Source: Sphingopyxis bauzanensis (GTDB lineage: Bacteria > Pseudomonadota > Alphaproteobacteria > Sphingomonadales > Sphingomonadaceae). Taken from it: a stretch of DNA of 64,000 nucleotides. The notes below the pieces were generated by a model. It was not told where the DNA came from, made no database searches, and worked only from the letters and a program-made list of their open reading frames with translations. The position numbers were made by a program, and so were the translations under genes. The DNA is taken from positions 1,095,303-1,159,302 of the forward strand of contig NZ_NISK01000001.1 of NCBI RefSeq assembly GCF_002205675.1, written 5' to 3'. Shown piece after piece: positions 1-64,000 of this stretch (positions are counted from its first letter, which is position 1; every line of letters starts with the position of its first letter).

Positions 1-40
1 AAAGCAAATCACGTCGATGACGGCTCTGAGCCGTGCGCGG

Positions 41-132
41 CATCAGATCGGAATCCCGCGCGGGATCAGATCGGAACGATGCGCGTGATCATGTCGGTAT
101 CCCTGCGCGGGATCGTCGGAATCCGCAGGCGG
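41..132. repeat. Imperfect 23-bp tandem repeats with palindromes
   Basis: Three to four imperfect copies of a roughly 23 bp unit beginning GATCAGATCGGAA run from 41 to 132 (about 41-63, 64-86, 87-110, 111-132). The block contains a perfect 14 bp palindrome at 53-66 (ATCCCGCGCGGGAT), and a near copy with one inserted base at about 99-113. It ends directly before the start codon at 134, so it fills the expected promoter/leader position of that gene. Function is unknown; an operator array or a decayed extragenic repeat are both possible. Confidence 0.5.
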
Positions 133-133
133 C

Positions 134-583
134 ATGATATTTTTGCGCGCAATCCCGCTCGCCGCGACCGTGCTGCTGTTCGCCCCCGGCGCTCTCGCGC
201 AGTTCGGCCCGACAAAGGTCGACGCGCAACCGCAGTTGCGCGGCATGACGGCCGATGAAGCGGCGGCGCTGATCGCAAAAGTCGCCGATGCGCAAGCGAA
301 GGTGAAGAACGAGGAGCAGGTCGTTTTCGACCTGCTGTCCGGCGCCCCCGCCTTTTATTCGATGACGCGCACGAGCCCGCGCGAGGCTTTTCTCCGCCTG
401 CCGCTCGCCAAGACGTTCAGCGTCGAGCGCAAAGCGACCGACAACAGGTTGTGGCAGCCTTACCAGATCATCGTCCTGCCCGACGGCCCCGGCAAATTAC
501 TCTGGGATGTCGAAGTCGTGCTGGGCATCAACGGCCAGATCGAGCGGATCGAAATGCTCTACCGCCCGCCTGCGCCCTTCTGA
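134..583 (+). CDS. Exported protein of unknown function
   Basis: A 149-residue protein that I do not recognise. Residues 1-22 form a clear Sec signal peptide: a short basic start, a hydrophobic stretch and an Ala-Leu-Ala-Gln cleavage site, so the mature protein of about 127 residues should be periplasmic. The rest is soluble, with a charged helical stretch around 40-65 and a probable beta-rich C-terminal half. It contains no Cys. It is convergent with thiG, whose stop codon is only 6 bp away. The start was chosen because it gives the signal peptide; only a weak AGGCGG lies just upstream. Confidence 0.6.
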   Translation: MIFLRAIPLAATVLLFAPGALAQFGPTKVDAQPQLRGMTADEAAALIAKVADAQAKVKNEEQVVFDLLSGAPAFYSMTRTSPREAFLRLPLAKTFSVERKATDNRLWQPYQIIVLPDGPGKLLWDVEVVLGINGQIERIEMLYRPPAPF

Positions 584-589
584 CTGCGC

Positions 590-1360
590 TCAGATTAGTC
601 CCGCCAACGGACTGGACGGGTCGGCATATTTGCGCAGCCCCATCCGCCCCGACAAATACGCGTCCCGCCCTGCCTCGACCGCCAGCTTCATCGCCCGCGC
701 CATCCGGATCGGATCTTTCGCCTCGGCGATCGCGGTGTTCATCAGCACGCCGTCGCAGCCAAGCTCCATGGCCACCGCGGCATCGCTCGCCGTGCCAACG
801 CCGGCATCGACCAGCACGGGTACCGACGCGCCCTCGACGATCAGCCGGATCGTCACCCGGTTCTGGATCCCCAGCCCCGACCCGATCGGCGCACCCAGCG
901 GCATTACCGCGACCGCGCCCGCATCCTCCAGCTGTTTCGCGGCGATCGGATCGTCGACGCAATAGACCATCGGCAGGAAACCTTCCTTGGCCAGCACCTC
1001 GGTCGCCTCCAGCGTCTCGCGCATGTTGGGGTAGAGTGTCTTGGCCTCGCCAAGCACTTCCAGCTTGACCAGATCCCAGCCCCCTGCCTCGCGCGCCAGC
1101 CGCAAGGTGCGGATCGCGTCGTCGGCGTTGAAGCAGCCCGCGGTGTTGGGGAGGTAGGTGATCTTCTTTGGATCGATATAATCGGTGAGCATCGGCGCGG
1201 TCGGGTCCGACACATTGACGCGGCGCACCGCGACCGTGACGATCTCCGCCCCCGAAGCCGCGACCGCCGCCGCATTCTGCTCAAAATCCTTGTACTTGCC
1301 GGTCCCGACAATCAGCCGCGACGTGAATGTCCGTCCGGCAACGCTCCAAGTGTCGGTCAA
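590..1360 (-). CDS. thiG: Thiazole synthase ThiG
   Basis: ThiG makes the thiazole phosphate moiety of thiamin from deoxyxylulose 5-phosphate, dehydroglycine and the sulfur of ThiS thiocarboxylate. The sequence is a full-length (about 256 residue) TIM barrel. It shows the LVKLEVLGE segment with the Schiff-base lysine near residue 99, and the phosphate-binding [13 protein letters not shown] and [13 protein letters not shown] segments. The likely start is one of two adjacent TTG codons overlapping the thiS stop, because the reading frame upstream of them is thiS coding sequence. thiS and thiG therefore form a translationally coupled pair. Confidence 0.93.
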
Positions 1361-1560
1361 CAACCGCCTCCCACAAAATGTACAATTTCCAGCGCGTCGC
1401 CCTCGCACAGCGCCACATCCGCCAGCGTCGAGCGAGGCACGATTTCGCGGTTGCGTTCGACCGCGACCTTTTTGACGTCGAGGCCGAGCGAGGCTACGAG
1501 ATCGGCAATGCTGCCATCGCGCACCTGCCGCGTTTCGCCGTTGAGGATGACCAAGATCAC
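1357..1560 (-). CDS. thiS: Sulfur carrier protein ThiS
   Basis: A ubiquitin-like sulfur carrier of 67 residues that is normally adenylated and thiocarboxylated on its C-terminal glycine and delivers sulfur to ThiG. Recognisable features are the [12 protein letters not shown] segment and the EIVHFVGGG tail. The reading frame is open far upstream, but homology begins at the GTG at 1560, which is preceded by AAGGCGG at good spacing. An oddity is that the protein ends Gly-Gly-Gly-Cys, with one residue beyond the glycines that should be terminal. It overlaps thiG by 4 nt and is divergent from aroQ. Confidence 0.85.
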
Positions 1561-1641
1561 TGGGGAATCCGCCTTGCTTTGCCTTTTGCCGAGCAGCCCA
1601 TATAGGGGGAGCGCATATCGTCGCAACCGAAAGCCCCCGCC

Positions 1642-2082
1642 TTGACCGACAAGCCGACCGTTTTTGTCCTCTCCGGCCCTAACCTCAACCTGCTCGGTAC
1701 GCGCGAGCCGGAGATTTACGGCCATGATACGCTGAACGACATTCACGCGCGGCTCGAAGCGCAGGCGGCCGAACTCGGCCTTCGCGTCGAGTGCCGCCAG
1801 ACCAACCATGAAGGTGTGCTGATCGACTGGCTGCACGAAGCCTATGTCGCGGGCGCCAAGGCGGTGTTGCTGAACGCGGGCGGCTACACGCATACCTCGA
1901 TCGCGCTCCACGATGCGATCAAATCGATCAAGGTGCCGGTGATCGAGGTCCACCTGTCGGACCCGATGCAGCGCGAAGAGTTTCGCCACATCAGCTATGT
2001 CGGCATGGCAGCAGTGGCGCATTTTGCAGGCCATGGCGCGAACAGCTACACGCTGGCGCTGGACGCCGCCGCGCGTCTCTGA
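1642..2082 (+). CDS. aroQ: Type II 3-dehydroquinate dehydratase
   Basis: Dehydrates 3-dehydroquinate to 3-dehydroshikimate in the shikimate pathway, as a dodecameric flavodoxin-fold enzyme in the cytoplasm. At 146 residues it matches the family length. Visible motifs are [16 protein letters not shown] (catalytic Tyr26), RQTNHEG (residues 52-58), NAGGYTHTS (78-86) and EVHLSDP (catalytic His104). The start is TTG at 1642; no upstream ATG in frame gives a better N-terminus. It leads an aroQ-accB-accC group, an arrangement seen in many proteobacteria. Confidence 0.95.
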
Positions 2083-2152
2083 CAAGAGGGCGCATCAAAA
2101 ACGGGGTCTGAGCGTCCTTATCAATGGACGCCGCAAAAACAGGAAAATTCTC

Positions 2153-2626
2153 ATGGGTGACCATAAAGACGATGGCATCAATATCGATCCGGCCTATGTG
2201 CGCGCGCTCGCCGAGCTGCTCGACGATACCAGCCTGACCGAAATCGAAGTCGAGGACGGCGATCGCAAGGTCCGCGTCGCGCGCAAGGCCGCGGTTACCG
2301 CGGCGCCCGTCGCTTATGCGCCCGCACCGGCACCCGCCGCCGCGGCCCCGGCGGCAGCCCCCGTCGCGGCCGCCCCCGCGGCTGCCAGCTTCGCCGACGC
2401 GGTCAAGTCGCCGATGGTCGGCACCGTGTATCTTTCGCCCGAACCCGGCGCACCGAATTTTGCGACCATTGGCTCACCGGTCAAGGCTGGCGACACCGTG
2501 CTGATCATCGAAGCGATGAAGGTCATGAACCCGATCGTCGCCCCCGCATCGGGTACGTTGACGGGTGTGCATGTTGAAAACAGCCAGCCGGTCGAGTTCG
2601 ACCAGCCGCTGTTTACCATCGCCTGA
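2153..2626 (+). CDS. accB: Biotin carboxyl carrier protein of acetyl-CoA carboxylase
   Basis: Carries biotin between the biotin carboxylase and carboxyltransferase halves of acetyl-CoA carboxylase, the committed step of fatty acid synthesis. The 157-residue protein has an N-terminal helical region (1-50) and an Ala/Pro-rich flexible linker (about 55-85). A C-terminal biotinyl domain follows, with the EAMKVMNPI motif; Lys123 is the expected biotinylation site. The start ATG at 2153 fits the family length. Only 20 bp separate it from accC, so the two are almost certainly co-transcribed. Confidence 0.96.
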
Positions 2627-2646
2627 GGCGAAGGAAACATTCGGCA

Positions 2647-4008
2647 ATGGCCATTGAAAAACTTCTGATCGCCAACCGCGGTGAAATCGCGCTGCGTATC
2701 CACCGTGCCTGCCACGAAATGGGCATCAAGACGGTCGCGGTTCATTCGACCGCCGACGCCGACGCGATGCACGTCCGCCTCGCCGACGAAGCCGTGTGCA
2801 TCGGCCCCCCCGCGGCGAAGGACAGCTATCTCAACATCCCCGCAATTATCTCGGCCGCCGAAATCACCGGCGCCGACGCGATCCACCCGGGTTATGGCTT
2901 CCTGTCAGAAAACGAGCGCTTCGCCGAGATCATCGAAGCGCACGACATGATATTCGTCGGGCCAAAGCCCGAACATATCCGCACCATGGGCGACAAGGTC
3001 GAAGCGAAGCGCACGGCGGTCACGCTCGGCCTGCCGGTCGTTCCGGGTTCACCCGGTGCGGTCACCTATGGCGACGAATGCCGAAAAATGGCCGAAGACA
3101 TCGGCTATCCGGTGCTGATCAAGGCCGCGTCGGGCGGCGGCGGGCGCGGGATGAAGGTCGTCCCCGACGCCGACAGCCTCGAAAGCCTGATGGGCCAGGC
3201 ATCGAGCGAAGCGGCGGCGGCGTTCGGCGACCCGACTGTTTATATGGAAAAATATCTCGGCAACCCGCGCCACATCGAATTTCAGGTGTTCGGCGATGGC
3301 CGGGGAACGGCAATCCACCTCGGCGAGCGCGATTGCTCGCTTCAGCGTCGCCACCAGAAAGTGCTCGAAGAAGCGCCCTCGCCGATTATCTCGGCCGAAG
3401 AGCGCGCGCGCATGGGCAAGGTGTGCGCCGACGCGATGGCCGCGATGCAATATCGCGGCGCCGGGACGATCGAATTCCTGTGGGAAAATGGCGAATTCTT
3501 CTTCATCGAAATGAACACGCGCATCCAGGTCGAGCATCCGGTGACCGAAATGATTACCGGCTTTGACCTTGTTCGCGAACAGATTCGCGTCGCCGGAGGC
3601 CGCGACCTGTCGGTCAGACAGGAAGACCTGGAGTTCCGCGGCCACGCGATGGAATGCCGCATCAACGCCGAAGACCCGCGCACCTTCATGCCCTCGCCCG
3701 GCAAGGTCACCAATTATCACGCCGCGGGCGGCATGCATGTGCGCGTCGATAGCGGGCTGTACGCCGGTTATTCGATCCCGCCCTATTACGACAGCATGAT
3801 CGGCAAGCTGATCGTTTATGGACGCACCCGCGAAAGCTGCATGATGCGGATGCGCCGCGCGCTCGAGGAAATGGTGATAGCGGGGGTCAAGACCAATATC
3901 CCGCTGCACCAGGCGCTGCTCGCAGACCCCGACGTGATCAACGGCGATTATACGATCAAATGGCTGGAAGATTGGCTCGCGCGACACGATGAGGCGGGCG
4001 CAGCATGA
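2647..4008 (+). CDS. accC: Acetyl-CoA carboxylase biotin carboxylase subunit
   Basis: ATP-dependent carboxylation of the biotin on AccB. The 453-residue ATP-grasp enzyme has [11 protein letters not shown] at the N-terminus, [10 protein letters not shown], the glycine-rich ATP loop [14 protein letters not shown], the EAPSP segment and the catalytic [14 protein letters not shown] motif. A clear GAAGGAAA ribosome-binding site precedes the ATG. It is the last gene of the aroQ-accBC group; no strong terminator follows, only a repeat-type intergenic segment. Confidence 0.97.
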
Positions 4009-4016
4009 ACATTTTA

Positions 4017-4150
4017 TAAACCCCTCCCATCAGGGCAGAGGCAGCGAGAATTGCCAGCTTGCTGGCTTAGTCGCAGCGGGGTGGGCTTTGAGACGCAACC
4101 GCCGCCCCAACCGCTCTCCCGCAGGGGAAGGGCTTCTTATGCGCCCAACT
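4017..4150. repeat. GC-rich inverted intergenic repeat element
   Basis: A non-coding 130 bp stretch between accC and the L,D-transpeptidase gene. It has CCCCTCCCATCAGGGCAGAGG at its left end, a CAGCTTGCTGG palindrome in the middle and CTCTCCCGCAGGGGAAGGG at its right end. The character (CCCTCCC arms flanking a CAGCTTGCT core) resembles the elements near 15.72-15.89 kb and 22.87-22.97 kb. I read it as one of a family of sphingomonad extragenic palindromic elements. Its function is unknown, possibly transcript-end stabilisation. Confidence 0.45.
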
Positions 4151-4200
4151 GTGCGCCACCTCACTTTAACTCCCCCGCATTTTTGGCTAAGGGCTAAACC

Positions 4201-5559
4201 ATGGTCAAAAACGCCCCAAACGCAGCGCGCCGCGCCGCGACGCTCCTTCTGCCGCTGAGCCTGCTCGCCATGCCCGCCTTCGCCCAAACCGCGGTGAAAG
4301 AGGATTCGGTCATCCTCCAGCCCGACAAGGTCGCCGACGACGCCCCGGTGATCGCCGCACAAGTGACGTTGCCGAGCTGGACCGAAGAAGACGCCACCGC
4401 GCTGCTCAGTACGATCGAAAACATCGGCGCCGAAGGCCTGTTCGCCAAGGATTATAACCCCGATGCGCTCGCCGCGGCGATCCTTTCCAACGATCAGGTC
4501 GCGCTCGACAAACGCGCGACCGACACCTTCCTGCTGCTCGCGACGCATCTGCGCGACGGGCGCACGCCCAATGCGGCACGCAAACAATGGTTCATGGTCG
4601 ATAGCGACGCCGATGCCGAACCCTTGCTGCCGCTCCTCGAGACCGCGCTGAACGCCGGGTCGATCCGAGAAACGCTCGCCTCGCTCAACCCCATTCACCC
4701 CGACTTCGCGGTGCTCAAGGCCGCGCTCGCCAATGCCAAGGCGCCAGCCGACGCCAATGCCATCCGTGTCAACATGGAACGCTGGCGCTGGATGCCGCGC
4801 GCGCTCGGCGAGCGCTATGTCGTCAGCAACGTCCCCGAATATATGACCCGCGTCGTCCATGGCGGCACGATCATCGCGACCCACAAGGCCGTCGTCGGCA
4901 AAGCATCGACTGCAACGCCGCAGCTGAACCCGATGGCCACCGGCATCATCGTCAACCCGACCTGGACCCTACCGCGCAGCATCATTAACGAAGGCATCGG
5001 CGCGACGATTGCCCGCAACCCCGCCTCGGCGCGCGCGCAGGGCTATACCTGGACCGGCAGCGGCAAGACGCTGTCGGTGGTGCAAAAGGCGGGGCCAAAC
5101 AACGCGCTGGGCGTGATGAAGATGGAAATGCTCAACGAGCATGCGATCTACCTGCATGACACTCCGTCCAAGGGCGCGTTCAACGCTGCCGCCCGCGCAT
5201 TCAGCCACGGCTGCATCCGCACCGAACGCGCGCTGCATTTCTCGGGCCTGATGGCGGTCATGTTCGCGGGACGTAGCCCGGAAGAGTTCGGCGAAGCGAT
5301 CGCGAGCGGCAAGACCACCCGCTTCGGCTTCGACCAGCCTTTCCCTGTCTATGTTGCATATTGGACCGTCATCCCCGACGGCAAGGGCGGCACCAAAAAA
5401 CTCGCCGATCTCTATGGGCGCGATGCGCCGGTGGTGGCCAGCTTTGCCAAACCCGGTCGCCCGACCGCTACGATCATCACACCGGTCGCGCCGCAAGTGG
5501 TCCCGACGGTCCAGACCACAGCGCGCGTAACGACACCGGGGACCAGCGGAATTTATTGA
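4201..5559 (+). CDS. Exported L,D-transpeptidase (YkuD/YcbB type)
   Basis: A 452-residue exported L,D-transpeptidase, expected to make 3-3 peptidoglycan cross-links or attach proteins to the wall. Residues 1-29 form a signal peptide ending in Ala-Phe-Ala-Gln. A scaffold region with the HLRDGRT segment follows (about 85-125). The YkuD domain then starts near 210 and holds the catalytic signature HDTPSKGAFNAAARAFSHGC with the nucleophilic Cys in SHGCIR (about residue 338). Compared with E. coli YcbB (about 600 residues) it lacks an obvious peptidoglycan-binding domain. It is convergent with rpoC across a shared terminator. Confidence 0.9.
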   Translation: MVKNAPNAARRAATLLLPLSLLAMPAFAQTAVKEDSVILQPDKVADDAPVIAAQVTLPSWTEEDATALLSTIENIGAEGLFAKDYNPDALAAAILSNDQVALDKRATDTFLLLATHLRDGRTPNAARKQWFMVDSDADAEPLLPLLETALNAGSIRETLASLNPIHPDFAVLKAALANAKAPADANAIRVNMERWRWMPRALGERYVVSNVPEYMTRVVHGGTIIATHKAVVGKASTATPQLNPMATGIIVNPTWTLPRSIINEGIGATIARNPASARAQGYTWTGSGKTLSVVQKAGPNNALGVMKMEMLNEHAIYLHDTPSKGAFNAAARAFSHGCIRTERALHFSGLMAVMFAGRSPEEFGEAIASGKTTRFGFDQPFPVYVAYWTVIPDGKGGTKKLADLYGRDAPVVASFAKPGRPTATIITPVAPQVVPTVQTTARVTTPGTSGIY

Positions 5560-5611
5560 GCAGAGCCGCTTCCGACCGGAACCCGTTCTCACCGCAAACC
5601 ACACAAGAAAA

Positions 5612-5645
5612 AGCCCCGCCAGATCACTCCGGCGGGGCTCTTTTC
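5612..5645. terminator. Bidirectional terminator between the L,D-transpeptidase gene and rpoC
   Basis: A 9 bp perfect GC-rich stem, AGCCCCGCC at 5612-5620 paired with GGCGGGGCT at 5631-5639. It is followed on the plus strand by CTTTTCTG and on the minus strand by a run of T residues (AAGAAAAA on the plus strand just left of the stem). It sits between convergent genes and can serve both. Confidence 0.9.
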
Positions 5646-5669
5646 TGTCAGGCCTGGAGACCGAAGCGG

Positions 5670-9956
<4,287 letters not shown>

Positions 9957-9973
9957 ATTCTAGCTCCACTCTT

Positions 9974-9998
9974 CCCCCTTCGCGCGGAGCGAAGGGGG
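9974..9998. other. Perfect 10-bp hairpin in the rpoB-rpoC gap
   Basis: CCCCCTTCGC (9974-9983) pairs perfectly with GCGAAGGGGG (9989-9998) around a 5 nt loop. In the minus-strand transcript there is no T-run after it, so it is not a classical intrinsic terminator. It could be an RNA processing or stability element. Its GCGGAGCGAAG core resembles the repeat at 52148-52229, so it may derive from the same repeat family. Confidence 0.6.
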
Positions 9999-10011
9999 TG
10001 AGGATAAGATC

Positions 10012-13000
10012 TTATTCGGCGGCTTCGGGAAGGGCGTCGGGCGCCTCGTCCGGGTCCAGATCCGCATGGGACGACAGTTCGACGTTGAGTCCCAGCGAGC
10101 GCATTTCCTTGACGAGCACGTTGAAGCTTTCGGGAATGCCGGCCTCAAAGGTGTCGTCGCCCTTGACGATCGCTTCGTAAACCTTGGTGCGGCCGATCAC
10201 GTCATCGGACTTCACCGTCAGCATTTCCTGAAGCGTATACGCGGCGCCATAAGCTTGCAGTGCCCACACTTCCATTTCCCCGAAGCGCTGGCCACCGAAC
10301 TGCGCTTTACCGCCCAGCGGCTGCTGGGTAACAAGCGAGTACGGCCCGATCGAACGCGCGTGGATCTTGTCGTCGACAAGGTGATGCAGTTTCAGGATAT
10401 ACATATATCCCACCGTCACCTTGCGGTCGAACCGGTCACCGGTGCGGCCGTCGTACAGATCGACCTGACCCGACCGGTCAAGACCGGCACGTTCCAGCAT
10501 CGCCGACACGTCGGCTTCGCGCGCACCGTCGAACACCGGGGTCGCAAAAGGTACACCGACCGACAGGTTCGAGGCGAGTTCGACAACCTCGTCTGCGGTG
10601 CGGGCCTTGATCTCGTCGGCATATTCATCGCCATAGGCATGAAGCAGTGCATCGCGCACGGCCTCGGGCGGAGTTCCCGCCACGGGGTCGGGGTTCGCCA
10701 TGCGCCAATCTTCCAGCGCCGTCGTGATCTGCTGACCGAAGCCGCGCGATGCCCAGCCAAGGTGCGTTTCGAGAATCTGTCCGACGTTCATGCGCGACGG
10801 CACGCCCAGCGGATTGAGCACGAAATCGACATGCGTGCCATCTTCCAGGAACGGCATGTCTTCGACCGGCAGGATGCGGCTGATGATGCCCTTGTTGCCG
10901 TGACGTCCTGCCATCTTGTCGCCCGACTGCAGCTTGCGCTTCACGGCAACGAAGACCTTGACCATCTTGAGCACGCCCGGGGCGAGTTCGTCGCCGCGCT
11001 GCAGCTTTTCAACGCGATCTTCGTATTTCGCGCTGATCCGCTTGATCGCGTCGTCATACTGCGCCTTGATCGCTTCGAGCGCGGTCTGACTGTTGTCGTC
11101 GACAACCGCCAGCTTCCACCAGTCGCCGCGATCGAGTTCGGTCAGCATCTCTTCAGTGACGACGTCGCCCTTCTTCAGCCCCTTCGGTACCGCGCTGGTC
11201 GCTTGACCGATCAGCAAGTCTTTCAGGCTCGAGAAGGTCGCACGGTTGAGGATCGCGCGCTCATCGTCGGCATCCTGCTTCAGACGCTCGATCTCTTCGC
11301 GTTCGATCGCGATTGCGCGCTCGTCCTTGTCAATGCCGTGGCGGTTGAAAACGCGGACTTCGACGACCGTGCCCGAAACGCCCGGCGGCAGGCGGAGGGA
11401 GGTGTCGCGCACATCGCTGGCCTTTTCGCCAAAGATCGCGCGCAGCAGCTTTTCTTCCGGCGTCATCGGCGATTCACCCTTGGGGGTGATCTTGCCGGCC
11501 AGAATGTCGCCCGGGCCGACTTCGGCGCCGATATAGACGATGCCCGCCTCGTCGAGGTTGCGCAGCGCTTCCTCGCCGACGTTCGGGATGTCGCGTGTAA
11601 TGTCTTCGGGGCCAAGGCGCGTGTCACGCGCCGTGACTTCGAATTCCTCGATGTGGATCGAGGTGAAGACGTCGTCCTTCACGATGCGTTCGCTGATGAG
11701 GATACTATCCTCATAGTTATAGCCATTCCACGGCATGAACGCGACGAGCACGTTCTTGCCCAGCGCCAGTTCGCCCAGCTCGGTCGACGGGCCGTCGGCG
11801 ATAATGTCGCCGGTGCGGACGATCTCGCCCACCTTCACCAGCGGACGCTGGTTGATGCAGGTGTTCTGGTTCGAACGCTGGAACTTTTGCAGGCGATAGA
11901 TGTCGACGCCCGACTTGCCGGGTTCAACCATATCGGTCGCACGGATGACGATACGCGTCGCATCGACCTGATCGATCACGCCGCCGCGGCGCGCTGCGAT
12001 CGCAGCGCCCGAATCGCGGGCAACGGTTTCTTCCATGCCGGTGCCGACCACCGGAGCCTCTGCACGCAGCAGCGGCACAGCCTGACGCTGCATGTTCGAA
12101 CCCATCAGCGCGCGGTTGGCGTCATCGTTTTCCAGGAACGGGATCAGCGATGCCGCAACCGAAACCAGCTGCTTCGGCGACACGTCCATCAACGTGATCT
12201 GTTCGCGCGGCGCCATCAGGAATTCGCCCGCTTCGCGCGCCGAGATCAGCTCGTCGATAAAGCTGCCGTCGGGGTTGAGGTCGGCGTTCGCCTGCGCAAC
12301 CGTGTGCTTCTGCTCTTCCATCGCCGACAGATAAACGACGTCGGTCGTCACCTTGCCGTCGATGATCTTGCGGTACGGGGTTTCGATGAACCCGTACTTG
12401 TTCACTCGCGCAAAGGTCGCGAGCGAGTTGATCAGACCGATGTTCGGGCCTTCCGGCGTTTCGATCGGACAGATACGGCCGTAGTGGGTCGGGTGAACGT
12501 CGCGGACTTCGAAGCCAGCACGCTCACGGGTAAGCCCTCCCGGCCCAAGCGCCGACACGCGGCGCTTGTGGGTGACTTCGGATAGCGGATTGGTCTGATC
12601 CATGAACTGCGAAAGCTGCGACGAGCCAAAAAATTCACGCACCGCGGCAACCGCAGGCTTCGCGTTGATCAGGTCGTTCGGCATGACGGTCGACACATCG
12701 ACCGAGCTCATGCGCTCCTTCACCGCGCGCTCCATGCGGAGCAGGCCGACGCGATACTGGTTTTCCAGCAGCTCGCCGACCGAACGGACACGGCGGTTAC
12801 CGAGGTTATCGATATCGTCGATTTCGCCCTTGCCGTCCTTCAGGTTAACCAGCTCCTTGACGACGGCAAGGATGTCGTCGCTGCGCAGCGTGGTGACCGT
12901 GTCTTCGGCATCGAGACCGAGGCGCATGTTCAGCTTGACGCGGCCGACAGCCGACAGGTCGTAACGCTCGGGGTCAAAGAACAACCCGCCGAACAACGCT

Positions 13001-14190
13001 TCTGCGGTTTCGCGCGTCGGCGGCTCGCCGGGGCGCATCACGCGATAGATGTCCGAAAGCGCCTGATCGCGATCCTCGGCCTTGTCGGCCTTCAGCGTGT
13101 TGCGGATCCACGGACCGGTGTTGTTGTGGTCGATGTCGAGCAGGACGAGCTTGTCGATACCCGCCGCGTCGATCTTTTCGAGGTTCTCGGCCGACACTTC
13201 GTCACCAGCTTCGATGTAAATCTCGCCGGTCGTCTCATTGATCAGGTCATAGGCCGAATAGCGACCGAAGATTTCCTCGGTCGGGATCAGCAACGTATCG
13301 AGACCGTCCTTCGCCGCCTTGTTGGCAAGGCGCGGGCTGATCTTGTGACCAGCAGCAAACACGACTTCGCCGGTCTTCGCGTCGACGACGTCGAACGCGG
13401 GCTTCGCACCGCGCCAGTTTTCGACCATGAACGGCACGCGCCAGCCATTGGCGGCGCGCTCGAAAATCAGGCGGTCATAGAAATGGTTGAGGATTTCCTC
13501 ACCCGACATGCCCAGCGCGTAGAGCAGGCTGGTGACCGGCAGCTTGCGCTTGCGGTCGATGCGGACATTGACAATGTCCTTGGCGTCGAATTCGAAATCG
13601 AGCCACGAACCGCGGTACGGAATGACGCGCGCAGCGAACAGGAACTTGCCCGACGAGTGGGTCTTGCCGCGATCGTGGTCGAACAGGACACCCGGCGAAC
13701 GATGCATCTGCGACACGATAACGCGCTCGGTGCCATTGACGAAGAAGGTGCCGTTGCCCGTCATCAGGGGCATGTCGCCCATGTAAACGTCCTGCTCCTT
13801 GATATCGAGGACCGAACGGGTGTCGGTTTCGCTGTCGACTTCAAAGACGATCAGGCGCAGCGTGACCTTCATAGGCGCCGCATAGGTGATGCCGCGCTGG
13901 CGGCATTCGTCGACGTCGTACTTCGGCGCTTCGAGTTCGTAATGGACAAAGTCGAGCTCGGCGGTGCCGGCGAAATCGCGGATCGGGAACACGCTGCGCA
14001 GCGTCTTTTCAAGCCCCGAGACATAACCGATCGACGGATCCGAGCGGAGGAACTGCTCATAGGATTCGCGCTGCACCTCGATGAGGTTGGGCATCTCCAC
14101 CGCTTCGTGGATATTGCCGAACAGCTTGCGGATGCGCTTGCTCGCGGTTGCTTCGAGGGCCTTGCCCACCGACTTCGCTTTGGTCGCCAT
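10012..14190 (-). CDS. rpoB: RNA polymerase beta subunit
   Basis: Second-largest core subunit of RNA polymerase, 1392 residues. The rifampicin-pocket segment [17 protein letters not shown] followed by [14 protein letters not shown] keeps the residues equivalent to E. coli Asp516, His526 and Ser531, so the drug site looks wild type. The conserved [17 protein letters not shown] and, near the C-terminus, [19 protein letters not shown] are intact. The start at 14190 gives the expected N-terminus. No rplJ/rplL lies directly upstream; a separate promoter and a leader hairpin do. Confidence 0.99.
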
Positions 14191-14240
14191 AAGTGATTGT
14201 CTCGCCTGTCAAAAATCCAAATCGCGGGCGCTCCGACGCG

Positions 14241-14279
14241 AAAAAAGCCGCAGGCAACCGTTGCCGGTTTACCGCAGCT
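14241..14279 (-). terminator. Terminator-like hairpin in the rpoB leader (putative attenuator)
   Basis: Read on the minus strand, AGCTGC (14279-14274) pairs with GCGGCT (14251-14246) with one G-U. Inside it, GGCAA pairs with TTGCC (14265-14261 with 14257-14253). The stem is followed immediately by TTTTTT (14246-14241), the layout of an intrinsic terminator. It lies about 50 nt upstream of the rpoB start and downstream of the predicted promoter, with no minus-strand gene in between. That fits partial termination or attenuation of rpoBC rather than the end of another gene. Confidence 0.6.
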
Positions 14280-14367
14280 TTCCAACGCCTGTCGAAATCC
14301 CCGCCGACCTATCCGTACAATCCGCTGCGCAAGGCGGACTCTATCTCGAACGATGGGGTGTGACGGC

Positions 14368-14396
14368 GATATAGGTTTGGGGGGGCGAAGTGTCAA
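14368..14396 (-). promoter_or_regulatory. Predicted sigma-70 promoter of rpoBC
   Basis: On the minus strand a perfect -35 hexamer TTGACA (14396-14391) is followed after exactly 17 bp by TATATC (14373-14368). The predicted start of transcription is near 14361, giving a leader of about 170 nt before rpoB. The rest of the 14191-14734 interval holds this promoter, the leader hairpin and no gene I can support. Confidence 0.7.
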
Positions 14397-14734
14397 CGGG
14401 CGGATCGCGAAATGCGCCGTTGCAAAGGACAGCGATGAGGTGGGCGCGTACCTCATGCTCCCCGACGCAAGCCTACGACATTCACACATCGTGTTTTGAA
14501 TGAGGTTGAAGGGCTGTGCGATGTCCTGTCTAACAGCAAATCATGCTGCGCAAAAGTGCGCGGTGCGCCGACGGAAATGCGCGCGGCGGCACGCGATATT
14601 ATGGCAGCGAGCCGACGGTGGCTCAGTTTGTCGCGACTTAGGCACGGTTAGTCAGCATTGGCGTGTCCTTTGCCGCACTACACGCGTTCAAACTGCGACC
14701 CTCTCGTTCAACACACTCTAGGAGACCACAAGCA

Positions 14735-15583
14735 ATGCGGAAATTCGCAGGCTTTATCGCAACCCTTTCCCTTGGCGCAGCCGCCATTGTCGCGCCCCCC
14801 GCGATGGCGCAGGACGCAGCAGCGGCAACCGTCGACGTGTCGGTCGGCACCAAGGTTTTTGATTCCGAAGGCGCCGAACTCGGCACGGTAACCAGCGCGC
14901 AGGGCGCGAATGTTGTCGTCGACCTTGGCGCGGGCAAGCAGGTTACGCTCCCCAGCAATGCATTCGGCAAACTTGAACAAGGTCCGACAATCGGCGCGAC
15001 CAAAGCTCAGGTTGTCGCAGCCGTCGATCAGGCCGCAGCTGGCAGCGACGCCAAACTGACCGCCGCGCTTCAGCCGGGTGCTGACGTGCGCAGCGCCCAC
15101 GGCGCGGCCATTGTCGGTAAGGTGAAGCTGGCTGAGGCGGATGCCGTCGTGCTCACGACCCCGACCGGCGACGTCAAATTGCCGCGCAAAGCCTTTTTTG
15201 TCGGCCAAGCAGGGCTGGCGACCAGTTTTACTGCTGAACAATTTGCCGCTGCGACGGCCGAGGCGAACAGCGCTGCCGTCGCCAACGCTGCTGCAGTCGC
15301 GTCTGCACTTGTTCCGGGCGCCGATGTCCGGAGTCTCAAAGGGACAACAGTGCTGGGCAAGGTGAAATCGGCGAGCGCCGAGAGCGTTATTGTGACTGCG
15401 GCCACGGGCGACGATGTCAGCCTGCCGCGCAGCGCCTTCCTCATGTCACCGGCAGGCCTAGCAGCGGCGTATACCGCAGATCAGTTTGCAGCCGCTCTCG
15501 CGCAGGCGACCGGAGCCCCGGCGCCGCTCCCCGACGCGACCGCCGAGGCCACATCGGCCGCTCCGGACAAGCCGGCGAGCTGA
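14735..15583 (+). CDS. Exported three-repeat protein, PRC-barrel-like
   Basis: A 282-residue protein with a signal peptide (1-23, ending Ala-Met-Ala-Gln). The mature part is built from three tandem units of about 75-80 residues. Repeat 1 has VGTKVFDSEGAELGTV and TLPSNAF, repeat 2 PGADVRSAHGAAIVGKV and KLPRKAF, repeat 3 PGADVRSLKGTTVLGKV and SLPRSAF. Each unit resembles a small beta-barrel of PRC-barrel type followed by an Ala-rich helix. There is no catalytic signature. The start at 14735 is supported by GGAGA at 14721-14725; upstream in-frame starts would destroy the signal peptide. It is divergent from rpoB. Confidence 0.8.
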   Translation: MRKFAGFIATLSLGAAAIVAPPAMAQDAAAATVDVSVGTKVFDSEGAELGTVTSAQGANVVVDLGAGKQVTLPSNAFGKLEQGPTIGATKAQVVAAVDQAAAGSDAKLTAALQPGADVRSAHGAAIVGKVKLAEADAVVLTTPTGDVKLPRKAFFVGQAGLATSFTAEQFAAATAEANSAAVANAAAVASALVPGADVRSLKGTTVLGKVKSASAESVIVTAATGDDVSLPRSAFLMSPAGLAAAYTADQFAAALAQATGAPAPLPDATAEATSAAPDKPAS

Positions 15584-15604
15584 GCCTTTCGGTACGTTCG
15601 TTCA

Positions 15605-15635
15605 GGGCGCGGAAGCACAGCTTCCGCGCCCTTTT
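15605..15635 (+). terminator. Intrinsic terminator of the three-repeat protein gene
   Basis: An 11 bp perfect stem, GGGCGCGGAAG (15605-15615) with CTTCCGCGCCC (15621-15631), has a 5 nt loop and a TTTT tail. It begins 21 bp after the stop codon. Confidence 0.92.
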
Positions 15636-15716
15636 CGCTGCCCGGCAATTACACAATGGCGCCATCACACTGCGGCACCTCTACGGAATATCCTTTGGGG
15701 TGGAAAACGGACATGA

Positions 15717-15895
15717 ACTCGTCTCCCCTTGAGGGAGAGGATAGCGCAGCTTGCTCCGTCAGGAGCTGGTGAAGCTTGGGGGTGAAGCGCCAGCGGACGA
15801 AGAATCCCCTCTCAACTGCAGCTAGGCAGCAAAGCTGCCAAGCCTGCGTATCTCTCCCTCAACGGGAGAGAGGAAGAACGTGCCAAGTCCGCAAT
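15717..15895. repeat. Long imperfect inverted intergenic repeat
   Basis: The gap between the terminator and the acyl-CoA synthetase gene holds an imperfect inverted repeat. CTCCCCTTGAGGGAGAGGAT with GCGCAGCTTG at its left end faces AAGCCTGCGTATCTCTCCCT with CAACGGGAGAG at its right end. A nested GCAGCTAGGCAGCAAAGCTGC hairpin lies near 15820-15840. No credible coding sequence is present. It appears to be related to the CCCTCCC/CAGCTTGCT elements elsewhere in the window. Confidence 0.55.
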
Positions 15896-15913
15896 GGGTC
15901 GTTTTACCGCCGC

Positions 15914-17473
15914 TCAATTCACCATCCGCTCAAACCCCGCCCAATAGGGCGCCCGCAAATCCTTGCGCAAAATCTTGCCGCTCGCGTTCCTCGGCAAAGC
16001 ATCGATCACGTCAACACTGCGCGGGCATTTGAACGGCGCAATGCGCTCGCGCGCCCAGGCGATAATGTCGGCTTCGTCGACCGTCATGCCCGGCTTGGCG
16101 ACGCATACGGCCTTCACGCTTTCGCCCCATTTGTCGTCGGGGATGCCGAACACCGCGACCTCCTGCACCGAGGGGTGGCCGAAAATCGCGCTTTCGACCT
16201 CGGCGGGATAGATATTCTCGCCGCCCGAAATGATCATGTCCTTCATCCGGTCGTGGATGAACAGATAGCCGTCTTCGTCGAGATAGCCGGCGTCGCCGGT
16301 GCGGATCCAGCCGTCGGCGCTGACCGTCTTGGCGGTCGCGTCGGGCAGGTTCCAATACCCCAGCATGTTGTTCGAGGATCGCGTGACGACCTCGCCGACA
16401 TCGCCGACCGGGACTTCCTCGCCATCGGGGCCAAGGATCCTGATCTCAACCCCCGGCAGTGGCTTGCCCGCCGATCGCATCCGCGCATTGCCCGCCGGAT
16501 CATGGTCCTCGGGCGGCAGCATCGAAATGGTGCCGGTTGTTTCAGTCATCCCATATGCCTGAATGAACTGCGCCCCGAACATCTGGATGCACTGGCGCAG
16601 CAATTCGAGCGGGATAGGCGCGGCGCCGTAGAGGATATATTTGAGGCGGCTGTAATCAACGCTGGCGCAGCGCGGGTGCATCAGCAGGAATTGCAGCGCC
16701 GCGGGAACCATGAAAAAGCGCGTCACGCCATGTTGCTCGACCGCGTCGAACACCCCGTCGGGGTTGAACTCGGCAAGGATGATACCGGGCAGACCTGCCG
16801 CCAGCGCCATGATACCCAGCCCGGTGCCGCCAATATGCGCGCACGGCATCGCAACCAGCACTGCCTCGTCATCGTCCCATTTGGTATAGGGCATGTCGAG
16901 GTCGCTGGAATGTTTGCGCAGCGCGAACAGGTTGCGGTTCGACAGCACGGCGCCCTTGGGGTTGCCGGTGGTGCCCGAAGTGTAAAGCTGGAGCACCGCG
17001 TCATCGGTGCCCGATGGCGCGAATGCGGTCCGCGTGGCGCCGTCGATCATCGCGCGCGCCTCGGCGGCACCGACGATGGTGGGGGCATGGTCGAGCTTAC
17101 CGGCAAGCTGATCGGCGAGCGTGTCGAACCCCGGCCCCGCGAACACCATCTTCGCCTGCGTGTCGTTGACGATGAACGCCCATTCGGTCGGCGACAGGCG
17201 CCAGCCGATCGGCGCCATCACGATCCCGGCGCGCGCGGCGCCGTAGAAGAGGATGAAATAAAGGTCGCTGTTCTTGCCGATCCACGCGATCCGGTCGCCC
17301 TTTTGCAGCCCCGCAGCGAACAGCGCCGACGCGACTCTCGCGGTCGCTTCGTCGAGTTCGGCATAGGTGTAAACGCGGTCTTCCTCGCGCAGCGCGACGC
17401 GGTCGGCGCGCTCGCTGGCCCAGTGGGTCAGGAATTCGTCGAATGTGAAAAGCTCCGAAACGTCGCGGGGCAT
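15914..17473 (-). CDS. Acyl-CoA synthetase (AMP-forming)
   Basis: A member of the ANL superfamily: it activates a carboxylic acid as acyl-adenylate and transfers it to CoA. Motifs seen are the P-loop LYTSGTTGNPKGAV, AYGMTETTG, the hinge region GWIRTGDAGYLDEDGYLF with DRMKDMIISGGENIYP, and the C-terminal catalytic lysine in NASGKILRKDLR. At about 519 residues it is typical of FadD/long- or medium-chain ligases, but the substrate cannot be read from sequence. The start at 17473 was preferred over 17497 because GAGGAGAGAGAG lies just before it. It is transcribed alone. Confidence 0.88.
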   Translation of the reverse strand: MPRDVSELFTFDEFLTHWASERADRVALREEDRVYTYAELDEATARVASALFAAGLQKGDRIAWIGKNSDLYFILFYGAARAGIVMAPIGWRLSPTEWAFIVNDTQAKMVFAGPGFDTLADQLAGKLDHAPTIVGAAEARAMIDGATRTAFAPSGTDDAVLQLYTSGTTGNPKGAVLSNRNLFALRKHSSDLDMPYTKWDDDEAVLVAMPCAHIGGTGLGIMALAAGLPGIILAEFNPDGVFDAVEQHGVTRFFMVPAALQFLLMHPRCASVDYSRLKYILYGAAPIPLELLRQCIQMFGAQFIQAYGMTETTGTISMLPPEDHDPAGNARMRSAGKPLPGVEIRILGPDGEEVPVGDVGEVVTRSSNNMLGYWNLPDATAKTVSADGWIRTGDAGYLDEDGYLFIHDRMKDMIISGGENIYPAEVESAIFGHPSVQEVAVFGIPDDKWGESVKAVCVAKPGMTVDEADIIAWARERIAPFKCPRSVDVIDALPRNASGKILRKDLRAPYWAGFERMVN

Positions 17474-17574
17474 GAACTCTCTCTCCTCGAATCGCATCTT
17501 TTGCGTGCAATTGGGAAAAGGCTAGCGGCTGCGCGCGGCACGTAAAGCGCGTATCGACAACCCTGTCAGCAACG

Positions 17575-18213
17575 TCAGGTGCGGCGGAACAGCAGCATCA
17601 GGTTGTTCGCAGGCATTGCGCGCCGCTCCATGAAGGTCAGGCCCGCGTCGGCGGCTGCCGCCTTGACGCCATCGATGTTACGCAGCCCCCACGCCGGATC
17701 GCGTGCGCGAAGACTGGCGTCGAAGGCAATATTGCTGTCCGCGGTCGGCACATTGAGTTCGACATAAGGGCCGTAAAGAATCAACGGCGCACCGGTGCGC
17801 AGCAACCGCGCCGCGCCCGCCAAAAGTCCGAGGGACGCATCCCACGGGCTGATATGCACCATGTTGATGCAAAGGATCGCGTCGGCGCAGTCGATCGGCC
17901 AGCCGCTGACAGATGCGTCGAGCGCCAGCGGCGGCGCGATATTGGCAAGCCCTGCGTCGGCGCACCATGCCGCGATCGAAACCAGTCCGGCCGGATCGGG
18001 ATCGCTCGGCTGCCAGCCCAGCGTTGGAAAGGCCGCGGCGAAATGGACAACATGTTCGCCCGATCCGCTTGCGACCTCCAGCACGGTGCCTGTCGCGGGC
18101 AACCACTCGGCGAGCACCGCGGCGATCGCGTCGCGGTTGCGCAGCGTCGCCGGGGCGTGGCGCTTGTCGTCGCTGCCGCCGTCGCGGGGCATCCACGGCG
18201 GTGACGATGCCAT
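17575..18213 (-). CDS. DUF938 family SAM-dependent methyltransferase
   Basis: A 212-residue class I methyltransferase-like protein of the DUF938 family. The VLEVASGSGEHVVHFA motif (SAM site, about residues 43-58), WQPSDPD, CINMVHISPW and the C-terminal MPANNLMLLFRRT are characteristic. Its substrate is not known. The ATG overlaps the stop of the upstream membrane-protein gene by one base (TGATG), so the two are translationally coupled. Confidence 0.85.
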   Translation of the reverse strand: MASSPPWMPRDGGSDDKRHAPATLRNRDAIAAVLAEWLPATGTVLEVASGSGEHVVHFAAAFPTLGWQPSDPDPAGLVSIAAWCADAGLANIAPPLALDASVSGWPIDCADAILCINMVHISPWDASLGLLAGAARLLRTGAPLILYGPYVELNVPTADSNIAFDASLRARDPAWGLRNIDGVKAAAADAGLTFMERRAMPANNLMLLFRRT

Positions 18214-18659
18214 CAGGCTTTGGCCTGCGCCCGTGCACGGCGTTCGCGGACGATCAGCCATACGAGCAGCCCGACGGGGCCGGCCATCAGGGTCAGAAGC
18301 AGGAATGGGAACTGCACGACGCGGCTGAACCCCTTGTTGTCCGCATCGCGCGCGATCCACATGCCGGTGAACAGGTCGAAAGCCAGATAATGCGTCCACC
18401 CCAAAGTCGCGCCGCCGGGGCTGTCGAACAGCTTCATGACCCCCGCCAGCGTCGTGAAATCGCCGCCGCCAGGGCCGCCGGGATCGATCCCGCCGCTGAG
18501 GAACCCGACAATCATCACGGTGTAGGCGAGGCAGAGCAGGAACACCCCGGCATAGAGGATTACAGCTAGGATTTTCGGACCGCGCGGCAGGAACGCCAGC
18601 GCGATCCAGCTGGCGAACGCCCAATAATTGGCGAGCAGAAAGATCGTATCCCAAGTCAT
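18213..18659 (-). CDS. ABA4-like (DUF4281) integral membrane protein
   Basis: A 148-residue membrane protein with about four hydrophobic segments (roughly 5-24, 31-53, 83-100, 115-138). It shows the GWTHYLAFDLFTGMWIA and GPVGLLVWLIVRE segments typical of the ABA4-like family, named from a plant protein needed for neoxanthin formation. The bacterial role is not settled; a link to carotenoid or polar-lipid metabolism is only an inference. A strong GGGGGAGGG ribosome-binding site precedes the start. Confidence 0.75.
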   Translation of the reverse strand: MTWDTIFLLANYWAFASWIALAFLPRGPKILAVILYAGVFLLCLAYTVMIVGFLSGGIDPGGPGGGDFTTLAGVMKLFDSPGGATLGWTHYLAFDLFTGMWIARDADNKGFSRVVQFPFLLLTLMAGPVGLLVWLIVRERRARAQAKA

Positions 18660-18751
18660 CTATCGTCCCTCCCCCAAAATGCAAAACGCGATCCGTCTCG
18701 GCGACATGCGTCGTACGCGCGCACGCTGCCGACGTTTCGGTTGACCTCAGC

Positions 18752-19090
18752 CTATATCAACCCGCCAAGCCCGAACAGCACGATCCCGCCGAACAGTGCG
18801 ACCAGCCCGGTCGTGGCGATCAGCAGCGTCATGCGCGCCGCGGGCAGTCGCCGCGTCGCCGCGAAGGCCGCGGCGAGTCCCGCCCCCAGCGCGATCAGCG
18901 GCGCATAGACGAAGGCCCAGCCGTAGCTGAACTCGCGGCGCACCTTGATCAGCTCCCATTGTTCGACGACAAGCCCGTACAGCGTGATCGCGGCAAGCCA
19001 GACCGCGACGAAGACGACCGCGAACAACGCTCCGCCGGCCAGGCAGCCCGCCGTCGTGCGTTTCGCGCCGCTGTCGCTGCCTTCGCTCAA
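18752..19090 (-). CDS. Small integral membrane protein of unknown function
   Basis: A 112-residue protein with three predicted membrane spans (about 15-40, 52-77, 85-110) and no motif I recognise. It starts at TTG, which overlaps the gcvPB stop by 4 nt (TTGA). It is therefore read as the next gene of the glycine-cleavage operon, though nothing in the sequence ties its function to glycine. Confidence 0.65.
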   Translation of the reverse strand: MSEGSDSGAKRTTAGCLAGGALFAVVFVAVWLAAITLYGLVVEQWELIKVRREFSYGWAFVYAPLIALGAGLAAAFAATRRLPAARMTLLIATTGLVALFGGIVLFGLGGLI

Positions 19091-20679
19091 CTGCCGCCGA
19101 TCTCGCTCGGCGCGGGGGTGTCGGGTGCGGCGGCGGGCTCGTTCCAGGCAAGGATCGGCTTGCGCGCCGCCGCGGTCTCGTCAAGCCGCGCGCGGGGGGC
19201 GAAATGCGGGGCGGATTTGAGCGCCGGGTCGCCGTTTTTCGCACGCATCGCAATGCTGCGCAGCGCGCCGATGAACTGGTCGAGCGCCGCCTTGCTCTCG
19301 GTCTCGGTCGGCTCGACGAGCATCGCGCCGTGGACGACGAGCGGGAAATAGACCGTCATCGGATGATATCCCTCGTCAATCAGCCCCTTCGCGATGTCGA
19401 GGGTCGAGAAGCCCTCGGCGAGGCCTTTGTCGCTGAACAGCGCCTCGTGCATGCACGGCCCCGACGCGGCGAACGGTGCGTCGAGCACGCCCTCCAGGCT
19501 GCGCAACACATAATTGGCGTTGAGCACCGCATCCTCGGCAACCTGTTTCAGCCCGTCGGCGCCATGACTGAGGATGTAGGTCAGCGCGCGGGTGAACATG
19601 CCCATCTGGCCGTGAAAGGCCGTCATGCGGCCAAAGGTTTGCGGATGATCCTCCCCCGCGCTTTCTTCTTCGATCAGGCGGAAGCCTTCGGCATGCTTTG
19701 TCACGAATGGCAAAGGCGCAAAGGGCGCGAGTGCTTCGGACAGCACCACCGGCCCCGAACCCGGTCCACCGCCGCCGTGCGGAGTCGAGAAGGTCTTGTG
19801 CAAATTGATATGCATGGCATCGACACCGAGGTCGCCGGGGCGCACGCGGCCAACGATCGCATTGAAATTGGCGCCGTCGCAATAGACATAACCGCCCGCC
19901 ACATGCACCGCGTCCGAAATCGCCTTCATGTCGCGCTCGAACAGCCCGCAAGTATTGGGGTTGGTGATCATCACGCCCGCGACGTCGGGGCCAAGCCGCG
20001 CCTTGAGCGCTTCGAGGTTGACGCGGCCCGCTTCGGTTGCCGGAATATCCTCGACCGTGAAGCCCGCGAACGCCGCGGTCGCAGGGTTCGTGCCGTGCGC
20101 GCTTTCGGGGACCAGAATGACGCGGCGGTCCTCGCCGCGCGCTTCCAATGCCGCCTTGATGCAGAGGATGCCGCACAGCTCGCCATGCGCGCCCGCCTTG
20201 GGCGACATTGCGACGCTGTGCATGCCGGTCAGCGTGATCAGCCATTCGGCGAGTTCGTGGATCACCGCATAGGCGCCCTGCACCGTCTCCTGCGGCTGCA
20301 AGGGATGCGCGTCGGCAAAGCCCGGCATCCGCGCGACCTTTTCGTTGAGGCGCGGGTTGTGCTTCATCGTGCAGCTGCCCAGCGGGAACAGGCCAAGGTC
20401 GATCGCATAATTCTGCCGCGACAGGCGCGTGTAATGGCGCACCGTTTCGGCTTCGCTTAGCCCCGGAAGGCCGATAGGCGCGGTGCGCGCCAGCGGGCCG
20501 AGATCGGCGGCGGATGCGGCTTCGTCGAAATCGACGCCAGTCGTTTCGGTCGAGCCGATTTCGAAGATCAGCGCTTCCTCGAGCATCAGCGCGCGGTTTC
20601 CAGTGAAGGTGGTGCTGTCATCGGCACCGCCCGCGGCGATCATTTCGGGGCGCCAGCCGCCGGGGTTGAGCGCAGTCAT
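19087..20679 (-). CDS. gcvPB: Glycine dehydrogenase (decarboxylating) subunit 2
   Basis: The PLP-bearing half of the two-subunit P-protein of the glycine cleavage system, 530 residues. It decarboxylates glycine and passes the aminomethyl group to lipoyl-GcvH. The PLP lysine lies in the [20 protein letters not shown] segment, and [17 protein letters not shown] and MTNPNTCG-like ([11 protein letters not shown]) segments are present. The start overlaps the gcvPA stop by 4 nt. Confidence 0.97.
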
Positions 20680-22034
20680 GCCAGCACCTCCTTCAGAGCA
20701 GCGGCGAAGACGGATATATCCGCGGCAGTCACGGTTTCGGTGACCGCAACGACAAGGCCGTTCGCCAGGTTTGCGTTGGCGGGATAGAGACGGCCCAGCG
20801 ATACGCCGCCCAAAATGTCACGCTCGGCCAGCTTATGGATCACCGGCCGCGCTTCGGTCGGCAGCAGCAGGGTGAATTCGTTGAAATAGCTGTTGTTGAG
20901 TACCGACACACCCGGGATTTTGGCCAGTTCAGCGGCAGCTTGCTTGGCGCGGCCATGGTTGATTGCGGCGAGCTGGCGCAGCCCCGCCTCGCCCAACAAC
21001 GTCATATGAATGCTGAAGGCGAGCGCGCAGAGCCCTGAATTCGTACAGATATTGCTCGTCGCCTTTTCGCGGCGGATATGCTGTTCGCGCGTCGACAGCG
21101 TCAGCACAAAGCCGCGTTTGCCATTGGCATCGACCGTCTCGCCGCAAAGGCGGCCCGGCATCTGGCGGACATATTTGGTCTTGCATGCGAACAGGCCGAC
21201 ATAAGGCCCGCCGAACTGCAATCCCACGCCGATCGACTGCCCTTCGCCGACCACGATGTCGGCGCCCATTTCACCCGGCGCTTTGATCAGGCCGAGCGCG
21301 ACGGGTTCGGTGACTACCGCGATCAGCAACGCCCCCGCGGCCTGACACGCCGCGGCAAGCGCGGTCATATCGTCGATGCGACCGAGGATGTCGGGATATT
21401 GGACGACAACGCAGCTTGTTTCCCTGTCGATTTTATCCGCGAGTGCCGCCCAATCGGTCCCGGCGTCGAGGCTGGGATCGCCATCGACGAGCACATCGCC
21501 GGTATATTTCGCCATCGTGCGCGCCACGCTGCGATAATGCGGATGCAGCCCGGTCGACAGCAGCGCCTTGCCGCGCTTGGTGATCCGTCGTGCCATCACG
21601 ATCGCTTCCCAGCAGGCGGTCGAACCATCATACATCGACGCATTGGCAACGTCGGTGCCGAGCAGGCGCGCCACCTGCGACTGGAATTCGAACAGCATCT
21701 GCAGCGTGCCCTGCGCGATTTCGGGCTGATACGGGGTGTAGGCGGTCAGGAACTCGCCGCGCTGGATCAGATGATCGACGCTGGCAGGAACATGGTGGCG
21801 ATAGGCGCCTGCGCCGAGGAAAAACGGCCCGTCGGCCGCGGCGCGGTTCTGGCGCGACAGCGCCGCCATGTGCCGTTCGACCGCGAGTTCGCTGGCGTGC
21901 ATCGGCAGCCCCGCCATCGGGCCGTCGAGCCGCGCATCGACCGGAACGTCGGCGAAAAGTTCGTCGATCGACGCCGCCCCGATGGTGGCGAGCATAGCGC
22001 TGCGGTCATCGGAGGTAAGGGGCAGGTAACGCAT
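20676..22034 (-). CDS. gcvPA: Glycine dehydrogenase (decarboxylating) subunit 1
   Basis: The N-terminal-type half of the two-subunit P-protein, 452 residues. It shows [35 protein letters not shown] and the [10 protein letters not shown] end region typical of this subunit. It forms a heterotetramer with GcvPB. It lies 3 bp downstream of the glycosyltransferase-like gene and overlaps gcvPB by 4 nt. Confidence 0.97.
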
Positions 22035-22037
22035 GTA

Positions 22038-22820
22038 CTACTCCGCAGAAGAAACTGGTTTTGAAGAAAAAAGCTGGACGGTATCGGCGAGCGTGCCGGA
22101 AAAGATCGCCGGACCGGCGTGGGTTGTGCGGATCCATGGCGCGAGCCAGATGCGAAACCCCGCGTCGCGCACGCGGCGACAAAAGGCATAATCGTCCGAC
22201 AGCAGAGCCTGGCTTTCGGGCTCGATATAGGGGCAGAAAAACGCGGGGACGATATCGCCAACGCCATGCGCCTGCCGCTCGGCCGGGTCAGGCCGGAAAA
22301 CGAGGTCGGGCATCTCCTTCGCCATGCCTTCGAGCACCGCACGACGGATGAGCATCATCGCGGTGCCAAGCCGCGTCAGCTCGACGAGGTCGGTCATCTT
22401 GAAACTCTGCTCGGGGTTCAGGAAATGCAGCGCGAAGTCGCCAGTGTAGCGCGCGAGATCGGCGGGATTATCGTTGGCCAGCCCCTGTTCGACGGCACGC
22501 GCGACATTGGCCCAATTGATCATCCGCCGCGGATAGGCGCCGCCCAGCACCCCGCAATCGGGGTTCGCCTCCATCACGCGGATCAGCGAGAACACATCGT
22601 CGGCCGAAAAATCGATGTCGGCATCGATGAACAGCAGATGGGTGCAATCGCTGGCGAGGAACATCGCGTTGAGCATGTTGCGCGCGCGGGTGATCGACGG
22701 CTGGTAGAGGATGAATTCGAACCGCACCGAAATGCCCATCGCCTGCGCGCGCAGCGCCAGCGCCAGCGCCGCGCGGACATAGGTGCCCTGCGCCCCTTCA
22801 TAGATGGGTGTCGCCACCAT
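22038..22820 (-). CDS. Glycosyltransferase-like (GT-A fold) protein
   Basis: A roughly 260-residue protein with the start of a GT-A nucleotide-sugar fold. MVATPIYEGAQGTYV opens it, ITRARNMLNAMFLAS follows, and the acidic motif THLLFIDADIDFSADDV lies near residues 60-75, where DxD would bind metal and nucleotide sugar. The sequence resembles Anp1-like glycosyltransferases; substrate and acceptor are unknown. There is no signal peptide or membrane span. The start at 22820 lies just inside the region of homology, and upstream in-frame sequence is repeat DNA. It sits between gcvH and gcvPA in the gcv operon, 3 bp before gcvPA. Confidence 0.65.
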   Translation of the reverse strand: MVATPIYEGAQGTYVRAALALALRAQAMGISVRFEFILYQPSITRARNMLNAMFLASDCTHLLFIDADIDFSADDVFSLIRVMEANPDCGVLGGAYPRRMINWANVARAVEQGLANDNPADLARYTGDFALHFLNPEQSFKMTDLVELTRLGTAMMLIRRAVLEGMAKEMPDLVFRPDPAERQAHGVGDIVPAFFCPYIEPESQALLSDDYAFCRRVRDAGFRIWLAPWIRTTHAGPAIFSGTLADTVQLFSSKPVSSAE

Positions 22821-22865
22821 CAGGCGGCAATTGGCGAGGGCAGGTTCGGTGGCGATTGCTTTTCT

Positions 22866-22973
22866 CCCCCCTCCCGCTTGCGGGAGGGGCCGGGGGAGAG
22901 CCTGTTCGAAAGAAAAGTCTGTCCCCCGACAGGCCCCTCCCCTAACCCCTCCTGCAAGCGGGAGGGGGATCAA
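22866..22973. repeat. Double-hairpin CCCCTCCC repeat between gcvH and the glycosyltransferase-like gene
   Basis: Two GC-rich hairpins, CCCCTCCCG-CTTG-CGGGAGGGG on the left and CCCCTCCTG-CAAG-CGGGAGGGG on the right (one G-U), are also complementary to each other. Together they make a 100 bp inverted structure. The structure lies inside the gcv operon, so it would be transcribed and may set the relative level of upstream and downstream genes. Confidence 0.7.
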
Positions 22974-22975
22974 CT

Positions 22976-23347
22976 CTACAGCGCGTCGCAGAAGGCCTTG
23001 TACGCGGCGGCGTCCATCAGCCCGTCGAGTTGGCTCTTGTCGCTGAGCGCGAGGCGGAAGAACCAGCCTTCTCCCTCGGGGTCCGAATTGACGAGTGCCG
23101 GGTCTTCCTCGAGCTGGTTGTTGCCTTCGGTCACGGTGCCATCGACGGGGGCGTAGACGTCGCTCGCTGCCTTTACCGATTCGACCACCGCAGCATCTCC
23201 GCCCTGGCTGAGCTCGGCGCCCGTGTCGGGCACCTCGACGAACACGATGTCGCCAAGCTGGCCCTGCGCAAAATCGGTGATGCCGACCGTTGCGACGTCA
23301 CCATCGACATCGATCCACTCATGCTCTTCGGTATAATAACGCGGCAT
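22976..23347 (-). CDS. gcvH: Glycine cleavage system H protein
   Basis: Lipoyl carrier that shuttles the aminomethyl group between P, T and L proteins. The 123-residue sequence begins [13 protein letters not shown] and has the lipoylation motif [13 protein letters not shown] with Lys near residue 60, followed by [13 protein letters not shown]. The full family length is present. The gap to gcvT is 3 bp. Confidence 0.98.
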
Positions 23348-23350
23348 CGA

Positions 23351-24493
23351 TCAAGCTCCTGTTTTACGAACATAATTATGCGGAACAAAGGGCATGGCGG
23401 CGACGGTGCACGCGACCCGCTTGCCGCGCACTTCGGCGGCGATCGCGGTGCCGGGCTCGGACAGACCGGTCGGCACATAGCCCATCGCGATCGGCGCGCC
23501 GACGCTGGGCGCGAACCCGCCCGAGGTCACGACCCCGATTTCGGTATTGCCGTCGAACAGCTTGGCACCCTCGCGCACTGGCATTTTCCCGTCGACAAGG
23601 AGGCCAACGCGCTTGCGCGGGCTGCCGTCGGCGAGGTGACCAAGGATACGCGCTGCGCCGGGAAAGCCGCCTTCCTCGCGGCGACGCTTGCTGATCGCGA
23701 ACGCCAGATCGCCTTCGACCGGATCGATCGTCGGGTCGAGATCATGGCCATAAAGCGGCAATCCCGCCTCCAGTCGCAACGAATCGCGCGCACCCAGCCC
23801 GATCGGCTTGACTTCGTCCATCGCACACAGCGCGTCAGAAAAAGCGTTCAGCACCTCATTGGGCAGCGAAATTTCAAAGCCATCCTCGCCGGTATAGCCG
23901 GAGCGGCTGATCGCGATCGCATGGCCGTTCCACGTCGCACGCATCGCCTGCATGAACACGAGGCCCACTGCCTCGGGCACGAGCCGCGTCAGCGCGGTGA
24001 CCGCCTTCGGCCCTTGCAGCGCGAGCAGGCCATAATCCTCATTGTGGTTGAGCGTGATGTCGTCGGGCAGGCTTTCGCGCAGGTGCCCGATATCTTCCCA
24101 CTTCACCGCGCCGTTGACGACGATGCCATATTGATCACCCTCGTTGGTGATCATCAAATCGTCGAGAATGCCACCATCCTCGTCGAGCAGCAGGGAATAG
24201 CGCATCCGGCCCGGCTTCAGCGCCGAAATATCCCCGGGAACCAGCGTTTCGAGCGCTTCGGCGACCTTGTCGCCCGACAGCGTCAACTGCCCCATATGGC
24301 TGACATCGAACAGTCCGGCGTGTTCGCGGACCCACAGATGCTCGGCCATGATACCTTCATACTGGATCGGCATCCAGTAACCGGCGAATTCGACCATCCG
24401 GCCGCCTTTCGCGCGATGCCAGGCATCGAGCGGCAGCACTTCGGTCGCGGCTTCGATCGCGACCTCTTCGTCCAGCTGTTCGGTTTCGGTCAT
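23351..24493 (-). CDS. gcvT: Glycine cleavage system T protein (aminomethyltransferase)
   Basis: Transfers the methylene group from GcvH to tetrahydrofolate and releases ammonia. The 380-residue sequence contains LFDVSHMGQLTLSG, LLDEDGGILDDLMI and SGYTGEDGFEISLP, all hallmarks of GcvT. The start at 24493 is chosen because GGGAGA sits 5 nt upstream. It is the first gene of the operon and lies directly downstream of a tandem glycine riboswitch. Confidence 0.97.
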   Translation of the reverse strand: MTETEQLDEEVAIEAATEVLPLDAWHRAKGGRMVEFAGYWMPIQYEGIMAEHLWVREHAGLFDVSHMGQLTLSGDKVAEALETLVPGDISALKPGRMRYSLLLDEDGGILDDLMITNEGDQYGIVVNGAVKWEDIGHLRESLPDDITLNHNEDYGLLALQGPKAVTALTRLVPEAVGLVFMQAMRATWNGHAIAISRSGYTGEDGFEISLPNEVLNAFSDALCAMDEVKPIGLGARDSLRLEAGLPLYGHDLDPTIDPVEGDLAFAISKRRREEGGFPGAARILGHLADGSPRKRVGLLVDGKMPVREGAKLFDGNTEIGVVTSGGFAPSVGAPIAMGYVPTGLSEPGTAIAAEVRGKRVACTVAAMPFVPHNYVRKTGA

Positions 24494-24554
24494 GTCAGTC
24501 TCCCGCGGTTGCACGGCGGATGCGCGGCGGGGTGCCGCGCCTTTCGCCATGCCC

Positions 24555-24758
24555 CCTCTGTCACGGGAACCTGAGAGTTTTCCCCCGGCAACAAAGTCCG
24601 CGGTTACCCCTTCGGTGGCTCCAGCAGACAGCCGGAACGCTTTCCAGAGTGTCCGTTCCAGCCTGCGCGGTCCTGCTGACCTGAGAGTTTCCGGGGCGGT
24701 TGCTCCTTCGGTGGTGAGGCGCCGGTTACCCTGCCCTCACGCTCTCCCGCGCGGCCGG
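24555..24758 (-). promoter_or_regulatory. Tandem glycine riboswitch controlling the gcv operon
   Basis: On the minus strand two consecutive aptamer-like units precede gcvT. Unit 1 (about 24756-24680) starts with GGGAGAGCGTGAGGG and contains CACCGAAGGAGCAA and AACTCTCAGGT. Unit 2 (about 24660-24560) contains CCACCGAAGGGG and AAAACTCTCAGGT. The CCGAAGG and CTCTCAGGT cores are characteristic of glycine aptamers, and two in tandem is the usual arrangement for gcv operons. Glycine binding is expected to turn on gcvT expression. Confidence 0.93.
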
Positions 24759-24816
24759 TCGAATCTCTTGCGAAACCCGACAGACACCCGAGCCTTGGCG
24801 CTGCCCTTAAACGGAG

Positions 24817-25464
24817 TCAATCGGCGAGCGCGCGGATTGCGTCGTTTTCGTGGATATGCACACCCGAACCGTCTTGGCCAACGAGCGCAACGATCGCGGC
24901 GGCCACCGTCGGGCCATGAATCGAGCGGTAGCGGCGGAACGACCCGTGCAGCAAAGCATCGGCCAAGGGCGCCGCGATCGTCGCCAGCCCCTCACCCAGC
25001 CGCGGCGGCCCGGGCCGAGCGCCGAGCAGCAGGCCGGGGCGGATCAGGTCGAGCCGCGCGAACCCGAGCGCGCGCAACGCATCCTCGGTCTCGCCCTTGG
25101 TGCGCAGATAGAAATTGCCCGCTTTCGCCGATGCCCCCACCGAGCTGACGACGATCATTTGCGCCGTGCCGCCTTGCCGGGCACCGCGCGCCGCAGCGAG
25201 GATCAGGTCATGGTCGACGGCGCGGAACGCCGCTTGCGACCCGGCCTGGCGGATCGTGGTTCCGAGGCAACAGATCAATACCGCGGGTTGTTCGGCGGCG
25301 ATGATGTCGGGCCAGTTGTCGGACGGCGCCACGCGTTCAGCGTGGTGCGGTGCGAGCCCTTCGACCGGGCGGCGGGCGACGACCGTGACGCCCCTGCTCC
25401 CGAACGCGTCGATCACGGCGCTGCCAACTAGTCCGGTTGCGCCAACGATCAGTGCGTCAGACAT
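24817..25464 (-). CDS. NAD(P)-binding Rossmann-fold protein (NmrA/atypical SDR type)
   Basis: A 215-residue protein with an N-terminal nucleotide-binding loop ALIVGATGLVGSAVI, an internal ICCLGTTIRQAGSQAAFRAV segment and VVSSVGASAKAGNFYLRTKG. It resembles the small YwnB/Htatip2-like oxidoreductase group, which are atypical short-chain dehydrogenases without a clear Tyr-Lys pair. Its substrate is unknown. It overlaps the 3' end of the dNTP triphosphohydrolase gene by 8 bp, so it is probably the last gene of that transcript. Confidence 0.8.
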   Translation of the reverse strand: MSDALIVGATGLVGSAVIDAFGSRGVTVVARRPVEGLAPHHAERVAPSDNWPDIIAAEQPAVLICCLGTTIRQAGSQAAFRAVDHDLILAAARGARQGGTAQMIVVSSVGASAKAGNFYLRTKGETEDALRALGFARLDLIRPGLLLGARPGPPRLGEGLATIAAPLADALLHGSFRRYRSIHGPTVAAAIVALVGQDGSGVHIHENDAIRALAD

Positions 25465-26629
25465 GCGCCAACGCTCCGGGCACCGCAGGGCGCCCAAAAA
25501 TCTCGGCGTAGCGGTCGATGGCGAAACGATCGGTCATCCCGGCAATATAGTCGCCTATATGCCGGGTTGTCGCGCATTCGTCGCCGGGCAGACGGGCTGA
25601 CCAATCCTCGCCCATCAGGCGCGGGTCGTCGGCATAGGCGCCGAACAGCCGCCCGACGACCTCGTTCGCGCCAGCGGCGGCGGCGACCTGTTCGGGGTGG
25701 TGATAGAGGTTGGCGTACATGAAGCCCTTGAGCTCGCGCTCCTCGGCTGCAAGTTCGGGGGAAAACCCGCCGAGCGAGCGGCCCGCGGCGCGGACCTCGG
25801 CGACACTCGCCACGTCAGCCGCCACCACATTCGCCGTGGTCGCGGCGATCACGTCATTGACCATCACCCCGATCTGGTCGCGGACGAGTTCGCGCAACAA
25901 GCGGTCGCGCGGCGCGCCGGGGAAGCGTGCTTCGACGGCGCGGAAATTGGCGGCGACGAACGCCTGCTCCATCAACTGATCGAGATCGAGCAGGCCCGCG
26001 CGCAGCCCATCGTCAATGTCATGATTGTCATAGGCGATGTCGTCTGCAACCGCCGCAATCTGCGCCTCCAGGCTGGCGTGGCTGCCAAGGTCGAGCGCGA
26101 AATCACCATCGATGGCGGCGAGCGCCCAGCCGGGATCGGTCACCGGACCATTATGCTTCGCCAGACCTTCGAGCGTTTCCCAAGTCAGGTTCAGCCCGTC
26201 GAAACGCGGATAGGGACATTCAAGCGCCGCCAATGTGCGCAGCGTGTGGCCATTATGGTCAAAGCCGCCATGGTCCGCCATCGCCGCCTTGAGTGCATCT
26301 TCGCCCGCATGACCAAAGGGCGGATGGCCGATGTCGTGCGCGAGGCAGAGCGCCTCGGTCAGATCTTCATTCAGCCCCAGCGCGCGGGCGATCCCCCGCC
26401 CGATCTGCGCGACCTCGATGCTGTGGGTCAGGCGGACGCGGTAATGGTCGCCGTCGGGGGCAACGAACACCTGCGTCTTATGACGCAGGCGGCGAAAGGC
26501 GATCGAATGTATGATGCGGTCGCGGTCGCGCTGAAAATCGTCGCGCGGCCCGCGCACAACGCGGCCCGTTTCTTCATATCGACGCCCGCGGCTTTGCGCC
26601 GGGTTGCTGGCGCAGGCGGCGACGGTCAC
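25457..26629 (-). CDS. dgt: Deoxyguanosinetriphosphate triphosphohydrolase-like protein
   Basis: A 390-residue HD-domain dNTP triphosphohydrolase that hydrolyses dNTPs to the nucleoside and triphosphate. The N-terminal RDRDRIIHSIAFRRLRHKTQ segment and the metal-binding His/Asp residues in LTHSIEVAQIGRGIAR, LAHDIGHPPFGHAGE and DDIAYDNHDIDDGLR are present. It is of the shorter type-2 class rather than E. coli Dgt. Its start overlaps the preceding SPOR-protein stop by 4 nt. Confidence 0.92.
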   Translation of the reverse strand: MTVAACASNPAQSRGRRYEETGRVVRGPRDDFQRDRDRIIHSIAFRRLRHKTQVFVAPDGDHYRVRLTHSIEVAQIGRGIARALGLNEDLTEALCLAHDIGHPPFGHAGEDALKAAMADHGGFDHNGHTLRTLAALECPYPRFDGLNLTWETLEGLAKHNGPVTDPGWALAAIDGDFALDLGSHASLEAQIAAVADDIAYDNHDIDDGLRAGLLDLDQLMEQAFVAANFRAVEARFPGAPRDRLLRELVRDQIGVMVNDVIAATTANVVAADVASVAEVRAAGRSLGGFSPELAAEERELKGFMYANLYHHPEQVAAAAGANEVVGRLFGAYADDPRLMGEDWSARLPGDECATTRHIGDYIAGMTDRFAIDRYAEIFGRPAVPGALAHV

Positions 26630-28536
26630 TTGATCGGATCGACGGTCTCGCCCGCCTCGCTGTTGAACAGAAAGCCGTCGCCCTCCGCCTTTTTATAGTC
26701 ATCGAGCCATGTCTGGGCTGCCTTGCGACTGGCGAACGGTCCGACCAGCAGGCGCCGAGTCTGACCCCAGTCGGCCGTGCCGCCCGATTTGCCCTTGAAC
26801 AGCGCGGCGTTGCGTTTGGCGAAGCGATTATAGTCGAACGCCAGCGCCTTGGGATTGGCGCCGGTCGCGATCTGAACCCAGGTGCGCGCCGGATGCGCCT
26901 TTTTCTCGGCGGCTTCGGCCTTGGCCTTGGCGTCGGCTTCGGCTTTGGCTTTTGTCGCGGCCGCATCCTTTTCGCGTTTCGCCTCCTCGGCAGCATCGGC
27001 GCGGCGCTTATCCTCGAGCAATTTGGTCAGCGTTTCGGCACCGATTGCATTTTCGGGCTGGCTCAGCTCTTCAGGCGGAATTTCGATCGACCCGACAATA
27101 TCCGCGAGCGAGGCTAGCGGCGCGGAAACAGTTGCGGACGGCGCGGCCGCGACAGTCGCGGTACGAATCGGCGACCGTGGCACAGTCGTGGGGGCGCTCG
27201 CGGCACCACGACCGATGTCGGCAATCGAGAAGCCGGGTCCGACGGGGTCGGCCGATTGGGTTGGATTCGTGCCAACCGGCGCTGCCGCCGATGCCGCGGC
27301 GATCGATTCAGTCGCCGCCTTTGATGAAACCTCCACAATCGCCGGTTTCGGCTTCGAAGCGGCGGGGAAAGGATTTTCCGGCGTCGGTCCATCCCGAACC
27401 ACGGTCGGCGCCGGGCCGCCAGCGGCGGGAAACGGATTCTCAGCAGTCGGTCGCGGTGACGCGGTCCGGGGGGTGGGGTTCACTGTCGATGATGCGACCG
27501 TCGCCGGGCGCGGCGGCGTCGCTACCGTGGTCGGCGGAGTGGCGGGCGTCCGCGGCTGGGCATAGGCCGGTCCGAGTGGTCGGGAGCTGGCAGTCGAGGT
27601 CGGAGACGCGGTAGCGGCAACCGACGCCGCCGGCGGACGCTTCGTGCTGGCCGACGCGCGCCTGCCCGATGCAGCGGGGGGCGGCGAAGGCGGCGTTGTT
27701 GCCGCTATCTGCACGGGCTTGCGCTTCGGCCCGAGCTGGCCGTTGGGGAAGCGCCCAAAATGCGCCGCGGCGGCCTGCTGCGCAGGATTGAGCCGGTCCA
27801 TCTGGGTCAGATAGGGCAGGATATTCTGCGCCATCGCGGGTGGCATCGTCGCGTTGACGATTTCGGTGGCCTCGCCGTCGCGACCGTTCATCGCCAGGAT
27901 CATCGCGCGCAGCCGCCACGCGCCGCGATCCTGGGCGCGCAGTTGCGGGGTGAGCATCTGGATCGCACGGTCAGCCTCGCCAGTGATCCCGAGCGACAGC
28001 GCGTAGCGCCGGGTCAGTTCGTCATTCGGGGCAATTGACAGTGCCAGCTGATAATCGCGCTGCGCTGCATCCTGTTGGCCGAGCAGGTCGCGCGCCAGCG
28101 CCCGGTCGGACAGGAACAACCGCTCCGGCGCACCGAGCAGTTGCGCTTCGCCGAAATAGTCGAGCGCGCGGGTCGGGTTTTCCATATGGACCATCGCCGA
28201 CCCAAGCGCCGCCTTGATCGCCCCATCGCGCGGGCTCGCCTGTTCGGCGCGGACCAGAAACCCCAAGGCCGCACGATAATCATCGAGTTCGATCGACGCC
28301 CGCCCGGCGTCGAGCAGTGCGCGGGGATCGCTATGGTTCGACCCGATGCGGGCGAGCGCCGACGACAGCAAAGTCCGCGCCGCGGTGCGTTTTTCCATCG
28401 CCGCCTTGGTCGCGGCATCGGGCGGCGTCACCTGCGCGGACGCAGGCGCCGCCGCGAGCCCCAGAAGCAGCGCGCCGAACGCACGAGCGCAGAGCCGCGC
28501 GCGTGTCGGCTTCGCCGTCATTTTCGCTTGCCGCAT
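26626..28536 (-). CDS. Exported TPR and SPOR-domain protein
   Basis: A roughly 636-residue exported protein placed directly after ftsZ. A signal peptide (ending APASAQ) is followed by a TPR-like helical region (about 40-240). A long low-complexity Ala/Pro/Thr/Ser linker comes next (about 260-480), then a Lys/Ala/Glu-rich coiled segment and a C-terminal SPOR domain beginning TWVQIATGANPKALAF. SPOR domains bind denuded glycan strands at the septum, so a role in division is likely. The start is uncertain: ATG at 28536 is used, 28521 is also possible. It overlaps dgt by 4 nt. Confidence 0.85.
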   Translation of the reverse strand: MRQAKMTAKPTRARLCARAFGALLLGLAAAPASAQVTPPDAATKAAMEKRTAARTLLSSALARIGSNHSDPRALLDAGRASIELDDYRAALGFLVRAEQASPRDGAIKAALGSAMVHMENPTRALDYFGEAQLLGAPERLFLSDRALARDLLGQQDAAQRDYQLALSIAPNDELTRRYALSLGITGEADRAIQMLTPQLRAQDRGAWRLRAMILAMNGRDGEATEIVNATMPPAMAQNILPYLTQMDRLNPAQQAAAAHFGRFPNGQLGPKRKPVQIAATTPPSPPPAASGRRASASTKRPPAASVAATASPTSTASSRPLGPAYAQPRTPATPPTTVATPPRPATVASSTVNPTPRTASPRPTAENPFPAAGGPAPTVVRDGPTPENPFPAASKPKPAIVEVSSKAATESIAAASAAAPVGTNPTQSADPVGPGFSIADIGRGAASAPTTVPRSPIRTATVAAAPSATVSAPLASLADIVGSIEIPPEELSQPENAIGAETLTKLLEDKRRADAAEEAKREKDAAATKAKAEADAKAKAEAAEKKAHPARTWVQIATGANPKALAFDYNRFAKRNAALFKGKSGGTADWGQTRRLLVGPFASRKAAQTWLDDYKKAEGDGFLFNSEAGETVDPIK

Positions 28537-28595
28537 GGGCAAATCATCCCGATCTCCGGTCTGCCGTGCCCTGCGGGCAGCCGATTACAGCCCCG

Positions 28596-30062
28596 TTACT
28601 GGTTGTTCTGACGCCCCAGGAAACGCGGGATGTCGACACCCTCTTCCTTATCAGCCGTCTCACCTTCGGGCGGAGTGGCTCCACGCGACAGGCGCGACAT
28701 GCGCTCGAACAAGGTACCACCGCCGATCGAGCGGGCTGGCGATTCATCACCAGCCGCCGCATCGCCGGCCGATGCCGGCGCCGTGCGATAGTCGCTTACG
28801 GGTGCCTCAGGAGCATCGAGGACAAGTTCGTCGGACGTATCGTCATAGCTCGCGGCGACCTGTGACAATTCCATCGGCTCTTCACCGACCGCAGGCGCTT
28901 CGGCTTCAACCGTTTCGCTCAACGAAAAGCCGGGCGACGGTTCATTCGCGTCATCGGCGGGAACTTCTGCAACCACCTCTTCTTCGACGACCGGTTCAAA
29001 GGCTTCTTCGACCACCGGCGCAGTGGTCGCGGCGCGTGCCGGGGCAAAGGAGAAGCTGCGCGTCGCGGGCGAGGCCTGCGCTGCCGTTGCGCCGCTGCTA
29101 TCGATGCCGGTCGCAACCACCGACACGCGGATCTTGCCGTCGAGGCTGTCGTTGAACGCGCTGCCCCAGATGATGTTGGCGTCGGGATCGACCAACTCGC
29201 GGATATGGTTCGCGGCCTCGTCGACTTCCATCAGGCGCATGTCCTCGCCGCCAGTGATCGAGATGATGACACCCTTGGCGCCCGCCATCGACACGCCGTC
29301 GAGCAGCGGGTTGGCGATGGCTTTCTGCGCAGCTTCGAGCGCACGGCCGTCGCCTTCGGCTTCGCCGGTGCCCATCATCGCTTTGCCCATTTCGCGCATC
29401 ACGCTGCGCACGTCGGCAAAGTCCAGGTTGATCAGGCCGGGCATGACCATCAGGTCGGTGATCCCGCGCACGCCCTGTTGCAGCACTTCATCCGCCATGG
29501 TGAAGGCTTCTTTGAAGGTCGTGTTCGGATTGGCAACCAGGAACAAATTCTGGTTCGGAATGACGATCAGCGTGTCGACATGTTCCTGCAGCTCGGCAAT
29601 GCCCGAGTCCGCGGAACGCATCCGGCGCTGGCCTTCAAAGGTGAAAGGCTTGGTCACGACGCCGACGGTCAGGATGCCGCGGTCGCGCGCCGCCTTGGCG
29701 ATCACAGGCGCCGCACCGGTACCGGTACCGCCGCCCATGCCCGCGGCGATGAAGCACATATGCGCGCCGTTCAGCGCTTCTTCGACCTGCGCGATGCTTT
29801 CCTCGGCGGCCGCGCGGCCAACCTCGGGCCGCGAACCAGCGCCCAACCCCTGGGTAATCTGGGTCCCCAGCTGGATGCGCCGCTCAGCGGGCGACGCGTT
29901 CAGCGCCTGCGCGTCGGTGTTCGCAACGATGAAGTCGACCCCCTCGACCCGCGCCGCAATCATGTTCGCGATGGCATTGCCACCCGCGCCGCCGACGCCG
30001 ATCACCGCGATCCGCGGCTTCAGCTCATCGACCTGCGGTGGGCCAATATTGATGCTCATCAA
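28596..30062 (-). CDS. ftsZ: Cell division protein FtsZ
   Basis: The tubulin-like GTPase that forms the Z-ring. The 488-residue protein has the N-terminal [14 protein letters not shown] nucleotide site, the tubulin signature [13 protein letters not shown] and the synergy-loop region [12 protein letters not shown] long acidic Ala/Glu/Pro-rich linker (about 320-470) follows, ending in the conserved tail [12 protein letters not shown] that binds FtsA and other partners. A strong GGGAGA site precedes the ATG. The linker is longer than in E. coli, as is common in alphaproteobacteria. Confidence 0.99.
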
Positions 30063-30211
30063 AAAGTCTCCCTGCAGCGGCGGACAGGTGCCGCTTCCCC
30101 AACCTTGCGACCCAAACGAGCGGGTGTCCCGCCGCCCGGTTTCTTACCCCGCATTGCACTATTGTGACCGGGGAATCACCCAAAAAATTAACCTTTTTTC
30201 GCGTTTCACCG
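30063..30211 (-). promoter_or_regulatory. ftsA-ftsZ intergenic region, candidate ftsZ control region
   Basis: A 149 bp gap, the largest inside the division cluster, leaves room for a separate ftsZ promoter. It contains one GANTC site (GAATC, 30173-30177), the methylation target of alphaproteobacterial CcrM. An A/T-rich segment lies next to the ftsA stop. I cannot assign convincing -35/-10 elements. Confidence 0.35.
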
Positions 30212-31468
30212 CTAAAAACTGCTTTTTAGGGCCGCCATCAACCGATGCAGGATCGAAGTGCTCGCCGGACGATAGACGTCCTGCGACATCATAGGGAGAT
30301 CGCGCAGGTCGACCGGGTCCGACGCGGCGTACAGAACCAGACCGGCGAGCGTCGCGAAAGCGGGGCCGCTGTGCGCATCGGGCAGACCGTGCAGCCCGCG
30401 CGGTCGCCCGATACGCGCAGCGCGCCCGAGCGCGCTCTGGGTGTAATCGGCGATGCCTTTCAGGTCGGCGCCGCCGCCGACGAGCACGACCTGACGCCCG
30501 ATCGGGCCGACGAAATGCAGGTCTTTCAGCGTCCTGCCAATCTCTCCCATCATCGCGTCGAGGCGTTGACGGATCACTGTCACCAACTGCGCGCGGGTGA
30601 TACGCGGGGCATCGCCGCTCGTCGGCGCGCCGGGTTCCAGCTCGATAATCTCGTTATTGTCGCGCGGGCTGGCCGAGGCCGAGCCGTAAAAGCTCTGGAG
30701 CCGCTGCGCCTGACTGCGCCGGATGCCAAAGGCCGAGGCAATGTCGTCGGTGATGTCGCTGGCGCCAAAAGGCAGCGACGCCATTTCAACCAGCATGCCG
30801 CCGGCATAGAGCGACACCGTCGTCACCGCCGCGCCGAGTTCAACGAGCGCGACGCCGAGGTCGCGTTCTTCGTCCGACAGGCACGCCAGCCCCGCCGCGA
30901 TTGGTGACGCCACCACCGCGTTCACGTCAAGATGCGCCTGCCGCACCGCCGCCTCCAGGTTCCGCACCGGGGCGCCGTCGGCCATAATGATATGGATATC
31001 GACCCCCAGCCGGTCGGCGTGGAGCCCGATCGGGTTCTTGACCCCAGTCAGCCCGTCGAGCGTGTAGAGCGCGGGCTGCGCGTGGAGGATCATCCGCCCT
31101 TCGGGATCGATCCCGGCACGACCCGCGGCGAGCAGGTCGTCGATGTCTTCTTTCTCGATGCGGTGGCCGCCAAGCTCGCTTTCGATCGGCGCCACATCGC
31201 TGAGCAACCCGCCCGCCGAGAAACTGACCCAGACGTCATCGATATTGAGCCCGGCGATGCGCTCGGCCTGCTCGATCGCCTCGCGCACGATATGCTCGGT
31301 CTGCTCCATGTCGGCGACATAGCCGCGCTGGACCCCGCGGCTTTCGCGCTGCCCGGTGCCGAGCACGTGCAACTGGCCGTCGGCAGTCTGCCCCGCGATC
31401 AGCGCGCACACCTTCCACGACCCGACATCGAGCGCGGTGATGATCTTTTCGATGCGCGGCGGCGCCAT
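30212..31468 (-). CDS. ftsA: Cell division protein FtsA
   Basis: An actin-like ATPase that tethers FtsZ to the membrane. At 418 residues it has the LDVGSWKVCALIAG phosphate-1 motif, the SHS2/1C domain (about 85-165), the VLVGGGADLKGI phosphate-2 region and a C-terminal amphipathic helix (SILHRLMAALKSSF) for membrane binding. It starts 3 bp after the ftsQ stop. Confidence 0.98.
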   Translation of the reverse strand: MAPPRIEKIITALDVGSWKVCALIAGQTADGQLHVLGTGQRESRGVQRGYVADMEQTEHIVREAIEQAERIAGLNIDDVWVSFSAGGLLSDVAPIESELGGHRIEKEDIDDLLAAGRAGIDPEGRMILHAQPALYTLDGLTGVKNPIGLHADRLGVDIHIIMADGAPVRNLEAAVRQAHLDVNAVVASPIAAGLACLSDEERDLGVALVELGAAVTTVSLYAGGMLVEMASLPFGASDITDDIASAFGIRRSQAQRLQSFYGSASASPRDNNEIIELEPGAPTSGDAPRITRAQLVTVIRQRLDAMMGEIGRTLKDLHFVGPIGRQVVLVGGGADLKGIADYTQSALGRAARIGRPRGLHGLPDAHSGPAFATLAGLVLYAASDPVDLRDLPMMSQDVYRPASTSILHRLMAALKSSF

Positions 31469-31471
31469 GCC

Positions 31472-32410
31472 CTATCCTTCGTTCGACGCGGTGGTCGCGA
31501 CCGCATCGACCGCGGCGCGTGCGTCGTCGAGCTTTGCGGGCGCCACCTGCCCCTCATGCGGCAGGCGTAGCACGAACCGCGCCGGATCGCGCATGTCGAA
31601 ACGCAGGATGCCGCGCCCGAGCAAGCGGTTGGCGCCATCCAGATGCGCAAATTTGGCGAGCGCGGCCTTTGCTGCAACTTCACCTTCGGGGAGCGATAGC
31701 GTTTCACCGCTGCGGAAACGCAAATCCCAGCGGCGGTTGCCGACCCAGGTTGCGCCCGCGAGCAATTCTTTCAACGAGCTTGCCTCGGCCAGCAAGCGGT
31801 CGAGATCCTGCGAGCGCTGGTTCGCCTTGGGGCCGATAACCAACGGCAGGTCGGGCATCGTCGCGACGGTCACCGGCTCAAGCACCACACCCTTTTCGTC
31901 GATTAACGACAGGCGATTATTATGCTGCCAGATCGCCGCCGGGGTGCGTTCGACGATGTCGACAACCAATGTATCGGGCAGCCGCCGCGACACGCGCGCA
32001 TCCTTGATCCAGCCATAGCGCATCAAATCGCCGCGCACGCCGTCGAGGTCGACCGCCGCCATCGAACGGTCCTTTTGGGCCAGCGCAATGTCGTAAACTT
32101 TCAGCCGGTCGATACGATCGGCCCCAACGACCTCGACCTTCTTGACCTGAAACCCGGCGCGGCCGACCGCCTGCGCATATTCCTCATGAATCTTGGCGGT
32201 AACCCCGGTGGCGTGGGCGGCAAGGCCCGCGACCGCGAACAGGCCGAGCCCGATCGTCCAGTTGGCGACTTTCTGCAGCCGCTGCGGGCTGATCGGCAGC
32301 GCGTTGATTATCGCGTTGAGCCGCGACGTCTGTACCTTGCGGCGCTTCTTCGGCGTCCGTGCTGGTCGGCGTGGCGGCGAGCTGCCGCGCTTGATCCGCG
32401 TGTTACTCAT
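31472..32410 (-). CDS. ftsQ: Cell division protein FtsQ
   Basis: A bitopic divisome protein linking early and late division proteins. The 312-residue sequence has a basic cytoplasmic tail (1-50, rich in Arg/Lys), one membrane span (about 51-72), a POTRA domain starting at about VKKVEVVGADRIDRL, and the beta domain that binds FtsB/FtsL-type partners. The start overlaps the ddl stop by 4 nt. Confidence 0.95.
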   Translation of the reverse strand: MSNTRIKRGSSPPRRPARTPKKRRKVQTSRLNAIINALPISPQRLQKVANWTIGLGLFAVAGLAAHATGVTAKIHEEYAQAVGRAGFQVKKVEVVGADRIDRLKVYDIALAQKDRSMAAVDLDGVRGDLMRYGWIKDARVSRRLPDTLVVDIVERTPAAIWQHNNRLSLIDEKGVVLEPVTVATMPDLPLVIGPKANQRSQDLDRLLAEASSLKELLAGATWVGNRRWDLRFRSGETLSLPEGEVAAKAALAKFAHLDGANRLLGRGILRFDMRDPARFVLRLPHEGQVAPAKLDDARAAVDAVATTASNEG

Positions 32411-33330
32411 AACGCTTCCCCCACGATGCGTTCGACCAGTTCGGCATAATCCATGCCGACCGCGCGACCCTGTTCGGGCACGAGGCTGAGCGGCGTCATC
32501 CCCGGCTGTGTGTTAACTTCGAGCAGATAGATGCCCGCCAGCCCATGTTCGTCGTCCCAGCGAAAATCGGAGCGCGAGGCGCCCTTGCAGCCGAGCAGGC
32601 GATGCGATTGCAGCGCCAGGTCCATCATTCGCTGCGCGACGTCGGCGGGGACATCGGCGGGGCAGACATGCTCGGTTAGTCCGTCGGTATATTTGGCGTC
32701 ATAATCATAGAAGCCCGACTTGACGCGCAGCTCGGTCACCGCGAGCGCCTGATCGCCGAGCACCGCAACGGTCAGCTCGCGCCCCTTGATAAAAGGTTCG
32801 GCGAGCAGGCGGTCGAATTCCTGCCACGGACCCACGGCCTCGCGCGCGATCGGGTTGCCGTAATTGCTGTCGTCCTTGACAATCGCGACCCCGACCGACG
32901 AGCCCTCGTTGACGGGCTTCAGCACATAGGGGCGCGGCAAGGGGTCGATGGAATAGAGGCTCTCGCTGTCGACCATGGTCCCCGTCGGCATCGGAATACC
33001 ATGCGGCACCAGCGCCTGCTTCGTCAATTCCTTGTCGATGGCGATCACTGAGGTGACGAGCCCGCTGTGGGTATATTTGAGCCCCATCAGGTCGAGCATG
33101 CCCTGCACCGTACCGTCTTCGCCCGGAACACCATGCAGCGCATTGAACACGACGTCGGGTTTCGCCTCGGCCAGCCGCTGCGCCACGTCGCGATCCATGT
33201 CGATCCGCGTGACCTTGTGACCGCGGCTTTCGAGCGCGTCGGCAACGCCGTTGCCGCTCATCAGCGACACCTCGCGCTCAGCCGACCAGCCGCCCATCAG
33301 GACGGCGACATGCCACGGACCCCGGCTCAT
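32407..33330 (-). CDS. ddl: D-alanine--D-alanine ligase
   Basis: An ATP-grasp ligase making D-Ala-D-Ala for UDP-MurNAc-pentapeptide. The 307-residue sequence has the N-terminal VLMGGWSAEREVSLMSG, NALHGVPGEDGTVQG, the ATP-binding VLKPVNEGSSVGVAIV and the metal-binding LLEVNTQPGMT motifs. It overlaps murB and ftsQ by 4 nt each. Confidence 0.98.
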   Translation of the reverse strand: MSRGPWHVAVLMGGWSAEREVSLMSGNGVADALESRGHKVTRIDMDRDVAQRLAEAKPDVVFNALHGVPGEDGTVQGMLDLMGLKYTHSGLVTSVIAIDKELTKQALVPHGIPMPTGTMVDSESLYSIDPLPRPYVLKPVNEGSSVGVAIVKDDSNYGNPIAREAVGPWQEFDRLLAEPFIKGRELTVAVLGDQALAVTELRVKSGFYDYDAKYTDGLTEHVCPADVPADVAQRMMDLALQSHRLLGCKGASRSDFRWDDEHGLAGIYLLEVNTQPGMTPLSLVPEQGRAVGMDYAELVERIVGEAL

Positions 33331-34226
33331 TCGGGCTTACCCACGCGTTGAATCTCCCATTGCAAATCCACACCGCTCTTGTTCTTCACGCGGCGGCGAA
33401 CTTCTTCACCAAGCGCTTCGATGTCGGCGCTGGTCGCATCGCCGGTGTTGATCAAAAAATTGGTGTGCTTTTCGCTGACCTGCGCGCCGCCAACCGCGAA
33501 ACCACGGCACCCGGCCTCGTCGACGAGCTGCCAAGCCTTGTGGCCGTCGGGGTTCTTGAAGGTCGAGCCACCGGTTTTCGAACGCAGCGGCTGCGACGCT
33601 TCGCGGCTTGCGGAGATGCGGTCCATTTCGGCCTGGATCACCGCGGGCTCGCCGGGCCGACCGCGGAAGGTCGCGCCGATAACAACCGCCCCCTCGGGCA
33701 GCTCGCTATGGCGATAGGTGTAGCCGAGGTCGGCGAGCGACAACGTGCGGCGCTCGCCCGACCGCAGCACAACGTCGGCATCGATCAGTATGTCCTTCAC
33801 CTCCCGGCCGTAGGCGCCGCCGTTCATGCGGACGAAGCCGCCAACGGTGCCCGGAATGGAGCGAAGAAACTCGAGGCCCCCTACACCGACATCCCGTGCC
33901 GTCGAAGAGACCAGAATGCCAGAAGCGCCGCCGCCGCAGCTTAGCGTCTGCCCATCCTCAACCGTCACCTTGGCAAAGGTCTTGCCGAGTCGGACGACGA
34001 CGCCCGGGAAGCCGCCGTCGCGGACGATGAGGTTCGAGCCGAGGCCGAGTGCCATCACCGGGATGGCAGGATCCAAGTCGCGAAGGAAATCCGACAGGTC
34101 ACCCGCGTCCTTGGGTTCGAACAGCCAGTCGGCGGGGCCACCCGACTTGAACCAGACGAGCGGCGCCAGCGGCGCCTTCGCCGTCAACTTGCCGCGCACG
34201 ACGGGAAGGGTTTCGGCGGTGCTCAC
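33327..34226 (-). CDS. murB: UDP-N-acetylenolpyruvoylglucosamine reductase
   Basis: An FAD enzyme that reduces the enolpyruvyl group to give UDP-MurNAc. The 299-residue sequence has the FAD-binding [14 protein letters not shown] and [12 protein letters not shown] segments, [15 protein letters not shown], and the active-site [20 protein letters not shown]. It is a type II MurB by its length and end sequence. It overlaps murC by 4 nt. Confidence 0.98.
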
Positions 34227-35653
34227 GCCGCCTCAACCACGTTCGCCAAACCCGCTGCCATCTTCGTTATATCACCCGCACCAAGGCAGATGACCATATC
34301 GCCCGCGCCCAGATCGCCCGCGGCAATGCTGGCGGCGATGGCCGAGGCCAACGCCCGCGCATCCGCAACGACGCTTGCCTGCCGATGCCCGCGATCGCGC
34401 AAACCCGCGACCAGCGCGTCTGACGACACGCCGTCGATCGACGCCTCGCCCGCGGCATAGACCGGCAGCGCCAGCACCATGTCGGCGTCGTTAAACGCCT
34501 GCTGGAAATCGTCCATATGGTCGCGCAGGCGCGTGAAGCGGTGCGGCTGAACCACGCCGACGACGCGCCCTGCCCCGACACCTTCGCGCGCCGCCGACAG
34601 CACCGCCCGGATTTCGACCGGGTGGTGGGCGTAGTCGTCTATCACCGTGACCACGCCGCCCTCGACCTCGATCTCGCCAACCTTGGTGAAGCGGCGCTTG
34701 ACCCCGGCAAAGCCATTGAAGCCCGACACGATCTTGTCGTCACTGACACCCATGTGAAGCGCGACCGCAATCGCGGCGAGCGAATTCTGGACATTGTGGC
34801 GGCCCGACATCGGCAAATGGATGCCCTCGACCGTCCGGCTGTTCCCGTCGCGGTCGCGCACGACGACGTCGAAGCGGTTGCCGTCGGGACCAGGCACCAC
34901 ATTGGTGCCGCGCACGTCGGCCTGCGCCGAAAAGCCATAGGTCACGATCCGCCGGTCGCGGATGCGCGGAATGATCGCCTGCACTTCGGGATGGTCGAGA
35001 CAGAGCATCGCGGCGCCATAGAAAGGCACATTCTCGATGAACTCGACGAAAGCGTCCTTGATCGCATCGAAGCTGCCATAATGGTCGAGATGTTCGGGAT
35101 CGATGTTGGTGACGACCGCGATCGTGCCGTCGAGGCGGAGGAAGCTGCCGTCGCTCTCGTCGGCCTCGACCACCATCCAGTCGCTGGCGCCGAGGCGCGC
35201 GTTCGAGCCATAATTGTTGATGATGCCGCCGTTGATCACCGTCGGATCGATGCCGCCCGCGTCAAGTAGCGCGGCGACAAGGCTGGTCGTCGTCGTCTTG
35301 CCGTGGGTGCCAGCGATGGCGACGGTCGATTTCAGCCGCATCAACTCGGCGAGCATTTCGGCGCGGCGGACGAGCGGGATGCGGTGCGCGAGCGCCGCCT
35401 CGACCTCGGGATTGCCGCGCTTGACCGCGGTCGAGGTGACGACCACCGCGACGCCATCGACGTTCGCGGCGTCATGACCGATTGCAACCTTGATCCCGCG
35501 CTTGCGCAAGCCATCGATGACATAGCCGTCGGCGATGTCGCTGCCCTGCACCTGATAACCCAGGTTGTGCATCACTTCGGCGATCCCCGACATGCCGATG
35601 CCGCCGATGCCGATGAAATGGATGGTGCCGATGTCGGTCGCAACGCCGCGCAT
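34223..35653 (-). CDS. murC: UDP-N-acetylmuramate--L-alanine ligase
   Basis: Adds L-Ala to UDP-MurNAc. The 476-residue protein has [18 protein letters not shown], the ATP P-loop [23 protein letters not shown] and the C-terminal [14 protein letters not shown] motif. The ATG at 35653 makes a TGATG junction with the murG stop; a GTG one codon upstream is the alternative start. Confidence 0.98.
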
Positions 35654-36837
35654 CACTCGCCTCCCATGCGCGCCGACGCCATGCCGCTCGCTGCGGCGCG
35701 CTGGCCCGACAGCGCACCGACGCGGATGACGTCCATCATCGGCGGCGCGGCGAGCGATTCGACGAGGTCGGCCAGATCGCGGGTCGCATCGGGCAGGCCG
35801 CAGCTCGCGGCGCGCGCGGCGGCATTTTCCAGCGCGCCGGGTTCGAGCGCCATGCGCTGAATCTGCTTGGCGAGCTCGCTGGCTGTGAATTGCGGCTGCG
35901 GGATCGACCGCGCCCCGCCCGCCTCGACCATATCGACGACATTCCAGGTCTGGTGATTGTCCATCGCGTGCGGATAGGGAACGAAGATTGCCGGTCGCCC
36001 GGCGCAGGCCAGCTCAGCGACCGTGGATGCCCCGGCGCGCGCAATCACCAGATGCGCCCAGCGCAGCCGGTCGGGGAAATCGGCGATATAGGTCGCGCAT
36101 TCGGCGGCGACCCCCATGTCGGCATATTTGCCGCGCACCTCATCCAGATCGGCGTCGCGGCATTGCTGCACCACCTGCAACCGGTCGAGCAGCGCGCGCG
36201 GCAGCATCGCGATCGCGGCGGGGACCACGTCGCTGAGCACCGTCGCGCCCAAGCTGCCGCCGACCACGAGCAGACGAAAAATGCCGTCCTCGGTCAGCGG
36301 CGGAAAACCTTCCTCACGGATCGCGATAATCTCGTCGCGCACCGGGTTGCCGGTGATATGTTTCTTCAGCTCATGCCCTGCCGGGTAACGTTGGATATTG
36401 TGGTAAGCGACCGCCACCGCATCGACGCGCGGCGCCATCATGCGATTGACGCGGCCGAGCACGGCATTTTGTTCGTGCAGCACGCGCGGCCGTTTCGTCG
36501 CGCCCGCCGCAAGCAAGCTGGGCAGCGACGGATAACCGCCGAAGCCGACGACGACCGCCGGGTCGAAGTCGCGGATCAAGTCGATCGCCATGCGGCGCCC
36601 TTTGCGGATCGCCAGCGCCGCTTTTATCCAGCCGACCGGACCGCCAGTGACACGGCCCGCTGGCAGCACATGCGTTTCAAGCTCATGCGGCGCGCCAGGA
36701 ATTTTCAGGCCGCGGTCATCGCTGACCAACGCGACGCGGTGTCCACGCGCAATCAGTTCGCCCGCAAGCGCATAGGCGGGCAGCATATGTCCCCCCGTCC
36801 CACCGGCGGCGAGAAGATAGTGGCGCGTTGCAGTCAT
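35653..36837 (-). CDS. murG: Lipid II synthase MurG
   Basis: Transfers GlcNAc from UDP-GlcNAc to lipid I at the inner face of the membrane. The 394-residue GT-B enzyme opens with [18 protein letters not shown] and has [13 protein letters not shown] and the donor-site [15 protein letters not shown] segment. The C-terminus runs 20-30 residues past the typical end with an Ala-rich tail. The start at 36837 makes the ATGA overlap with ftsW seen at other junctions. Confidence 0.96.
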
Positions 36838-38072
36838 TTCTTGTTCCAATTGCGGGTCATCGACACCCGCGCCGCATAGGGGTTTCGCCGGGTCAGCGAC
36901 AAGAGCAAACCCATGCCGATCGACAGCGCAATGAACGACGAACCACCATAGCTGATGAACGGCAAGGTCATGCCTTTCGACGGGAAGATCTGGGTGTTGA
37001 CCGCCATGTTGATCACCGCCTGCCCGCCGAATTGCGCGATCAGCGCCGCGACCGCGAGGATCAGGAAACTATCCTCCTCGTCGAGCAGGCGCACCAGCAC
37101 CCGCACGATGATCGCGAGATAGAGGATCGCGATCGCGATGCACGCGATCATCCCGAATTCTTCGCCGATGACCGAGAAGATATAATCGGTGTGCGCCTCG
37201 GGGAGCTGGAATTTCGCCAACCCTGCGCCCGGGCCGGTGCCGATCAGCCCGCCCGCGGTCAGGGTCGCATGGGCCTTGTCGACCTGGAAACTGTCACCCT
37301 CGGCGAACAGCCAGATATTGATGCGCTGCTGCGCCACCGGATAGAAGAAATAGGCGAGGATGATGCCGACGACCCCGGTCGCCGCGAGCATCCCCATGAT
37401 CCGCATCGACAGCCCGGCGACCAACACCAGCACCAGCCAAGTCGCGGCGAAGATGACGGTCTGGCCGAGATCGGGCTGGCCCATCAGCAACACCGCGATG
37501 ACCCCGGTCAACACAAAGCTGAGCGGGACGACCGGCAGGCTCTGATCGTGCAAGCGGAGCGACAAGATCCACGCGAGCGACACGGCGAAGAAGGGCTTGA
37601 GAAACTCCGACGGCTGCAACCGGAAAATTCCGCTGCCGATCCAGCGCTGCGCGCCGTTCACCGTGGCACCGAACAACGGCACGAGGAACAGCAGGACTAG
37701 AAAGATGATCGTGCCGTAAATCGCGAAACGCCGCGCCTGCGCCTTGGGCAGCATCGACACACCCAGCATCACCGGAACCCCGACGATCACCCACATCAGC
37801 TGGCGGTAGAAATAATAAAGCGGGTCGAGCAACGCCGTGCTGGTCGACAATTTCTGCGCCGCCACCGGTGACGCTGCGGCGACCGCGACCAGCCCGATTG
37901 CGACCAGCATCGACACCAGCAGCAGCAGGACGCGGTCGATTTCCCAGAACCACAGGCCCAGCGGAGTGCGGTCGGCGCGGCTGAGCCGCGGGCCGCGGCG
38001 CTTGACGGTGCGCGTCGCCGCGATCACCGGCCGCTCGGTCGTGGCGTCCATATTGTCCATTCCCCCGCTCAT
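36834..38072 (-). CDS. ftsW: Peptidoglycan glycosyltransferase FtsW
   Basis: A SEDS-family lipid II polymerase of the divisome, partner of FtsI. The 412-residue polytopic protein has about ten membrane spans. It carries the RWIGSGIFRLQPSEFLKPF signature, the AHATLTAGGLIGTGPGAG loop and LPFISYGGSSFIAL near the C-terminus. An Arg-rich cytoplasmic N-terminus (1-45) precedes the first span. 4 nt overlaps lie on both sides. Confidence 0.97.
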   Translation of the reverse strand: MSGGMDNMDATTERPVIAATRTVKRRGPRLSRADRTPLGLWFWEIDRVLLLLVSMLVAIGLVAVAAASPVAAQKLSTSTALLDPLYYFYRQLMWVIVGVPVMLGVSMLPKAQARRFAIYGTIIFLVLLFLVPLFGATVNGAQRWIGSGIFRLQPSEFLKPFFAVSLAWILSLRLHDQSLPVVPLSFVLTGVIAVLLMGQPDLGQTVIFAATWLVLVLVAGLSMRIMGMLAATGVVGIILAYFFYPVAQQRINIWLFAEGDSFQVDKAHATLTAGGLIGTGPGAGLAKFQLPEAHTDYIFSVIGEEFGMIACIAIAILYLAIIVRVLVRLLDEEDSFLILAVAALIAQFGGQAVINMAVNTQIFPSKGMTLPFISYGGSSFIALSIGMGLLLSLTRRNPYAARVSMTRNWNKK

Positions 38073-39373
38073 GCCCCAAGCGCTTGCACAAGTCCGCGAA
38101 AGACATCGCCGCGCTGCTCAAAATCCTTGAACTGGTCGAACGACGCGCAGGCGGGCGACAGCAGCACGATGTCGCCGGCCTTTGCCGCCGCCGCCGCATG
38201 CGCAACCGCCGTCGCCATATCGCCGGAAAGATCGACCGGAACCGCATCGCCGATCTCGGCGGCAAAAGATTCCGTCGCAGCGCCGATCAGATACGCCTGC
38301 TTCACATGGCCGAACCACGGGCGGCACGCCGCCAGCCCGTCGCCTTTCGCCTGCCCGCCGACGATCCAGTGCAAACGCTGGTCCGGCGCCGGCGGAAAGG
38401 CCGCCAGCGCCGGTGCAGCGGAAGCCGCGTTGGTCGCCTTGCTGTCATTGAACCAGCGGACACCCGCGACTTCGCCGACCAATTCCATGCGATGCGGCAG
38501 CGACGTGTAGGTCGCGAGGCCGCGCTCAATCTGTTCGTCGTTCAATCCCAGTACCCGGCACACAGCAATCGCGCAGACGGCGTTCTGCGCATTGTGCGGG
38601 CCTTGCAGCGCGGGCCAGCGGTGCTGGTCGACCGGATCGATGTCCTGGCCCGACACGCGGTGCAGCCGATGGTTGATCCGGCTCGCGATCATCTTCGACG
38701 GATCGTCATCGACCGCAACGATCGCGACCTGATCGCGGCGCTGCAAGCCGAACAGCCGCGCCTTCGACGCAGCATAGCCGGTAAAGCCGTCATAGCGGTC
38801 GAGGTGATCGGGGCTGAGATTCGTAAGCACGGCAACGTCGCACGCCAAGCTGTGCGACAGGTCGATCTGGTAGCTCGACAGTTCAAGCACATAGACCCCG
38901 CCCTCGGGCAGCGGGTCGCGCGACAGGATCGGCAGCCCGATATTGCCGCCCATCAACGACGGAACCCCTGCGCTCGCCAGCATATGATGGATCAGCGCAG
39001 TGACCGTCGACTTGCCGTTGGTCCCGGTGATCCCGACGACCTTGTGCGGCGGCAGGTCGCCCCGCGCCTCGGCAAACAGCTCGACGTCGCCGATCACCGG
39101 CACATGTGCCTCGCGCGCATGGGCCGCGATCGGGTGGCGGTTGAGTGGCACGCCTGGCGAGACGACGACCCCGGCGAAACCGATCAAGTCGATGTCGAGC
39201 GGATTGCCAATGTCGGCGCCCAGCGCCATCGCATCGTCGCACGCCTCCTCGCGGTCGTCCCACGCCGTGACCCCGGCGCCGCTGGCGACGAGAGCCTCGA
39301 CCGTCGCGAGCCCCGAGCGCGCCAGCCCCAGCACCGCATAGCGGCGACCGGCAAAGGCGCGCGAGGTGATCAC
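38069..39373 (-). CDS. murD: UDP-N-acetylmuramoylalanine--D-glutamate ligase
   Basis: Adds D-Glu to UDP-MurNAc-L-Ala. The 434-residue Mur ligase has the N-terminal [15 protein letters not shown], the P-loop [14 protein letters not shown], the ELSSYQIDL segment and the [20 protein letters not shown] motif typical of MurD. It starts at GTG in a GTGA overlap with mraY. Confidence 0.97.
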
Positions 39374-40440
39374 CGCAGTTTCAAGGTCGCGAGTCCCGCG
39401 AGCGCAAGGACGATCGACACGATCCAGAAACGGATAACCACGGTCGATTCGGGCCAGCCCAATTGTTCGAAATGATGGTGGATCGGCGCCATGCGGAACA
39501 CCCGCTTGCCGGTGCGCTTGTACCAGAACACCTGGATGATCACCGACAAGGCCTCGACCACGAACAGCCCGCCGATCAACACCAGCACCAGTTCGTGCTG
39601 CGCGGTCACCGCGATCGTCGCCAGCGCGCCGCCGAGTGCGAGGCTACCGGTATCGCCCATGAACACCGCCGCGGGCGGGGCGTTGAACCACAGGAAGGCC
39701 AGACAGGCGCCGATGATCGCGGCGGCGAAGATGGCGAGTTCACCCGCCCCCGCGACGTGCGGAATGCCCAGATATTCAGCGAACTTGGCGTTGCCCGACA
39801 GGTAAACGATGATCAGCATGGCCATGCTGGCGATGATCACCGGGAAGGTCGCGAGACCGTCGAGCCCGTCGGTCAGGTTCACCGCGTTGCCAAAGCCGAC
39901 GATCAGCACCATCGCAAAGACATAATAGAGCGGCCCGAGTTCGAGCACGATACCGCTGAAAAACGGCAGATACAGGTCGGTGCCGGTGCGTGACACGATC
40001 AGGAACACCGCCACGCCCGCGATCAGAAACTCGATCAGCAGCCGCACCCGCCCCGGAATCCCGCGGTGGCTGGCCTTGGTGACCTTATCGAGATCGTCGA
40101 GGAAACCAACCGCCGCAAACCCGCCGGTCACAAAAATACACGCCCATACAAAGCGGTTCGACAGGTCCATCCACAGCAGCGCCGAGATCATCAGCGAGAT
40201 GAGGATCATCAGCCCGCCCATTGTCGGCGTGCCTTTTTTTGCGAGGTGGCTTTGCGGCCCGTCCTCGCGGATCGGCTGGCCCTTCCCTTGCCGCATACGC
40301 AGCATCAGGATGAAGCGCGGCCCGATCCACAGCCCGATGATCAGCGCGGTCGCAACCGCGGCGCCCGAGCGGAAGCTCAGATAGCGAATGAGGTTGAGAA
40401 CCCCCGGAAAGCCCAGCCATTCCGCCAGCCAGTAAAGCAT
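39370..40440 (-). CDS. mraY: Phospho-N-acetylmuramoyl-pentapeptide-transferase
   Basis: Makes lipid I by transferring phospho-MurNAc-pentapeptide to undecaprenyl phosphate. The 356-residue polytopic enzyme has about ten spans. Motifs are [24 protein letters not shown] (the catalytic aspartates), [25 protein letters not shown] and the [13 protein letters not shown] loop. ATG at 40440 (TGATG with the murF stop) is preferred to the TTG one codon before. Confidence 0.98.
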
Positions 40441-41816
40441 CAAAATTCCCCGTTGGTCAGCGCGGTCACCAGATGCGACAGGCCGACGCTGTTCGACCCC
40501 TTGATCAGCACCGTGTCGCCGGGACGGATCAAGTCGCCCAGCCGCGCTTTGGCGGCCGAATGGTCGGCGACATGCGCGAAATCGATGCGGCCCTCAAGCG
40601 CCTTTGCCAGCGGCGCGATCTCGTCGCTGACGAGCAGGGCGAACTGCACCCCGGCTGCGACGAGCGGAGCCGCGAGGTCAGCATGATAGGCTGCGCCATC
40701 AGGACCCAGTTCCTTCATCGCCCCCAGAATCGCGATCCGGCGCTCGCCCGATTCGCTGCCGAGCTGGCCGATCGTCGCCGCCATCGAAGCGGGGTTGGCG
40801 TTGTAGCTTTCGTCGATCAGCAGGATATGCCCGCCGCCGAACGGCACGCGGTGCCGCGCGCCGCGTCCGGCCAGCCCGGCCATTTCCGCAAAGGCCAGTC
40901 CTGCCGCGGGCAGGTCTCCGCCCACCGCCTTCACCGCCGCGAGCACTGCGAGCGAATTGGACACCCAATGCGCCCCCGCCTGCGCGATCGTGAAGCACAG
41001 CAGCGCGTCCTGCACCTGCGCGGTCACGAGCGATCCGCCCTTGCCGTCCGAAAGCCAATCGACCGCGCGCACATCGGCATCGGCACCCAGCCCAAAGCTG
41101 ATGACATGCGCGGCGTGCTGCTCGGCCTTGGCGCGCAGCCGCGCGTAGTGCGGGCTGTCGAAGGGCACGATCGCAGTGCCGCCGGGCTCCAACCCTTCGA
41201 AAATCTCGCCCTTCGCGTCGGCGATGGCTTCTTCGCTTCCGAAAAACTCCAGATGTGCCGGGGCGATGGTGGTGACGATGGCGACATGCGGGCGGACCAT
41301 GCGCGTCAGTTCGGCGAGTTCGCCGACATGGTTCATTCCCATCTCGAACACCCCGAAATCGGCGGTCGAGGGCATCCGCGCCAGGCTGAGGGGTACCCCG
41401 ACATGGTTGTTATAGCTTTTGACCGAGCGGTGCGCCTTGCCGGGACGGAAGCGATCGAGCGCCGCGAACAGCGCCTCCTTCGTCCCGGTCTTGCCCGCCG
41501 ACCCGGTCACCCCGATGATGCGGCCATGGCTGCGCGCGCGCGACGCGGTGCCGAGCGCGTTCAGGGCCGCGGCGCTGTCGGCGACGCGGACATGCGGGTG
41601 GTCGATGGTGCTTTCGCAGACGATGCCAGCAGCGCCCGCTGCAATCGCCTTGTCGATGAACTTGTGTCCGTCGGTCGCCTCGCCGCGCATCGCGACAAAC
41701 AGGTCACTGGTGGTCACCTCACGCGAATCGAAAGCAACGCCATGCACGGTAAAATCGCTGCTCGCTTCCCCGCCGGTTGCAGCAGCGATGGCGCGCGCGG
41801 TCCACAGCGGGGTCAT
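40440..41816 (-). CDS. murF: UDP-MurNAc-tripeptide--D-alanyl-D-alanine ligase
   Basis: Adds D-Ala-D-Ala to the UDP-MurNAc-tripeptide. The 458-residue Mur ligase has the substrate-binding [19 protein letters not shown] segment, the P-loop [26 protein letters not shown] and [12 protein letters not shown]. The start at 41816 makes an ATGA overlap with murE and matches the family N-terminus; a codon 9 nt upstream is less likely. Confidence 0.97.
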
Positions 41817-43252
41817 GCCGCGCACTCGCGCGCAACGGCAACGTCGTCGAAGGGAAGGACGCGCATCGCGGTGCCCGCGCCGACGATCTGCCCCTGTTCA
41901 TGCCCCTTGCCCGCGATGCAGACGATGTCGTCGGCGCGCGCCTTTGCAATCGCGGCAGCAATCGCGGCGCGGCGGTCCTCGATGACCTGCGCGGTCGGTG
42001 CGCCCGCAGCGATTGCGGCACGGATCAATTCCGGATCCTCACCGCGCGGGTTGTCGTCGGTGATGATCAGCACATCGGCTTTCGCGGCGGCCACCCGGCC
42101 CATCTCGGGGCGCTTCGCCTGATCCCGGTCGCCGCCGGCTCCGAACACCAGGATCAACCGCCCGCTCGCATGCGGGCGCAGCGCGTCGAGTGCCGCCTCG
42201 ATCGCGTCGGGGGTGTGGGCATAATCGACATAGATCGGCGCACCTGCCCGGGTGATCGCCGCACGCTCCAGCCGCCCGCGTACCGGCTGAAGCCGCTCCA
42301 GATTGGCGAGCGTCTGCGCGACATCGCCGCCCGTCGCGATGACCAGACCCGCCGACACCAGCGCATTGGCGACCTGATACGCCCCGATCAGCGGCAGATC
42401 GATCTTGTGGTTCACATCGCCCGCCGCGATGACGAGTGACTGCCCAAGCTGAGTCGGTTCGCGCGAAACGAGGCGCAGGTCGTCGCCCGTCACGCCAACG
42501 GTCATCAGCCGCACGGCGCGTGCGCGCGCCGTGTCGACCACGGCGGCAGAATAGGCATCGTCGTTCCACACGACCGCCGTGCCGCCGGGTTCCACCACTT
42601 CGCTGAACAGCCGCAACTTGGCAGCAAGATAGGCCTCCATCGTGCCATGATAATCGAGATGATCGTGGCTGAGGTTAGTGAATGCCGCCGCCTTTACCGG
42701 CAGCCCCTCGGTGCGATACTGGTCGAGACCGTGGCTCGATGCCTCGAACGCCGCATGGCTGACGCCTTCGGTTGCGAGCCCCGACATATTGCTCAGGAAG
42801 GTCACGATGTCGGGCGTCGTCAGCCCGGTCGAGGCACTGTCGTTCGACGTCGTGATGCCCAGCGTGCCGATCGACGCGGCGTAAAAACCCGCCATCCTCC
42901 ACAACTGCCGCGTCATTTCGACGGTCGAAGTCTTGCCGTTGGTCCCGGTCACTGCGACGCAGGTCGCCGGAAAACGATGAAAATAATGTGCCGCGATATG
43001 GGCAAAAGCGCGGCGCGGATTGGCATCGGCCACATGCACTGCGCCGGCAACCGGCGCCTCGGGCCGCGCGACAACCGCAATCGCCCCGGCTTCGACTGCC
43101 GCCGGAATGAAATCTTCGCCGTTGAATTTTTCGCCGACAAACGCGCCGAAGATCGTCCCCGGCGCAACCTTGCGATGATCGATGGCAAGGCCGGTGACGA
43201 CCGGATCGGTGCCCACCGGCCCAGCGTCGCCTATCAGCGCGGACAGGCGCAT
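41813..43252 (-). CDS. murE: UDP-MurNAc-L-alanyl-D-glutamate--2,6-diaminopimelate ligase
   Basis: Adds the third peptide residue. The 479-residue ligase has the P-loop VTGTNGKTSTVEM, TTPDIVTFL, the SSHGLDQYR segment and the DNPR motif (ITDDNPRGEDPELI) that selects meso-diaminopimelate over lysine. The wall peptide is therefore of the usual Gram-negative type. The start at 43252 forms a TAATG junction with ftsI. Confidence 0.98.
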   Translation of the reverse strand: MRLSALIGDAGPVGTDPVVTGLAIDHRKVAPGTIFGAFVGEKFNGEDFIPAAVEAGAIAVVARPEAPVAGAVHVADANPRRAFAHIAAHYFHRFPATCVAVTGTNGKTSTVEMTRQLWRMAGFYAASIGTLGITTSNDSASTGLTTPDIVTFLSNMSGLATEGVSHAAFEASSHGLDQYRTEGLPVKAAAFTNLSHDHLDYHGTMEAYLAAKLRLFSEVVEPGGTAVVWNDDAYSAAVVDTARARAVRLMTVGVTGDDLRLVSREPTQLGQSLVIAAGDVNHKIDLPLIGAYQVANALVSAGLVIATGGDVAQTLANLERLQPVRGRLERAAITRAGAPIYVDYAHTPDAIEAALDALRPHASGRLILVFGAGGDRDQAKRPEMGRVAAAKADVLIITDDNPRGEDPELIRAAIAAGAPTAQVIEDRRAAIAAAIAKARADDIVCIAGKGHEQGQIVGAGTAMRVLPFDDVAVARECAA

Positions 43253-44946
43253 TATTCCTCTTCCCCGTTTCTCCACAGCAGCGGGGTGAGTTCGGACACA
43301 TCGACGTCGCGGCTTTCGTCGGGGAAGACGCCCAGCATCGGACCGGCGCGGGTGACGACCTTGCTCACCACCGGCGCCGCGGTCCAGCCCGCAGTACGCT
43401 GCCCCGAGCTAAAGGCATTGCCCTTCGGCTCATCGATCATCACCAGCACAACGTAGCGCGGATTGTCCATCGGAAAGGCCGCGGCGAAGGTCGCGACGAC
43501 CGAGCTGCGGCGATAGCCGCCCGCGCCCGGCTTTTCGGCGCTGCCAGTCTTGCCCCCGACGCGGAAGCCTGGCGCTTCGGCCTTTTTGCCGGTGCCGTCG
43601 GACACGATCAGACGCAGCAACTGGCGCATCCGCGCGCTGGTCGCGGCCTTGAACACGCGGCGGCCCTTCGGCGGCGCCTGGTCGCCGAGTTTGGTGACCG
43701 TCGCCGGACGATAAATGCCGCCATTGACCAGCGCGGCATAAGCGCTGGCGAGATGCAGCGGGGTGACAGCAATACCATGGCCGTACCCGGTGGTCATCGT
43801 CGTCAACCGGCCCCAGTCGCGCGGCCACAGCGGGAAGGCGCGTTCCTTGATATCGATCTGCGGGCGACCGTCAAATTCCAGGCTGCGGAACATCGCCTCC
43901 ATCTTTTCGCGGCCAAGTTCGTCGGAAATGCGCGCGGTGGTGATGTTCGAGCTGTGGATCAAAGTCTCAGGTACATTCAGCCAGCGGTTCGACGGATGGC
44001 TGTCTCGGATCCGGAACCCGGCGATCGCCAGCGGCTGCGTCGCGTCATAGCGGCGCGCCATACTGGTGACGGTGCCCGCGTCGATCGCAGCAGCAACGGT
44101 CAACGGCTTGAAGGTCGACCCAAGCTCATACAGATTATGCGTCATCGCATTGCGGCGCGTCGCGGGATCGCTGCCGCTCAGCTTGTTCGGGTTGAAGGTC
44201 GGCAGCGACGTCATCGCCATCACTTCGCCCGTGTGAACGTCGAGGATGATCCCCGCGCCGCCGATGGCTTCAAGGTTTGCAACCGCCGAACCCAATTCGC
44301 TTTCGAGCACCCCCTGCACGCGCGCGTCGATCGACAGCGCCAGCGGATCGCCGCGCGTCGCCTTGTCGATCAGGCGGTTGTCGAATGCGCCTTCGACCCC
44401 GGTAACGCCATGGCCCGCGGCATCGGTGAAACCCAAAACATGCGCAGCAAGCGAAAGCTGCGGATACAACCGCTCCTTTTCGCGCGGAAAATCGAACCCG
44501 ACGTCGCCGATCGCATTCACCGCCGCGACCTGGTCGGGCAGCGCGCGGCGGCGGATATAAGTCGGGCGCGATCCGCTGACCTTGGCGAGCAGCTCGGCCC
44601 GGGGCATATCGGGAAAAATCTTGTGCAGTTCGTCAGCCAGATACTGTCGGTTGTTGAGCAGCTTTTCGGGAACGACGCGGATCGCGTAACCGTCGATCGT
44701 GCGCGCCAGCGGCACACCGTTGCGATCGACGATATCGGCGCGCGCCGGGATGAAGGCGGCCGACGCCGACCCATTGCGCGACCCGGTATCGAACAGCGCG
44801 AAATAGACCAGACGGACCGACACCAGAAAAAATGCCGCCATGAACAGCAGCATCAAGATCATCAGACGCTGCTGCGCGGTCAGCAAGATCTGCTGCCGCA
44901 CCCCAGCGGTACGCACGCGCGTCGGACGGACGACCAGCGTGTTCAT
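43252..44946 (-). CDS. ftsI: Peptidoglycan D,D-transpeptidase FtsI (PBP3)
   Basis: The septal class B penicillin-binding protein. The 564-residue protein has a short basic cytoplasmic tail, one membrane span (about 28-50) and the dimerisation domain. The transpeptidase domain carries the catalytic STFK (in YELGSTFKPLTVAA), the SSN of HSSNITTARI and the KTG of VGGKTGSAEKPG. It overlaps ftsL by 4 nt. Confidence 0.98.
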   Translation of the reverse strand: MNTLVVRPTRVRTAGVRQQILLTAQQRLMILMLLFMAAFFLVSVRLVYFALFDTGSRNGSASAAFIPARADIVDRNGVPLARTIDGYAIRVVPEKLLNNRQYLADELHKIFPDMPRAELLAKVSGSRPTYIRRRALPDQVAAVNAIGDVGFDFPREKERLYPQLSLAAHVLGFTDAAGHGVTGVEGAFDNRLIDKATRGDPLALSIDARVQGVLESELGSAVANLEAIGGAGIILDVHTGEVMAMTSLPTFNPNKLSGSDPATRRNAMTHNLYELGSTFKPLTVAAAIDAGTVTSMARRYDATQPLAIAGFRIRDSHPSNRWLNVPETLIHSSNITTARISDELGREKMEAMFRSLEFDGRPQIDIKERAFPLWPRDWGRLTTMTTGYGHGIAVTPLHLASAYAALVNGGIYRPATVTKLGDQAPPKGRRVFKAATSARMRQLLRLIVSDGTGKKAEAPGFRVGGKTGSAEKPGAGGYRRSSVVATFAAAFPMDNPRYVVLVMIDEPKGNAFSSGQRTAGWTAAPVVSKVVTRAGPMLGVFPDESRDVDVSELTPLLWRNGEEE

Positions 44947-45536
44947 CGGCTGGGCTTGCCCCCTGCGGCTTCGGCGGCGGCGGCACGCTTCAGGTCGGTG
45001 AGCGTCGATTCGGCGAGCAACTGGTCCTCGATCATCTTGATCTGCTCGCGGCGACGGGTCGGCGTCATGCGCGGCACAGCGTCGCTGCGGATGCCGGTTT
45101 CGGCCTGCGCCAGCATGACGGTCTTCGTCGCAGCGGGCTTTGCTACAACCGGGCTTTCCTTTGCCGCTGTTGGAACGGCGACCGGCGATACCATCGCCAT
45201 CAACACCGGCGCGACCTCGTTGGCGCCGCGGGCGCGCGGCAGGCCATCGAGCGAGGCGAGCTGGCGCTCATTGGCGAGATATTGATCGGCACCCGGCGCC
45301 GAATAACCAAAGGTGTCGGCGTTCCACTGCTCGAGCTGGCGCATCGACGCGCGCACCGCGAGTTCGGATTCGAGGTAGCGGATATTGTCGCGGCTGCGCT
45401 CAATCTTTTTTTCGATGCGCGTCAGCTCGCTGCGCGTCGCTGCGACCTTGAGCGACACGGGATAGAGCATCATGGCACAGATGAGCACGAGCAGGACCAG
45501 CCCGATGCCCTGAAGTTTGCGCGCCGCCATCAGCAT
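44943..45536 (-). CDS. ftsL: Cell division protein FtsL
   Basis: Identified mainly by position and topology. A short N-terminus is followed by one membrane span (about 10-29) and a heptad-like coiled coil (about 32-65, [19 protein letters not shown]). The tail (about 85-197) is longer than E. coli FtsL and rich in Ala/Val/Pro; at 197 residues the protein is well above the 90-120 typical elsewhere. AAGGAGG sits 7 nt before the ATG at 45536, supporting that start over the one 6 nt later. It overlaps the rsmH end. Confidence 0.82.
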
Positions 45537-46510
45537 GAGATCGCCTCCTTCATATTGGATTGACCCGGCCAGGCCGGGGCTGCCGTCCGCACCGCGCTGC
45601 GCAGCGTGGCCGAGCGGGCGCGCGGGTTGCGCGTCTCTTCGGCCTTGCTCGGCCGCACTTTGCGCGCCGGCGTTTCGAAAGTGGCGGCCCGCGCCAGAGG
45701 AATCGGCGCGGGCCGGTGACGCGAACCAGCGGCATCGCTTCCGCTCCGTTCGCGCAGAAAATTCTTCACGATCCGGTCTTCGGTGCTGTGAAAGCTGACC
45801 ACCGCCAACCGGCCGCCCGGGCGGAGCAACCGTTCGGCGGCGGCGAGCCCCGCGACCAGCTCGTCGAGTTCAGAATTGATGTGAATGCGGATCGCCTGAA
45901 AGCTCTTCGTTGACGGATCCTTGGGCGCGCCGGGCGGGTGGCGCAGCGCCTTGCGGATCACCGTCGCCAGCTCGGCGGTACGTCTGAGCGGGCGCGCGGC
46001 AACGATCGCACGCGCGACGCGGCGCGACTGACGCTCATCACCATAATGGAATAGAACGTCGGCGATCTCGGTCTCTTCGGCGCGGTTCAGCCACTCGGCG
46101 GCGCTTTCGCCGTCCTGCGCCATCCGCATGTCGAGCGGGCCGTCCTTCTGAAACGAAAAGCCGCGCTCGCCCTGATCGAGCTGCATGGACGACACGCCGA
46201 TGTCGAAGGTGATGCCATCGACGGCGTCGATGCCGCGTTCGGCGAGCAGCCGGTCGATTTCACCAAAGCGGCCGTGGATCAGCGTCAGCTTGCCATCGGC
46301 TTCCTCGACCAGCACCTGCCCTTCGGCAATCGCATCGGGATCGCGGTCGCAGGCGACGACGTCGGCGCCCGCGGCGAGCATCGCGCGGGCATAGCCACCG
46401 GCACCAAAGGTCGCATCGACATGACGCTCACCAGGGGCGATGGCGAGCGCGGCGATCACTTCGTCGCGCAGGACGGGGTCGTGGCGGGGATCGCGGGAAA
46501 GGTCGCTCAT
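45530..46510 (-). CDS. rsmH: 16S rRNA (cytosine1402-N4)-methyltransferase
   Basis: Methylates C1402 of 16S rRNA (also called MraW). The 326-residue protein opens [14 protein letters not shown], followed by the SAM site [30 protein letters not shown], and [16 protein letters not shown]. The start at 46510 gives an ATGA overlap with mraZ and the normal family N-terminus; the open frame upstream lies inside mraZ. Confidence 0.97.
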
Positions 46511-47007
46511 TTGCGCCCCTTCCCTTTGGTCGCATCCCATGCCGCGGCGAGCCGCTGCAGCACCGGATCGGCGTCGGCGCATTCGGCGAGCGTCGGCAAC
46601 CACCAGATTTCAAACCGGCGACCCGACCCTACAAAGGCGGTCGCACCGACGTCGCCGACGCGGTCGCGGTGGGTGAAGCCGGGCAAGAAGCGCCCGCTGT
46701 CGTCGAGCGCATAGGCATCGGTGTAGCTGAAGCGCTTCTTAAACTCGGCATCCTCGTCGAAATCGAGGTTGCGCGAACGCGCAGTGTCGCGGTCGCGTTC
46801 GATCTCGCCATTCAGTCGGTCATATTGATCGTGGCCATAGGCGACGAGGCAGGGCAGCTTTTCGTGGAAGCCAACCCAAAGCACGCGCTGGCCGTCCGCC
46901 GTAAGGGGCACATTGTTGCGGAACTGAGAGGGGACGGCGATGCGTCCCTTGCCATCGATCGCAGCGAAGCTGGTTCCCGCATACTGGCCGGGCGTCACAA
47001 TCGCCAT
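46507..47007 (-). CDS. mraZ: Transcriptional regulator MraZ
   Basis: An AbrB-fold DNA-binding protein that in other bacteria represses its own dcw operon. At 166 residues it has two repeated half domains: [13 protein letters not shown] near the start and [18 protein letters not shown] in the second half. It is the first gene of the division/wall cluster. Its upstream DNA holds the kind of 10 bp-spaced GGG repeats MraZ is known to bind. Confidence 0.95.
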
Positions 47008-47054
47008 CGCTCTGCCCCCCGTATGCGCCTGCGGGCAATACTTTCCTGGCCCCA

Positions 47055-47167
47055 GAATCGCGTGATTCCAGTTGGTTCGGTTTCGGCGGAGATTGCCCCT
47101 CTCCGATTCCTAACTACCAACTATAGAGTAGGGTGAAAAGGGGAAATTTAGGGTGAAATAGGGAATC
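47055..47167. promoter_or_regulatory. Cluster of four GANTC sites upstream of mraZ
   Basis: GANTC motifs occur at 47055-47059 (GAATC), 47064-47068 (GATTC), 47105-47109 (GATTC) and 47163-47167 (GAATC). The first two form an inverted GAATC-GCGT-GATTC. GANTC is the target of the cell-cycle methyltransferase CcrM in alphaproteobacteria, where it often marks GcrA-controlled promoters. Four within 113 bp of a GC-rich genome is dense. Confidence 0.55.
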
Positions 47168-47170
47168 TAG
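47130..47170. promoter_or_regulatory. Putative MraZ operator: four GGG-led units at 10-bp spacing
   Basis: On the plus strand GGG occurs at 47131, 47141, 47151 and 47161, each preceded by A or G, in units GGGTGAAAAG, GGGAAATTTA, GGGTGAAATA and GGGAATCTAG. The exact 10 bp period matches the helical-repeat arrangement of known MraZ boxes (for example TGGGN-N5 in E. coli). It lies about 125-160 bp upstream of the mraZ start. The rest of 47008-47280 holds no gene. Confidence 0.65.
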
Positions 47171-47280
47171 CCCCTAATCGCCGCAAAATGACCAATTAGT
47201 CGGCCGAAATGCGGTCGGCACGGATCAGCGCAGCCGCAACACGCAGCTTCGTCAGGGCAAAATGGGGTCAAAAGGACGCC

Positions 47281-48444
47281 TCAGTTGGCGCGGGCGCGAA
47301 TCCACAGCGGTTGCAGCACCGCGACTCCGGCACCGGGCCACAGCTGCGCCGACAGCCATTCGATCGTGTCGGCCTGCCGCAGATGGTCTGCCCCCGGCAC
47401 GAGCGGCGACCAAAGGGGCGCAAACAACAGGTCGGCATCACCCACCAGCCACGCTTCGCCCGCTCCGATCCGGCATTGCGCGACGTGGCGGTCGGCGAAG
47501 CTGCGGCACGTCGGCGGCAGGCGCTCGAATGCCCCAGCGCTCGACAGGCGCAGCCGCGCGCCATCGACATCGACCACCGACGCCGCATTGTCGTCCGTCG
47601 GCGCCGCGCCCAGCGCCACCCCCCAATGATCGAGCAAAGGGGTGAGCAAGCTGGTCACCGGCGGATTGCGCGGATCGCCGAGCGGGTGAGTCGCGGGCCA
47701 GCCCGACAGCGCATCGGCCAGCACCACCGCCTTGCCGCCACGGCGGACAAAGGCGTCAATCGCCACCAGTTCCTGCGGCGCCAGCGCGCGCGGGTGCGCA
47801 ATGAGCAGCGTACCGCTCGGCGGCGGTACCGAATCGACCAGACTGTCGACCAGCGACACCGGCCCCATGGCCTCAAGCTGGGCCAGCGCCGGATCATCCT
47901 CTCCCCCATCGGCAATGATCACCGCAATATCGCCGCTACCCGACCAGCGCAGCGGCAGGCCCGTCAGCATCGTCATCGCCGGAGCGCGAGACGATGCCGT
48001 CGCGGGCCGATAGAGCGCAGCGAGCAGCGCATGCCCGCCCCCGAACCCGCCGATCACCAGCACAAGCGCAGCAAGCCAGGGCAGGAATGTCCTTCGCGGC
48101 CGCCATTGCACGACGTGATCGGCGACCAAAGCGGCCACAGCACCGACCATCAGCGTGAGTCCCACTTGTGACCACACCATCGATCCCGCCAGCACAGCCC
48201 CAAGCAGCGCTTGCGCCGTCGCCAGACATACTAGCGCGACGATGAACGTCCGCCGCCGCAGCGCAGTTCTCACTCCGCGATGCCAGAGCGCCAGCAGCAG
48301 CATCGGCAGCGCGATGATGGGTATTGCGAGCGCGGGATCGATCCGGCCAAGCCATGCTTGCCCGCCGCCGATCCACGTCAGCAGCAGCGTCAAGACAGCA
48401 ATCGAAACAGCGCGCACCAACAGGCGGCGCGACAATATCGTCAC
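47281..48444 (-). CDS. Membrane protein with a C-terminal DUF4350/GldG-like domain
   Basis: A 387-residue protein with four probable membrane spans in the first 150 residues (around 10-28, 36-50, 66-86, 120-140). A soluble domain (about 165-387) then has IAVIIADGGEDDPALAQLE, LLIAHPRALAPQELVAIDAFV and RRGGKAVVLADALSG. The soluble part resembles the Rossmann-like DUF4350/ABC-associated GldG domain, which has no known catalysis. It starts at GTG in a GTGA overlap with the gene before it. Function unknown. Confidence 0.6.
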   Translation of the reverse strand: MTILSRRLLVRAVSIAVLTLLLTWIGGGQAWLGRIDPALAIPIIALPMLLLALWHRGVRTALRRRTFIVALVCLATAQALLGAVLAGSMVWSQVGLTLMVGAVAALVADHVVQWRPRRTFLPWLAALVLVIGGFGGGHALLAALYRPATASSRAPAMTMLTGLPLRWSGSGDIAVIIADGGEDDPALAQLEAMGPVSLVDSLVDSVPPPSGTLLIAHPRALAPQELVAIDAFVRRGGKAVVLADALSGWPATHPLGDPRNPPVTSLLTPLLDHWGVALGAAPTDDNAASVVDVDGARLRLSSAGAFERLPPTCRSFADRHVAQCRIGAGEAWLVGDADLLFAPLWSPLVPGADHLRQADTIEWLSAQLWPGAGVAVLQPLWIRARAN

Positions 48445-48830
48445 GGAGCCGATCGGCGCGCGCGCTGCAATTCGGGATCGGGCTCAAGATCGGGAACGGT
48501 TGCGGGCGACGGTGCCGCCTGCGGCACCTTCACCGGTGTCTCGGCATTTTCATCTTTCGACGATGGCGACACCGGCTGAACCCCCAGCTCTTCAAGCGGG
48601 GCGCCGCCGGTCTTAACCTCATCGCCGGGCATTTTGACCTCGGCAGAGGTCGCTGCGTCGCTCTCAACATTTTCGCGCGCGCGGTCGCCGATCAGACCCG
48701 CCATGCCGACGAGCAACAACACCGTAAGCACCCCGGCGATACCGATCTGCAACCGCCGCATCGTGTCGTTGACCGGGGCCGGGACCACCACCTTTGGCGG
48801 CGCATTTTTGTCGATCCGCATATCGGTCAT
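48441..48830 (-). CDS. Single-span membrane protein of unknown function
   Basis: A 129-residue protein with a charged N-terminus (1-24), one membrane span (about 25-46) and an acidic, Pro/Glu/Ala-rich extracytoplasmic tail ending in Arg-rich residues. I recognise no domain. It begins in an ATGA overlap with the cysteine synthase gene and overlaps the next gene by 4 nt, so the three are one transcriptional unit. Confidence 0.6.
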   Translation of the reverse strand: MTDMRIDKNAPPKVVVPAPVNDTMRRLQIGIAGVLTVLLLVGMAGLIGDRARENVESDAATSAEVKMPGDEVKTGGAPLEELGVQPVSPSSKDENAETPVKVPQAAPSPATVPDLEPDPELQRARRSAP

Positions 48831-49813
48831 GCTGTCGTCTCCGCCAGACCTTTGCTCGCCAGCCACTCGGGGTTGTAGAGCGTCGAGAGGTAGCGAAAGC
48901 CGCTGTCGCACAGGATGGTTGCGATACGCTTGCCCGGGCCGAGCTGCCGCGCCAGCGCCATCGCCCCGGCGACGTTGATCCCCGATGACAGCCCCAGGCA
49001 CAGCCCTTCGTCATCGAGCAGCGCCCGGACGACCGCTAGCCCCTCCGCATCTGAAATGCGGAACTGGGTGTCGATCGGCGCGCCGTCTAGGTTGGCGGTG
49101 ATGCGGTTCTGGCCGATGCCTTCGGCAACGCTGCCGCCTTCAGCTTTCAATTCGCCGCACTGGTAATAATTATACAGCCCGGCGCCATGCGGATCGGTCA
49201 GCGCAATGACAATGTCGGGATTATGCGCCTTCAACCCCAGTCCCGTCCCCGCGATCGTCCCGCCTGTCCCCGCAGCGCAAGTAAAACCGTCGATCCGACC
49301 GCCCATCTGCTCCCATATTTCCTCGGCGGTGCCCATCACATGCGATTTGCGGTTGGCAATATTGTCGAACTGGTTTGCCCAGACCGCATTGTCGGTTTCC
49401 TCGGCAATGCGGCGCGAGGTGTGGACGAAGTGGCCGGGGTTGGCGAACGGCGCCGGCGGCACCAGCACCAGCTCGGCGCCGAGCGCGCGGATTGTCGCCA
49501 TTTTCTCGGCGCTCTGGTTGTCGGGCATGACGATGATCGTCTTATACCCCAATGCGTTGCCGACCAGCGCCAGCCCGATGCCGGTGTTGCCCGCAGTCCC
49601 CTCGACGATCGTGCCGCCGGGCTTGAGGCTGCCGTTCGCTTCGGCGTCGCGGACGATATAGAGCGCGGCGCGGTCCTTCACCGACCCGCCGGGGTTGGCA
49701 TATTCGCATTTGCCCCAGATTTCGCAGCCGGTGGCTTCGCTCGGCCCCTTCAGCAGCACCAGCGGGGTGTTGCCGATCAGGTCGAGGCTGTTTGCAGCAA
49801 TAGTCATGCCCAT
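48827..49813 (-). CDS. cysK: Cysteine synthase A-type PLP enzyme
   Basis: Combines O-acetylserine with sulfide to give cysteine; a fold-type II PLP enzyme of 328 residues. The PLP lysine lies in NPGGSVKDRAALY (about residue 45). The phosphate/substrate loops EGTAGNTGIGLALV and CAAGTGGTIAGTGLG are present, as is a GLSSGINVAGA end region. A cystathionine beta-synthase-like activity cannot be excluded from sequence. The start may be 49813 or the second ATG, 6 nt later. It is divergent from the TonB-dependent receptor gene. Confidence 0.88.
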   Translation of the reverse strand: MGMTIAANSLDLIGNTPLVLLKGPSEATGCEIWGKCEYANPGGSVKDRAALYIVRDAEANGSLKPGGTIVEGTAGNTGIGLALVGNALGYKTIIVMPDNQSAEKMATIRALGAELVLVPPAPFANPGHFVHTSRRIAEETDNAVWANQFDNIANRKSHVMGTAEEIWEQMGGRIDGFTCAAGTGGTIAGTGLGLKAHNPDIVIALTDPHGAGLYNYYQCGELKAEGGSVAEGIGQNRITANLDGAPIDTQFRISDAEGLAVVRALLDDEGLCLGLSSGINVAGAMALARQLGPGKRIATILCDSGFRYLSTLYNPEWLASKGLAETTA

Positions 49814-49999
49814 GATCTAGGGCCGCACCTCCGGCCTCGCAAGACAGCTTCGCTTGATCCGGCGAAGATCAGCCTTTGTCGACCAACGGGCGCCCTCCTC
49901 CGACGAACGGCAGCGCACGCCCTCCGGCGGGGGTTGCCATTGTGACAGTATATCATTACTGGACCCGCACAGGTCGCTATAGAACAGGACTCTCCCCTT

Positions 50000-52126
50000 A
50001 TGCGTTTGCTTTGCTCCGCCGGTTTCTCCTTTGCCATCTTCCTTGCCGCCCCCGCCTTGGCGCAGGACCGTGCCGCCGCGGGCAGCGACGACGATGTGCA
50101 TACCGGCGACCCGATCATCGTCACCGCGCCCTTTGTCCGCAGCCTCGATATTCTCGGCAATGTGTCGGTGCTCGAGGGTGACGAGCTGGCGCGCGACATC
50201 CGTGGCCAGATCGGCGACACGCTGACCCGCCAGGCCGGCGTATCGGCGACCAGCTTTGCCCCCGGCGCCTCGCGCCCGGTGCTGCGCGGCTTTTCGGGCG
50301 AGCGCGTCCGCGTTCTGACCGACGGCATCGGGTCGATCGACGTCTCGAACACCTCGGCCGACCACGCCGTCACCATCGACCCGCTGACAGTCGAACGGAT
50401 CGAAATCCTGCGCGGCCCCGCAGTGCTGCTGTTCGGCAGCCAGGCGATCGGCGGCGCGGTCAACCTGTTTGACCGCCGCATCCCGCGCAAGGTGCCGTCC
50501 GACCATATCCATATAGACGCGATCGGCGGCTACGCGACCGCCGCAAGCGACCGCAATATCGGCAGCTCGATTGACGTCGCGCTGTCCCCACAGATCGTTG
50601 CGCATCTCGACGGCAGCTGGCGCAAGACCGGCGACGCGCGCTCGGGCGGCTTTGTCTATGCGCCCGACATCCGCGACGACCTTCTCCATCTCGCCGAACA
50701 TGAGGTCGAAGAAGGCCATCTCGACGAAGCCGCCGAGCTGACCGCAGACGCCAACCGCAGGGGCAAGATCCCCAACACCGCCAGCGAGACCTGGACCGCG
50801 GCGGGCGGGCTGTCGCTCATCAACGACGGCGGCCAACTGGGCATTTCGGTCAGCTATTACGACAGCAAATATGGCGTTCCCAACCGCCCGGGCACCGAGC
50901 ATCACCATGAAAGTGGAGAGGAAGGTGAAGAAGAGGAAGGCCACGACCATGGCGAAGCGCCCGTCACCATCGGCCTGAAGCAATGGCGCGCCGACTTGCG
51001 CGGCGAGGTCGAGCTGGGAGATGGTTTCTTCGACAAGCTGCGCATCCGCGCCGGGTTCGCCGACTATGAACATACCGAATTTGAGGGCGACGAGGTCGGC
51101 ACCGTCTTCACCAACCAGGGTGTTGAGGGTCGGCTCGAGCTGGCGCAGAACGACCGCGGCGGCTTGCGCGGCGCCAGCGGTATCCAGTACAGCCACCGCG
51201 ATTTCAACGCGATCGGCGCCGAAGCCTTTGTCCCGCGCAACCTGACCGACCAGTTCGCGCTATTTACCCTGCAGGAATGGACACTGGGTTCGCTCGGCGT
51301 CGAAGCCGCGGCGCGCTATGAAACAACCGATGTCCGCGCCCCGGCGCTCGGCATCGCGCGCAGCTTCGACACCTTCTCGGGTGCCTTGGGCGCGAATTAC
51401 GACATCAGCGACAGCGCGAAGATCGGCCTGTCGGTCGCTCGCGCCGTTCGCGCCCCGTCGGCCGAAGAGCTCTTCTCGAACGGGCCACACATCGCGACGC
51501 AATCGTTCGAGATCGGCGACGTCAATCTGAAGCGCGAAGCCAGCTGGGGGGCCGAAGCGTCGTTCAAGGTGAAGACCGAAGCGTTCAGCCTTAGCCTGAC
51601 CGGCTATTCCAACTGGTTCGACAATTTCATCTATTCCGACGCCACCGGCGAGGAAGAAGATGAGCTGCCCGTCTTCCAATATTTCCAGCGCGACGCCCGC
51701 GTCTGGGGTTTCGAGGCCGAGGCGAGCGCCCGGCTAGCGCAGATCGGCGGTTTCAACATTGTCGGCGATGTCGTCGCCGACATGACGCGCGCCAAGATCA
51801 AGGGCGGCGACCATGTTCCGCGCATCCCGGCGATGCGCGTGCTGGGCGGCCTTGAAGCGCAGGGCGAACGCATCGACGCGCGCGCCGAGGTCGAATGGAC
51901 CGACGACCAGACCCGCATCGCGCCGTTCGAAACGGCGACCAAGGGCTTCACGCTGGTGAACGCCTCGATCAGCTGGCGGCCGCTGCCTGACACCAAGAAC
52001 CTGACGCTGTCGCTAGCGGCGAACAATATCTTCGATAGCGAGGCGCGGCGCCACGCCAGCTTTACCAAGGATTATGTGCCGCTGACCGGCCGCGATATCC
52101 GGATTACCGCGCGGGCAAGTTTCTGA
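50000..52126 (+). CDS. TonB-dependent receptor, probable zinc (ZnuD-type) transporter
   Basis: An outer-membrane receptor of 708 residues with a signal peptide (1-22), a plug domain (about 40-160, with PVLRGFSGERVRVLTDG and ERIEILRGPAVLLFGSQAIGGAV) and a 22-strand barrel ending in Phe. Two loops are rich in His and Glu: about 230-250 (HLAEHEVEEGHLDEAAEL) and about 300-320 (EHHHESGEEGEEEEGHDHGE). Such loops are the hallmark of ZnuD-type zinc receptors, usually controlled by Zur. The metal specificity is an inference from this composition. Confidence 0.85.
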   Translation: MRLLCSAGFSFAIFLAAPALAQDRAAAGSDDDVHTGDPIIVTAPFVRSLDILGNVSVLEGDELARDIRGQIGDTLTRQAGVSATSFAPGASRPVLRGFSGERVRVLTDGIGSIDVSNTSADHAVTIDPLTVERIEILRGPAVLLFGSQAIGGAVNLFDRRIPRKVPSDHIHIDAIGGYATAASDRNIGSSIDVALSPQIVAHLDGSWRKTGDARSGGFVYAPDIRDDLLHLAEHEVEEGHLDEAAELTADANRRGKIPNTASETWTAAGGLSLINDGGQLGISVSYYDSKYGVPNRPGTEHHHESGEEGEEEEGHDHGEAPVTIGLKQWRADLRGEVELGDGFFDKLRIRAGFADYEHTEFEGDEVGTVFTNQGVEGRLELAQNDRGGLRGASGIQYSHRDFNAIGAEAFVPRNLTDQFALFTLQEWTLGSLGVEAAARYETTDVRAPALGIARSFDTFSGALGANYDISDSAKIGLSVARAVRAPSAEELFSNGPHIATQSFEIGDVNLKREASWGAEASFKVKTEAFSLSLTGYSNWFDNFIYSDATGEEEDELPVFQYFQRDARVWGFEAEASARLAQIGGFNIVGDVVADMTRAKIKGGDHVPRIPAMRVLGGLEAQGERIDARAEVEWTDDQTRIAPFETATKGFTLVNASISWRPLPDTKNLTLSLAANNIFDSEARRHASFTKDYVPLTGRDIRITARASF

Positions 52127-52147
52127 GCGCTAAGCTTAAAATGGCAC

Positions 52148-52229
52148 CGTCATTGCGCGGAGCGAAGCGACGCGGCAATCCAGAGTAGCGTAAACCGCCC
52201 TGAATTTCTTCGCTTCGCTCGCAATGACG
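52148..52229. repeat. REP-like inverted repeat after the TonB-dependent receptor gene
   Basis: CGTCATTGCG with GGAGCGAAGCGA (52148-52170) faces TCGCTTCGCTC with GCAATGACG (52210-52229). The two are complementary except for a 3 nt insertion in the left arm. The motif is typical of short extragenic palindromes. It shares the GGAGCGAAG core with the rpoB-rpoC hairpin. The remaining part of 52127-52330 has no gene. Confidence 0.7.
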
Positions 52230-52330
52230 AGTCTCGCGGGAGCGATCTTCCCAATCGATCGTCAAAACGGCAATTGTTTCCGCTTGTTCCAGTAAATCGA
52301 TGTCGCCGCCGCATAGGCGCCGACCTTTTC

Positions 52331-52801
52331 CTACGCCGCTTCATCAACCTTTTCAATATCGACGCCACTGTCGATATAGGCCTGGACGATCGCCATGATC
52401 TGATCTTCCGTCATGTCGCTCGACAAGTCGGGGTTCGCGCCTGCCGGCCCGAAATCGAGCGCCTTATCGACGATCGCCGACGGCAGGTTGAGCTTGGCGA
52501 TGTCACCAACCAGCCACTCGCGCGAGATGCGCGCGAGGCTGTAATCGAAATACGCGGTCTTCTGCGCTTCGGCGATGCCATGCTTCGTCACGCAGCCCTC
52601 GGTAATCGTCGCAAGCTGCTTGAACAGGGCTTCGCGTGAGGCATCGTCGCCTGCGCCTGCCATCGCCGCACCGATCGACGCCTTGATGTCGGCTGCGACC
52701 GCCGACACGGCGCAATCGAACTTCTCGCCTTCCTGCGCTGCGGCCCCGGCGGGTAGCGCCGCGATTGCCAAGACAGCGCTCGCGATCAAACCCTTCAGCA
52801 T
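52331..52801 (-). CDS. Exported protein of unknown function
   Basis: A 156-residue protein with a signal peptide (1-22, ending AGAAAQ), after which the chain is mostly helical and acidic. The mature part contains two cysteines (in DCAVSA and EGCVTKHG), possibly a disulfide. I recognise no family. It lies 34 bp downstream of fabG on the same strand and may be co-transcribed, without any evidence of related function. Confidence 0.65.
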   Translation of the reverse strand: MLKGLIASAVLAIAALPAGAAAQEGEKFDCAVSAVAADIKASIGAAMAGAGDDASREALFKQLATITEGCVTKHGIAEAQKTAYFDYSLARISREWLVGDIAKLNLPSAIVDKALDFGPAGANPDLSSDMTEDQIMAIVQAYIDSGVDIEKVDEAA

Positions 52802-52835
52802 CCCGATATTCCCTTCACCGTCACCGCGCGATCCA

Positions 52836-53579
<744 letters not shown>

Positions 53580-53604
53580 CTGAATTTCTCCTGAAATCTT
53601 TGAA

Positions 53605-54543
53605 TTAGAGCGTCTTGAGCAGTGCTTCGATGTCGTCCATGGAAATGACGCTCACCGTCTCGACCTCGCCCGACGCGCTGCGCTTGACCATCGGCGACAG
53701 CACTTTGCCGCCGAATTCGACGAAGTGCGTCACCCCGACACCCTCCATCGCGCCGACGCTTTCGCGCCAGCGGACGCGGCCGGTGACTTGCTGGACGAGG
53801 AGGTCGCGGATCATGTCGGGGTCGCTGACCGGGCCGGCGGTGACGTTGGCGACGACCGGCACCAGCGGCGCAGACGGCGGGTTGGCGCTCAGCGCATCGC
53901 CCATCGCGTCGGCGGCGGGCTGCATCAGCGGGCAGTGGAAGGGCGCCGAGACGGGCAGCAGTACGCCGCGCTTGATGCCAAAATCCTTGACCAGCGCGAC
54001 CGCGCGTTCGACCGCGCCCCTGTGGCCCGAGATCACGACCTGCGACGGATCATTGTCGTTGGCGACGGTGCACATTTCACCCTCGGCCGCCGCATCAGCG
54101 AGCTTCTGCGCGGTCTCGATATCGGCGCCGAGCAGCGCCGCCATCGCGCCGATGCCGACCGGCACCGCGGCCTGCATCGCCTGCCCGCGCGTCTTGAGCA
54201 GCCGCGCTGTGGTCGCAAGGTCAAAGGCGCCCGCTGCACAGAGCGCCGAATACTCGCCGAGGCTGTGGCCCGCGACATAAACGGCTTTGGCCGCCAGCGT
54301 CACGCCGCCTTCCCTTTCGAGCACGCGCAGCGTCGCGATCGCATTGGCCATGATCGCTGGCTGGGCATTTTCGGTGAGGACCAACTGGTCCTCCGGCCCT
54401 TCGGTCATCAGCCGGAACAGTTTTTGACCCAGCGCATCGTCGACTTCCTGAAACACCTCGCGCGCGACCGGCGACGCGTCGGCGAGCGCCTTGCCCATGC
54501 CAACCGCCTGGCTGCCCTGACCCGGAAAGATGAATGCGCGCAT
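53605..54543 (-). CDS. fabD: Malonyl-CoA--ACP transacylase
   Basis: Transfers malonyl groups from CoA to ACP. A 312-residue protein that opens AFIFPGQGSQAVGMGKAL, with the catalytic serine in VAGHSLGEYSALCAAGAF (about residue 94), the histidine in VSAPFHCPLMQPA, and EFGGKVLSPMVKR near the end. It is directly upstream of fabG. Confidence 0.97.
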   Translation of the reverse strand: MRAFIFPGQGSQAVGMGKALADASPVAREVFQEVDDALGQKLFRLMTEGPEDQLVLTENAQPAIMANAIATLRVLEREGGVTLAAKAVYVAGHSLGEYSALCAAGAFDLATTARLLKTRGQAMQAAVPVGIGAMAALLGADIETAQKLADAAAEGEMCTVANDNDPSQVVISGHRGAVERAVALVKDFGIKRGVLLPVSAPFHCPLMQPAADAMGDALSANPPSAPLVPVVANVTAGPVSDPDMIRDLLVQQVTGRVRWRESVGAMEGVGVTHFVEFGGKVLSPMVKRSASGEVETVSVISMDDIEALLKTL

Positions 54544-54557
54544 GATTCGTTCCTCAT

Positions 54558-54627
54558 CGTCATCCCAGCGTAAGCTGCGATCGGTTGCGTCCTAACTCCC
54601 GCGATTCCAGCTTACGCTGGGATGACG
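54558..54627. repeat. Perfect 20-bp inverted repeat between the S66 peptidase gene and fabD
   Basis: CGTCATCCCAGCGTAAGCTG (54558-54577) is perfectly complementary to the arm at 54608-54627, across a 30 nt loop. It lies between the end of the S66 peptidase gene and the fabD start, so it would be in the fabD leader or the peptidase transcript end. There is no T-run, so it is not a typical terminator. It looks like a mobile extragenic palindrome. Confidence 0.8.
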
Positions 54628-54649
54628 GAAAGATGCCGCGCCTATTCCC

Positions 54650-55477
54650 TCACCCGGCGCGATGCAAGCCGAAGGGGACCACCTTGTTGTCCGCGTCATG
54701 CCCGATGTCGGCGCGGCCAAGGTACGGGATGTCGCAGCGCGCGCACCACTCCTGCGCGATCTCCTCGGCCTCCATGCCGAACGGGCGGTCGTTCTCGCGA
54801 ATGTCGCCCACCCGGCCGAGCCGTAGGCCGGCGAGTCCGAGCGGACCAAGATAGCTTGCGACATGAAAAAGGGCGCGGTCAAACGCATAGAGATATTCGC
54901 TCACCTCCTCGATCACCAATATATGCCCCGCGAGGTCAGGCTCCAGCGGCGTGCCGAGCAGCATCGACAGCGTCATCAGGTTAAACGCCGCATGACGCGC
55001 CCCATGCTGCAAACCCGGCTCACAAGCGCCCGGATCGCGCGCGACGAGCCAGTCGAGTGCGCGCAGCACCGCCGCATCGCCGCCGTCGCGGCGGATGTCG
55101 GCGACCATCGGCCCGTGCGCGACATGGTCAAAGCCGTCGCGATAGAGCGCGCCGAGCAGATTGCCCTGATCCGAATAGCCCAGAAACGCCTTGCCCCGCG
55201 CGACGTCGGTCATCGCCGCGACCGCATCCTCGGCGATCCGGCACGCGCCATAACCGCCGCGCGCGAACCAGATCCCGTCGATGTCGGGACGGTTCGCCAT
55301 CTCGACCAGCGCCGCAAAACGATGCCCGTCCTCGCCCGCAAAATGACCGTGCGTCGCGAAGCATTGCGGATCGAAGATCAGCTCGACGTCGGGATAGCCA
55401 AGGCTGGCGAGCGCCCGGACCGCCTCGGCATCGTCGGGCAATATGGGGGTCGAGGGAGCAACAATCCCGATACGCAT
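54650..55477 (-). CDS. S66-family L,D-carboxypeptidase (LdcA/MccF type)
   Basis: A 275-residue serine carboxypeptidase of family S66, which removes the terminal D-Ala from murein tetrapeptide during recycling (LdcA) or cleaves related amide bonds (MccF). The ARGGYGACRI segment and the nucleophile motif FLGYSDQGNLLGAL are clear. The Glu and His of the catalytic triad are probably in VIEEVSEYLYAF and ADIGHDADNKVVPFG. It is divergent from a Mpl/MurC-like ligase gene, which supports a recycling role. The start at 55477 excludes an upstream repeat. Confidence 0.85.
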   Translation of the reverse strand: MRIGIVAPSTPILPDDAEAVRALASLGYPDVELIFDPQCFATHGHFAGEDGHRFAALVEMANRPDIDGIWFARGGYGACRIAEDAVAAMTDVARGKAFLGYSDQGNLLGALYRDGFDHVAHGPMVADIRRDGGDAAVLRALDWLVARDPGACEPGLQHGARHAAFNLMTLSMLLGTPLEPDLAGHILVIEEVSEYLYAFDRALFHVASYLGPLGLAGLRLGRVGDIRENDRPFGMEAEEIAQEWCARCDIPYLGRADIGHDADNKVVPFGLHRAG

Positions 55478-55496
55478 TTTTTCAGCCGACCCCCTG

Positions 55497-55582
55497 TTCC
55501 GTTCGCATCGAGCGAAGTCGAGATGCCCCTCGGCCCTGCGCTGTCCCGATGGGTGCCTCGACTTCGCTCGACACGAACGGAA
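55497..55582. repeat. Inverted 32-bp repeat in the S66 peptidase/Mur-ligase divergent region
   Basis: TTCCGTTCGCATCGAGCGAA with GTCGAGATGCCC (55497-55528) pairs with GGGTGCCTCGACTTCGCTCG with ACACGAACGGAA (55551-55582) at 28 of 32 positions. The CGAGCGAAGTCGAG core is common in sphingomonad extragenic palindromes. Lying between two divergent genes, it could act as a boundary or simply be a transposed repeat. Confidence 0.75.
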
Positions 55583-55634
55583 TTTGCGGCGGGCGCCAGT
55601 TGCAAACCTTGTAACAAGCCCATATCGCGCCGCC

Positions 55635-57017
55635 ATGTCGGAAAACAAATCCTATTTCTTCTGCGGCATCGGCGGGTCGGGCATGATGCCGCTGGCGATG
55701 ATCGTCGCGGCGCGCGGCGCCAGCGTTGCGGGGTCGGACCGCAGCCATGACCAAGGCCGCTCGCCCGACAAATTCGCGTGGCTTGAAAGCCAGGGCATCG
55801 CCCTTTACCCGCAAGACGGCAGCGGCCCGAAATCCGGCCAAATCCTCGTCGCCTCGGCGGCGGTTGAGGACAGTGTTCCCGATGTCGCCGCGGCCAACGC
55901 GCTCAGCCTCGCGCGCATGACCCGCGCCGACCTCAACGCCGCGCTGTTCAACGCTGCGGACAAGGCGATCGGCGTCGCCGGGACCAGCGGCAAGTCGACG
56001 GTTACCGGGATGATCGGCTGGATCCTCGCAAGCGCAGGCCGGAAGCCCACAGTAATGAACGGCGCGGTGATGCGCAATTTCGCGAGCGACGACCGGCTCT
56101 ATGCCAGCGCGCTCGTTGGCGATGCGGAAACCTATGTCAGCGAGGTCGACGAAAGCGACGGCTCGATCGCGCTGTACAACCCCGACGTCGCGGTCGTTAC
56201 CAACATCAGCCTCGATCACAAAAGTCTTGCCGAACTGCACGCATTGTTCGGCGATTTTGCTGCGAAGGCGCGCATCGCGGTGATCAACGCCGACGACGCC
56301 GAATCCGCACCGCTGCTCGCGGCTCAAAACGTCATGCGTTTTGGTTTCAGCGACGCAGCGGCGATCCGCGGCGGCGATTTCGAAGCTTTGCCCGATGGCT
56401 GCCGGTTCACGGTCAGCTTTGCTGGCGACCGGCACGCGGTGCGCCTGCGGATGCCCGGGCGCCACAATGCGATGAACGCCCTTGCCGCAATTGCCGCGGC
56501 GCGTGCGGTCAACATTTCGGTCGATCAGTCGGTCGCCGCTCTCACCGATTTCGCTGGCCTCGCGCGCCGGTATGAGGTGCTCGGCCAAGCAAACGGCGTC
56601 ACCGTCATCGACGATTTCGCGCACAACCCCGACAAAGTTGCCGCAACCCTCGCCGCGGTCGCCGAGCTACCGGGGCGCGCCCTGCTGTTCTTCCAGCCGC
56701 ACGGTTACGGCCCGCTACGCCAGATGGGCAAGGAACTCGCGGCGAGCTTTGCGAAGGGAATGCGCGACGGCGACAAGCTCTATGTCTGCGATCCCGTTTA
56801 TTTTGGCGGGACTGTCGACCGCAGCATCGGCAGCGAGGCACTCGTCGCCGACATCGTCGCTGGCAGCGGCGATGCGGCGCATCTGACCACCCGCGCCAAT
56901 TGCGGCGCTGCGATGCTGGACGAGGCGAAATCCGGCGATCGCATCCTGACCCTCGGCGCGCGCGACGATACCCTCACCGAATTCGGGCGCCAGCTTCTCG
57001 AAAAATTGAAGGCATAG
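55635..57017 (+). CDS. Mur ligase family protein (Mpl/MurC-like)
   Basis: A 460-residue Mur ligase. Its N-terminus FFCGIGGSGMMPLAMI is MurC/Mpl-like. The P-loop reads GVAGTSGKSTVTGMIG (Ser where MurC has His), and VSEVDESDGSI and VIDDFAHNPDKVAATL are present. Length and order of motifs fit Mpl, which joins L-Ala-gamma-D-Glu-meso-DAP to UDP-MurNAc in recycling. The exact substrate is not certain, since it is not the operon murC found at 34.2-35.7 kb. The start at 55635 is chosen because the frame upstream is repeat DNA. Confidence 0.75.
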   Translation: MSENKSYFFCGIGGSGMMPLAMIVAARGASVAGSDRSHDQGRSPDKFAWLESQGIALYPQDGSGPKSGQILVASAAVEDSVPDVAAANALSLARMTRADLNAALFNAADKAIGVAGTSGKSTVTGMIGWILASAGRKPTVMNGAVMRNFASDDRLYASALVGDAETYVSEVDESDGSIALYNPDVAVVTNISLDHKSLAELHALFGDFAAKARIAVINADDAESAPLLAAQNVMRFGFSDAAAIRGGDFEALPDGCRFTVSFAGDRHAVRLRMPGRHNAMNALAAIAAARAVNISVDQSVAALTDFAGLARRYEVLGQANGVTVIDDFAHNPDKVAATLAAVAELPGRALLFFQPHGYGPLRQMGKELAASFAKGMRDGDKLYVCDPVYFGGTVDRSIGSEALVADIVAGSGDAAHLTTRANCGAAMLDEAKSGDRILTLGARDDTLTEFGRQLLEKLKA

Positions 57018-57022
57018 GAAAA

Positions 57023-57051
57023 GGCGCCGGTGGTCAAAGACCGCCGACGCC
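57023..57051. terminator. Possible terminator after the Mur ligase gene
   Basis: GGCG-CC-GGTGGTC (57023-57035), a 3 nt loop and GACCGCC-GA-CGCC (57039-57051) give an imperfect stem with one wobble and an internal loop. There is no clear T-run. It lies between the convergent Mur ligase and protease genes, so it is a weak candidate. Confidence 0.35.
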
Positions 57052-57071
57052 TCCCCGAACATCATAATCGA

Positions 57072-58295
57072 TCAGCGGTGCGCGATCGGGTCGCGGTTGC
57101 CGTCAGGGTCGTTGATCGCCAGTCCGTCGGCGCGTACGGCGCCCAGCAGGAACAAGCCCGCCACATGCGGCGTCGCCATCGAGGTACCCGAAATGGTGTT
57201 GTAACCGCCGTCTTTCCAAGTCGACTGGATCGAAACGCCCGGCGCCGCCCAGTCGACCGGCGGATTGCCGAAGTTGGAAAAGCTCGCCCAAACATCGTTG
57301 CGATCGACGGCGGAAACGGTGACGATATTGGGTCCGTTGGCGCGCGCCGGCGACTTAGTCGTGGCGCTGGTGCTTTCGTTGCCTGCGGCGAGCGCAAAGA
57401 CGATGCCATTGCTCGCCGCCGCGATCACCGCATTGTCGAGTGCCTGCGAGGCACCGCCGCCAAGGCTCATATTGGCGACATCGCCGCTGCGCCCGGTCGC
57501 CGCAACATAATCGACCCCCGCGATAATGTCGGCATAGCTGCCGGTACCGCGGCGATTAAGCACCCGAACTGCCGCAACCCGCGTCCCCGGCGCGACCCCC
57601 ACGACCCCGATGCTGTTGTTCACCGCCCCGATGGTCCCGGCGACATGCGTGCCGTGGCCGTTCGTATCTTCAGCCGAGCTTTCGCGCGCCACGAAGTTGC
57701 GACTGAGCACGGTGTCGACGATCAGGTCGGGGTGGTTGAGGTCGATGCCCGTGTCGATGACCCATGCGATCCCGGCAGCGGTCGTCGTGCCGCCGCCGAC
57801 GCGGGCGATCCCGGCCGGCACTGTCTGCGCAGGTGGCGTACCGCCACCGCCGCCCGGCTTGGCATTGATGCCAACCGGATCGATAATCGACGCCACCTGG
57901 TCCTGCTCGCAGTAGGCGATGTTCGGATTGCGCGCCTGCATATTGGCAACGCCTTGCGCTGACGCCTGCACGGCAAAGCCCTGCAAGGCGGTTGAATAGA
58001 CATGGCTGACATTGCCGCCGCCGGCATTGGCCGATCGCACGGCTTCGGCCCGCTCGTTACCGCGGCCGACGGCGCGGGCGCGAAAGATGCAGATATAGCT
58101 GCCGGCGATCTTGTCGCCGGCCTTCAGCTCTGCGACTGGCGCCTTGGCGGATGCCGCCGCGGGCGTCGAAGCTGTCCCGGCAGCAGGCAATTGCACCAGC
58201 CAGTCGCCGGCCATGCCCTTGCCGCCGGCCGCCGCATAGGCCGCCCCGGCCAATGCCACGAGCGCCACCCCACCAATAATTCCGGATTTACGCAT
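57072..58295 (-). CDS. Exported subtilisin-like serine protease (S8)
   Basis: A 407-residue secreted protease. A hydrophobic signal segment lies at about 5-24, an inhibitor-I9 type propeptide at about 60-145 and the catalytic domain at about 160-400. The catalytic residues are Asp in VIDTGIDLNHPD, His in NGHGTHVAGTIG and Ser in GTSMATPHVAGL. It ends soon after the domain, with no C-terminal anchor. The ATG at 58295 is preceded by GGGGAGA. It stands alone, convergent with the Mur ligase gene and divergent from rpsF. Confidence 0.92.
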   Translation of the reverse strand: MRKSGIIGGVALVALAGAAYAAAGGKGMAGDWLVQLPAAGTASTPAAASAKAPVAELKAGDKIAGSYICIFRARAVGRGNERAEAVRSANAGGGNVSHVYSTALQGFAVQASAQGVANMQARNPNIAYCEQDQVASIIDPVGINAKPGGGGGTPPAQTVPAGIARVGGGTTTAAGIAWVIDTGIDLNHPDLIVDTVLSRNFVARESSAEDTNGHGTHVAGTIGAVNNSIGVVGVAPGTRVAAVRVLNRRGTGSYADIIAGVDYVAATGRSGDVANMSLGGGASQALDNAVIAAASNGIVFALAAGNESTSATTKSPARANGPNIVTVSAVDRNDVWASFSNFGNPPVDWAAPGVSIQSTWKDGGYNTISGTSMATPHVAGLFLLGAVRADGLAINDPDGNRDPIAHR

Positions 58296-58478
58296 CAAAA
58301 GTCTCCCCGTTTTTCGATCCGGAAAAGCTGCGCCCATCGGACGCGCAATGCTATCAATTTCTCATCTCGATCCGCACTTTTGCGCCCCCGGTAATGGAGC
58401 ATCTTCGTCCGAGAGGATTTTGTATCAAAATTGCCCATCATGGCGAGTGATACTGGCTGGTCGCCGCCACCCCAAAGC

Positions 58479-58506
58479 TTGCTTTCCGTCGCCAAATCTG
58501 TAAAGG
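58479..58506 (+). promoter_or_regulatory. Possible promoter of the rpsF operon
   Basis: TTGCTT at 58479-58484 and TAAAGG at 58501-58506 are separated by 16 bp. Transcription starting near 58513 would give a leader of about 125 nt before rpsF. The hexamers are only partly consensus. Confidence 0.35.
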
Positions 58507-58578
58507 CGCCCTCATTCGGGGCGAGGCTCTATGCCATCGCCCCGTTTGCTTTGCACCGATTCGCAAAGCGAGACGACA

Positions 58579-58617
58579 GCCGGAGGGGCCTGCGATTGGC
58601 GCAGGTCAGCGATCGGC
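58579..58617 (+). promoter_or_regulatory. Hairpin in the rpsF leader, candidate S6:S18 feedback site
   Basis: CCTGCG (58589-58594) pairs perfectly with CGCAGG (58600-58605), enclosed by GCCG (58579-58582) with CGGC (58614-58617) across asymmetric loops. It lies about 20-60 nt before the rpsF start. Leaders of rpsF operons in many bacteria carry an S6:S18-binding stem, but I cannot confirm that this one matches it. The rest of 58296-58637 holds no gene. Confidence 0.35.
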
Positions 58618-58637
58618 CAAATCGAAGGAAGCGCATC

Positions 58638-59006
58638 ATGCCGTTCTACGAGCATGTTTTTATCGCGCGTCAGGACCTGAGCCAAGCTCAGGTCGACGCG
58701 CTGGCGGAAACCGTCACCAACGTTATCACCGAATATAAGGGCGAAGTCCACAAGACCGAAACCTGGGGTCTGAAGCAGCTCGCCTACAAGATCCAGAAGA
58801 ACCGCAAGGGTCATTATGTGATGTTGTCGGCCGAAGTGTCGGGCGACGCGATCGCCGAGATCGAGCGTCAGGCAGCGATCAGCGAAGACATCATCCGCTG
58901 GATGACGATCAAGGTCGACGAACTCGAAAAGGGCCCGTCGGTCATGATGCGCAAGCAGGAACGTCGGGGCGGCCGTGGCGGCCGTGACCGCGACGGCGAA
59001 GAATAA
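58638..59006 (+). CDS. rpsF: 30S ribosomal protein S6
   Basis: A small-subunit protein that binds 16S rRNA together with S18. At 122 residues it shows [15 protein letters not shown], the [20 protein letters not shown] segment and a C-terminal Arg/Gly-rich tail. The ATG at 58638, preceded by GAAGGAAG, is the only start that fits the family. It is the first of three ribosomal protein genes. Confidence 0.98.
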
Positions 59007-59017
59007 GGATAGAGACC

Positions 59018-59242
59018 ATGGCACGACCCTTTTTCCGCCGCCGCAAGACCTGCCCCTTCACCGCGAAGGATGCACCGGTCATCGATTACAAGGACGTTCG
59101 CCTGCTCCAGGGTTACCTGTCGGAGCGTGGCAAGATCGTCCCGTCGCGGATTACCGCGGTGTCCGCCAAAAAGCAGCGTGAGCTGGCAAAAGCGATCAAA
59201 CGCTCGCGCCACATCGGCCTGCTGCCCTACATTGTGAAGTAA
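59018..59242 (+). CDS. rpsR: 30S ribosomal protein S18
   Basis: A 74-residue partner of S6 in the platform of the 30S subunit. [20 protein letters not shown] and [20 protein letters not shown] are typical. It is 11 bp downstream of rpsF. Confidence 0.98.
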
Positions 59243-59256
59243 GGAGGGCTGGTCTG

Positions 59257-59886
59257 ATGGAAATCATTCTGCTCGAACGCATCGAGAAACTCGGCGGCAT
59301 CGGCGATGTCGTCAACGTCAAGAACGGCTTTGCCCGCAATTACCTGTTGCCCAACAACAAGGCGCTGCGCGCGAACGACACCAACCGCAAGCTGTTTGAA
59401 GCGAACCGCACCAAGATTGAGGCCGATAACGCCGAACGCCGTGGCGAAGCCGAAGGCCGCGCCAAGGACATCGACGGCAAGCAGATCGTTCTGATCCGCC
59501 AGGCGTCGAACACGGGCCAGCTTTATGGTTCGGTTTCGGTCCGCGACATCGTCGATGCGCTGGCCGAAGACGGCATCACGGACATCGGCAAGTCGATGGT
59601 CGCGCTCGAACGCCCGATCAAGGCGCTCGGCCTGGTCGACGTCAAGGTCAAGCTGCACCCTGAAGTCATCGTGTCGGTAGGCGTCAACGTCGCCCGCTCG
59701 CCCGATGAAGCCGAGATGCAGAAGCAAGGCATCGACGTCATCGCCGCGATGTTCGAGGAAGAACAGGCCGAAGCCGTCGCAACGGCGCTCGAGCCCGACA
59801 GCGAAGACGAATTCGACGACGCAACGCCGCCGTCGGAACTGGTCGCCGAAGCGCCTGCCGCGGACGAAGCCGAAGAGAAAGCCTGA
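59257..59886 (+). CDS. rplI: 50S ribosomal protein L9
   Basis: Binds 23S rRNA at the L1 side of the large subunit. The N-terminal MEIILLERIEKLGGIGDVVN and GFARNYLLPNNKALRA motifs are canonical. At 209 residues it is about 60 longer than E. coli L9, because of an acidic Glu/Ala-rich C-terminal extension (about 150-209), as in other sphingomonads. It is the last gene of the operon, followed by a strong terminator. Confidence 0.98.
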   Translation: MEIILLERIEKLGGIGDVVNVKNGFARNYLLPNNKALRANDTNRKLFEANRTKIEADNAERRGEAEGRAKDIDGKQIVLIRQASNTGQLYGSVSVRDIVDALAEDGITDIGKSMVALERPIKALGLVDVKVKLHPEVIVSVGVNVARSPDEAEMQKQGIDVIAAMFEEEQAEAVATALEPDSEDEFDDATPPSELVAEAPAADEAEEKA

Positions 59887-59910
59887 GCCTTCTCTGGCGA
59901 AAGCCATTTG

Positions 59911-59948
59911 AAAAGGGCCGCGTTTCCGAAAGGAAGCGCGGCCCTTTT
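59911..59948 (+). terminator. Terminator of the rpsF-rpsR-rplI operon
   Basis: AAAAGGGCCGCG (59911-59922) pairs perfectly with CGCGGCCCTTTT (59937-59948), and the stem continues inward with TTTCC/GGAAG around a GAAA loop. The TTTT forms the tail of the structure. It lies 24 bp after the rplI stop. Confidence 0.92.
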
Positions 59949-60065
59949 GCTTTGCGGGAAGCTTGACGGGGAGGATCGGCTTCGTCCGCTCCCACCCCTA
60001 AGCACTCTCCGGTCACCGGCTCATCCCATCTGGCCAACCCGCTTCGCCTTTCCTATGGCTCGGCA

Positions 60066-61124
60066 ATGGCCGACGATCCCTTCCAGCGCCGCTTTGCCGC
60101 CGATGCAAGTCTGCTCCCGCATATGGCGGACCTTGCCAACGACCGAGTTCTGGTCGCGCTGCTTGCAGAGCCCGACTATCGCGCCGCAAGCTTTCTCGAC
60201 CAGCGGCTGCTTACCGATCGCATCGGGCGTGAGTGGCTGCCGTGGGATGCGCTCCCCGACCTCGGCGCCGCGGCGCCGTCGCCCGATTTCATCTTTCATA
60301 TCGGCCATGTCGGATCGACGCTCGTCTCGCGCCTGCTGGCTGAGGCCAGCGATGTACTGCCGCTGCGCGAACCGATGTTGCTGCGAACGCTCGCGCAGGT
60401 CGCCGAACGGGTCGAGCGGGCGGAGTCGGTCTGGTCGCCCGACCGGTACCAGACCCGCCGACGACAGGCGCTGGGCTGGCTTGGCCGTGGTTTTGGTCCC
60501 GGCCAACGCGCCATGGTCAAGGCATCGAGCGTCATCACCGCCATCGCCGCCGACCTGACCGAAGCCGACGGACGCAGTCTGTTTCTGTACGCTTCGCTCC
60601 GCCGCTACATAGCAACGATTCTCGCCGGCGAAGCATCGCTGGCAGAAACGCTCGCCCAGGCATCGGCCCGCATGGCACGGCTGGCCGCCATGCTTCCTGA
60701 CTTTGATGCGGCGCTTTGGCAGCTGCCCCCGGTGACGCGGGTGGCGATGAGCTGGCTGTGCGAGATGGCCACCGCACGGCGGACGCTTCCGCCCGGCGAT
60801 CCACGCCACCTGTGGATCGATTTCGAGGCGATGCTCGCCAATCCGGCAGCCGCGCTCGCGGCGCAGGTGGCACATTTTGGTTTGGTGTCCGATCCCGGAC
60901 GGATCGATGCCGCAATCGCGGGGCCGATCATGCGCCAATATTCAAAGTCGCCCGACCATAGCTACAGCCCCGACCTGCGCCGTGAACTTCAGACACAAGC
61001 CGAAGCGACCCATGCAGCGGCGATTGGCGAGGCAATCGCGTGGGTTGAAGCACTTGTGGCACGTTATACAAGTCTTGCAGATCTGCCGATCCATAACGAC
61101 CAGGAAATCACATGTTCAAACTAG
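60066..61124 (+). CDS. Sulfotransferase-like P-loop protein
   Basis: A 352-residue protein with a sulfotransferase-type phosphosulfate-binding loop (IFHIGHVGSTLVSRLLAE, about 77-94) and a later segment MVKASSVITAIAADL. The rest is helical, without membrane spans or a signal peptide. The assignment to the sulfotransferase-like fold is from the loop and overall layout; PAPS use is not proven. It overlaps the next gene by 13 nt. No good ribosome-binding site is visible before the ATG. Confidence 0.6.
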   Translation: MADDPFQRRFAADASLLPHMADLANDRVLVALLAEPDYRAASFLDQRLLTDRIGREWLPWDALPDLGAAAPSPDFIFHIGHVGSTLVSRLLAEASDVLPLREPMLLRTLAQVAERVERAESVWSPDRYQTRRRQALGWLGRGFGPGQRAMVKASSVITAIAADLTEADGRSLFLYASLRRYIATILAGEASLAETLAQASARMARLAAMLPDFDAALWQLPPVTRVAMSWLCEMATARRTLPPGDPRHLWIDFEAMLANPAAALAAQVAHFGLVSDPGRIDAAIAGPIMRQYSKSPDHSYSPDLRRELQTQAEATHAAAIGEAIAWVEALVARYTSLADLPIHNDQEITCSN

Positions 61125-61768
61125 TGCAGCTTCTCGACGACGGTGCCGTTCGCGCCCTGCGCGACATCGCCGCCGGCGGCCAGTTCGTCGATGGCAAGAT
61201 CAGCAATCCGCATTCAAAGGTAAAGAACAACCTTCAGCTTCATGATGCCAATGCCTATGAGCGATCGTCGAAAATCCTGCTCGAAGCGATGGTCCAGAAC
61301 CCCGATTTCATGGAGTTCGCCTTTCCGGCCCGCATCGCTCCGCCATTGATGACGCGCTACGCGCCCGGAATGCACTATGGCCTCCACCCGGATACGGCCT
61401 ATATCCCGCTACCCGAAGGCCAGCTGCGCACCGATGTCAGTTGTACTGTGTTTCTCAACGATCCTGCCGACTATGACGGCGGCGCGCTGCATGTCCAGCT
61501 CGGCAGCGCGGACCTGCGATTCAAGGAAGCGCCCGGCGTCGCGATCATTTATCCCTCGCACACGCTGCACGAGGTCGAGCCGGTGACCCGCGGCGAGCGG
61601 CTGGTCGCGATCACATTCATCCAAAGCCTCATTCCCGACGTTCAGCAGCGGAACCTGATCTACGAACTCAACGAAGTTGCCGCTCTCGAAGGGCTGAACA
61701 TGGCGCCCGAAAACTATACCCGCTTGCAGGCGGTACAATATCAGTTGCTGCGGATGTGGCGGCGCTAA
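61112..61768 (+). CDS. PKHD-type Fe(II)/2-oxoglutarate hydroxylase
   Basis: A 218-residue protein of the YbiX/PiuC family. The jelly-roll fold shows the iron ligands His and Asp in HYGLHPDTAYIPL (about residues 92-94) and the distal His in YPSHTLHEVEPVTRGERL, together with the 2-oxoglutarate-binding Arg. VSCTVFLNDPADYDGGALHV completes the family pattern. Substrate unknown; PiuC is often linked to iron uptake. It overlaps the sulfotransferase-like gene by 13 nt, so it is co-translated with it. Confidence 0.88.
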   Translation: MFKLVQLLDDGAVRALRDIAAGGQFVDGKISNPHSKVKNNLQLHDANAYERSSKILLEAMVQNPDFMEFAFPARIAPPLMTRYAPGMHYGLHPDTAYIPLPEGQLRTDVSCTVFLNDPADYDGGALHVQLGSADLRFKEAPGVAIIYPSHTLHEVEPVTRGERLVAITFIQSLIPDVQQRNLIYELNEVAALEGLNMAPENYTRLQAVQYQLLRMWRR

Positions 61769-61860
61769 AGCCGTCATTCGTCAGAACCGTTCGGAATCCG
61801 CACGCAGCTTGCGCGATATCCGGCACGCGTCGATCATCGGGATAATGCAGACGCCACGGC

Positions 61861-63642
61861 CTATGCCGCCATTTGTAGCCGGTTGCGGCCCCCGCGCTTT
61901 GCCATATACAGCGCCTTGTCTGCCCGCTGCAGCAGGTCTTGGGGGGTCTCTTCGTCGGCGAAGATCGCCAGGCCGATGCTGATCGTCGCCCCGGGACCGT
62001 CGCCGCTTTCGCTATCGGTCTGCACCGCTTTGCGTACCCGTTCGGCGACCAGTTCGGCCGACAAGGCACTGCGTCCGCGCAGGATGCAGACAAATTCCTC
62101 ACCGCCGAACCGCCCGACCAGATCCTCTTCGCGCAGCGACGCCTTGGCGCGCTGACCGACACGGCGGATCACATCGTCGCCCGTGGCGTGCCCATGGGAA
62201 TCGTTGATCTGCTTGAAATGATCGATGTCAAAGATCGCGACTGCCAGCGGCGTGCCTTGCTGCCTGGCTTCACACAGCACCTGATCGAGGATTGCCAGCG
62301 TATGGCGCCGATTGGGCAGGCCGGTCAGCATATCGGTGTTGGCCACACGTTCGGCGGCGCTGCGCGCCGATTCCAGAATGCGGGCGTTTTCGACGGTTTC
62401 GGTGACGTCCTGAACCGTACCGAAAATGGCGACGGCTTTGCCCCGACGCCCCTTTTCGATCGACCCGTGCGACCTGACGTGCCGGATTCCTCCGTCGGCC
62501 CGCTTGATCCGTCCCTGATACACGAACGGTTCTCCCGTCCGAACAGCCTCCGTCAGGACTTTTTGAACTTTTGCACGATCCTCGGGCAGATATTGCGCGA
62601 CACTGTAATCGACATCGACCGGAACACCCGGTTCCAGCCCGTGGACGCGATAGGTTTGATCCGACCATTGGATCGTCCACGCTTTCAGATCGACGCGCCA
62701 GTGGCCGACAAGCGCCGCCGCTTCTGCCTGGAGCAGCCAGCGGTTACTCTGCTCCAGCCGCTTGGCCAATCGGCGCTGGACCACCAGCAGCGCGGCCAGC
62801 GGCAGCGCAATAAACAGCATCGTCACCAGATAGAATTGCAGGAACAGCACCTCGACCTTTTGACTGTAGTTCATCGCCGCGATCGGACCTTGGCCCTGCG
62901 CCGTCAGCAGCGATGCAATCGCCGCAACGATCAGCATTCCCGCCGCTGCGCCGAACGGGCCAAGCCGGTAAGACGCGACGATGACCGCGACGCAAGGCAG
63001 GAACGTCACCGGGAATTCCGATTGCGCGAACGAAGCGCCAGTAACGAATGCCGCCATGGTCAGCAGTCCGACGGCCTCAATCTTCATCGCGGTCGACACG
63101 TTGTGAAGCGCGTTGGATCCGACAATGCGCGCCAGCATGACGATCGGCGGGGTGACGATCAGCATGCCCAGCGCCACCGTCGTCATCCACGACAAAAAGA
63201 AATCCGGGCCGTTGGCCGTCAGCGCGGTGGCCACGACGGCGCTCGCCGCGCTTGCACTCAGCGTGGCAACGCAGAAGCGCCCCACCGCGCGCGGCGCCAT
63301 GAACGACATCTCGGCACCCTCGAACCGCCGAATCAGCAACAGCGCGATCGTCGCTTCGACCGCATTCGCCACGGTGTAGGCGGTCGCCGTCAATGGACTG
63401 ACGCCCCCGCTGATATTGGCGCCAACACTCGCCAGCGCCATCGCGGCAAAGGCAGCATAACGCACCCGGTCGGGCATCAACAGCAACAGCGCCAGAAAAT
63501 AACCGCTCGGCGGCCACACGGCCGCGATATTGTCTGCGCCCTTGGTCGCATAAAGCGACAGGCTGGCCAGCAGATAATAGCCTGTGGCGGTCAGGAGAAA
63601 CCAGAAAACCGCCTCGACTCGGGGAGACAAAGACCGGATCAT
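61861..63642 (-). CDS. Membrane diguanylate cyclase (MASE1-PAS-GGDEF)
   Basis: A 593-residue enzyme that makes cyclic di-GMP. The N-terminal MASE1 sensor has about eight membrane spans (1-290; AAVWPPSGYFLALLLLM). A PAS domain follows (about 305-410; WSDQTYRVHGLEPG), then a GGDEF domain (about 430-590). The active-site motif is GGEEF (VGRFGGEEFVCIL), and an intact product-inhibition site RxxD (REED) lies five residues before it, so activity and feedback inhibition are expected. It is a single gene, convergent with the hydroxylase. Confidence 0.93.
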   Translation of the reverse strand: MIRSLSPRVEAVFWFLLTATGYYLLASLSLYATKGADNIAAVWPPSGYFLALLLLMPDRVRYAAFAAMALASVGANISGGVSPLTATAYTVANAVEATIALLLIRRFEGAEMSFMAPRAVGRFCVATLSASAASAVVATALTANGPDFFLSWMTTVALGMLIVTPPIVMLARIVGSNALHNVSTAMKIEAVGLLTMAAFVTGASFAQSEFPVTFLPCVAVIVASYRLGPFGAAAGMLIVAAIASLLTAQGQGPIAAMNYSQKVEVLFLQFYLVTMLFIALPLAALLVVQRRLAKRLEQSNRWLLQAEAAALVGHWRVDLKAWTIQWSDQTYRVHGLEPGVPVDVDYSVAQYLPEDRAKVQKVLTEAVRTGEPFVYQGRIKRADGGIRHVRSHGSIEKGRRGKAVAIFGTVQDVTETVENARILESARSAAERVANTDMLTGLPNRRHTLAILDQVLCEARQQGTPLAVAIFDIDHFKQINDSHGHATGDDVIRRVGQRAKASLREEDLVGRFGGEEFVCILRGRSALSAELVAERVRKAVQTDSESGDGPGATISIGLAIFADEETPQDLLQRADKALYMAKRGGRNRLQMAA

Positions 63643-63726
63643 GCCTCCAACTAACCGAAAAGTGAGTAAGAAACCGCTAATTTATCCCCAAGTTTGTCGG
63701 ACGGGGTGCGGCGCGGTGCGATGGGA

Positions 63727-64000
63727 TCATGCGATGCCACCAAAGGTCAATCCGACGACCTCCTCGACCATCGCCTCATCCCACTCCAGTCGCCGGTCGA
63801 GGATCAGCATGGCCAGCCCATGGACTAGCGCCCAGGCGTGCAACGCCGCACGGTCGGGGTTCTCAACGCCTGGCAACGCTTCGCCTACCCCGGCGCGGAG
63901 CAGATTATAGGCAACTTCGCCGCCGTCGCCGCCAACATTCGCATGGCGCGCCGACATCTGGCGGGTGAAACTCAGGCGGAACAGCGCCGGCTCGTCATGG
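63727..64000 (-). CDS. TetR-family regulator, C-terminal part (cut by window end)
   Basis: Only the last 90 or so residues are in the window; the start lies beyond 64000. The visible sequence (HDEPALFRLSFTRQMSARHA, then LLRAGVGEALPG and AALHAWALVHGLAMLILDR) matches the C-terminal ligand-binding region of TetR/AcrR regulators of the WHG type. The helix-turn-helix that would prove it is outside the window. Confidence 0.65.
   Translation of the reverse strand, partial: HDEPALFRLSFTRQMSARHANVGGDGGEVAYNLLRAGVGEALPGVENPDRAALHAWALVHGLAMLILDRRLEWDEAMVEEVVGLTFGGIA

Follow-up and report, generated by a model that had tools for sequence, protein, structure and literature searches.

Division and cell-wall machinery is made by the dcw cluster. 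For the leader RNA of its mraZ gene, the nearest described case is UpsM of the Rhodobacteraceae, released by a Rho-independent terminator within a 268-nt mraZ leader (PMC5089854), and in the portions of the literature available to us it is the only comparable alphaproteobacterial mraZ leader that we found described. The available parts of that paper present long mraZ leaders with a terminator as special to the Rhodobacteraceae, and give mraZ 5' UTRs outside this family as typically at most 70 nt, with 170 nt in Sinorhizobium; the string "sphingo" is absent from its text. A more distant parallel is the ffh motif, an RNA candidate from comparative genomics that, in the excerpted account of PMC2704228, is a covarying leader fixed before one gene with an unknown effector. 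No sphingomonad mraZ leader was reported among the literature matches listed, which came mainly from non-subscription journals, nor in the available excerpts of PMC2704228 and PMC8632094.

The protein-binding side of mraZ control is described in more distant bacteria. In Burkholderia cenocepacia, mraZ carries four 7-nt repeats with 3-nt spacers, located downstream of the -10 element and overlapping the start point (PMC7761207, in part). The sequence of Escherichia coli MG1655, which we read directly, has GGG units with a 10-bp period directly upstream of mraZ, on the mraZ strand and no more than about 45 bp from the start codon.

We studied the region upstream of mraZ in a 64,000-nucleotide stretch of the Sphingopyxis bauzanensis genome (hereafter, the window). 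The intergenic region (47008-47280) is flanked by mraZ, whose product was the sole MraZ match detected in a search of the source genome, and by a same-strand gene at 47281-48444. The first dcw neighbor downstream of mraZ is rsmH/mraW (Pfam MraW methylase); a short gene that matches no Pfam family occupies the ftsL position, and the ftsI position is taken by a gene for a penicillin-binding protein (Pfam). Since these genes stand in a row, the locus is a dcw cluster with mraZ as its first gene. An initial annotation had read the intergenic region as a promoter in which four GGG units and four GANTC sites tie the operon to MraZ autoregulation and, through CcrM methylation, to the cell cycle. On re-checking, the coordinates of the GGG units (47131, 47141, 47151, and 47161) and of the GANTC sites (47055, 47064, 47105, and 47163) were all correct.

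We compared the window with 46 relatives of its MraZ, of which 41 are named Sphingopyxis and several are nearly identical; these 47 loci are referred to as Sphingopyxis-type. A comparison set comprised 110 other loci: four belong to different families within the order, one (L081) is placed in the same genus, and the remainder come from other genera of the family; L101 was excluded from the set of upstream regions because it had no start codon. Parsimony steps per column were counted on a tree built from coding DNA. The main result of this comparison is an uncatalogued, covarying mraZ leader predicted in the Sphingomonadaceae. We consider it probable that the region as a whole combines an MraZ-controlled promoter with a conserved structured 5' leader RNA of mraZ. 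Its features are as follows, with fractions referring to the Sphingopyxis-type loci.

47163-47167, no strand given: GANTC site S1, overlapping the fourth GGG by one base; 34/47 loci, 5 parsimony changes.
47131-47163, plus strand: likely MraZ-box array, four GGG units at 10-bp spacing (CCC on the mraZ strand); conserved in 47/47 loci.
47114-47121, minus strand: putative -10 element GTTGGTAG (GTTGATAG/C in most relatives), suggested by its conserved place between the boxes and the leader.
47105-47109, no strand given: GANTC site S2, at the inferred transcript start; 37/47 loci, 8 parsimony changes.
47088-47104, minus strand: hairpin PA (GGAGA, loop GGGGCAA, TCTCC), the inferred 5' end of the leader.
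47093-47098, minus strand: proposed P1 5' strand GGGCAA, within the PA loop, with its partner at 47033-47038.
47052-47071, minus strand: hairpin P3 (CTGGAATC, ACGC, GATTCTGG), a stem in nearly all of the 47 loci.
47064-47068, no strand given: GANTC site S3, the 5' arm of P3; 37/47 loci, N changing once.
47055-47059, no strand given: GANTC site S4, the 3' arm of P3; 38/47 loci, N never changing.
47041-47046, minus strand: GGAAAG, the counterpart, by alignment, of a conserved GGGGAAG 5' of the P1 3' strand in relatives.
47033-47038, minus strand: P1 3' strand TTGCCC, invariant except for its first base.
47015-47020, minus strand: G run before the mraZ ATG, the likely ribosome-binding site judging by its sequence.
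46507-47007, minus strand: mraZ (Pfam PF02381 MraZ, 36.6 bits against a cut-off of 23).

The GGG array is likely a set of MraZ-binding sites, as its conservation suggests. All 47 Sphingopyxis-type loci have four units with exact 10-bp spacing, so the pattern that the initial annotation proposed to look for in relatives is indeed present throughout. The 12 triplet positions are all invariant (0 parsimony steps), compared with 4.3 steps per column in the spacers between the boxes and 9.7 in the upstream flank. The pattern GGG(N7GGG)x3 occurs four times in the 4.26-Mb genome, with AT-rich spacers only at mraZ, the other three occurrences being G-rich runs; the control for this count was the reversed pattern, which supplies no background. 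The period extends beyond the genus: in the 110 other loci, CCC-CCC distances peak at 10, 20, and 30 (236, 166, and 110 pairs), with at most 15 pairs at any distance outside the peaks and their neighbors, and 51 of these loci contain at least three exact 10-bp units. Together with the same period before E. coli mraZ, this conservation supports the boxes, and hence the proposed autoregulation, well. The arrangement differs from both described cases. The array lies antisense to mraZ, 124-156 bp 5' of the ATG, which places it upstream of the presumed start point, whereas the E. coli boxes are on the sense strand close to the start codon and those of B. cenocepacia overlap the start point. Neither sense-strand boxes near the start codon nor boxes over the inferred start point were found at this locus; strand and place are traits of these two cases, not part of the definition of the class. 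The flipped, upstream array offers a chance to test if MraZ can repress irrespective of side and strand.

Beyond the boxes, the mraZ leader of many other genera opens with a sequence resembling CATCGGACA, which pairs with one resembling TGTCCG roughly 80 nt downstream. This helix, P1, encloses two hairpins, P2 and P3, and the conserved GGGGAAG precedes its 3' strand. To quantify the pairing, we aligned 34 leaders (alignment A1) and scored a hand-made three-helix structure on them. They were chosen out of 111 for a recognizable 5' motif: 45 leaders had a clear one, and 11 of these were omitted before counting for doubtful trimming or length. In this alignment, 83.1% of the cells were paired, compared with 39-49% when the structure was slid and 72.3% after shuffling. 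Cells with changes on both sides of a pair numbered 82, against 28.1 in shuffles and a maximum of 41 in slid structures, and no shuffle reached the cell counts. Likewise, the covariation score was 0.400 against a slid maximum of 0.171, and again no shuffle attained it. Counting the pairs that show at least one both-side change (17/21) did not discriminate, as a slide of +1 gave 18 and 4 of 500 shuffles reached 17. P1 is the weakest helix when taken alone: its 12 both-side cells exceeded every shuffle (mean 4.3), but a +1 slide gave 13. Of its cells, 81.4% were paired, versus 25-47% slid and 78.3% shuffled, so that the weaker case for P1 comes from its paired fraction relative to slides and from the covariation score. 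An unanchored duplex test of the leader ends pointed weakly in the expected direction, with 27 and 4 of 2000 permutations for 45 and 61 leaders (median rank 0.39 and 0.37). A possible built-in switch, in which the 5' strand of P1 forms an alternative local hairpin, was rejected in the relatives, since 61.8% of cells were paired versus 61.7% after shuffling.

A covariance model, built without Sphingopyxis sequences, matched 58 of 149 family genomes (E 0.01), 56 of them once only; the other 91, including the window's own genome, gave no match at this threshold. In all 58, the leader lies directly before mraZ, as determined by coordinates in 39 genomes (34-86 nt before the mraZ match) and by tblastn in 19. 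This position is partly by construction for 33 of the 58, whose training leaders were taken there, while 25 supplied no training sequence. The two genomes with a second match away from mraZ were G057 (E 0.0024) and G008 (E 0.0086). In 19 genomes outside the model's training, in an alignment fitted to the structure with sequences selected by score, 89.8% of cells were paired versus 37-51% slid, and 65 both-side cells were counted versus 19.4 in shuffles (0/500). In our searches, the element was almost confined to the family. A class-wide search matched 1 of 190 genomes, which belongs to the same family, and an order-wide search matched 12 of 118, 11 of them in the family; the match outside it (G138, E 0.0022) was on a contig other than that of its mraZ. 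Within the window, a weak match at 4514-4605 on the minus strand (E 0.018), away from mraZ, is probably due to chance. Rfam 15 gave no match in window positions 46900-47400 at E up to 5, and in seven other loci only four matches, all far below the gathering score. Covarying helices before the same gene in diverged sequences are the mark of a structured cis-regulatory RNA motif, and the leader appears to be one by this measure, with a putative regulatory effect. It resembles the ffh motif in this respect, and differs from it in preceding mraZ, in its near-confinement to one family, and in having no Rfam match. A covarying leader before mraZ in 58/58 matched family genomes would give a direct handle on division-protein levels in sphingomonads.

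Within Sphingopyxis, the sequence is too conserved for covariation to speak on every helix. In PA, 16 of 17 positions show no change on the tree and every pair is formed; the hairpin with its loop, like the P1 3' strand, is nearly invariant, in comparison to 9.7 steps per column upstream. Five of the six P1 pairs are also invariant, and the sixth is AU in 31 loci, UA in two, UG in one, and mismatched in 12, with both-side changes in three loci (Fisher p 0.028, relatedness not corrected for). Because PA and most P1 pairs are invariant, both are unproven by covariation in this genus. The near-invariance of PA and TTGCCC does fit a loop-tail pairing of GGGCAA with TTGCCC, which makes P1 likely in Sphingopyxis as well. 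Counting only pairs named beforehand, the Sphingopyxis structure had 17 both-side cells versus 4.2 in shuffles, none of 500 shuffles reached 17, and the slid maximum was 9. The folding energy of the window's leader is ordinary (z -1.0), and a scan of 46990-47290 found no match to the sigma-70 consensus.

Several observations connect this variant with the leader of the other genera. When the covariance model was applied to the 46 Sphingopyxis-type relatives, its six best matches all fell at the mraZ leader (E 0.003-0.037), and at E up to 10 it matched there in 19 of the 46. Weaker matches recurred near 6320-6480 in eight Sphingopyxis loci, inside a long open frame in L018, and on the other strand inside mraZ in five. 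In the model alignment, P3 coincides with the GANTC hairpin and GGGGAAG lines up with its counterpart, while P2 is poorly retained; the window's own leader reached only 4.8 bits with filters off, which is no match. Conversely, a model built from Sphingopyxis (R2) gave eight weak matches among 98 other loci at E up to 1 (best 0.069), and the five of these that lie at an mraZ leader by manual reading are suggestive. On this basis, we infer a single leader element common to Sphingopyxis and its relatives. The Sphingopyxis leader shares with UpsM the character of a long structured mraZ leader in the Alphaproteobacteria, but is about 100 nt rather than 268 nt long, has other helices, and lacks a terminator-like site.

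We propose the following model for the region. MraZ would bind the four GGG units just 5' of the start point and repress its own operon, as box conservation suggests, and transcription would begin with the leader of about 100 nt. In the relatives, the predicted core of this leader is P1, which joins the 5' end to a stretch about 80 nt downstream, with P2 and P3 enclosed. The Sphingopyxis variant seems to have P2 reduced or lost, P3 would be the GAATC/GATTC hairpin, and the 5' strand of P1 seemingly sits within the loop of the extra, almost invariant hairpin PA. By holding the 5' end of the transcript closed, the leader could add a further, post-transcriptional layer of control over mraZ and its operon, to judge by its structure and position. 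It might act after transcription start on mRNA stability or on translation, perhaps by docking a protein, an RNA, or a ligand. More speculatively, and in our estimate doubtful, the Sphingomonadaceae leader could represent a novel regulatory RNA class that responds to a signal from the cell wall or the cell cycle and sets division-cluster expression in series with MraZ repression, with the PA-loop pseudoknot of Sphingopyxis as the switching element. Candidate signals under this speculation would be a metabolite, a protein such as a dcw product, or a small RNA.

A small RNA could also enter differently. The leader may be chiefly the target of a trans-acting small RNA with C-rich loops, which would bind the loop GGGGCAA and GGGGAAG, or it may be the source of such an RNA. 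The invariance of the G-rich PA loop agrees with this idea, and there are precedents for both roles: the Caulobacter mraZ mRNA is named as a putative target of the ncRNA CcnA, and a GGGG motif is found in many of the CcnA targets (PMC8959179, in part), and the Rhodobacteraceae produce the small RNA UpsM from the mraZ leader (PMC5089854, in part). CcnA is thus a possible model for a partner RNA of the leader. However, a simple target site would not need covarying helices, and our scan of 46990-47290 for terminator-like sites found none, unlike in UpsM. We therefore regard this explanation as possible but rather unlikely.

GANTC is generally depleted in the window, as 78 sites were observed where shuffles led us to expect 313. 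Against this background, the four sites in the 273 bp of 47008-47280 amount to 14.7/kb, compared with 1.2/kb in coding DNA and 2.9/kb in 131 promoter-type intergenic regions (464 kb sampled, consisting of the window and 20 stretches of 20 kb, with genes from a simple custom caller). The density thus exceeds that of other intergenic regions, the comparison on which the initial annotation had staked its methylation reading. The Poisson probability of at least four sites in the region is about 0.009, to be read with the caveat that two of them make up a single hairpin and therefore depend on each other; only one other of the 131 regions has at least four sites within 113 bp. In the 180 bp upstream of mraZ, the 47 Sphingopyxis-type loci average 3.74 GANTC versus 0.89 after shuffling, while the 110 other loci average 0.61 versus 0.73. 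The enrichment is real and limited to the Sphingopyxis-type loci. GANTC-dense intergenic regions with three to six sites also occur elsewhere in the same genome (L169 5073-5649, L178 4468-4641, L179 6143-6490, and L182 16867-17422), and are candidates for CcrM/GcrA control or for comparable inverted repeats.

The sites at 47055 and 47064 do form an inverted pair, as had been noted. A hairpin scan found a stem in each of the 47 loci, with a mean of eight pairs. Both GANTC of the pair are present in 33 loci, and at least one is lost in 14 by hand count (the aligned count gives 15, because L028 is misaligned and actually has both). The stem is retained with at most one mismatch in 12 of these 14, through G-U pairs or paired changes such as GAAATC/GATTTC. 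Of the exceptional loci, L031 keeps P3 with a bulge by manual reading, the scan having scored a different one, and L030 is arranged differently. Both-side changes were seen in four of the eight P3 pairs. The middle base N of S3 and S4 is almost invariant (one and zero steps), as would be expected if the two N positions pair with each other; selection for GANTC alone should let N drift. Since the stem is mostly kept where GANTC is lost and N is fixed, the inverted pair is better read as an RNA stem than as a methylation target. In the overall reading that we consider probable, the GANTC pair in P3 arises as a side effect of the stem. Because paired GANTC sites can belong to RNA stems, promoter GANTC counts can mislead methylation studies.

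The two remaining sites, S1 and S2, bear more directly on the possibility that methylation of all four GANTC times the operon as a CcrM/GcrA switch while also competing with MraZ for the fourth box. The genome encodes a CcrM-like protein (N6_N4_Mtase at 229 bits and RAMA at 69.5 bits in a single protein) and GcrA (85.5 bits to the GcrA family, a profile that also matches Sulfolobus among 14 controls). Several GANTC in a division-gene promoter with both regulators encoded is also the situation in the CcrM/GcrA-regulated promoters of the Caulobacterales. The roughly fourfold excess of GANTC over shuffles in the 47 loci speaks for such a switch, as does the free N of S2, which among the 37 loci that retain the site is 31 times A and 6 times G; at S1, N gave no clear difference. 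Of the 13 loci without S1, five have a GANTC near -120 and 11 have one near -78. A site near -120 occurs in seven loci (L031, L032, L035, L036, L037, L038, and L045), five without S1 and two with both; these sites adjoin the putative -10 element, those near -78, present in many loci, sit in the leader, and the loci represent one part of the genus. The -120 sites in S1-less loci hint at turnover. Yet the enrichment is absent from the 110 other loci, P3 accounts for S3 and S4, and all four sites occur together at aligned positions in just 20 of the 47 loci. S1 and S2 changed state five and eight times, respectively, and at 4.5 steps per column the fixed bases of these sites evolve about as fast as the box spacers (4.3). 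The overlap of the last GANTC with the fourth GGG is true of the window and of 34 of the 47 loci but missing from 13, and the fourth box is invariant even where the overlapping GANTC is gone, so competition between MraZ and methylation, if any, is not general to these loci. Compared with the Caulobacterales promoters, two of the four sites here are explained by an RNA stem, and the enrichment is restricted to Sphingopyxis-type loci. We consider the full switch unlikely, whereas S1 and S2 may be additional CcrM/GcrA sites in this genus. The initial interpretation is thus partly supported: its MraZ part stands, and its methylation part is weakened, with two sites being a stem and the others plausible but turning over.

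A translational switch in Sphingopyxis, in which TTGCCC alternates between two pairing partners, the PA loop and the G run of the ribosome-binding site, seems quite improbable. In 25 of the 47 predicted ensembles, GCCC did pair with the stretch preceding the start codon at P >0.5 (0.99 in the window), but when the rest of the sequence was shuffled the mean was still 0.40, so that the real value of 0.55 is only a modest excess. The pairing of GCCC with the ribosome site also shows uncompensated mismatches and no covariation, and the alternative pairing with the PA loop is beyond the reach of nested folding. Sequestration of the ribosome site as a specific feature is hence not specifically supported in silico. 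Finally, a further transcription factor might use the palindrome of PA and the inverted repeat of P3 as operators at the DNA level, in place of any RNA structure, but this is very unlikely: the inverted repeats do lie near the inferred start point and PA is near-invariant with its loop included, but the P3 arms covary around a fast loop (14 steps per column on average), and the relatives' helices differ in sequence yet covary, which is not expected of an operator.

Examining the MraZ proteins themselves revealed considerable divergence. Sphingopyxis MraZ is mostly just 26-39% identical to MraZ from other genera of the family, which is striking given the conserved operon; the box period is the same nonetheless. 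One genome (G136) has two MraZ homologues, and another (G171, locus L081) is placed in the same genus as the window, yet its MraZ is 32% identical and its upstream region is different.
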